Positions 1-32,452 of a stretch of 32,452 nucleotides of DNA are shown here, one piece after another. Each line of letters opens with the position of its first letter. Within the stretch, counting starts at the first letter, position 1. The notes below the pieces were generated by a model. It ran no database searches. It saw only the letters and a program-made list of their open reading frames with translations, and had not been told where the DNA came from. Source of the stretch: Pseudoxanthobacter soli DSM 19599 (GTDB lineage Bacteria; Pseudomonadota; Alphaproteobacteria; Rhizobiales; Segnochrobactraceae); assembly GCA_945898215.1 (NCBI GenBank), contig CAMDHY010000044.1, forward strand, positions 1 through 32,452, given 5' to 3'. The position numbers and the translations under genes were made by a program.

Positions 1-300
1 CGCCCCCACCGGCCGGCTGCGCCGGCCACCTCCCCCCCGACGGGGGAGGAAAAGGTCCACGCCTCCGCCTCCAGCCGCTCGGGCGGCAGCGAGCGGCCGA
101 CCTTCACCGAGCGGATGGCGAAGTTCGAGCGGATGTCCTCGATGACGCCGATGGTGAGACGCTTGCCGGTCAGCACGCGCTCGTAGGCCTCGAGGTCGGG
201 CACACTACCGCGGCGAGGAAGTCCGCCAGACCGGAGACCATGTGGCAAGCGACGACCTCGGGGATCGCCACGAGCCGTTCCGGCGCGAAAAGAGGGAAAC
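1..300 (-). pseudogene. Lrp/AsnC family regulator, 3' remnant with a frame break
   Basis: Reading leftwards from about base 290, the minus strand encodes the effector-binding C-terminal half of an Lrp/AsnC regulator. It contains AIPEVVACHMVSGLADFLAA, then after a frame change DLEAYERVLTGKRLTIGVIE and DIRSNFAIRSVKVGRSLPP. The typical 'IPEV..CH.VSG..D' and 'IRS.FA.R.VK' signatures are visible. The first part is closed by a TAG shortly after the frame break near base 205, and the second part lies in the next frame. No helix-turn-helix half is present to the right, where a transporter remnant on the other strand takes over. The second frame stays open through base 1, so the natural stop is not seen. 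The family call rests on motif recognition; functional protein is very unlikely. Confidence 0.6.
11..49. repeat. Two adjacent GC-rich inverted repeats
   Basis: Bases 11-17 and 21-27 are exact reverse complements (GGCCGGC / GCCGGCC) around a 3-base loop. Bases 29-36 and 42-49 (CCTCCCCC / GGGGGAGG) form a second perfect stem around a 5-base loop. They lie just past the conserved 3' end of the Lrp-type remnant, so they may act as its terminator. They may instead be a copy of a dispersed GC-rich palindrome; no second copy was noticed in this window. Confidence 0.5.
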
Positions 301-335
301 GGCGAGCATCGCCGCCGAAGCTCCGGGAGACATCC

Positions 336-533
336 ATGTCCCGCATCGCCGTCCTCGCCCCCAACACCACGGCCCCCGCAGCCGCCTCCAAGCCGGCGCT
401 TGCTGCCGCGAGACTCCTCGCCATTCCCGTGCTCGGCGAGATCCCGAGCGCCGCGTCGCTCGTCGGCACCGCGCTGACACTCGCCGGCGTGGTGCTGGCG
501 AGCAGCGTCCTCGCCAGGGGCCGCAGGAGGTAG
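336..533 (+). pseudogene. EamA/DMT-family transporter, C-terminal remnant
   Basis: The last about 65 residues of this frame resemble the final membrane helix region of EamA-type drug/metabolite transporters. The segment LLAIPVLGEIPSAASLVG is followed by TALTLAGVVLASSVLARGRR and a TAG stop at 531-533. 'GE.PS...L.G..L.LAGV.LAS' is the usual C-terminal signature. Intact members are about 290-300 residues with ten helices, so some 80 percent of the gene is missing. The frame runs open upstream to about base 240, but with arginine-rich sequence lacking membrane character. It faces away from the Lrp-type remnant, a common divergent regulator/exporter layout, so the two probably lost their 5' ends in one deletion. 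Confidence 0.5.
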
Positions 534-539
534 GCGGCA

Positions 540-869
540 CTACGCCTCTGCCCCGCCCTTGGCGATCTCGAAGATGAAGCGGTCGCCCTCCCGGCGCTGT
601 GACACGAGGACGTGGCCGTCCTCGCGGACGAGGTTCGGGATATCGAGGCCGGCGAGCGGGTCGGTGGCGATCACCGTCAGGCGCCCGCCGGCGGTCAGCT
701 TCGCCAGCGCCTTGCGGGCGAGCAGCACCGGCATCGGGCAGTGGAGGCCGATCGCGTCGACGGTCGCCACGCCGGCCGATGCCTCTACGGTGGCCTCCGG
801 TGCGGTGGCCTCCTCGCCCGCCGTCCCCACGTCCCCAGGCCCCCGCCCCGTCGTCTCGCCGCTCGCCAT
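540..869 (-). CDS. TusA/SirA-like sulfurtransferase family protein
   Basis: A 109-residue protein whose residues about 36-104 match the small TusA/SirA/YedF fold. The diagnostic motif CPMPVLLARKAL carries the cysteine that bears persulfide sulfur in TusA, where the family consensus is CPxP. Later motifs IATDPLAGLDIPNL and RFIFEIAKG fit the rest of the fold. TusA proteins relay sulfur for tRNA thiolation, molybdenum cofactor or dissimilatory sulfur pathways; which applies here cannot be told. The first about 35 residues are low-complexity (Ala, Glu, Thr) and unusual for a family normally 75-80 residues long. Translation may therefore start further in, for example at the GTG before 'ATVDAIGL'. 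It is divergent from the acyl-CoA synthetase gene and ends seven bases from the transporter remnant. Confidence 0.85.
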   Translation of the reverse strand: MASGETTGRGPGDVGTAGEEATAPEATVEASAGVATVDAIGLHCPMPVLLARKALAKLTAGGRLTVIATDPLAGLDIPNLVREDGHVLVSQRREGDRFIFEIAKGGAEA

Positions 870-1004
870 CGCCTGCCACCCCGACTAAGTTTCCCGCAAC
901 AGTGCGCGCGGCGGCTCGGCCGAGGCCCGCGCGCCGTACAATGCGGCCGGCGCCGAGCCAAGGGCCAGAGACGTCCAGGCGCGCCGCAGCGGGGAGAAGA
1001 CGGG

Positions 1005-2822
1005 ATGGGTTTCGGCGTCCGCGTGCGCAGCGAGTTCGCCTACCTTTCGGGGGCGCTCAGGGCGCTGCGGCGCACGGGCAAGATCCGCCGCGCACCGAAC
1101 CGGACCTGGCCGGACGCGGTGGAGGATCTCGCCCGTCGCTACGGCGACCGGCCGGCGCTGATCTCCGAACGCGAGACGCTGAGCTATCGCGACTACGACG
1201 AGCGCGCCAACCGCTACGCCCGCTTCTTCCGGGCGCAGGGGATCGGCAAGGGCGACTGCGTCGCGCTGATGATGCCGAACCGGCCGGAGTATCTCGCCGT
1301 CTGGCTCGGCGTCGCCCGCGCCGGCGGGGTGACGGCGCTGCTCAACACCCACCAGCGTGGCACGGCGCTGGCCCACTCCGTCGCCATCGTCGCGCCGAAG
1401 CTCGCGATCGTCGACTCAGCCCTGATCGAGGCCTGGGACAGCGCCGCCGAGCCGCTCGCCGAACAAGGCGCGCCGCCGCTTCCGGCCTTCGTGCACGGCG
1501 AGGCGGGCGAGCGGCCGCGGGTGGACCGGCTCATCGAGGCGCTGCCTGGGGGCCCGCTCTCGCCGGCCGAGCGCACGCCGCTCACCATCGAGGACCGCTG
1601 CCTCTACATCTATACGAGCGGCACCACCGGCCTGCCGAAGGCCGCCAACATCAACCACTACCGCGTGCAGGCGATCATGGCGGCCTTCGCCGCCGCGACG
1701 AACGCCACCGCGGCCGACCGCATCTACGTCTGCCTGCCGCTCTACCACTCCGCCGGCGGCGTGCTCGCGGTCGGCATCGCGCTCACCACCGGCGGCTCGG
1801 CGGTGATCGCCGAGCGCTTCTCGGCGAGCCGCTTTTGGGACGACGTCGTCGACTACGACTGCACCATGGTGCAGTACATCGGCGAGCTCTGCCGCTACCT
1901 GCTGAACAGTCCGCCGCATCCGAAGGAGCGCGCGCACGGCCTCAGGATCATCGACGGCAACGGGCTCAGGCCCGATGTCTGGCGGCCATTCCAGCGCCGC
2001 TTCGCCATCCCGCGCATCCTCGAATGGTATGCCGCGACCGAGGGCAACGCGCTGCTCCTCAACTTCGACGAGACGGTGGGTGCCGTCGGCCGGCTGCCGT
2101 GGTGGGCGAAGTTCCGCTTCCCGCTCGAGGTGGTGCGCTTCGACGAGGCGACCGAGCAGCCGGTGCGCGGACCAGACGGGCGCTGCATCAAGTGCGCGCC
2201 GGGCGAGGTCGGCGAGCTCGTCTCGCAGATCCTCGACGACCCGAAGAAGCCGGCGCAGCGCTTCGAGGGCTATGCCGACCGGGCCGCGACCTCGAAGAAG
2301 ATCGTCATGGATGCCTTTCGCCCGGGCGACCGCTGGTTTCGCACCGGCGACCTGATGCGCCGTGACCGCAACGGCTACTTCACCTTCGTCGACCGTATCG
2401 GCGACACCTTTCGCCGCCGTGGCGAGAACGTCTCGACCGTCGAGGTGGCCGCCCTGCTCGGGGTGGTGCCGGGCGTCACCGCCGCCACCGTCTACGGCGT
2501 CGAGATGCCCGGCGAGGAGGGCAAGGCCGGCATGGCGGCGCTCGTCGTCGCCCCGCCGTTCTCGCTCGAGGATTTCGCCCGTGCCGTCGAGGCGGGGCTG
2601 CCCGACTATGCCTGGCCGGTGTTCCTCCGCCTCTGCCCGGCACTGCCGGAGACGGGCACCCACAAGCTGACCAAGCTCGCGCTGATGCACGAGGGCTTCG
2701 ACCCCGCCGTCGTCGACGATCCTCTTTTCATGCGCGTCGACGGCGCTTACGTCCCCCTCGATGCGGCGCGCTTCTCCACCCTCGGTGTGCGCCACCCGCC
2801 GGCCCGAGAAGGAACGCCATGA
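1005..2822 (+). CDS. Long-chain acyl-CoA synthetase, FATP type (AMP-binding enzyme)
   Basis: This 605-residue member of the ANL superfamily should activate long or very long chain fatty acids to acyl-CoA through an acyl-AMP intermediate. The AMP-binding P-loop YIYTSGTTGLPKAA lies near residue 200. The C-terminal signature GDTFRRRGENVSTVEV is the form found in FATP/SLC27-type and bacterial very-long-chain synthetases. EWYAATEGN and WFRTGDL are further adenylation motifs. The frame is open upstream, but the ATG at 1005 is preceded by GGGGAGAAGA and starts where homology should. A possible -10 box TACAAT lies at 937-942. Its stop codon overlaps the DUF924 start codon by ATGA, so the two are probably translationally coupled. 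Confidence 0.9.
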   Translation: MGFGVRVRSEFAYLSGALRALRRTGKIRRAPNRTWPDAVEDLARRYGDRPALISERETLSYRDYDERANRYARFFRAQGIGKGDCVALMMPNRPEYLAVWLGVARAGGVTALLNTHQRGTALAHSVAIVAPKLAIVDSALIEAWDSAAEPLAEQGAPPLPAFVHGEAGERPRVDRLIEALPGGPLSPAERTPLTIEDRCLYIYTSGTTGLPKAANINHYRVQAIMAAFAAATNATAADRIYVCLPLYHSAGGVLAVGIALTTGGSAVIAERFSASRFWDDVVDYDCTMVQYIGELCRYLLNSPPHPKERAHGLRIIDGNGLRPDVWRPFQRRFAIPRILEWYAATEGNALLLNFDETVGAVGRLPWWAKFRFPLEVVRFDEATEQPVRGPDGRCIKCAPGEVGELVSQILDDPKKPAQRFEGYADRAATSKKIVMDAFRPGDRWFRTGDLMRRDRNGYFTFVDRIGDTFRRRGENVSTVEVAALLGVVPGVTAATVYGVEMPGEEGKAGMAALVVAPPFSLEDFARAVEAGLPDYAWPVFLRLCPALPETGTHKLTKLALMHEGFDPAVVDDPLFMRVDGAYVPLDAARFSTLGVRHPPAREGTP

Positions 2823-3370
2823 CCCGCGACCAGACCGACGCCTCGATCGACGTGCTGGAGTTCTGGTGGAAGGCGGGGCCTGAGAAGTGGTTCGCCGGCG
2901 GCGACGCCTTCGACGACGCCTGCCGGGGCTTCCGTCATCTCACCGAGGCGGCGGCGGCGGGACAGCTCGACATCTGGGCTGCGGCGCCGCACTCCGCGCT
3001 GGCGCTGGTGCTCGTCACGGACCAGTTTCCCCGCAACATCTATCGCGGCACCGAGCGGGCCTTCGCCACCGACGCCAAGGCGCTTTCGGTCGCGACTGCG
3101 GCAGTCGACCGCGGCTTCGACCGGGCCTTCCCGGTGGAGGCTCGCAAGTTCTTCTACCTGCCGTTCATGCACAGCGAGGACATCGTCGCCCAGGAGCGCG
3201 GCCTCGACCTCTACCGCGCGCTCGGTGACCAGGACGGCTACTACTACATGCTGATCCACTTCGACGTGATCCGCCGCTTCGCCCGCTTCCCGCATCGCAA
3301 CGCCATGCTCGGCCGCCAGACGACGGTGGCGGAGGCCGCCTATCTCGCGAGCGGCGGCTTCTCCGGCTGA
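2819..3370 (+). CDS. DUF924 family protein
   Basis: This 183-residue soluble protein belongs to the DUF924 family. Recognisable features are the opening VLEFWW, the central segment LVLVTDQFPRNIYRGT and the later block FFYLPFMHSED. The family is predicted to be all-helical, with TPR-like folding, and no biochemical role is firmly known. Length is normal for the family. The start codon overlaps the stop of the upstream acyl-CoA synthetase (ATGA). This suggests co-expression, but the pairing may be operon convenience rather than a shared pathway. No signal peptide or membrane segment is visible. Confidence 0.88.
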   Translation: MTRDQTDASIDVLEFWWKAGPEKWFAGGDAFDDACRGFRHLTEAAAAGQLDIWAAAPHSALALVLVTDQFPRNIYRGTERAFATDAKALSVATAAVDRGFDRAFPVEARKFFYLPFMHSEDIVAQERGLDLYRALGDQDGYYYMLIHFDVIRRFARFPHRNAMLGRQTTVAEAAYLASGGFSG

Positions 3371-3419
3371 ACACGGCGGCCATCTTCGGCCGGTGGCGAA
3401 AGGTGGCGAAACGCACGAC

Positions 3420-3447
3420 GCCCCGCCGGCGGGGGAGCCGACGGGGC
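3420..3447. terminator. GC-rich hairpin between convergent genes
   Basis: GCCCCG (3420-3425) pairs with CGGGGC (3442-3447). Nested inside is a perfect 14-base palindrome at 3421-3434 (CCCCGCC/GGCGGGG). It lies in the 106-base gap between the convergent DUF924 and DUF1127 genes. A smaller stem, CGGCC-ATCTTC-GGCCG, sits at 3377-3392. Neither is followed by a T run, so intrinsic termination is only inferred. Confidence 0.4.
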
Positions 3448-3476
3448 GCGGGCTGCCGGCCCGGGGGGAGAGGCCC

Positions 3477-3878
3477 TCAGGCGGCGCAATCTTCGCCGAC
3501 GACGCGCAGCCGGCGCCGCACGAAGCCGCGGGCGGCCGCTTCGGCGTGGGCGGCCTCCTCGGCGCGCAGGCCGGCGAGGCGCTCGGCGGCCTGCGCCTTG
3601 TTGGCGGCCCGGCGCTCGACGGCGAGGATGCGCATGCGCACCGTCGGGTCGGCGCCCATCGGCTCGATGATCGAGGCGTGGACGTCGCCGCGCGTCAGGC
3701 CGATATCCTTCAGCATCCGCTCGTCGAAGTGCATCATTTCCAGCGCCGTGCGGCGGTTGAGATAGCCGCGCACGAGGGTGACCGTCCAGTTCGACACCGA
3801 GAAAGCCGCCACGCGGAGCCCGCGGGCGAAGGCGGAGAGCCGGCGCACGGAACGGGTGGTGGTGGAGGGAGCGAACAT
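3477..3878 (-). CDS. DUF1127 domain-containing protein
   Basis: This 133-residue protein has a DUF1127 (YjiS-like) core at about residues 38-67: RGYLNRRTALEMMHFDERML followed by KDIGLTRGDV. In alphaproteobacteria such small basic proteins have been linked to RNA metabolism and to phosphate or stress responses, but this member's role is unknown. Here the core is followed by an unusually long Ala/Arg/Glu-rich helical tail. Most members are 45-100 residues, so this is a long form. The ATG at 3878 is preceded by GAGGAG at suitable distance. It is divergent from the LysR gene at 4003, an arrangement that often indicates regulation by that LysR protein. Confidence 0.85.
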   Translation of the reverse strand: MFAPSTTTRSVRRLSAFARGLRVAAFSVSNWTVTLVRGYLNRRTALEMMHFDERMLKDIGLTRGDVHASIIEPMGADPTVRMRILAVERRAANKAQAAERLAGLRAEEAAHAEAAARGFVRRRLRVVGEDCAA

Positions 3879-3939
3879 CGGACTGACTCCTCGAAATGCG
3901 CCGGCCGATCCGGCGTGGGATGGGTATCGCTCCGACTGA

Positions 3940-3968
3940 TTGATGAATCCAACGAATGTTTGTAATCT
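3940..3968 (+). promoter_or_regulatory. Candidate promoter/operator of the DUF1127-LysR divergon
   Basis: A relatively AT-rich stretch has TTGATG (3940-3945) and TAATCT (3963-3968) separated by exactly 17 bases, a plausible but weak sigma-70 pair reading towards the LysR gene. Two near copies, GAATC and CGAAT, flank CAA within the spacer. LysR proteins usually bind such intergenic sites and control both flanking genes. No clear T-N11-A dyad stands out. Confidence 0.35.
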
Positions 3969-4002
3969 GAGACATCGGTAGCCGTGATGAATGGGAGGCC
4001 CC

Positions 4003-4887
4003 GTGGCCACCGTCCTCGATCTCGACCAACTCCGCAGCTTCGTGGCGATCGCCGAAAGCGGCAGCTTCACCCGCGCCGGCGACGTCGTGCACAAGACGCA
4101 GTCGGCCGTCTCCATGCAGATGCGGCGGCTGGAGGAGCGGATCGGCAAGCCGATCTTCGAGCGTGACGGCCGCCAGTCGAGGCTGACGGAGGAGGGCGAG
4201 CGGCTGCTCAACTACGCCCGCCGCCTGATCAAGCTGAACGACGAGACGCTCGCCGCCTTCAACGACACCGAACTCAGCGGTCGCGTCCGCCTCGGCACAC
4301 CGGACGACTACGCTGACCGCTTCCTGCCGGAGATCCTCGCCCGCTTCGCCCGTTCGAACCCGCGCGTCGAGGTGACGGTGGTTTGCGAGCCGACGCTGAT
4401 GCTGCTCGACTGCCTCCGGGCGAACGACCTCGACGTCGCCATCATCACCAATTGCGCCGCGGTCGGCCGGATCGGCGGCGCCGTCATCCGCCGCGAGCCA
4501 CTGCTGTGGGTTACTTCCGCACGCCACTGCGCCCATGAGGAGACGCCGCTGCCGCTCGCCCTCGGCCGGCCGACCTGCGACTGGCGGCAGGCGGCGGTGA
4601 GCGGCCTCGACGGCCTCGGCCGCCAGCACCGGCTGCTCTATTCGAGCTGGAGCTCGGCCGCCGTCGGCGCCGCCGTGATGGCCGGGCTCGCCGTGTCGGT
4701 ACTGCCTGAATCGGCGCTCAGGCCCGGCATGCGCGTGCTGTCGGAGACGGACGGCTTCCCGCGCCTGCCCTTCGTCGAGATCGGACTGGTCCGCTCTCCC
4801 CACCACGCGACGCCCCTGGTCGACGCCCTCGTCGACCACATCGTCTCCTCCCTCGACAACCTGTCGGTGCCGATAGTGGCCGAGTAG
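4003..4887 (+). CDS. LysR family transcriptional regulator
   Basis: This LysR-type regulator is about 294 residues long. The N-terminal winged helix-turn-helix spans about residues 5-63 and includes FVAIAESGSFTRAGDVVHKT followed by QSAVSMQMRRLEERIG. A periplasmic-binding-protein-like effector domain follows from about residue 90 (RVRLGTPDDYADRFLPEIL). I chose GTG at 4003 over the in-frame ATG at 3991 because GGGAGG at 3993-3998 is a good ribosome site only for the GTG. The protein then begins close to the DNA-binding helix as family members do. It is divergent from a DUF1127 gene, its most likely target; the effector is unknown. Confidence 0.9.
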   Translation: MATVLDLDQLRSFVAIAESGSFTRAGDVVHKTQSAVSMQMRRLEERIGKPIFERDGRQSRLTEEGERLLNYARRLIKLNDETLAAFNDTELSGRVRLGTPDDYADRFLPEILARFARSNPRVEVTVVCEPTLMLLDCLRANDLDVAIITNCAAVGRIGGAVIRREPLLWVTSARHCAHEETPLPLALGRPTCDWRQAAVSGLDGLGRQHRLLYSSWSSAAVGAAVMAGLAVSVLPESALRPGMRVLSETDGFPRLPFVEIGLVRSPHHATPLVDALVDHIVSSLDNLSVPIVAE

Positions 4888-4908
4888 CGGCGACGGCCCG
4901 GCCGCGCC

Positions 4909-5904
4909 TCAGCGCCGCTCGCGCTGGGTGGCGAGGCGGCCCTTGCGAACGGCGCGGATCGACGTGCCGAAGTGGCCCGAGAAGGCGCGCGACAGCGTCG
5001 CGGTGGAGGCGAAGCCGGTGCGCGTGGCGATCTCGGCCGCCGACAGCGCCGTCTCCTCGACCAGCGAGCGGGCGATGCCGAGCCGCACCATCTGGTAATA
5101 TTTTGCCGGCGAAACACCCAGTTCCCGCGAGAAAAGACGCTCCAGCGTGCGCAGGGACGTTGCCGCCGCATCGGCGATGCGGGCGAGCGGCAGGGGCGCG
5201 GCGGCGGTGCGCCGCATCTCGGCGATCGCCCGCTCGAGTTGCGGGGCTCGGCGGGCGAACGGCAGCGAAAGGCCACCCCGCCGGCCATCGCGGCCGGCTG
5301 GCGCGACGTCATAGACGAACATGTTGGTGACGCCGAAGGCGAGGGCCTCGCCACCGCGCTCGCGCACGAGGCGCAGCATCAGTTCCATCACGGTGGTGGC
5401 CCCACCGGCGCTCATGCGATCGCCGTCGAGGACGGTGCGGTCGGGCAGGACCGTCACAGTGGGGAAGGCCTCGGCGAAGTTGTCGAGCTCCTGCCAGTGC
5501 ACGGTAGCGCGCCGGCCGGCGAGCAACCCGGCCGCCGCGAGGAGCCAGGCGCCGACATCGAGGCCGGCGAGCACCGGCGTGCGACGGGCGAGGCGGCGCA
5601 GCGCCGACAGCACCGGCGGCACCGCGAACGTGCGGGCGTCGTAGCCGGCGACGACGAACAGCGCGTCGAGCGGCGGCGCCGTCGCGGCCGTCGCATCCGG
5701 GGCGATGGCGATGCGGCTCGAGCTCAGCGCCGACCGCCCGTCGACCGTCAGCAGCACGTGCTCGAACAGCCGCCGGCCGGAGAGGGCATTGGCGGCGCGC
5801 AACGGCTCGACGGCGCTGGCGAGCACCATGTTGGAGAAGCCGTCGAAGAGGAGGAAGCCGCAAACGGTCGGCTCGGCTTGCGCGGCGGGGGCGGCTGGCG
5901 ACAT
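4909..5904 (-). CDS. GlxA-type AraC family regulator, candidate carnitine regulator (CdhR-like)
   Basis: This 331-residue regulator has two parts. Residues about 12-190 form a DJ-1/PfpI (class I glutamine amidotransferase-like) domain, starting [20 protein letters not shown] and including [19 protein letters not shown]. Residues about 225-320 form an AraC/XylS DNA-binding domain with two helix-turn-helix units ([20 protein letters not shown] and [20 protein letters not shown]). GlxA-type proteins include CdhR, the activator of carnitine dehydrogenase in Pseudomonas. This gene is divergent from the carnitine genes across a 75-base gap holding a perfect dyad, so the same role is inferred. The catalytic cysteine of DJ-1-type enzymes is not obvious, as expected for a sensor domain. 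Confidence 0.85.
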
Positions 5905-5920
5905 GGGGAGACTCTTTGGC

Positions 5921-5941
5921 GGATCACGCAAACTTTGATCC
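5921..5941. promoter_or_regulatory. Perfect inverted repeat, candidate operator for the carnitine genes
   Basis: GGATCA (5921-5926) and TGATCC (5936-5941) are exact reverse complements separated by nine bases (CGCAAACTT). The dyad is in the middle of the 75-base gap between the GlxA-type regulator gene and the divergent BKACE gene. It is the only clear symmetry there. This fits a binding site for the adjacent regulator controlling both directions; binding itself is inferred. Confidence 0.5.
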
Positions 5942-5979
5942 TGCCCGACGGCGCACTCTCGGGGAAGCGGGAGGAGCCC

Positions 5980-6873
5980 ATGAACACCGACGTCTTCATC
6001 ACCTGCGCCGTCACCGGCGCCGGCGCCACCACCGACAAGAGCGCCAAGGTGCCGGTGACGCCGGCCGAGATCGCCGACGCCTGCATCGAGGCGGCGAAGG
6101 CTGGGGCGGCGATCGCCCACGCCCATGTGCGCGACCCGGCGACCGGCCGCGGCGCCCGCGACCCGGCGCTCTACCGCGAGGTGGTGGCGCGGGTGCGCGA
6201 CAGTGGCGTCGACGTGGTGCTGAACCTCACTGCCGGCATGGGCGGCGACCTCGTCATCGGCTCGGCCGAGAAGCCGCTGCCGCTCAACCCGGACGCCACC
6301 GACATGGTCGGCGCCGAGGAGCGCCTCGCCCACGTCACCGAACTCCTGCCGGAGATCTGCACCCTCGATTGCGGCACGATGAACTTCGCCGAGGGTGACT
6401 ACGTGATGACCAACACGCCCTCGACGCTGCGGGCGATGGCGAAGCGCGTGCAGGCGCTGGGCGTCCGGCCGGAGATCGAGGTGTTCGACACCGGCCACCT
6501 CGTCTTCGCCAAGCAACTCGTCCGCGAGGGGCTGATCGACGATCCGGTGATGATCCAGCTCTGCATGGGCATCCCCTATGGCGCCCCGGACGACCTCGCC
6601 TCGCTCAACGCCCTGGTCGCCAACATCCCTGCCGGCTGGGTCTATTCGGCCTTCTCGATCGGTCGGATGCAGCTTCCCTACGTGGCGATGGCGGCGCTCG
6701 CCGGCGGCAACGTCCGCGTCGGGCTCGAGGACAACATCTGGCTCCAGAAGGGCGTGCTCGCCAGCAACGGCGACCTCGTCGAGCGGGCGGTGACGATCCT
6801 CACGGCGATGAACGCCCGCATCCTCGGCCCCGCCGAGGTGCGCGAGCGCCTGAAGCTGCAGAAGCGGTGGTGA
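5980..6873 (+). CDS. Beta-keto acid cleavage enzyme (BKACE, DUF849), probably 3-dehydrocarnitine cleavage
   Basis: This 297-residue TIM-barrel enzyme belongs to the BKACE family, which uses acetyl-CoA to cleave beta-keto acids to acetoacetate and a CoA thioester. The metal-binding HAHVRDP motif, NLTAGMGGD, the [10 protein letters not shown] stretch, EVFDTGHL and the C-terminal RVGLEDNIW are all present. Length is standard. Its neighbour is a carnitine dehydrogenase, so the likely substrate is 3-dehydrocarnitine, giving acetoacetate and betainyl-CoA, as described for carnitine-catabolic BKACEs. Substrate is inferred from context, because members with different specificities share these motifs. 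The ATG at 5980 follows a strong ribosome site (GGGAGGAG). An intergenic palindromic element separates it from the next gene. Confidence 0.88.
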
Positions 6874-6892
6874 CGACGCTCACCCCTCCGTC

Positions 6893-6977
6893 GTCATTCC
6901 CGGGCTTGTCCCGGGAACCCATTGGCCGGCGACACCCGGGGTGAGGAATGGGTTCCCGGCACAAGGCCGGGAATGAC
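6893..6977. repeat. Nested palindromic intergenic element inside the carnitine operon
   Basis: Arms at 6893-6923 and 6947-6977 are 31 bases each and pair as reverse complements at 29 of 31 positions, around a 23-base centre. Each arm also contains its own perfect small hairpin: CCCGGG-CTTGT-CCCGGG on the left and CCCGGC-ACAAG-GCCGGG on the right. The two arm-to-arm mismatches fall exactly at the paired positions of these small hairpins. The element resembles the palindromic repeats scattered between genes in many Hyphomicrobiales genomes. No second copy was seen in this window. Confidence 0.8.
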
Positions 6978-7049
6978 TCCGAGGGAGTGGCCGGCCATGG
7001 AGACCTCACGCCGCCCTCCCCCAAAACCCTCAACAAACCGGACCCTCCC

Positions 7050-8519
7050 ATGCCCCTTCCCCTCAAGCGCGCGGCGGCGATCGGTGGCGGTGTCATCGGT
7101 GGCGGCTGGATCGCCCGGCTGCTGCTCAACGGCGTCGACGTCGCCGTGCACGACCCGAACCCCGAGGCACCGCGCCAGGTCGGCGAGATGCTGGCGAACG
7201 CCGCCCGCGCCTACGCCCGGCTGGGGCTGGCGCTGCCGCAGCGCGGAAATCTCTCCTTCCACCGCTCGATCGCCGAGGCGGTGGCGGGGGCCGAGATCGT
7301 CCAGGAGAGCGCGCCGGAACAGGAGGACCTCAAGATCCGCCTGCTCGCCGAGATCGACCGCCACGCGCCCATCGACGCCATCATCGGCTCGTCGACCTCC
7401 GGCCTGCTGCCGACGCGGCTGCAGGTCGAAATGCGCCACCCGGAGCGGCTGGTCGTCGCCCACCCGTTCAACCCGGTCTACCTCTTGCCGCTCGTCGAGA
7501 TCGTCGGCGGCGCGAAGACCTCGGCCGACGCCATCGCCCGCGCCAAGGCGATCTATGCCGGCCTCGGCATGAAGCCGCTGCACGTGCGCAAGGAAATCGA
7601 CGCCTTCATCGCCGACCGCATCCTCGAGGCCTACTGGCGTGAGGCGCTGTGGCTGGTCGCCGACGGCATCGCCACCGTGGAAGAGGTCGACGACGCCATC
7701 CGCTACGGCGCCGGCCTGCGCTGGGCGGCGATGGGCACCTTCCAGGTCTACCGCATCGCCGGCGGCGAGGCGGGCATGCGCCACTTCATCAGCCAGTTCG
7801 GACCGGCGCTGCAGTGGCCTTGGACGAAGCTGACCGACGTGCCGGAGCTCACCGACGGGCTCATCGACGAGATCACCGCACAGTCGGACGCCCAGGCCGG
7901 CGGCCTCGGCATCCGCGATCTCGAGCGCAAGCGCGACGACTGCCTGACGGCGATCCTGACGGCGCTGGAGGGCGAGGACTGGGGCGCCGGCGCCGTGCTC
8001 GCCGCCCAGCGCACCCGCCTCGCCGAGACGGTCGCGGCCGACCGGCCGGCGGCCCGCCCCCTCCCCCTGCACACCGCCACGGTGCCGCCGGAGTGGGTCG
8101 ACTACAACGGCCACATGACCGAGCACCGCTACCTGGAGGTGTTCGCCGACGCCTCCGACGCGCTCATCGCGAAGCTGGGGGTCGACGCCGCCTACCTGGC
8201 CGGCGGCCGCTCGCTCTACACGGTGGAGACGCGCATCCGCTATCTGCGCGAGGTGAAGGCGGGCGCCCGGCTCGCCGTCTCCACCTGGCTCCTCGGCCAC
8301 GACGACAAGCGCATCTCCTACGCCCACGAGATGAGCGACGCCGACAGCGGCGAGCCAGTCGCTACCGGCGAGCACATGCTCCTGCACGTCGACACTGTCG
8401 GCAGCCGCGCCACGCCGATGCCGGCGGAGATGATCGCCCGCCTCGTCGCGCTGGAGGCGGCGCACCGCCCGGCGTCCCCGCCGCGCTATGCCGGGCAAGG
8501 GATGAAGCCGCTCGCCTGA
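7050..8519 (+). CDS. L-carnitine dehydrogenase fused to a thioesterase (betainyl-CoA hydrolase)
   Basis: This 489-residue bifunctional protein has two domains. Residues about 1-325 are a 3-hydroxyacyl-CoA dehydrogenase-type oxidoreductase, with the NAD-binding glycine-rich motif IGGGVIGGGW at 11-20 and the family block VVAHPFNPVYLLPLVEIVGG. It should oxidise L-carnitine to 3-dehydrocarnitine. Residues about 338-480 form a hotdog-fold thioesterase beginning TVPPEWVDYNGHMTEHRYLE, the 4HBT signature. In characterised rhizobial carnitine pathways this fused domain hydrolyses betainyl-CoA to glycine betaine. With the upstream BKACE, the route from carnitine to glycine betaine is complete. The ATG at 7050 has little visible ribosome site. 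An upstream in-frame ATG at 6948 lies inside the palindromic element and would add 34 non-homologous residues. Confidence 0.88.
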   Translation: MPLPLKRAAAIGGGVIGGGWIARLLLNGVDVAVHDPNPEAPRQVGEMLANAARAYARLGLALPQRGNLSFHRSIAEAVAGAEIVQESAPEQEDLKIRLLAEIDRHAPIDAIIGSSTSGLLPTRLQVEMRHPERLVVAHPFNPVYLLPLVEIVGGAKTSADAIARAKAIYAGLGMKPLHVRKEIDAFIADRILEAYWREALWLVADGIATVEEVDDAIRYGAGLRWAAMGTFQVYRIAGGEAGMRHFISQFGPALQWPWTKLTDVPELTDGLIDEITAQSDAQAGGLGIRDLERKRDDCLTAILTALEGEDWGAGAVLAAQRTRLAETVAADRPAARPLPLHTATVPPEWVDYNGHMTEHRYLEVFADASDALIAKLGVDAAYLAGGRSLYTVETRIRYLREVKAGARLAVSTWLLGHDDKRISYAHEMSDADSGEPVATGEHMLLHVDTVGSRATPMPAEMIARLVALEAAHRPASPPRYAGQGMKPLA

Positions 8520-8585
8520 CCTCCTAAGAAGCCGGCTAAATAACAATCGGCGTCTGAAAAAATCGAGCAGCTGGCGGGACTTGGA

Positions 8586-8942
8586 TCAGGAGGCGCCGTC
8601 GAGCCGCGTCGCCGGGTCGATGTGGCGGCCGGTCCAGCGGGCGTAACGCCAGGGCGTCCACCAGCGCGCGGCGGGGGACACCTGCTCGGGCACAGGATCA
8701 TGGCCGGAGGCGCCGAGGGGGTTGCAGCGCATGAGGCGGGCGAGCGTCATCCAGCCGCCGGCCCAGCCGCCGTGGCGGCGGATCGCCTCCTCGCCATAGG
8801 CCGAGCAGGTCGGCAGGTAGCGGCACCACTGGCCGAGGAAGGGTGACAGGGTCAGCCGGTAAAGGCCGATCAGCACCAGCATCGCTCGCGCCGCCGGGCC
8901 GACGGGGCGATCGGGACGTGGCGGCGGGCACTGCGCACACAT
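8586..8942 (-). CDS. yidD: Membrane protein insertion efficiency factor YidD
   Basis: This 118-residue protein carries the YidD signatures GLYRLTLSPFLGQWCRYLPT and CSAYGEEAIRRHG, followed by RLMRCNPLGASGHDPVP. YidD is a small membrane-associated protein that helps YidC insert inner-membrane proteins. It is usually about 70-120 residues with an amphipathic N-terminal helix and three conserved cysteines, all visible here (WCRY, TCSAY, RCNP). The ATG at 8942 follows GGAG. It lies downstream of, and in the same direction as, the Fe-S scaffold gene. This yidD, scaffold, folE grouping recurs in Hyphomicrobiales, although the usual partners rnpA and rpmH are absent. Confidence 0.95.
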   Translation of the reverse strand: MCAQCPPPRPDRPVGPAARAMLVLIGLYRLTLSPFLGQWCRYLPTCSAYGEEAIRRHGGWAGGWMTLARLMRCNPLGASGHDPVPEQVSPAARWWTPWRYARWTGRHIDPATRLDGAS

Positions 8943-9052
8943 CGCTTGTCTCCGTGCCTCCGTCCGCGGCCGGACGCCGCAGCGAACCTGCGGGCTGATG
9001 GTGGGGCGCTTCTACCGAAAGCGGTTGCGGCGACCAGCGCAGACGGCAGCGG

Positions 9053-9526
9053 TCAACCGGCGACGCCAGCGGTCGCGGCGGCGGGCGCGTCGCCCGGCCG
9101 CTTCACCTCGATCTGGTCGAGGGCGTCGACGACGGCGTCGAAGGTCAGCATCGTCGAGGCGTGGCGGGCCTTGTAGTCACGCACCGGCTCCAGCACCGCG
9201 AGTTCGGCGAAGCGGCCGGTCGGCGCCGGGCCGTTCTCCTTCAGCATCCGCCGCATCGTCTCTCGCAAGCCCCGCAACTCGTCCGTGCTCGCCCCGACGA
9301 CAGTCTGTGCCAGCAGCGAAGACGACGCTTGGCCGAGGGCGCAGGCGCGCACCTCGTGGGCGAAATCGACGACCCGGTCGCCCTCGACGGCGACGTCGAC
9401 CGTGACGGTCGAGCCGCACAGCCGCGAATGCGCCGTCGCCGTGGCGTCGGGCGCCGCGAGCCGGCCGAGACGCGGGATGTTGGCGGCGTGGGCGAGAATC
9501 TTCTCGTTGTAGAGCGCGTCGAGCAT
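9053..9526 (-). CDS. Iron-sulfur cluster scaffold-like protein (NifU N-terminal/IscU family)
   Basis: This 157-residue protein resembles the IscU/NifU N-terminal fold. Near the N-terminus it has LYNEKILAHAANIPRLGRL, then TAHSRLCGSTVTVDVAVEGD and VRACALGQASSSLLAQ, which hold the two positions typical of cluster-ligand cysteines (LCGS and RACALGQA). A third region, LEPVRDYKARHASTMLTFDA, has Lys-Ala-Arg-His where classical IscU has a cysteine after Arg. The third cysteine ligand therefore appears replaced, as in the divergent alphaproteobacterial scaffold-like group. A Pro/Ala-rich tail ends the protein. It is divergent from folE and co-directional with yidD. Confidence 0.85.
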   Translation of the reverse strand: MLDALYNEKILAHAANIPRLGRLAAPDATATAHSRLCGSTVTVDVAVEGDRVVDFAHEVRACALGQASSSLLAQTVVGASTDELRGLRETMRRMLKENGPAPTGRFAELAVLEPVRDYKARHASTMLTFDAVVDALDQIEVKRPGDAPAAATAGVAG

Positions 9527-9610
9527 CGCTTGCTCCCAATCGGCGGTTCGGCGGCGACCCGATCCTCAGGACGGCACGAACATCGCCCGTCGCCGCCGTT
9601 TCCCGATCGT

Positions 9611-9640
9611 CACCGACCCACTATATAGGAACGGTCGGTG
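9611..9640. promoter_or_regulatory. Thirty-base dyad around a TATATAG core, candidate operator
   Basis: CACCGACC (9611-9618) and GGTCGGTG (9633-9640) are perfect reverse complements. They flank 14 bases containing CTATATAG (9621-9628), itself a palindrome and the most AT-rich patch of the 231-base gap between the Fe-S scaffold gene and folE. The spacing and the -10-like core suggest a repressor site laid over a promoter. The arms resemble TetR-type half sites, but no such regulator gene is adjacent. Which gene is controlled is not clear. Confidence 0.45.
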
Positions 9641-9757
9641 TTGGATCGCCATTGGGCATGGAGGAAACCGTGCACCAGACCCCTGCAACGGATCGACTGG
9701 TCCGTTTTCGCGGGTGCCCCGTATAGCGGCGCGACACAAGTCGACGGGAGAGCCCCG

Positions 9758-10390
9758 ATGGATGCCATCGTGAAGAACATAGCCGATCGCCGTGCCGAAG
9801 TGCCCCGTGCGCCCGTGGCTCGTCCCACCCGCGAAGAGGCGGAAGCCGCCGTTCGAACGCTGCTCGCCTGGACCGGCGACGACCCCGACCGCGAGGGCCT
9901 GGTCGATACCCCGCGCCGCGTCGTGCGCGCCTATGAGGAGCTCTATAAGGGCTACCGCGAAGACGCGGGTGCCATGCTGTCGCGGACCTTCGAGGAGGTC
10001 GGCGGCTACGACGACATCGTGCTGGTGCGCGACATTCCGTTCTTCTCGCACTGCGAGCACCACATGGTGCCGTTCATCGGGCGCGCCCACGTCGCCTACT
10101 ATCCGTCCGAGGGCGTCGTCGGCCTGTCGAAGATCGCCCGCCTGGTCGACGTCTTCGCGCGCCGCCTGCAGACGCAGGAGAACCTGACAGCGCAGATCAT
10201 CTCGACGATGGACGAGCACCTGAAGCCGCGCGGTATCGCGGTGATGATCGAGGCCGAGCATCAGTGTATGTCGATGCGCGGCGTCCAGAAGCAGGGCGCC
10301 TCGACGATCACCAGCCAGTTCACCGGCGTCTTCCGCGACGATCCGGCCGAACAGGTGCGGTTCATGACGATGGTGCGCGGCTTCCGCTGA
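9758..10390 (+). CDS. folE: GTP cyclohydrolase I (FolE)
   Basis: This 210-residue enzyme should convert GTP to 7,8-dihydroneopterin triphosphate, the entry step to tetrahydrofolate and other pterins. The catalytic zinc ligands are visible in [12 protein letters not shown] (Cys and His) and in HQCMSMRGV (second Cys). Other family blocks are [13 protein letters not shown] near the N-terminus and [11 protein letters not shown] near the C-terminus. Length is typical of type IA enzymes. The ATG at 9758 follows GACGGGAG; an upstream in-frame ATG at 9638 would fall inside the intergenic dyad and is unlikely. hisI begins 12 bases after its stop, so the two are probably co-transcribed. Confidence 0.97.
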
Positions 10391-10402
10391 GCCGCCACCG
10401 AT

Positions 10403-10882
10403 TTGGTGGGCGGTGTGGCGGTGGATGGCTTGGACGCGCGATTTCCCTCTCCAGGCGGCAAGCATGAGCTCGAAGCCGGCGTCACCCTGACGCCGCGCTT
10501 CGACGCGCACGGACTTGTGACCGCCGTCGTCACGGACGCCGGCGACGGCACTGTCCTGATGCTCGCCCACATGAACGCCGAAGCGCTCGCCCTCACCGTC
10601 GAGACCGGCATCGCGCACTATTACAGCCGCTCGCGCCGGGCGCTCTGGAAGAAGGGCGAGACCTCCGGCTCGCAACAGCGGGTCGAGGAGGTACTCGTCG
10701 ACTGCGACCAGGACGCGGTGTGGATCAAAGTGCGGGTCGAGGGCAGCGGCGCGAGCTGCCACACCGGCCGCCGCTCCTGTTTCTATCGCTCCGTGCCGCT
10801 CGGCCGGACCGGCGCACCGCTCGTCTTCGTCGAGGCCGAGCCGATGGTCGATCCGGCAGAGCTCTACGGCGAGCGCCGCTGA
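10403..10882 (+). CDS. hisI: Phosphoribosyl-AMP cyclohydrolase (HisI)
   Basis: This protein of up to 159 residues opens the purine ring of phosphoribosyl-AMP in histidine biosynthesis. The metal site is clear: DCDQDAVW and [11 protein letters not shown] supply the conserved Asp and Cys residues. [35 protein letters not shown] and the remaining blocks are canonical. It lacks the HisE domain found in fused enzymes, as is usual in alphaproteobacteria. There is no ATG at the right place. TTG 10403, GTG 10406, GTG 10415 and GTG 10421 are all possible starts, and homology begins around KHELEAG, so the N-terminus is uncertain by a few residues. It follows folE closely, a recurrent alphaproteobacterial pairing. 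Confidence 0.95.
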
Positions 10883-11069
10883 GGGCGCCGGATCGGCGGG
10901 TCGCGCACCGGCGGCCCCTTGCACTTTCGTCGGAAAGCCCGCGTCGGCATGCGCCTGAGGCTGGCCACCCGGCGGATCGTCCGCTACCGTCGAACAATTC
11001 GTCGCAGGCCAACTGCGCACTTTGGGAAACGAGCCGAGGCCGAACGGTCCGGCACCAGGGAGGTTCTTC

Positions 11070-12056
11070 ATGTCGATCACGCGCCGCTTCGCCCTCGCCG
11101 CCGGCTTCCTCGCCGCGGCGGCGCTGCCCGCCTTCGCCCAGGGCGACTATCCCTCCAAGCCGATCACGATGATCGTGCCGTTCGCCGCCGGCGGCCCGAC
11201 CGACACCATCGCCCGCATCGTCGGCGAGAACATGAGCAAGACGCTCGGCCAGCAGGTCGTCGTTGAGAACGTCGCCGGCGCCGGTGGCACCACCGGCTCG
11301 GCGCGGACAAAGGACGCGGCCAACGACGGCTAAACGATCATGATGGGCCACATGGGCACGCACGCGGCCTCGGTCGCGCTCTACCCGAACCTCGCCTACG
11401 ACCCGGCCGAGGATTTCGAGCCCGTCGGCCTCGCCGCCGGCACGCCGGTGCTCATCCTCGCCCGCAAGGACTTCCCGGCCGAGACGCTGGCCGAGTTCAT
11501 CGAGATCGCCAAGAAGGAAGGCTCGGCGCTGAACAACGCCAACGCCGGCATCGGCTCGGTGTCGCACGTGAGCTGCCTGTTCTTCAACGCGCTCACCGGC
11601 GCGAAGCCCACCGAGATTCCCTACAAGGGCACTGGCCCGGCGCTGAACGACCTGATGGCCGGACAGGTCGACTATCTCTGCGACCAGATCGTCAACGCAG
11701 CCCCGCAGATCCAGGCCGGCACGATCAAGGCCTATGCGATCGGCATCCCGGAGCGCTCGCCCGCCCTGCCGGACGTTCCCACCTCCGCCGAAGCCGGCCT
11801 GCCCGACTGGCAGGTGCAGGCGTGGAACGCCATCTTCGCGCCCGCCGGCACCGACCCGGCGATCGTCGCCAAGCTCTCCGCGGCCCTCGACACCGCCCTC
11901 GACGACGCGGCGGTGCAGAAGCGCTTGCTCGAGCTCGGCAGCGTCATCCCGGAGAAGAACCTGCGCACCTCCGACGGCCTCGGCGCCCACGTGAAGGCCG
12001 AGATCGCCAAGTGGTCGCCGATCATCAAGGAATCCGGCGTCACCGTCGGCAACTGA
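11070..12056 (+). pseudogene. TctC-type tripartite tricarboxylate transporter binding protein with in-frame stop
   Basis: The reading frame encodes a complete TctC-type periplasmic binding protein of 328 codons except for TAA at 11331-11333 (codon 88). Before it come a signal peptide (RRFALAAGFLAAAALPAFAQ) and the family block YPSKPITMIVPFAAGGPTDT. After it, in the same frame, come TIMMGHMGTHAASVALYPNL, EIPYKGTGPALNDLMAGQVD and a normal C-terminus. The stop replaces the conserved Tyr of 'DGYT', a one-base TAC/TAT to TAA change. The ATG at 11340 just after the stop has no ribosome site and would lack a signal peptide. The gene has a good ribosome site (GGGAGG) and intact tctB and tctA follow, so loss is recent, or it is a base error. 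Confidence 0.85.
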
Positions 12057-12081
12057 CCGGCCGACGGTCGGAGGGGGCGCC

Positions 12082-12561
12082 ATGGACCCCGCACCGGCGA
12101 AGCGGCGGCCGCCGCCGCTCGCCCGCACCGACGTGGTGGCGGGGCTGGCGCTGATCGCGCTCGGCGCCGCCGCCTTCTGGCTCACCGCCGACCTCGCCGG
12201 CAGCCGCGGGCCGCTGCTCGGCCCCGGCAGCCTGCCGCGCGCCGCCGCCGGCATCATTCTCGGGCTCGGGGCGCTGATCGCCATCCTCGGGTGGCTTCAC
12301 GACGACGTGCCGGCGGCACCCTGGCGGCTGCGCGGGCCGCTGTTCCTGCTCGGCGCTGTGCTCGTCTTCGCGCTTTTGGTGCGCACGCTCGGGCTCGCGG
12401 TGGCGACCCCGGCGGCGATCCTCATCGGTGGTCTCGCCAGTCGCGAGACCCGTCCCGTCGAGATCGTCGTCTTCGCGGTGCTGCTCACCGCCTTCTGCAT
12501 CGCGCTGTTCCGCTACGCGCTCGGCCTGCCGATCCCGATCGCACCGTGGGCCGGCCTGTGA
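12082..12561 (+). CDS. TctB-type small membrane subunit of a tripartite tricarboxylate transporter
   Basis: This 159-residue protein has four hydrophobic segments: about residues 18-37, 53-70, 84-118 (probably two close helices) and 125-148. It matches the small TctB subunit of tripartite tricarboxylate transporters in size, topology and position. The family is poorly conserved, and the call rests mainly on lying between tctC and tctA. The segment LGPGSLPRAAAGIILGLG is the best-preserved family block (typically 'G.GFfP'). TctB forms the membrane complex with TctA. The ATG at 12082 follows GGAGGGGG, 25 bases after tctC. The substrate cannot be inferred. Confidence 0.85.
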   Translation: MDPAPAKRRPPPLARTDVVAGLALIALGAAAFWLTADLAGSRGPLLGPGSLPRAAAGIILGLGALIAILGWLHDDVPAAPWRLRGPLFLLGAVLVFALLVRTLGLAVATPAAILIGGLASRETRPVEIVVFAVLLTAFCIALFRYALGLPIPIAPWAGL

Positions 12562-12598
12562 GCGCGGCAGGCCCGTCGACACCATCCGGAGGCGGCGC

Positions 12599-14101
12599 AT
12601 GAGCGAACTGCTGTCGCATCTCCAGCTTGGCTTCGGCGTCGCGCTCACGCTGCAGAACATCGGCTTCTGCTTCATCGGCTGCCTCGTCGGCACGCTGGTC
12701 GGCGTGCTGCCGGGCGTCGGACCGATCGCCACCATCGCCATCCTGCTGCCGATCACCTTTGGGCTCGAGCCGGTCAGCGCCCTCATCATGCTCGCCGGCA
12801 TCTACTACGGCGCCCAGTACGGCGGCTCGACCACGGCGATCCTCGTCAACATTCCCGGCGAGGCGACGGCCGTCGTCACCACCCTCGATGGCCACCAGAT
12901 GGCCAAGCAGGGCCGCGCCGGCATCGCGCTCGGCATCGCCGCGATCGGCTCCTTCATCGCCGGCACCTTCGCGACGCTGCTGATCGCCGCCATCGGCGCC
13001 CCCTTGTCGCGGCTCGCGCTGCTGTTCGGCGCGGCCGACTATTTCTCGCTGATGGTGCTCGGCATCGTCTTCGCCGTCGTGCTGGCGAGCGGCTCGATCC
13101 TGAAGGCGATCGCCATGATCACCGTCGGCATCCTGCTCTCCACGGTCGGCCTCGACCTCGAGACCGGCGAGCCGCGCATGACGCTCGGCCTCGACCGGCT
13201 CACCGACGGCATCGACTTCGCGGTGCTGGCGATGGGGCTGTTCGGCTTCGCCGAGATCCTGCGCAACCTCGACGACCCGGAGCCGCGCGAGACGGTGCGC
13301 GAGCGCATCGGCCGGCTCTTGCCGAACCGGGCCGACTTCAAGGCCTCGTCGCTGCCGATCGCCCGCGGCACGGTGATCGGCGCCATCCTCGGCATCCTGC
13401 CCGGCAACGGCGCCGTGCTCGGCCCCTTCGCCTCCTACACGGTGGAGAAGCGCATCGCGGCCGACCCGTCGCGCTTCGGCAAGGGCGCCATCGAGGGCGT
13501 CGCGGGCCCTGAGGCGGCCAACAACGCCGGCGCCCAGACCGCCTTCATTCCGCTGCTGACGCTGGGCATCCCGCCGAACGCCGTGATGGCACTGATGGTC
13601 GGCGCCATGACCATCCACGGCGTCGTGCCGGGCCCGCAGGTGATGACGCGCAACCCCGACCTGTTCTGGGGGATGATCGCCTCGATGTGGATCGGCAACC
13701 TGATGCTGCTCGTCATCAACCTGCCGCTGATCGGGCTCTGGGTGCGCTTCCTGAAGGTGCCCTACCGGCTGATGTTCCCGGCGATCCTGGCGTTCTGCTG
13801 CATCGGCATCTACTCGGTGAACAACCAGCCCTTCGACGTGGCGCTCGCCGCCTTCTTCGGGCTCGTCGGCTACGCCCTCATCAAGCTGCGCTTCGAGCCG
13901 GCGCCGCTGCTCCTCGGCTTCGTGCTCGGCGAGTTGATGGAGGAGTACCTGCGCCGCGCGATGCTGCTGTCGCGCGGCGACCCGATGGTGTTCGTCGAGC
14001 GGCCGCTGTCGGCGACCCTGCTCGTGCTCGCTGCGCTGATCCTGCTCGTGGCCCTGCTGCCGTCGCTGCGGCGCAAGCGCGACGAAGCCTTCCAGGAGTG
14101 A
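12599..14101 (+). CDS. TctA-type large permease subunit of a tripartite tricarboxylate transporter
   Basis: This 500-residue integral membrane protein has about a dozen hydrophobic segments. Signature blocks include GTLVGVLPGVGPIATIAILL near residue 30, IYYGAQYGGSTTAILVNIPG near 70 and VAGPEAANNAGAQTAFIPLL near 300. These are typical of TctA, the conducting subunit. TctA with TctB imports carboxylates, from tricarboxylates to aromatic or small organic acids, delivered by a TctC protein, probably driven by an ion gradient. Length is full and no break is seen. The ATG at 12599 follows GGAGGCGG. Its own binding protein gene has a stop codon. The permease may therefore be orphaned unless it uses another TctC, of which many alphaproteobacteria have many copies. 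Confidence 0.95.
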   Translation: MSELLSHLQLGFGVALTLQNIGFCFIGCLVGTLVGVLPGVGPIATIAILLPITFGLEPVSALIMLAGIYYGAQYGGSTTAILVNIPGEATAVVTTLDGHQMAKQGRAGIALGIAAIGSFIAGTFATLLIAAIGAPLSRLALLFGAADYFSLMVLGIVFAVVLASGSILKAIAMITVGILLSTVGLDLETGEPRMTLGLDRLTDGIDFAVLAMGLFGFAEILRNLDDPEPRETVRERIGRLLPNRADFKASSLPIARGTVIGAILGILPGNGAVLGPFASYTVEKRIAADPSRFGKGAIEGVAGPEAANNAGAQTAFIPLLTLGIPPNAVMALMVGAMTIHGVVPGPQVMTRNPDLFWGMIASMWIGNLMLLVINLPLIGLWVRFLKVPYRLMFPAILAFCCIGIYSVNNQPFDVALAAFFGLVGYALIKLRFEPAPLLLGFVLGELMEEYLRRAMLLSRGDPMVFVERPLSATLLVLAALILLVALLPSLRRKRDEAFQE

Positions 14102-14120
14102 GTGGCGCCCCGGCTCGGGA

Positions 14121-14150
14121 CGTCAAGCGCCCCGGCGGCCGGCCTTGACG
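14121..14150 (+). terminator. Hairpin after tctA
   Basis: CGTCAAG (14121-14127) pairs with CTTGACG (14144-14150) across a GC-rich loop, 20 bases after the tctA stop. There is no T run. The next bases (CTCATCCTGTGCGAAGCG...) resemble intergenic repeat sequences seen in Hyphomicrobiales genomes, so this may be a decayed repeat rather than a dedicated terminator. Confidence 0.4.
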
Positions 14151-14275
14151 CTCATCCTGTGCGAAGCGCCGTAGGAAGGCGGCGCCGGCGACGTTCCGTC
14201 CGGGGGAGGTCGTTCGTGATGGTCGTTTCCGCACGGTGGCCTGTGGCTGACCACGTGCACAGAAGGAAGCGCCTC

Positions 14276-14650
14276 ATGCCGTTAGACGTCTCCCAGCAAT
14301 TCTCCCGACGTGCTCTCGTCGTTGCCTCGGCCGCCGCGCTGCTGGCAACCCCCGCCCTCGCCCACCACGGCTGGTCCTCCTACGATGCCAGCAAGGTGAT
14401 GACGATCGAGGGACCGATCCTTGCCGCCGACACCGGCTTCCCGCACGCCCACATCGCCCTCGAGCACGACGGCCGCCGCTGGGACATCGTACTGGCGCCG
14501 CCGTCGCGCATGACCGCCCGCGGCCTCGCCGAAGGTGCGCTCGCGGATGGCGTCGTCGTGCGGGTGGAGGGCTATCCGAGCACTGAGACGGAGTGGGAGC
14601 TCCGGGCGGAATCGATCACCGTGGACGGCAAGACGATCCCGCTGCGCTGA
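14276..14650 (+). CDS. Small exported His-rich protein, DUF6152-like
   Basis: This 124-residue exported protein has an N-terminal signal with twin arginines (FSRRALVVASAAALLATPAL). If cleaved after ALA, the mature chain starts HHGWSSYD, placing a histidine at its N-terminus. A second histidine cluster, GFPHAHIALEHDGRRW, follows, and the rest looks like a small beta-barrel ending in ESITVDGKTIPLR. I recognise it as the DUF6152 family, which has no established function. N-terminal histidine plus HxH is the type of arrangement used for copper in CopC and related histidine-brace proteins, so metal binding is a reasonable guess. The ATG at 14276 follows GAAGGAAG. Its stop overlaps the start of the next gene (TGATG). 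Confidence 0.75.
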   Translation: MPLDVSQQFSRRALVVASAAALLATPALAHHGWSSYDASKVMTIEGPILAADTGFPHAHIALEHDGRRWDIVLAPPSRMTARGLAEGALADGVVVRVEGYPSTETEWELRAESITVDGKTIPLR

Positions 14651-15138
14651 TGCACGTCGCCCACGGACCAGCCTGGGCCGTTGCGCTCGAGCAGTCGGGC
14701 CTCGGCGAACTGATGCGTTCGTCGGGGCTCCTCTATCCGCTCGCCAACGTTCTGCACGTCATGGCGATCTGCGCCGTGGTGGCGCCGATCGTCCTCGCCG
14801 ACCTGCGCCTCCTCGGCCTCGGGCGACGCTTTCCGCTGCGCCCGACGGAGGCGCTGCTGTCGGCGATCGCGGCCGGCGGCCTCGTCGTCGCCATCGTCAC
14901 CGGCATCCCGCTGTTCGCCGCCGACGCCGGGCCGCTCGCCACGAACCCGGTGATGGTGGTGAAGCTCGCCCTCCTGGCACTCGGGATCGCCAACGCCGTG
15001 CTGTTCCGCGTGCTGTGGAAGCACCATCTCGACGACTGGGACATCCTGGCGCCGCGGCTCGGCCGGGCACAGGCGGCGCTGTCGGCCGGCGTCTGGATCG
15101 CCGTCCCCGTGGCCGGTCGGCTCATCGCCTATCTCTGA
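14650..15138 (+). CDS. Four-helix membrane protein, DUF6644-like, partner of the exported His-rich protein
   Basis: This 162-residue protein has four predicted membrane helices, at about residues 27-53, 66-92, 98-120 and 140-161. His36 lies in helix 1 (LYPLANVLHVMAICAVVAP), and a WKHHLDDWD segment with two histidines follows helix 3. It looks like the family annotated DUF6644, which often accompanies DUF6152 genes. No function is known. Its start overlaps the stop of that gene (TGATG), so the two are almost certainly co-translated. Topology and pairing recall CopC/CopD, where an exported copper protein works with a multi-helix membrane protein. There is no clear sequence identity to CopD that I can show. 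Confidence 0.7.
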   Translation: MHVAHGPAWAVALEQSGLGELMRSSGLLYPLANVLHVMAICAVVAPIVLADLRLLGLGRRFPLRPTEALLSAIAAGGLVVAIVTGIPLFAADAGPLATNPVMVVKLALLALGIANAVLFRVLWKHHLDDWDILAPRLGRAQAALSAGVWIAVPVAGRLIAYL

Positions 15139-15165
15139 CGAGGCCGGCGTCGCCCCGGGGACCGG

Positions 15166-15597
15166 TCACACCATCTGGATGTAGCTGCGCATCATCTCCG
15201 CCTCCTGCTCGGCGGTGGCGATGCGCTGCTTGACGACGTCGCCGATCGAGACGACGCCGACGAGGCGCCCGCCGTCGACCACCGGCAGGTGGCGAAAACG
15301 ACCCTCGGTCATCCACGCCATCACGTCGGCGATCGTATCGGATGGCCCGCAGGTCTTCACCGCTCGCGTCATGTAGTCGGCGGTCGGCTGGTCGAGGGCG
15401 GCGCTGCCGTCGCGTGCCAGCGCCTTGACGATGTCGCGCTCCGACAAAATGCCGGCGATGCCGCCCGCGCCGTCGGTGACGACGACGGCGCCGATGCGGT
15501 GCGTCGCCAGCAGGCCGCAGACGCCCTTCAGCGTCTCCGCCGCCTGCGCAGTGATGATCGAATGACTCTTCTGGCCGAGGATTGCGGCTACCGTCAC
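15166..15597 (-). CDS. CBS domain-pair protein
   Basis: This 143-residue soluble protein consists of two CBS domains and little else. Domain 1 spans about residues 12-65 and ends in GIAGILSERDIVKALARDG; domain 2 spans about 80-130 and includes GRFRHLPVVDGGRLVGVVSI. The pattern 'GILSERDIV...' with 'MT..V.T....T' linkers is typical. Stand-alone CBS pairs bind adenine nucleotides (AMP, ATP, SAM) and are thought to sense energy state, but their partners are usually unknown. The start is GTG at 15597, preceded by AGGGAGGG. It is about 100 bases downstream of, and co-directional with, the rhomboid protease gene, so co-transcription is possible. Confidence 0.9.
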   Translation of the reverse strand: MTVAAILGQKSHSIITAQAAETLKGVCGLLATHRIGAVVVTDGAGGIAGILSERDIVKALARDGSAALDQPTADYMTRAVKTCGPSDTIADVMAWMTEGRFRHLPVVDGGRLVGVVSIGDVVKQRIATAEQEAEMMRSYIQMV

Positions 15598-15698
15598 GGC
15601 ACGTCCCTCCCTGTCGCCCGCACCGTCCGCGCTAGAGCACAGCGGCGCCGTTGCCGGGATGATGCCACGTTTTGCCGCACCGGCAACACTGCCGGATT

Positions 15699-16448
15699 TC
15701 AGGCGGCGCGGCGGACGCGGAACGGGTCGAACAGCGGGAAGAGCAGCACGCCAGCGATCAGCCCGCCGATGTGGGCCTGCCAGGCGACGTCGCCGCCGTC
15801 GCCACCGGCGAACGGCAGCGCAGCGAGGCCGAAGACCACGTTGACCGCGAGCCAGAGCCCGAGGAAGGCGAGCACGGTCGGGTCGCGCCACATCTCCGCG
15901 AGCGTCGCAGCCGGCTGGGTGAACGCCGCCTCGCCGCGTCCACGCTGGTGGCGCGACAGCGGACCGCCGGGCTGAAAGGCAAACCGCGCCGCCGCCGCCA
16001 TCTGGCCGGAAATCGCCGCGGACGCGCCGATCACCGGGATCGGGCTGCCGGCGTGGGTGAGGAGGTGAATGAGGGCGCCGGCGGCCGCGCACGCCGCCGA
16101 GAAGGCGAGAAAGCGCAGGAAGCCGAAGCGCCGCGCCACGGCGCTGCCGAAGGCGAGCATCCAGACACAGTTGACGATGAGGTGCGCCCAGCCGCCGTGC
16201 AGGCCGGCATAGCTGACGAACGTCCACACGTCGGCGAAGATGCCGCCGGGAAAGACGAAACCCTCCAACAGGTCCGGGCTGTAGCGGATCGGGTAGAAGG
16301 CGAACAGCAGCAGGACCTCCTGGTCCTGCTCGATGTCGAGCACCAGCGTGCGCACGACATGGATGAGCACGAAGACCGCCGCCAGCCCGGTGATCGCCGC
16401 CGGTACGTTCAGAATCGGCTCGCGGGCCGGTCGCCAGGTTTCGTTCAT
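15699..16448 (-). CDS. Rhomboid family intramembrane serine protease
   Basis: This 249-residue membrane protein has about six helices. Rhomboid landmarks are YAGLHGGWAHLIVNCVWMLA (the 'H...H..N' region of helix 2), the catalytic serine in PVIGASAAISGQ (GxS), and the catalytic histidine in VAWQAHIGGLIAGVLLFPL (AHxGG in the last helix). Rhomboids cut substrate proteins within the membrane. An unusual polar insert (SRHQRGRGEAAFTQ) follows the serine helix, as in other alphaproteobacterial members. The ATG at 16448 has GGAG upstream. It is divergent from the BTLCP peptidase gene across a relatively AT-rich 227-base gap. The physiological substrate is unknown. Confidence 0.9.
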   Translation of the reverse strand: MNETWRPAREPILNVPAAITGLAAVFVLIHVVRTLVLDIEQDQEVLLLFAFYPIRYSPDLLEGFVFPGGIFADVWTFVSYAGLHGGWAHLIVNCVWMLAFGSAVARRFGFLRFLAFSAACAAAGALIHLLTHAGSPIPVIGASAAISGQMAAAARFAFQPGGPLSRHQRGRGEAAFTQPAATLAEMWRDPTVLAFLGLWLAVNVVFGLAALPFAGGDGGDVAWQAHIGGLIAGVLLFPLFDPFRVRRAA

Positions 16449-16675
16449 CTGCTCCGGTCCGCCCCCTCGTCGATGTGGTGATAGGGCGCCGCGGCGCCCC
16501 CGGCAACCCCCGCCGCCCTCCGGTGGTGACTCTTCGTCAAGCTTAACCGTTTCTGTCTTCGGGGTTTGCTAGGGCGACCAGTTTCCTAATTTGTCCGATC
16601 AATTTTCTCTATTTCGCTTAGCCGCCGAGCAAGGCGCATCGCGCATGATGTTCTTCGCCGACGGGGAACGAAAAC

Positions 16676-17305
16676 ATGACGACCTGCCGCCTCATGACGA
16701 CCCTCCTGCAGGCCGCCGGCATCGCCGCCACGGCGGCGCTCGCGGCGGCCGCCGTGGTCGCCAACGCCGGCGAGGCCGATCGGTTCATGCCGACGGCCGG
16801 GTCGGCGACGGCGCCGGCCGGTTTCGTCGAGTTCTGTCGCGAGGAGCCGGCCGAATGCGAGGACCGCACGGAGCGGGGCCTGCTGGTCAAGCTCGACGAT
16901 GCCCGCTGGCTCGACCTCATCGTCGTCAACCGCTCCGTCAACCAGCGTGTCCGGCCGGCGACCGACCAGGAGATGCACGGCGTCGAGGAGCGCTGGTCGC
17001 TGCCGACCGAACGAGGCGACTGCGAGGACTATGTCCTTCTGAAGCGCCACGAACTGAAGCGGCGCGGCTGGCCGGCCTCGGCGCTGCTCGTCACCGTTGT
17101 GCGCGACGAGGAGGGCGAGGGCCACGCCGTACTGACGGTGCGCACCGACCGTGGCGAACTCGTTCTCGACAACAAGGTCGACGTCATCCGCCCCTGGTAT
17201 GAGACGAGCTACACCTACGTGAAGCGTCAGGCCACCGTCGACGCCGGCCGCTGGTTGCGCATCGACGACCGTGCCGAGCAGCCGGTGTCGAGCATCCGGA
17301 ACTGA
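16676..17305 (+). CDS. Transglutaminase-like cysteine peptidase (BTLCP family), exported
   Basis: This 209-residue protein has an N-terminal hydrophobic signal (residues about 8-31, ending VVANAGEA) and a bacterial transglutaminase-like cysteine peptidase domain. The catalytic triad is visible: Cys in RGDCEDYVLLKRHEL, His in GHAVLTVRTDRGELVLDN, and Asp within the same block (LDN). BTLCPs of proteobacteria are periplasmic. The best-studied, LapG, releases a surface adhesin under c-di-GMP control, but this shorter type, common in Hyphomicrobiales, lacks a known substrate. No LapD partner is nearby. A second ATG seven codons in is also possible. The upstream gap is among the more AT-rich gaps here and probably holds its promoter. 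Confidence 0.9.
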   Translation: MTTCRLMTTLLQAAGIAATAALAAAAVVANAGEADRFMPTAGSATAPAGFVEFCREEPAECEDRTERGLLVKLDDARWLDLIVVNRSVNQRVRPATDQEMHGVEERWSLPTERGDCEDYVLLKRHELKRRGWPASALLVTVVRDEEGEGHAVLTVRTDRGELVLDNKVDVIRPWYETSYTYVKRQATVDAGRWLRIDDRAEQPVSSIRN

Positions 17306-17328
17306 GGCTGTGGGTCGGCAAGCGACCG

Positions 17329-17856
17329 TCAGATCGGGCGGAGCCCGGCCGCGTAGCGACGCCAGTTGGCGACGTAGCCCGCCGCGGACGCTTCGAGCTT
17401 GGCGACGTCTTCGTCGCTCAGTTCGCGAACCACTTTCGCCGGCATGCCGACGATCAGCGAGCGCTCCGGCATCCGCCGCCCCTGCGGCACGAGTGCATTG
17501 GCGCCGACATGGGAGTTTCGGCAGATATGGGAGCCGTTCAAGAGCGTCGCGCCCATGCCGACCAGCACGTTGTCCTCCAGCACGCAGCCGTGCAGGATCG
17601 CACTGTGCCCGACCGTGCAGCCGGCGCCGATCGTCAGCGGAAAGCCCATGTCGGTGTGCAGCACGCAGCCGTCCTGCACGTTCGAGCCGGGGCCGATATC
17701 GATCAGTTCGTTGTCGCCGCGCAGCACCGCACCCCACCAGACGCTGGCGCCGGGGGCGATGCGCACGTGCCCGATCAGGACCGCGTCGGGCGCGATCCAC
17801 GCTTCGCCCGCGGCGGGAAGCTCCGGATGGTGGCCGTCGAGGGAATAGAGGGGCAT
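17329..17856 (-). CDS. Gamma-class carbonic anhydrase family protein (left-handed beta-helix)
   Basis: This 175-residue hexapeptide-repeat protein resembles YrdA/Cam-like gamma carbonic anhydrases. The repeats run from about residue 20 to 130. Likely zinc ligands are the histidines in VLHTDMGFP and [10 protein letters not shown], the third of the usual set lying in the last motif. [12 protein letters not shown] and [14 protein letters not shown] are family signatures. Many such proteins have no proven carbonic anhydrase activity and act as metal-dependent enzymes or assembly factors of unknown role, so activity is not assured. The ATG at 17856 lies 25 bases downstream of the DUF3126 gene, in the same direction, suggesting an operon. 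Confidence 0.9.
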
Positions 17857-17881
17857 CGTCGCGCTCCGGCGTCCGGCGGAT

Positions 17882-18094
17882 TCAGTCCTCGAGGTCCATC
17901 TCGAGGATGGCGATCTGCAGGTTCCAGGACAGTTCGCCGTCCTCGTCGTCGCGGAAGATGATGCCGACGAACTCGTCGCCGATGTAGAATTCCGCCGAAT
18001 CGTCCTTCTTCGGCCGGGCGCGGACGGAGATCGACGGCAGTGAGAACTTCCGCTGCAGGTAGCTCTCGACCTTCTTGAGTTCGTCGCGTTTCAA
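17882..18094 (-). CDS. DUF3126 family protein
   Basis: This 70-residue soluble protein runs from [20 protein letters not shown] to [20 protein letters not shown] and ends DLED. It matches DUF3126, a small family almost confined to Hyphomicrobiales and near relatives, with no known function. The start is taken as TTG at 18094 because GGAGG lies five bases upstream and the family begins at this Met-Lys-Arg-Asp-Glu-Leu. The in-frame ATG at 18139 would add a 15-residue basic tail without a good ribosome site. The protein is strongly acidic at its C-terminus. It is co-directional with the gamma-class carbonic anhydrase gene 25 bases downstream. Confidence 0.85.
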
Positions 18095-18099
18095 GTCGT

Positions 18100-18104
18100 C
18101 CTCC
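18100..18104 (-). promoter_or_regulatory. Shine-Dalgarno site that fixes the DUF3126 TTG start
   Basis: On the minus strand GGAGG is followed by a five-base spacer and then TTG at 18094-18092. No comparable site precedes the upstream ATG at 18139, so initiation at the rare TTG codon is favoured. Confidence 0.65.
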
Positions 18105-18273
18105 GCGGTTCGGCCTCGTCTCGGGGCGCGGCGAGCCATAGCAGACCCCTCCGCCGCGGTCGACCGGGCAGCCGCCGAGGTGCCGCGATGACAAGCGCAC
18201 CCGCCGCGCCTACATGAATCCGACCCGACGGCTGGCCGGGGCCGGTTCGCGTGCCGCGGGAGAGCGAGGACGG

Positions 18274-19314
18274 ATGCTGCTGTTTCACATCGGTCGGGGA
18301 AAGGCCGGATCCTCGACCATCCAGAATACGATCGACCTCAACCGCGAGGCCCTGCGGGCGCAGGGCATCGCCGTGCCGTCGCGCGCGTCCGACCATCGCG
18401 GCCACGCCGTCGACGTCGCATTCGGCATGCAGCAGGTGGAGGGGCACGACGACGCCCTGCCCGGCCTGCGCGCCCTGCTCGACGACCCCGCCAACCGTCA
18501 CGTCTTCGTCAGCAGCGAGTACCTTTTCACGGCGACGCGGCCGGAGATCGAGCGGCTCCGGCAGGCGATCGGCCCGCACGACCTGCGCATCGTCGCCTAT
18601 CTGCGCGCCTATCCCGACTGGCTGCGCTCGCTCTACGCCCAGGGCATCAAGCGCGGCCGGCGGGCGAGCGACTTCGACGCCTTCTTCGAGACGGCGGGCA
18701 AACGCGCGCCGTGCCGCGCCCTGCTTTCGCGCTGGGCCGACGCCTTCGGCTGGGAGCGGCTGCGCGTGCGCCACCTCGCCGGCCTCCACAGTGGCGGGCT
18801 CGTCGCCGACCTCGAGGCGGTGCTCGGCTGTCCGCTCGCTACCGGTCCCGACCAGAACGCCTCGCCGCACTGGATCGAGACCGAGTTCCTGCGCGCCCTC
18901 CACGGCCGTGCCGCGTCGACGGGCGAGACCGCCCCGCCGCGCGCCGCGCTCGCCGCGGTGCTGACGGTCCTCCGTGAGGCGATCGAGCTGCACGCGCCTG
19001 ACGACGCAGAGTACCTGACGCTCGCCCAGCACCGCTCTCACGAGGACGCCTACCTCGCCGATGCCGCGTGGCTGGCGCAGCGCACCGATGCGCCGCTGCC
19101 GCCGCCGATGCCCGAGCGCACCCGCGAGCGGCCATTCCTGCCGGAGCTCACGGCGGTGCCGGCCGAGGTGCGCGAGACGATCGCCCGCCGCCTGCGCCGC
19201 TCCGTGCGCCTGAAGGAACAGCCTGAACTGCGGACCTTGGTACTGGACATGGTGGCGGACCACTGGCCGCAGACGGCAGACCTCGGCGACGAGGCGGCGA
19301 CGCTGCGGACTTGA
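18274..19314 (+). CDS. Sulfotransferase-like P-loop protein
   Basis: This 346-residue protein opens with LLFHIGRGKAGSSTIQNTID, a P-loop of the PAPS-dependent sulfotransferase type (GxxKxGSST). It later has RIVAYLRAYPDWLRSLYAQG, resembling the 3'-phosphate-binding block. Both sit where expected in the bacterial sulfotransferase family that modifies polysaccharides, lipids or small molecules, but the C-terminal half is not recognisable. Substrate unknown. The ATG at 18274 is preferred (GAGGA seven bases upstream, P-loop close to the N-terminus); an upstream ATG at 18214 would add 20 residues. It is divergent from DUF3126 and convergent with cysE. No PAPS-forming genes are adjacent, although cys genes occur elsewhere in the window. 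Confidence 0.7.
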   Translation: MLLFHIGRGKAGSSTIQNTIDLNREALRAQGIAVPSRASDHRGHAVDVAFGMQQVEGHDDALPGLRALLDDPANRHVFVSSEYLFTATRPEIERLRQAIGPHDLRIVAYLRAYPDWLRSLYAQGIKRGRRASDFDAFFETAGKRAPCRALLSRWADAFGWERLRVRHLAGLHSGGLVADLEAVLGCPLATGPDQNASPHWIETEFLRALHGRAASTGETAPPRAALAAVLTVLREAIELHAPDDAEYLTLAQHRSHEDAYLADAAWLAQRTDAPLPPPMPERTRERPFLPELTAVPAEVRETIARRLRRSVRLKEQPELRTLVLDMVADHWPQTADLGDEAATLRT

Positions 19315-19323
19315 GCGTCGACG

Positions 19324-19339
19324 GCGGCCTCGCGGCCGC
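19324..19339. terminator. Short GC hairpin between convergent genes
   Basis: GCGGCC (19324-19329) pairs with GGCCGC (19334-19339) around TCGC, in the 63-base gap between the convergent sulfotransferase-like gene and cysE. There is no T run; a terminator role is inferred from position only. Confidence 0.3.
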
Positions 19340-19377
19340 TGCCCGCTCTCTAGGCCCGCCGCGGCGACGTGCCGGGA

Positions 19378-20244
19378 TCAGGCCGCGCCGTTGCTGGCGT
19401 CCACGCCACCGCCCGCGTCCATCGCGACGCTCGCGAGGATCTGGTCCATCGAGCGCGACGGCTCGGCGCAGGGCGCCTTGCCGACGACGCGGGCAGGAAC
19501 GCCGGCGACCGTCGTGTTCGGCGGCACCGCCTCGAGCACCACCGAGCCGGCGGCGACGCGCGAGAAGCGGCCGATCTCGATGTTGCCGAGGATCTTCGCG
19601 CCGGCGCCGATCAGCACGCCGCGGCGGATCTTCGGGTGGCGGTCGCCGACTTCCTTGCCGGTGCCGCCGATCGTCACGTCCTGCAGGATCGACACGTCGT
19701 CCTCGATCACCGCCGTGGCGCCGACGACGAGGCCGGTGGCGTGGTCGAGGAAGATGCCGCGGCCCATCGACACCGCCGGATTGATGTCCACCTGGAACAC
19801 CTCCGACGACCGGCTCTGCAGATAGAGCGCGAAGTCGCGGCGGCCGTTGTTCCACAGCCAGTGCGCCAGGCGGTGCGTCTGGATGGCGTGGAAGCCCTTG
19901 AAGAACAGCACGGGCTCGACGAGCCGCTCGCAGGCCGGGTCGCGATCGACGACGGCGACGAGGTCGACACGGAAGATGTCGCCGAGCTCGGGCTGGGCGG
20001 ACAGCGCATCGTGGAAGGCGAGCCGGATCATCTCGGCCGGCACCGAGCGATGGTGCAGCCGGTCGGTGATGCGGCGGACGATCGCCGCCTCCAGCGTCGG
20101 CTGGTCGAGAATGGTGGTGTGCAGGAAGCCGCCGAGCGCCGGCTCGGCCCGGACCATCGCCTCCGTCTCGGTGCGGACGCGGTCCCAGACGGGGTCGTGG
20201 ATAGCGAGCACCGGCTCGCCCGAGCGGCGGGTGTAGAGCGACAT
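19378..20244 (-). CDS. cysE: Serine O-acetyltransferase (CysE)
   Basis: This 288-residue enzyme should acetylate L-serine with acetyl-CoA to O-acetylserine, the carbon acceptor for cysteine synthesis. Residues about 20-150 form the helical N-terminal domain (DPVWDRVRTETEAMVRAEPA, then ALYLQSRSSEVFQVDINPA). The left-handed beta-helix with hexapeptide repeats follows from about 155: HATGLVVGATAVIEDDVSIL and GVLIGAGAKILGNIEIG. The catalytic histidine segment DRHPKIRRGVLIG is present. The C-terminal tail carries an Ala/Gly-rich extension instead of the usual regulatory Ile end, so feedback inhibition by cysteine may differ. The ATG at 20244 follows GGGAG. It fits with the cysTWA sulfate genes later in the window. 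Confidence 0.95.
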   Translation of the reverse strand: MSLYTRRSGEPVLAIHDPVWDRVRTETEAMVRAEPALGGFLHTTILDQPTLEAAIVRRITDRLHHRSVPAEMIRLAFHDALSAQPELGDIFRVDLVAVVDRDPACERLVEPVLFFKGFHAIQTHRLAHWLWNNGRRDFALYLQSRSSEVFQVDINPAVSMGRGIFLDHATGLVVGATAVIEDDVSILQDVTIGGTGKEVGDRHPKIRRGVLIGAGAKILGNIEIGRFSRVAAGSVVLEAVPPNTTVAGVPARVVGKAPCAEPSRSMDQILASVAMDAGGGVDASNGAA

Positions 20245-20397
20245 CGGCAACTCCCGTCGGCCACTTCGTGCGGCCCTTCCCGCACAACATAGTGCGTCCG
20301 GGGCGGTTGGGCAAAAGGGGACCTGGAGCGGTTGCCCACGGGCGTCCGGTGCGCCATCGTCCCGGCCACGCCGCTGCCGCACGAGAGCCCCTCCCGC

Positions 20398-21207
20398 ATG
20401 GCCGACCGCCTGAAGATCGCCACCTGGAACGTCAACTCCATCCGCTCGCGGATGGACCATGTCGGCCGCTTCGTCGACGAGAACGCCCCCGACGTGCTCT
20501 GCCTGCAGGAGACGCGCTGCCCAGACGGCATCTTCCCCTCCTCGCCGCTGCGCAAGCTCGGCTACGAGCACATCGTCCTCAATGCGAAGTCCGGACATCA
20601 CGGCGTCGCGATTCTCTCAAAGCGCCCCCTCGCCGACGTCGTCATCGAGCGCACCGCCGGCATCGACGAGCCCCGCCACATCGCCGCCACCGTCACCTTC
20701 GCCGGCGCGCCACTGTGGCTGCACAATCTCTACGTGCCGGCCGGCGGCGACGAGCCGGATGCCGCGATCAACCCGCGCTTCGCCGCCAAGATCGCCTTTC
20801 TCGATGCGCTGACGGCCTGGAGCGCCGTCGTCGGCCGCGCTGGCCGCGGGGTGCTGGTCGGCGACCTCAACGTCGCGCCGCTTCCCGACGACGTCTGGTC
20901 GCACAAGCAGCTTCTGTCGGTGGTCAGCCACACGCCCGGCGAGACCGAGCGGCTCGAGGCGGTGCGCAGCGCCGGCGGCTGGGTGGATGCGGTGCGCAAG
21001 GTGCGGCCGGTGCCGGAGAAGGTCTTCACGTGGTGGAGCTACCGCGCCAAGGACTGGAAGGCGGCGAACCGCGGCCGCCGGCTCGACCATCTGTGGGTCA
21101 CCGCCGATCTCGGCGGCTCTCTGGCCGCCGTCGAGGTGCGGCCGGAGACGCGCGACTGGGAGCGCCCGTCCGACCACGTCCCGGTCGTGGCGACGCTGAC
21201 GGCATGA
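20398..21207 (+). CDS. xthA: Exodeoxyribonuclease III / AP endonuclease (XthA family)
   Basis: This 269-residue enzyme of the endonuclease/exonuclease/phosphatase superfamily should act in base-excision repair, cutting at abasic sites and trimming 3' ends. All catalytic blocks are visible: KIATWNVNSIRSR, CLQETRC (metal-binding Glu), GVLVGDLNVAP (Asp and Asn), GRRLDHLWVT (Asp) and RPSDHVPVVATL (Asp-His). Length matches bacterial exonuclease III. The ATG at 20398 begins just before the conserved core. An upstream in-frame GTG/TTG stretch would extend it by 22 residues, but no better ribosome site is seen. The gene is divergent from cysE across about 150 bases. Confidence 0.95.
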   Translation: MADRLKIATWNVNSIRSRMDHVGRFVDENAPDVLCLQETRCPDGIFPSSPLRKLGYEHIVLNAKSGHHGVAILSKRPLADVVIERTAGIDEPRHIAATVTFAGAPLWLHNLYVPAGGDEPDAAINPRFAAKIAFLDALTAWSAVVGRAGRGVLVGDLNVAPLPDDVWSHKQLLSVVSHTPGETERLEAVRSAGGWVDAVRKVRPVPEKVFTWWSYRAKDWKAANRGRRLDHLWVTADLGGSLAAVEVRPETRDWERPSDHVPVVATLTA

Positions 21208-21241
21208 GGCCGGCGGCGGCGGAGGGCGCCGGACAAGCCGC

Positions 21242-21267
21242 TAAGCGGGTAAGCGGGTAAGCGGGTA
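21242..21267 (+). repeat. 8-base tandem repeat (TAAGCGGG x3)
   Basis: TAAGCGGG occurs three times in exact tandem at 21242-21265 and begins a fourth time (TAA). The 8-base period shifts the TAA triplet through all three forward frames, so the array ends every forward frame between xthA and the propeller gene. Such short arrays can change copy number by slippage. Confidence 0.9.
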
Positions 21268-21288
21268 AACGAACAGGGGGAGGCGGTC

Positions 21289-22254
21289 GTGCCCGACAAG
21301 ATCATCGCCATCGACAAGGTGGCCAACAAGGTCCGCTTCTTCGACCCCGACTTCACCGAGCGCCGGGCGATCGACGGGCCGGAGCCGTGCGTGCACGAGC
21401 TCGCCCTGTCGCCGGACCGCGGCCTCGCCTACGTGCCGCTCTATGGCGACGGCATCTACGGCGCGAACCGCAACCCCAACAACAAGGTGCTGGTGATCGA
21501 TACGGCGCGCGAGGAGATCGCCGACCTGATCGACCTCGGCCCGCTCGTCGCCCCGCACGGCATGGCCGCGACCCGCGACGGCAGGCTGTGGGTCACCTGC
21601 GACATCCCCGGCAAGCTCGTTTGTCTCGATCCGGCGGCGCGCCGCGTCGAGGCGGTGTTCGACAACCCGTCGAAGGGCGGCCACATCGTCGACCTGCTGC
21701 CGGACGAGACGCGGCTCTACGTCTCCGCCAAGGAGGGGCCGCTCGGCGTCTTCGACCTCGCCGCGCGTCGCTTCACCGCGACCGTCCCCTTCGCCGCCCC
21801 CGGCACCGTCGGCATCGGCGCCGGCAGCGAGGGCACGGCGGTGACGCCCGACGGGCGCGCCCTGATCGTCGTCGACAACGACGAGACGGCGCTGCACGTC
21901 GTCGACGTCGCCACGAGCCGGATCCTCCGCCGTGTGGCGCTGCTGCCGCGCGTGCCGACCAACCCGCGCCGGTCACGCTCCGCAAAGCTCGGTTTCTCGC
22001 CAGACGGGCGCTGGCTCGTCGCCACCGCCTATGCGACGGGCCTCGTCTGGGTGATCGATGCGGACGACCTCGCCCGGCAACGCCTGGTCCCTGTCGCCAA
22101 GGGTCCGATGGGGATGATCTTCGAGCCGGACGGGCGGAGCGTCGTCGTGTCTTCGCACGACTGCGGCCTGCTCACTCGCATCGACCTCGCCGCCGCCTCG
22201 GCGGTCGGAGCCTTCGAGGGTGGTGCCGGCATCGAGGTGCTCGCCTGGTGCTGA
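21289..22254 (+). CDS. Beta-propeller (YncE/YVTN-type) protein of unknown function
   Basis: This 321-residue protein is built of repeated beta-propeller blades of the YVTN/YncE kind. Visible blades include LALSPDRGLAYVPLYGDG, PHGMAATRDGRLWVTCDIPG, GTAVTPDGRALIVVDNDETA, LGFSPDGRWLVATAYATGLV and MIFEPDGRSVVVSSHDCGL. The repeating 'SPDG..L.V' is the classic blade motif, with about seven blades. There is no signal peptide, so a cytoplasmic location is likely, unlike many YncE relatives. No enzymatic residues can be pointed to; lactonase-type activity is possible in the superfamily. The start is GTG at 21289, with GGGGGAGG upstream. It is preceded by the 8-base tandem repeat and convergent with the carbonic anhydrase gene. 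Confidence 0.75.
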   Translation: MPDKIIAIDKVANKVRFFDPDFTERRAIDGPEPCVHELALSPDRGLAYVPLYGDGIYGANRNPNNKVLVIDTAREEIADLIDLGPLVAPHGMAATRDGRLWVTCDIPGKLVCLDPAARRVEAVFDNPSKGGHIVDLLPDETRLYVSAKEGPLGVFDLAARRFTATVPFAAPGTVGIGAGSEGTAVTPDGRALIVVDNDETALHVVDVATSRILRRVALLPRVPTNPRRSRSAKLGFSPDGRWLVATAYATGLVWVIDADDLARQRLVPVAKGPMGMIFEPDGRSVVVSSHDCGLLTRIDLAAASAVGAFEGGAGIEVLAWC

Positions 22255-22333
22255 CACCGGCGCAGCAGACGGACGGCGAACCCGGGCGATCGCAGCCGAG
22301 GCGCGCCCCCGACGGTCGCCGGAGCCCCCGTCC

Positions 22334-23515
22334 TCAGGAGCAGCGCAGCAGCGACCGCTTCCGCTCGGCCTCCGCCACCGGCTGGAACAGCCCGGTCGTC
22401 TGATCCCGCACGAGCAGCCGGCCGGTCGAGACGGAGAACAGGGCTCCGTGCAGGGCGAGCTGGCCCGCCTCGACCCGGGCCCGCACGAACGGGAACGTCA
22501 TCAGGTTGCGCAATCCGAGGTCGACGGTGGCGAACTCGAGCCGGCGCAGGAAGTCGTGGAAGTCCTGCCCCTTGCGGGGGCCGAGGCGCTCGGCCGCCGG
22601 GGCGATCTGCGACATCCAGCGGCCGATGAAATCGCCGGGCGAGAGCGGCTGCTGCTCGTCCGCATAGGCCCGCACGCCGCCGCACAGGGCATGGCCGAGG
22701 ACGACGATGTGCCGGACGCGCAGCGCCTGCACGCCGAACTCCAGCGCCGCGCTGGTGCCGTGCTGGGAATCAGCGTCCGCCTCGTAGGCCGGGATGAGGT
22801 TCGCGACGTTGCGGACCACAAGCAGCTCGCCCGGCGCAGCATCGAAGATCACTTCCGGCGAGACGCGGGAATCGACGCAGCCCACCACCATGATTTCCGG
22901 GCGCTGGCCGCGTTCGGCCAGCATCTCGTAGCGCGCGCGCTCGCTGGAGAAGCGTCCGTCGAGGAACGCCTGATATCCTGCCGTGAGCCGGTCGGGAAAC
23001 ATCCTGAGGCCTTCCGTCGACGTCTTTGGGGGGGGCGTGCCCCCGCTCAGGGCTCGCCGGAGGGGGTTGGGGTCCGCGAAGTTCTCGCGAACGCCGGCGA
23101 CGGCCGCGCCGAGCTGCAGGAAATCGGCTGACAGGCGTGCATGCAAGGAAGCAGCCACGTCTGGATACTCTTCGAGGAGGCGTTTGAACACCACCCGTCG
23201 CACCAGCATCACCTCGCTCGGCCGCGTCGCGCGGGCCTCGACGACGAGGTCGGTCTCGGCGAGCAGGGCGAGCTGGGCGATCATGGCGCCGGGGCCGGCC
23301 GGCTGCGAGGCGCGGCAGCCGGCGGCACGCACCTCGATCAACCCCGTCAGCACGACGAACGCGCCCGGCGGCGCTTGCCCGGCCTCGATCAGGAGGCCGC
23401 CGGCCGGCAGGCCCAGCCGCTCGCCGGAGAATGCCACCAGCCGCAGTTGCTCGTCGGTGAGCGCGGCGAACGGTGGGGCGAGGCGCAACAGCGCGAGGTC
23501 GCTCGACAGGCTCAT
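22334..23515 (-). CDS. Cyclic-nucleotide-binding domain fused to beta-carbonic anhydrase
   Basis: This 393-residue open frame joins two modules. Residues about 1-150 form a Crp/cNMP-binding beta-roll (LPAGGLLIEAGQAPPGAFVV, then MIAQLALLAETDLVVEARA) without a DNA-binding domain. Residues 172-393 form a full beta-class carbonic anhydrase: VVGCVDSRVSPEVIF supplies the Zn cysteine and the Asp-Arg pair, and VVLGHALCGGVRAY supplies the His and Cys ligands. The linker (residues 150-171) is encoded by sequence that looks intergenic: a C8 run, a GGGGG-CACG-CCCCC hairpin, and GGAAGG seven bases before an ATG at 23002. The carbonic anhydrase may therefore also start there as a separate 222-residue protein. 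It follows the response regulator gene by 61 bases on the same strand. Confidence 0.85.
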   Translation of the reverse strand: MSLSSDLALLRLAPPFAALTDEQLRLVAFSGERLGLPAGGLLIEAGQAPPGAFVVLTGLIEVRAAGCRASQPAGPGAMIAQLALLAETDLVVEARATRPSEVMLVRRVVFKRLLEEYPDVAASLHARLSADFLQLGAAVAGVRENFADPNPLRRALSGGTPPPKTSTEGLRMFPDRLTAGYQAFLDGRFSSERARYEMLAERGQRPEIMVVGCVDSRVSPEVIFDAAPGELLVVRNVANLIPAYEADADSQHGTSAALEFGVQALRVRHIVVLGHALCGGVRAYADEQQPLSPGDFIGRWMSQIAPAAERLGPRKGQDFHDFLRRLEFATVDLGLRNLMTFPFVRARVEAGQLALHGALFSVSTGRLLVRDQTTGLFQPVAEAERKRSLLRCS

Positions 23516-23576
23516 CCCGGCCCGCCCCGGCCCGCGGGCGGCGGCGCCGGCAGGCGTCGGGGCGATGCGGTGCGGC

Positions 23577-24290
23577 TCATGCCGACGTCGGCTCGCCGGC
23601 CGAGCGCGGCATCAGCTTGTAGCCGCCGTCCTCGGTGACGAGCAGTTCGGCATTGGAGGGATCACGCTCGATCTTCTGTCGCAGCCGATAGACGTGCGTC
23701 TCCAGCGTATGTGTGGTGACGCCGGAATTGTAGCCCCACACCTCGTGCAGCAGCACGTCGCGACCGACCGCCTTCTCGCCGGCGCGGTAGAGGAACTTCA
23801 GGATCGCCGTTTCCTTCTCGGTCAGGCGAACCTTGTTGCCGCGGGCGTCGACGAGAAGCTTGGCGCTCGGGCGGAAGACGTAGCGCCCGATGGTGAAGGT
23901 CGCGTCCTCGGTCTGCTCGAACTGGCGCAGGTGGGCGCGGATGCGGGCGAGCAGGACGTTGAAGCGCACCGGCTTTGTCACGTAGTCGTTTGCCCCGGCC
24001 TCCAGGCCGAGGATGGTGTCGGACTCGCCGCCGTGGCCGGTGAGCACGATGATCGGCGCCTTGAAGCCGTTGCGTCGGAACAGCTTCACCGCCTCGCGAC
24101 CATCGAGGTCGGGCAGCCCGACGTCCATCAGCATGAGGTCGACGCGCTCGTCGCGCGCGAGCTTCATGCCGGCGGCCGCGCTGTCGGCGAGGAGCGTGAC
24201 GAATTCGTCCGTCAGCGCCAGCTGCTCGGCGAGTTCGTTGGCAAGCTCCGGCTCATCGTCGACGATCAGGATCGTCCGCGTCTTGCTCAC
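23577..24290 (-). CDS. OmpR/PhoB-family response regulator
   Basis: This 237-residue two-component regulator has an N-terminal receiver domain (about 5-120) with acidic pocket IVDDEPEL, phospho-acceptor Asp56 in LMLMDVGLPDLDG, Thr84 in IIVLTGHGG and Lys106 in DYVTKPVRFN. A PhoB-type winged-helix output domain spans about 130-230 (LTEKETAILKFLYRAG and THTLETHVYRLRQKIE). It should bind DNA when phosphorylated. No histidine kinase gene is adjacent, so it is an orphan in this window. The start is GTG at 24290, with GGGGGAGAG upstream. It lies 61 bases before the cNMP-carbonic anhydrase gene on the same strand and is divergent from the L,D-transpeptidase gene. Confidence 0.93.
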   Translation of the reverse strand: MSKTRTILIVDDEPELANELAEQLALTDEFVTLLADSAAAGMKLARDERVDLMLMDVGLPDLDGREAVKLFRRNGFKAPIIVLTGHGGESDTILGLEAGANDYVTKPVRFNVLLARIRAHLRQFEQTEDATFTIGRYVFRPSAKLLVDARGNKVRLTEKETAILKFLYRAGEKAVGRDVLLHEVWGYNSGVTTHTLETHVYRLRQKIERDPSNAELLVTEDGGYKLMPRSAGEPTSA

Positions 24291-24417
24291 GCTCTCCCCC
24301 CGCTTGCGGGCGCCCGGACCGGCGGGCGGCCGATCCCGCGCGACGGGCCTCCCCGACTCGCGCGCGGCAGTGTATGCGACAACCTGTATCTCCAGCAAAG
24401 ATGACTGTTTTTTCCGC

Positions 24418-25026
24418 ATGCGTTCAACCCACCCCGCAGCCCGGCCCTGTGGACTGCGCCCGCCGGCCTTCGCCCTGACGCCGCGACCGCGGGTGCGGCG
24501 CACGCGTCCGGTGGCGACGGTGGTGGTGCGGCCACGGCCCGGCCGTCCGAGCCAGGGGCTTGCCGCCTTCGCCGGCACGGTGGTGCCGTGCGCGCTCGGC
24601 CGCACCGGCATCCGGGCGCTGAAGCGGGAAGGCGACGGCGCCACGCCGCGCGCGACGTTGCCGCTCGTCTCGGTGCTGTGGCGGGCCGAGCGCCTCGGCC
24701 GGCCGCGCACGGCGCTGCCGCTGCGGGCGATTCGCGCCGACGACGGCTGGTGCGATGCGCCCGCCGACGGCCGCTACAATCGCCCGGTGCCGCTGCCCTG
24801 TCCGGTCTCGCACGAGGAACTCCGCCGCGACGACGGCCTCTACGACATCCTCGTCGTCCTCGACTTCAACCTCCGACCACGCCGGGCCTGTGGTGGCAGC
24901 GCGATCTTCCTGCACTGCGCGCGGCCGGGCCTCACGGCGACGGCCGGCTGCATCGCCTTCCCATGGCCCGTGCTGCTGCGCCTGCTCGCGCGGTTGCCGT
25001 CGCGGGCGCAACTGCGGGTCGTCTGA
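24418..25026 (+). CDS. L,D-transpeptidase (YkuD-type) family protein
   Basis: This 202-residue protein ends in a YkuD/ErfK-type catalytic block: SAIFLHCARPGLTATAGCIA, with the family pattern HxxxxxxxTxGC, where the final Cys is the nucleophile. Earlier blocks DDGLYDILVVLDFN and WCDAPADGRYNRPV are typical of the shorter alphaproteobacterial form. Such enzymes cross-link peptidoglycan through 3-3 bonds or attach proteins to it, though this short subgroup is not characterised. The N-terminus is Arg/Pro-rich with no convincing signal peptide. The ATG at 24418 lacks a clear ribosome site and the true start may differ. It is divergent from the response regulator gene, which could regulate it. Confidence 0.85.
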   Translation: MRSTHPAARPCGLRPPAFALTPRPRVRRTRPVATVVVRPRPGRPSQGLAAFAGTVVPCALGRTGIRALKREGDGATPRATLPLVSVLWRAERLGRPRTALPLRAIRADDGWCDAPADGRYNRPVPLPCPVSHEELRRDDGLYDILVVLDFNLRPRRACGGSAIFLHCARPGLTATAGCIAFPWPVLLRLLARLPSRAQLRVV

Positions 25027-25166
25027 CGGCTTGGTCTCACGCCTACTGGCGCCCGACTGCGCGGGCGAGACGGCGCAGCGCGCCATGCCGCCGCCGAATT
25101 TGCGGTGCAGGAGGCGGAGTGGGGGCGAGACGTCCCGTGCTCAGCCCCGCTGCCGACGGAAAAGCC

Positions 25167-26615
25167 ATGATGCGTCGCCTGACGTTGCTGATGCCTGTCC
25201 TCTTCGCGCTCGTCGCCGCCGCCGTGGCTCCGGCTGCGGCCCAGGTGGTCGTGCTCGACGACGAAGTGGTGCTCGCCGAGCGGCCGCGCGGCGGCGGTGG
25301 CGACTGGTCGACGCCGCGCGCCGTGCTGCCGGCCGACCAGAGCGCCCTGGCGAGCGAGCTCTACTCCGTGCTGCAGTCACAGCCGCCCCTGCTGCCGGCA
25401 CGCCTCTCCCTGCCCTCGCGCGCCACGCTGGACGTCACCGCCTATCCGTCGATCAACCGCAGGACCGGCCTGCCGTGTGTCGGCTGCCGCAATCCGTGCC
25501 GCTCGTTCCGCTACACCTATGCCCGGCCCGACCGCGGCTCGGTGACGGTCGAGGGCCAGCGCTGCCGCCGGCGCAACGGCCAGTGGGTTGCCTTCGAGCC
25601 GGACACGGTGGTCGCCCAGCGTCCGGGCGCCGCCGGCGCGCCGCTCGCCGGTGCCGTCGTCGGCGCCCCGCCTGCCGAGGCGATGCGCCGGCCCGCGCCA
25701 ACCCCGCCGCCGCTACCGCCGGCCCGTCCCGGCGACGAGCGCGCGGTCGCCGGCATCGCCGGTGCCGGAGCCGCCCCCTCCCCGTTCGATCCGCCGCTCG
25801 CCGGAGACGGCGCGGACGAACAGGGGTCGGTCGACGACTATGCCAATGACGCCGCGATCCCACCGCGGCCGGCGGAACCTCGCCTCGATACGCCGTCGCA
25901 GCCGCTGCCGGGCAGCGCCGACGACGTCTGGTCGACGGCCGCCCTGCCCGACGTCGCACCGCCCGGCGACGGCGACGCCCCGGTCGGGAGCGGCGACGCA
26001 CCCGTCGGGAACGGCGACACACCTGTCGGGGAGGACGACGCACCGCTGGTGTTGAGCCCGCCGCCGCCGTCGGGCGCCGTGGCCGCTGCCGAGGCCGCCC
26101 TCGCCGGCCCCGCAGAACCGACGGAAACGGCCACCCCGCCGCCCGCCGCCGCATCCGTGGACGCCGCCGCACCGCCGGTGGCCGCGACCACCACCGAGGC
26201 CGACGTCGCCGGCGACGTGCCGCCGGCGCCGCCAGAGCCGGTCGGCGCCACGCCCACCGCTCCGGCGGCGGCGCCCGACGCCGCCGTGGAGACGCAGACG
26301 GCGCGCATCGTCATGCCGTTCGGCGGCGGTGAACAGGCCGGCGCGGTCGAGGTCGAGACCACCGCCGACCCGGACGTCGTGCGGATGCTGCGGATGCTTC
26401 GCTATCTCGACCCGGAGACCTCGGCCGAGCCGAGCCCGCAGGCCTACGAGGCGGCGGTCTCCGACTTCGCCTCCGACGAGCGCTTCGCCCTGCCGCAGTC
26501 GAACTCGGCGCTGCGCGAGCGTCTCGAAGGGGCGGTGGACCGGCTCGCGGCGCTGTCGAGCTGCCCGGCGACCAGCGGCGACGGCTACGGCGCTTGCCTC
26601 ACCGGCTCACGCTGA
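25167..26615 (+). CDS. Exported Ala/Pro-rich hypothetical protein
   Basis: This 482-residue protein has a clear signal peptide (MMRRLTLLMPVLFALVAAAV, ending AAAQ). A folded segment at about residues 90-150 (GLPCVGCRNPCRSFRYTYAR, then GSVTVEGQRCRRRNGQWVAF) has four cysteines; its 'G..CRR.NG.WV' pattern resembles bacterial 17-kDa surface-antigen-type domains. Residues about 150-390 are low-complexity Ala, Pro, Gly and Asp sequence, including a 7-residue tandem repeat. A short helical C-terminal domain begins around residue 395 (DPDVVRMLRMLRYLDPET). Overall it looks like a periplasmic or surface protein with a flexible spacer. Function unrecognised. A second ATG follows the first at 25170. It is convergent with the zinc-ribbon protein gene and downstream of the L,D-transpeptidase, with no sign of shared control. 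Confidence 0.7.
   Translation: MMRRLTLLMPVLFALVAAAVAPAAAQVVVLDDEVVLAERPRGGGGDWSTPRAVLPADQSALASELYSVLQSQPPLLPARLSLPSRATLDVTAYPSINRRTGLPCVGCRNPCRSFRYTYARPDRGSVTVEGQRCRRRNGQWVAFEPDTVVAQRPGAAGAPLAGAVVGAPPAEAMRRPAPTPPPLPPARPGDERAVAGIAGAGAAPSPFDPPLAGDGADEQGSVDDYANDAAIPPRPAEPRLDTPSQPLPGSADDVWSTAALPDVAPPGDGDAPVGSGDAPVGNGDTPVGEDDAPLVLSPPPPSGAVAAAEAALAGPAEPTETATPPPAAASVDAAAPPVAATTTEADVAGDVPPAPPEPVGATPTAPAAAPDAAVETQTARIVMPFGGGEQAGAVEVETTADPDVVRMLRMLRYLDPETSAEPSPQAYEAAVSDFASDERFALPQSNSALRERLEGAVDRLAALSSCPATSGDGYGACLTGSR
25971..26048 (+). repeat. 21-base in-frame tandem repeats encoding GDxPVGx
   Basis: Three successive 21-base units (25971-25991, 25992-26012, 26013-26033) and a partial fourth encode GDAPVGS, GDAPVGN, GDTPVGE and DDAPL. 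The units differ mainly at third codon positions, so the repeat is not brand new. It lies in the low-complexity spacer of the exported hypothetical protein. Confidence 0.85.
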
Positions 26616-26627
26616 GCCGCCGGCCCC

Positions 26628-26648
26628 GGCGACGGACGATCCGTCGCC
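26628..26648. terminator. Perfect 9-base-stem hairpin between convergent genes
   Basis: GGCGACGGA (26628-26636) pairs exactly with TCCGTCGCC (26640-26648) around CGA, 13 bases past the stop of the exported hypothetical protein and in the gap before the convergent zinc-ribbon gene. A strong stem without a T run; terminator function is inferred. Confidence 0.55.
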
Positions 26649-26764
26649 GCGGGCTCGCCGCAAGGTGGGTGGGTCAAGACCACCCGTGATGGCACATTCG
26701 ATGAAGAGGACCGCCCGCGGCGGCGGGCTCAACACCAGCGCCGCACAGGGCGGCGCCTGAAAGT

Positions 26765-27640
26765 TCAGCGGCGGGCGATCGTCAGCTTGGCCGCGCCCGC
26801 GACCGCCCTGACGGCGACGTCGCGTCCCTCGAGCGGGATGGCGATGCCGCTCGGGGCGCCGACGGTGTAGACGGCCCCGTCGACGCGGATGCGGAACGGT
26901 GCATCCGCCGTGACCACCCATTCCCCCGCTCCCGTCACCGCCTCGAGGTCGAGCGGCGTCCAGGCGGTGTCGACCGTCATCTCGCGCGCCGTCACTGCGG
27001 CCGGCCCGGAGAGCATCCGCCAGCCGAACAACGCGGCGGCACCGATCCCGACGACGACGAGGCCCGCCACCAGGATACCGGCCAGCCGGCCGCGCCGGCG
27101 CGGCTCGGGCAGCATGACGGTACGGCCGCCGCGCTCGGGCACCAGCACGAGGTCGCGGGAGTCGCTGAGGTCGTCCTCGTAGGGCTCGGGGGCGATGTCG
27201 AGGCGGGCGGAGCCCGACGGCGGCCGCGGCGCGCGTGGCATCGGCGCGACCGTGTCCGCTTCGACGGGCTCGAGCTCGACATAGGCCGGCTCGGCGGCGG
27301 CGGGCGTGGAGGCGGTTGCGGACGTAGCGACCGGTTCGCCGGGGTCCACGGTGCTCGCACCGGGTTCGGACGCGACCGGCGCCGCCGCGGCGTCCATGGC
27401 GTCCGCGGCGATCGACGGGACCGGCGGCGGCGCGTCGGCGGCGGGTGCCACCGCTTCGGCAGGCGGCGGCGCGGTCTCCGCGGCGGCCGGCGCGTCGGCG
27501 ACGACCGGATCGGGCGCGCCGCAGTGCGGGCACGCGAGCGCGCGGGTGAACAACGGCTCGCCGCAGGCGACGCAGCGATAGGGCGCGCGCGAGGCGACGG
27601 AGCGGGCGGGGCCGGCGAGGTCGGCGGCGAGTGTCGTCAT
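26765..27640 (-). CDS. Zinc-ribbon, single-pass membrane hypothetical protein
   Basis: This 291-residue protein has a four-cysteine zinc ribbon near the N-terminus (CVACGEPLFTRALACPHCG, about residues 23-41). A long Ala/Pro/Glu-rich acidic linker follows to about residue 175. Then come a basic stop-transfer and one membrane helix (RRRGRLAGILVAGLVVVGIG, about 178-203), and a small beta-rich C-terminal domain (about 205-291). By topology, the ribbon and linker should be cytoplasmic and the last 90 residues periplasmic. This resembles zinc-ribbon membrane proteins of the MJ0042 or double-zinc-ribbon type, but I cannot name a family. The ATG at 27640 is the likeliest start; a TTG start at 27670 is possible. 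Confidence 0.7.
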   Translation of the reverse strand: MTTLAADLAGPARSVASRAPYRCVACGEPLFTRALACPHCGAPDPVVADAPAAAETAPPPAEAVAPAADAPPPVPSIAADAMDAAAAPVASEPGASTVDPGEPVATSATASTPAAAEPAYVELEPVEADTVAPMPRAPRPPSGSARLDIAPEPYEDDLSDSRDLVLVPERGGRTVMLPEPRRRGRLAGILVAGLVVVGIGAAALFGWRMLSGPAAVTAREMTVDTAWTPLDLEAVTGAGEWVVTADAPFRIRVDGAVYTVGAPSGIAIPLEGRDVAVRAVAGAAKLTIARR

Positions 27641-27747
27641 GGATCGGCCGATAGGGTCAAGCCGCGGCAAAATTGAGATGGAATGCGGGGTTTCGGGGCT
27701 TCACGCTCACTTTCCCCCCGATCGGGCGTCCCGGCGTCGCAAAACCT

Positions 27748-28653
27748 TCAGTCGGCGCCGGCGAGCAAACGCGCCACCGTCACCTCCAGGCTGTCGCGCC
27801 ACGGCGGCAGCCGCACCCCGAAGACCTCCCGCAGCCGGGTCGTGTCGAGGCGGGAGTTCGCCGGCCGGCGGGCGGGCGTCGGGTAGTCGGCGGTGCCGAT
27901 CGCGTCCACCGGCACCGCCCGGCGACCGTGGGCGGCGGCCACCTCCAGCGTCGCGCGGGCGAGGTCGCACCACGACGCCTCGCCGCCGCCGGCGAGATGA
28001 TAGGTGCCCGCCCACGCCTCCGGCCGGTCGCGCTCGAGCTTCGGCAGGATCGCCAGGATCGCCTCGGCGATATCGAGGGCGGAGGTCGGCGAACCGACCT
28101 GGTCGGCGACGACGCGCAGCCGGTCGCGCTCGGAAGCGAGCCGCAGCATCGTCTTGACGAAGTTGTTGCCAAACGGGCTGTAGACCCAGGCGGTGCGCAG
28201 GATGATCGCCTTCGACCAGGCCGCCCGCACGGCCGCCTCGCCCTCGAGCTTCGAGCGCCCGTAGACGCCGGCCGGCCCGGTCGGATCGTTCTCCACGTAG
28301 GGCGACGGCTTGTCGCCGTCATAGACGTAGTCGGTGGAGAGGTGGACGAAGGGCACGTCGAGAACGGCGGCGGCACGAGCGAGCGCTGCGGCCCCGTCGC
28401 GGTTGATCGCAAAGGCGCGCTCCGGCTCGCTCTCGGCCTTGTCGACGGCGGTAAAGGCGGCCGCGTTGATGATCGCGGCGGGACGAATGTCGACGATGGC
28501 GCTGCCTAGGCCGGCCGGCTTCTCGAGATCGAGCGCCGGCCGGCCGTGGGCGACGACGGCGATGCCGTGGCGGGCCGCTCGCTCGATGAGTGCCCGCGCC
28601 ACCTGCCCCGTCGATCCGACGATGAGGATCGGTCCGTTTTTCACCGTTCGCAC
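27748..28653 (-). CDS. dTDP-4-dehydrorhamnose reductase family protein (RfbD)
   Basis: This 301-residue NADPH-dependent reductase of the extended short-chain dehydrogenase group resembles RfbD/RmlD, which makes dTDP-L-rhamnose for cell-surface polysaccharides. It has the cofactor motif ILIVGSTGQVARALIERA, the RfbD block VINAAAFTAVDKAESEPERA in its local form (IINAAAF...), HLSTDYVYDGDKPSPYVEND and the catalytic YGRSKLEGE (YxxxK). Length is normal. rfbA, rfbB and rfbC are not in the window, so its partner enzymes must lie elsewhere; other sugar reductases of this fold are possible. The start is taken as GTG at 28653, with GTG at 28644 as an alternative. Confidence 0.88.
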   Translation of the reverse strand: MRTVKNGPILIVGSTGQVARALIERAARHGIAVVAHGRPALDLEKPAGLGSAIVDIRPAAIINAAAFTAVDKAESEPERAFAINRDGAAALARAAAVLDVPFVHLSTDYVYDGDKPSPYVENDPTGPAGVYGRSKLEGEAAVRAAWSKAIILRTAWVYSPFGNNFVKTMLRLASERDRLRVVADQVGSPTSALDIAEAILAILPKLERDRPEAWAGTYHLAGGGEASWCDLARATLEVAAAHGRRAVPVDAIGTADYPTPARRPANSRLDTTRLREVFGVRLPPWRDSLEVTVARLLAGAD

Positions 28654-28787
28654 CCCATCCCTGACCCAGCTTCGCCACTGGGATGCCGCCGGTGGACGGA
28701 AGCGTCAAGGGCGACGCTGTCCTCAGGGCTCGGCGTTCGCGGGATCCCGGACACGACTTGCGGTGCGACGACGCAAGCGGCAGGCCG

Positions 28788-30156
28788 CTACTGGTAGTAG
28801 CCGACGAGATTCTGCGTGCGGACCCGTTCGGCTTCGTCGGCGAGATTCTCGAGGAATGCGGCGCCACCACCGTTGAGGATAGCGGTCCGCGTGTTCGTCG
28901 GAACCCTCTCGAGGGCCATGCGGCTGTCGATGCCGAGATTTTGGACGGCGGTCGTCTCGTCGGGGGTGAGGACCGGCTCCGGCGCGCCCTCGACCGTCTG
29001 GCTGAAGGCTTCCTTGATGCGCACGTCGGCTTCCGGCGTCCCGGTCAGCGCAAGCCCCATGAAGCCTTTGATGATGAGGCTCTGCAGCAGGGCGTCGCGC
29101 GTGCCGTGGATCGGCGTCGTCCACGCGATCCCGGCCTCGTTTACCCACCAGTCGTCGTTCGTCATCTTGATGAGCAGATCGAGCGCCGAGCGATCGTCGC
29201 TGCCGGCTTCGACGGCGACGCGCGCCGTCCAGCCGAGGGCGATCGGCACGCTCGACTTGGCGATGTACTCCTCCGCGGCAAGCGTCGCGGTGGGATCGGT
29301 CAGCAGGAAATCGAGAAGCGCCGCCTTGGCCCGCTCGCCGCCGATGGCGCCGAGCGTCGCGACGGCGGTGCGCCAGGTCTGCGCCTGTGCCGGGTCGCCG
29401 AGAACCGCTCGCAGGGCGTCGACGTCGCCCTCGCCATAGCGCGAGGCGAGCGCGAACGGCGTTCCGTGCGGGAAGCCCATGCTGAATGAAGTCGAGCACC
29501 GGCTCGGGCGGGCCCTGAAGGCCGGCGGGCGAGACATCCTCGCCGGCGCTCATCGGCGGCCCGTCAGGAAAGTCCGCCGCCTCGACACCGGAATGGACCG
29601 CCGGCGAGCCTGCGATCAGCTTGACGCATTCGGCGGCATCGACCGTGCGGCTCGTCGGCCCGAGCGTCGGCTTCATCAGGGCACCGGGAACGTCGCGGTG
29701 GCGACTGCCGGTCGTGTGCGCGAACTCGTGCGCCCACAGCATCGGCTCCATCGACGGCGTGTAGCGGACGACGGTCAGCGATCGACCGGGGGTGTTGGCG
29801 CAGCCGATGACACCCGGCGCGATGCCGGAGCACCAGTTGATCTCGCCGACGATGTCGACGGAGCCGGGGAGACCGGCGTACTTCGTGAGATCGCTGCTCG
29901 AGTTGATGGAGAACGGCAGCGCGGTCCCGGTGTGCGCCTCGACGACACCGAAGAGGGCAAAGGCGACGTCGCACTGCGAGCCGAGGAAGCTCGTCATCGT
30001 CGCGAGGACGGTCTTCGCCGCCTGGGTCGTCAGGGGACTGGCGATGGCCGGATGCTGACGGACGCTGAGCGCGTGGGTCTCGACGTCGGCAGCACTCGGC
30101 GACGCCGCCGCTACCGGCACCAAAATGGCAAGCCAGAGACACAAGTTCTTGCGCAT
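28788..30156 (-). pseudogene. Secreted metzincin-like metallopeptidase with a +1 frameshift
   Basis: From ATG 30156 (AGGGAGGG upstream) the minus strand encodes a signal peptide (MRKNLCLWLAILVPVAAASP). A peptidase domain with the zinc motif HEFAHTTGSRH at residues 143-153 (HExxHxxGxxH) and a likely Met-turn (PGALMKP, Met161) follows. Around residue 227 (29476-29478, a GGG codon) the frame changes. Removing one G rejoins ...VLDFIQHG to FPHGTPFALASRYGEGDVDA and a helical, HEAT-like C-terminal region ending at TAG 28788 (LVGYYQ). The corrected length is 455 residues, an exact multiple of three bases. Without correction the protein runs on with Arg-rich nonsense. It may be a real lesion or a base-call error. 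The substrate is unknown; base composition is somewhat less GC-rich than its neighbours. Confidence 0.8.
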
Positions 30157-30278
30157 ACATCCCTCCCTCAGAGCACCAGAAACGTGACTACGGGCACCAC
30201 AGGGAAGCAAAAATTCAGAAAGGGCGTCGACATCGTCTGTCGATGCGCCACGCACCTCGAGATTTCACCCGGAGATTA

Positions 30279-30315
30279 CAATTCGCGCCTGCCAAAAACA
30301 AGACGACGCGAATTG
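30279..30315. repeat. 37-base dyad with 9-base arms
   Basis: CAATTCGCG (30279-30287) and CGCGAATTG (30307-30315) are exact reverse complements with a 19-base spacer that includes CAAAAACAAG. The dyad lies 21 bases past the cysA stop and 123 bases upstream of the metzincin start, both read on the minus strand. It could be a terminator of the cys operon or an operator of the peptidase gene; no T run follows on either strand. Confidence 0.6.
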
Positions 30316-30335
30316 ACGTTTCCGTCAAGCGCCAC

Positions 30336-31388
30336 TCAGGCTGCGCGGCTGTCGTCGGCGTAGAGGCGGAACGACTTCAGCACCACCGTCACCGGCTCGC
30401 CGGGGCTGACGGCGTCTGCGGCCCGCACAGCCACCTCGACGAGGTGGTTGTCGCGGCCGAGCGCGATCTCGATCAGGCGGTGGCCGGCGGTGCGGCGGAC
30501 GGCCCGCACGCGGCCCGGGATGCCGGTCGCCTCCGGTCCAGCGAGCGCGACGTCGTCCGGCCGCGCGAACAGCAGCGCCGGCCCGTCCTGCGACCGTCCG
30601 AGCGTGATCGGCAGGACGTCGCCGTCGAGCAGCGCCTTGCCGCCCTTCACCGACACCGGCAGCTTCACCGACTGGCCGATGAAGTCGAAGACGAACGGCG
30701 TCGCCGGCCGGTCGTAGATCTCGTCGGGCGTGCCGACCTGCTGGATCTTGCCGTCCTTCATCACGACGATGCGGTCGGCGAGCTCCATCGCCTCCTCCTG
30801 GTCGTGGGTGACGAACAGCGTCGTGTGGCCGGTGCGGTCGTGGATCTCGCGCAACCAGCGCCTGAGGTCCTTGCGGACCTTGGCGTCGAGCGCCCCGAAC
30901 GGCTCGTCGAGGAGCAGCACCTGCGGCTCGATGGCGAGCGCGCGGGCGAGCGCGACGCGCTGGCGTTGGCCGCCGGAGAGCTGCATCGGGTAGCGCTTGC
31001 CGAGGCCGGGGAGTTGCACGAAGTCGAGGAGCGTCTCGACGCGCTCGCGGATCTGCACCTTCGTCGGCCGCCGGTCGGAGGGCCGCACGGTCAGGCCGAA
31101 GGCGATGTTGTCGAACACCGTCATGTGCTTGAACAGCGCGTAGTGCTGGAAGACGAAACCGACGTTGCGCTGCTGCACAGTGCGCTGCAGGGCGTCCTCG
31201 CCACCGAACATCACGCGGCCGGAGGTCGGCGCGTCGAGGCCGGCGACGATGCGGAGCAGCGTCGTCTTGCCGGAGCCGGACGGGCCGAGCAGCGCCACGA
31301 GTTCGCCGCCCGGCACGTCGAGGCTGACGCCGTGCAGGGCCGGCGTCGTCCCGAACTCCTTGGTGAGGCCTTCGACGCGAACGTCCAT
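30336..31388 (-). CDS. cysA: Sulfate/thiosulfate ABC transporter ATP-binding protein (CysA)
   Basis: This 350-residue ATPase drives sulfate import with the CysTW permease. It has Walker A in [21 protein letters not shown]-loop [20 protein letters not shown], signature [16 protein letters not shown], Walker [17 protein letters not shown] and the switch histidine in [18 protein letters not shown]-terminal TOBE-like domain follows about residue 245. The [14 protein letters not shown] and [16 protein letters not shown] stretches are typical of CysA. I prefer the ATG at 31388, where homology starts. ATG 31460 is an in-frame alternative closer to the upstream cysW stop and would add 24 unconserved residues. 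It is the last gene of the cysT-cysW-cysA operon. Confidence 0.95.
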
Positions 31389-31488
31389 CGGCCTCGCCCG
31401 TCCGTGGCCCGGCAGGCCGTTGAAGGACCCGGCGAAAGTCTGGTCGGCGATCATGTCCATGATGCGGTGGCCCTCGGCGATGTCGGGG

Positions 31489-32370
31489 TCAGTGCCGGCG
31501 CGTCGCGGCGGCGATCTGGTCGGCGAAGCGCCACTCGAGCAGCGTCTTCACGACCAGCGTGACGAGGGCGAGCAGGGCCAGCACCGAGGCGATCGCGAAG
31601 GCGCCGACGAAGTCGTACTCGTTGTAGAGAATCTCGACGTGCAGCGGCATCGTGTTGGTGAGGCCGCGGATGTGGCCGGACACCACCGAGACGGCGCCGA
31701 ACTCGCCCATCGCCCGGGCGTTGCAGAGCAGCACCCCGTAGACGAGGCCCCATTTCACGTTCGGCAGCGTCACCCGCCGGAAGGTCTGCCAGCCGCTGGC
31801 CCCGAGCGACAGCGCCGCCTCCTCCTCGACCGTGCCCTGTTCCTGCATCAGCGGGATGAGCTCGCGGGCGACGAACGGGAAGGTGACGAAGATCGTCGCC
31901 AGCACGATGCCGGGCACGGCGAAGATCACCTTCACGCCATGCTCGGCGAGCCACGGGCCGAAATAGCCCTGCGCGCCGAACATCAGCACGTAGACGAGGC
32001 CGGCCACCACCGGCGAGACCGAGAACGGCAGGTCGATCAGGGTGATCAAGAGGCTCTTGCCGCGGAACTCGAACTTCGCGATCGCCCAGGCGGCGCAGAC
32101 GCCGAAGACGAGGTTCGTCGGCACCGCGATCACCGCGACCAGCAGCGTCAGCTTGATCGCCGAGATCGCGTCCGGATCGGCGAGCGCCGCCAGCGCCGGA
32201 CCGACGCCGCGCCGGAGCGCCTCGACGAACACCGAGACGAGCGGCAGGAACAGGAACAGCGCCAGGAAGGCGAGGGCCACGCCGATCAGCGCGACGCGCA
32301 CCCACGGGGCTTCGGAGACGGGGGAGCGGAAGGCGTGCGCGCCCGCCGACGTCGCGGCGCGGTCAGACAT
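31489..32370 (-). CDS. cysW: Sulfate ABC transporter permease subunit CysW
   Basis: This 293-residue inner-membrane permease has about six helices. The first hydrophobic segment is [20 protein letters not shown] and the ABC coupling segment (EAA loop) is [20 protein letters not shown], followed by [28 protein letters not shown] and [19 protein letters not shown] are typical of CysW. It forms the sulfate channel with CysT. The ATG at 32370 lies inside the end of cysT: the reading frames overlap by eight bases (ATGTCTGA), so translation is coupled. The sulfate-binding protein gene would be expected further upstream, outside the window. Confidence 0.96.
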
Positions 32371-32452
32371 CGCCGAACCTCCGTCGCGCCCAGGCCTGGA
32401 TGAGGTTGATGGCGAGCAGCATCAGGAACGAGATGCCGAGCATCACCGCGGC
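32363..32452 (-). CDS. cysT: Sulfate ABC transporter permease CysT, C-terminal end (partial)
   Basis: Only the last 29 codons are inside the window. They encode a membrane helix, [20 protein letters not shown], then a basic tail WARRRFGDV and TGA at 32365-32363. The 'LLL.IN..Q.W..RR' ending is typical of CysT/CysU, and the overlap with cysW supports it. The rest of the gene lies beyond base 32452. Confidence 0.88.

Follow-up and report, generated by a model that had tools for sequence, protein, structure and literature searches.

Do the two overlapping genes at positions 14276 to 15138 of contig CAMDHY010000044.1 of Pseudoxanthobacter soli DSM 19599 encode a metal-handling system? The window, by which we mean the whole stretch of 32,452 nucleotides that was analyzed, carries at this place a gene for a small exported, histidine-rich protein (gene 1) and a gene for a membrane protein (gene 2). 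From the letters alone, a sequence-only reading had compared them with the copper-binding CopC protein and its membrane partner CopD. We propose that this central guess probably survives in a changed form: gene 1 is no CopC relative, but the pair would be a functional parallel with a CopD-like partner. The locus is composed of the following features.

14261-14269, forward strand: stretch resembling a ribosome-binding site, AGAAGGAAG, 6 nt 5' of the gene 1 ATG, as judged from the sequence
14276-14650, forward strand: gene 1, exported DUF6152 protein of 124 aa (Pfam PF19649) with an OB-fold-like AlphaFold2 model
14276-14362, forward strand: predicted signal peptide of gene 1, MPLDVSQQFSRRALVVASAAALLATPALA, 29 codons ending in ALA, with a twin arginine (SRR) at residues 10-12
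14363-14374, forward strand: HHGW (His30, His31, Gly32, Trp33), predicted mature N-terminus of the gene 1 product
14441-14446, forward strand: Pro56-His57 of gene 1 (His28 of the mature protein), invariant in the alignments
14650-15138, forward strand: gene 2, four-helix membrane protein of 162 aa, divergent DUF6644-like and a remote CopD relative
14755-14757, forward strand: codon of His36 of gene 2, invariant, in helix 1, presumably in its periplasmic part
14962-14964, forward strand: codon of Lys105 of gene 2, invariant, near the presumed periplasmic start of helix 3

Both are real overlapping genes. Their coordinates and frames were verified, and gene 2 indeed starts within the stop codon of gene 1, as the sequence-only reading had stated: its ATG shares the last A of the TGA, giving an overlap of 1 nt. 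Gene 1 is present as a single copy in the host genome (search at E up to 0.01). The pair is preceded by TctC- and TctA-type transporter genes and followed, on the opposite strand, by genes for CBS and rhomboid proteins; no metal system is found among these flanking genes of the window. The TctC receptor gene itself (11022-12056, forward strand) consists of two frames in the same phase (11022-11333 and 11340-12056) that match profile positions 1-41 and 53-273, respectively, and seems to be damaged or broken by a stop. Two fusions in the window are a 393-aa frame combining a cyclic-nucleotide-binding domain with a carbonic anhydrase (22334-23515, reverse strand; PF00027, PF00484) and a 4HBT thioesterase domain fused to a 3-hydroxyacyl-CoA dehydrogenase (6948-8519, forward strand).

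Gene 1 belongs to the DUF6152 family, with 38.8 bits against a Pfam cut-off of 27, and PF19649 is matched by all 78 aligned gene 1 rows at E up to 1. Pfam lists both DUF6152 and DUF6644 (PF20349), the family to which gene 2 is related, as being of unknown function, and NCBIfam offers no name for either gene. Cleavage of the signal peptide is predicted after ALA, so the mature protein would start with His1-His2-Gly-Trp. This fits cleavage by signal peptidase directly before His1, as judged from all 49 PF19649 matches in a scan of 299 genomes of the phylum (31 genomes with matches; the PF19649 profile itself covers the HH region). Here, His-His directly follows the predicted cleavage site in 49/49 cases, preceded by Ala (48) or Ser (1) at position -1 and by A (40), S (3), V (2), G (2), T (1) or L (1) at position -3. 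The sequence-only claim of a mature N-terminal histidine is thereby upheld at the level of sequence. A Pro-His dipeptide at mature position 25-29 is likewise present in each of the 49 proteins, and the mature part spans 94-123 residues in 45 of them. The HHGW tetrapeptide, the conservation of which the sequence-only reading had made a point of its proposal, is a subfamily trait: HH is universal, yet HHGW occurs in 27 matches next to 12 with HHSF and 10 others. Trp4 is missing from the 22 non-HHGW proteins, which counts against the metal module proposed below.

The alignments point to the same residues. H30, H31 and H57 are found in 78/78 rows of alignment A4, the rows of which were chosen by a motif containing H30 and H31 but not H57, and in 15/15 rows of alignment A1. 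Of the histidine cluster PHAHIALEH (residues 56-64), which had been read as a unit, only the first histidine holds, while H59 is present in 29 and H64 in 35 of the 78 rows. In a similar way, the twin arginine is present in the signal of the window protein, but an RR pair occurs in only 17/78 rows of A4; Tat export is therefore not the rule for the DUF6152 family.

The coupling to a membrane partner, also part of the sequence-only reading, turned out to be tight. In a set of 80 loci, the best 80 of 459 relatives in the named genome collection, the partner gene lies directly 3' of the gene 1 homologue on the same strand in 77 cases, and the contigs of the remaining three end 116-371 nt past the gene 1 homologue. 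These loci were collected with the pattern AHHGW[SG][STG]Y, and the corresponding columns are consequently no proof of conservation within this set. The 19 HHGW-type loci L011-L029 (L027 being the window) all have a hydrophobic partner-type gene 3' of gene 1. Across the 299 genomes, PF19649 is present in 31 and the partner profile in 33, with both in 30 (Fisher p about 1e-36). DUF6152 stands alone in one genome (G010) and the partner in three, of which two have weak matches (G099, G151). The third (G277) has a DUF6152 gene at 26.2 bits, just below the cut-off, directly 5' of the partner; its product, found via the partner, reads AMA, then HHGW, and contains PPHP. The order of the pair is reversed in two genomes (G019, G246). 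PF20349 itself is found in only 21/299 genomes and misses the window's own partner. The pair is a conserved unit, beyond chance. The pairwise identities of the two proteins mirror each other (r 0.73 over 74 loci), a value left unused as evidence since shared descent explains it.

The pair occurs across Pseudomonadota and in a few records of the Myxococcus group and Rokubacteria. Hosts among the best 80 of 459 relatives comprise Methylopila, Microvirga, Azospirillum, Pseudomonas, Caballeronia, Luteimonas and Myxococcus, as well as one Mycobacterium-labelled record and a Rokubacteria MAG. The 1-nt overlap recurs in Azospirillum ramasamyi, where the RefSeq-derived labels are DUF6152 and DUF6644, and in a Sinorhizobium meliloti record with DUF6152 followed by a gene labelled 'DUF2214'. 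The pair had been put forward as possibly undescribed. It already has its Pfam families and RefSeq labels, but no paper naming DUF6152 or DUF6644 was found in the open-licence papers searched. Within the same papers their Pfam numbers were not found, HHGW appeared only in papers unrelated by title, 'histidine brace' and 'OB-fold' were never found together, and a search for OB-fold copper proteins with an export signal and an N-terminal His brought up no paper that concerns DUF6152 by title or start of the abstract.

The AlphaFold2 model of gene 1 is a small, largely beta-stranded domain with a short helix and a mean pLDDT of 86.9; block means are 59 for residues 21-30, 85 for residues 31-40 and 92-98 from residue 41 onward. 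Structural matches include a lysyl-tRNA synthetase domain (Foldseek, E 1.0e-4), PriB (4apv; VIA-align 2, Z 9.7, rmsd 2.2, 76 aligned) and SSB, all of which we take to be OB-folds. At the sequence level, the Pfam OB-fold nucleic acid binding domain is matched by 5 of the 78 gene 1 rows (best E 0.0038), weakly supporting this assignment, and DUF5666 by 21 (best E 0.0021), as seen in 25 of the 28 families matched. The model thus resembles an OB-fold. When the PDB was searched by sequence, the two proteins gave one weak match apiece, at E 0.02 to a 3-dehydroquinate dehydratase and at E 0.51 to a calcium-channel subunit. CusF (PF11604) is a periplasmic OB-fold copper chaperone and was considered as a relative. 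CusF shares with gene 1 the small periplasmic barrel, but an MTM stretch present in 11/13 CusF rows is missing from gene 1, the CusF profile does not match gene 1 in Pfam, and hhalign gave a probability of 3-4% over 13-16 columns (p 0.011-0.014). Kinship with CusF was accordingly ruled out.

Gene 2 matches a single Pfam family, DUF6644, over residues 14-161 with 19 bits and E 0.0016, below the cut-off of 27. It is a divergent relative of DUF6644 by sequence and not a member by cut-off. The corresponding profile PF20349 is matched by 68 of 76 partner rows at E up to 1 (best 2.9e-11). Our own partner profile A2, which includes the gene 2 protein itself, recovers gene 2 at E 2.9e-51. Among 25 of the 27 Pfam families matched by the 76 rows, DUF2214 (9 rows, best 4.1e-5), DUF2269 (9 rows, best 0.018) and DUF7139 (12 rows, best 4.2e-4) are also present. 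DUF2214 (PF09980) was dropped as a yardstick, given its presence in only 1/61 genomes, too few for a profile.

The model of gene 2 (mean pLDDT 95.8) consists of four helices (28-54, 63-91, 100-133, 136-161), with His36 in helix 1 as the sequence-only reading had placed it; the WKHH stretch (123-126) lies within the far end of helix 3 instead of after it. WKHH is also no conserved feature, as H125 is found in 8 and H126 in 6 of 76 partner rows. His36, on the other hand, is the one invariant histidine among these rows (76/76) and is kept in 15/15 rows of a second set and in 16/16 letters present in a set of DUF6644-like duos (1 gap). Lys105 is retained in 75/75 letters present (1 gap), 15/15 and 17/17, respectively. 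The next-best internal His or Met residues are Met22 (31/76) and His120 (29/76), and position 45 is Gly in 75/76 rows and Ala in the window protein. Lys plus Arg average 2.30 in loop 1 and 3.87 in loop 3 over the 76 rows, compared to 1.25 at the N-terminus and 0.59 in loop 2. This charge bias suggests that the N-terminus and loop 2 face outward while loops 1 and 3 face the cell interior, so that both termini would be periplasmic, a topology that would bring His36, Lys105 and Arg157 into the periplasmic half.

The sequence-only reading had named CopC, CopD and cytochrome b561 as folds for comparison. CopC is not among the 50 matches listed per search (Foldseek, VIA-align 2) for the gene 1 model, nor is CopD among those for gene 2, neither of which is proof of absence. 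Foldseek returned no significant match for gene 2 (best E 1.4). In a second-look comparison, gene 2 aligned to cytochrome bd subunit A (Z 11.3, rmsd 3.1, 135 aligned), cytochrome b561 (Z 9.2, rmsd 3.6, 131 aligned) and STEAP4 (Z 8.0, rmsd 4.5, 131 aligned), while de novo designed bundles scored 10.0, 9.9 and 9.8; for helical bundles, a Z under about 13 may reflect a common arrangement only.

The analogy with CopC and CopD held in part. Gene 1 was ruled out as a CopC member: at E up to 1 its only Pfam match is DUF6152, hhalign against 10 CopC rows gave a probability of 0.2-0.3%, and the model is OB-fold-like. What it appears to share with CopC is the combination of a histidine at the predicted mature N-terminus and an internal histidine. 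Gene 2 of the window has no match to CopD (PF05425) at E up to 1, a threshold at which 4 of 76 partner rows do match (best 1.4e-4). Aligned by hhalign to 9 CopD rows, the partner profile scored p 6.5e-5 over 101 columns, against a best p of 0.0066 over 15 columns for 21 hydrophobic control clusters, some of which may be antisense frames and no real proteins. In this alignment, His36, position 45 in helix 1, Gly85 and Lys105 coincide with invariant CopD positions, whereas a second invariant histidine of the CopD rows (SGHA) is without counterpart. Because the hhalign probability amounts to 42-64%, homology between partner and CopD is likely but unproven. A comparison with rows that we take to be HemJ gave 0.4-1.7%; a HemJ-like partner was ruled out as evidence, although one such alignment has His36 and Lys105 at comparable positions.

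The pair does not stand in for CopC. A true CopC-CopD fusion is encoded elsewhere in the host genome (556-aa frame, G000:C51:17021-18181), and 15 of the 299 genomes contain both DUF6152 (31 in total) and CopC (72 in total; p 0.002), one of them (G200) with a weak CopC match within a very long frame. The idea of a replacement was ruled out by this co-occurrence above chance, neither protein simply replacing the other.

Taken together, the pair looks like an undescribed metal-capture system, and we rate the chances as even that gene 1 and gene 2 form a self-contained metal-handling module. In the proposed mechanism, the gene 1 product would be exported and cleaved after ALA, a cleavage supported by conservation, to expose His1-His2-Gly-Trp on a small predicted OB-fold barrel. 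The amino group and ring of His1, with the invariant His28, may hold one divalent metal in the style of a histidine brace, the residues for which are present and invariant in the gene 1 sequences; His2, or Trp4 in the HHGW class, could shape the site. Cu2+ would be the most likely metal, with Ni2+ or Zn2+ as possibilities. The gene 2 product, a four-helix inner-membrane protein with both ends presumably periplasmic according to its charge bias, may offer a CopD-like site of His36, Lys105 and Arg157 near the periplasmic face, as conservation and the remote CopD match suggest. The loaded gene 1 product would dock there and hand over its metal, which might serve uptake or the metalation of membrane or periplasmic enzymes. 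Several observations count against a metal module: the genes around the HHGW pairs covered show no recurrent metal system, the CopD relation of gene 2 is remote, HHSF-type relatives have other neighbors, the histidine tip is the lower-confidence part of the gene 1 model, and His-His at positions 1-2 is unusual. That DUF6152 carries an OB-fold site of the histidine-brace type and constitutes, together with DUF6644, a third class of Cu (or Ni/Zn) delivery from periplasm to membrane beside CopC-CopD and DUF1775-CopD is a more tentative proposal, which we consider rather doubtful. If the metal reading is true, a testable function could be assigned to two Pfam DUF families that occur as a pair in many bacteria, among them the plant-associated Sinorhizobium and Azospirillum, and the arrangement of an N-terminal histidine with CopD would extend to a scaffold beyond CopC and DUF1775.

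By analogy, the pair is probably a functional parallel of CopC/CopD, YcnI/YcnJ and the anglerases on a different scaffold. Similar to CopC/CopD and the fused YcnJ (PF04234, PF05425), an exported N-terminal-His protein is coupled to a polytopic membrane protein, and 9/10 CopC rows from related genomes likewise begin their CopC match with Ala-His. Unlike these, gene 1 has an OB-fold-like model, and gene 2, with its four long helices, is no more than a remote relative of CopD. In vivo, YcnJ is reported to require His24 of its CopC part and the conserved membrane His295 of its CopD part (PMC13344008). The monohistidine brace of YcnI combines its N-terminal His with a Glu and a conserved Trp (PMC12362106). 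YcnI (DUF1775) thus shares with gene 1 the N-terminal His, a conserved Trp and an adjoining CopD protein (PMC12362106), but has a cupredoxin-like fold as opposed to the OB-fold-like model, and in DUF6152 Trp4 is limited to the HHGW class. A broader precedent is the work on signal strapping, which describes N-terminal-His binders of Cu or Ni, some fused or tied to permeases, in which a conserved His after the signal peptide binds the metal with a Kd of tens of nanomolar (PMC12537917). The anglerases Ang-1 and Ang-2 with HupE/UreJ-2, DUF4198 and DUF6702 have such a conserved His after signal cleavage, and the Ang domains are linked to a membrane permease as gene 1 is to its partner (PMC12537917). 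Ang-1 differs in being a beta-sandwich fused to HupE (PMC12537917); DUF6152 stands as a protein of its own, modelled as OB-fold-like, beside a CopD-like partner. The screen in that study discarded candidates with a second ligand at position 2, and its main text does not name DUF6152 (PMC12537917).

The surroundings of the pair, which the sequence-only reading had proposed to survey along with co-occurrence, yield no recurring neighbor. The largest Pfam families among 150 of 157 neighbor genes, drawn from 42 taxon groups, have at most four members, and none of the 25 of 157 Pfam families listed for the neighbors of HHGW pairs is a metal system. Among the genes called in the 80 loci, a regex scan picked up a single multicopper-oxidase-like gene and not one P-type ATPase (gene calls here and for the HHSF-type loci were made with a home-made GC3 method). 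After the pair itself, the largest neighbor cluster comes from 57 loci, where it occupies the same place on the opposite strand, and resembles an antisense frame; further clusters comprise 20 and 16 loci at other distances. Metal-linked neighbors are confined to single loci (siderophore-type ABC genes; TonB receptors; ZnuA, DUF6162 and DUF4198). The neighborhood neither proves nor refutes metal handling.

Three other explanations have to be weighed against the metal module. It is improbable, in our estimate, that the pair is a membrane redox module, with the partner as a binder of heme b or a quinone and the OB-fold protein as a periplasmic relay for electrons or a small ligand; in the heme version His36 would be a single axial ligand and Lys105 and Arg157 would face the propionates. 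Several of the closest second-look structures are indeed redox membrane proteins (cytochrome bd subunit A, b561, STEAP4), and HHSF-type DUF6152 genes and DUF6644 duos adjoin PQQ dehydrogenases (L155, L160), with one duo, in L150, adjoining a cytochrome c'. The de novo bundles score alike, however, Foldseek reaches no better than its insignificant best match, the paired heme-ligand histidines of b561 and b-type cytochromes are absent with a lone invariant His in 76 partner rows, and none of the 25 of 157 families listed gives HHGW pairs a recurring redox context. The PQQ dehydrogenases can also be read differently, with the pair as a factor that helps to assemble or metalate an enzyme of the periplasm or the membrane, such as a PQQ dehydrogenase or an oxidase, instead of an uptake system. 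The support of heme-copper oxidases by YcnJ (PMC13344008) would agree with this, but the HHGW pair has no constant enzyme neighbor, no Pfam family exceeding four of the 150 genes, and we grant such a factor very little probability.

We also find it unlikely, to much the same degree as the redox module, that the His-His and Pro-His motifs serve docking or a non-metal ligand and that the module is a sensor or a transporter for some small compound, organic or anionic. Most structural matches of gene 1 are proteins that bind nucleic acids (PriB, SSB, LysRS), and Arg78, Arg82, Arg110 and Arg124 of gene 1, conserved in the HHGW subclass, could form an anion site, which Arg23, Lys105 and Arg157 of gene 2, conserved in the same subclass, could join. 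The missing metal context among the 80 loci and the 25 of 157 neighbor families listed fits in as well. Against this, the four arginines of gene 1 lose their invariance in the wider set of 15 rows, and a histidine right after the predicted cleavage site in 49/49 proteins is a trait of published metal chelators that is needless for ordinary docking.

Beside the HHGW class to which the window belongs, the HHSF-type DUF6152 proteins, of which some genomes have multiple copies, show settings of their own. They adjoin PQQ dehydrogenases (L155, L160) or hydrolases (L147, L155), and in L155 and L160 also a protein of ~290-300 aa without Pfam match, with DUF6644 tandem duos nearby; a Novosphingobium plasmid has a similar layout, its neighbor genes carrying no names. 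Four proteins of ~260-300 aa that are alike by eye (L155 11716-12591, L148 6615-7481, L160 11590-12501, L147 7677-8459) adjoin HHSF-type DUF6152 and have no Pfam match at E up to 0.001, and in G288 DUF6152 continues into a similar stretch within a single 385-aa frame. Tandem DUF6644-like duos, such as the one adjoining cytochrome c' in L150, are present in L148, L150, L151, L152, L155 and L160; the otherwise invariant Asp51 is replaced in some of them (kept in 10/17 duo rows), while His36 and Lys105 stay. Finally, the DUF6152 locus L147 of G286 lies beside RND efflux, DUF6162, ZnuA, ABC and DUF4198 genes, and within its segment 10905-16405 a DUF6644 duo precedes genes of the DUF6162, ZnuA and ABC types and DUF4198, the last of these a reported N-terminal-His nickel binder (PMC12537917).
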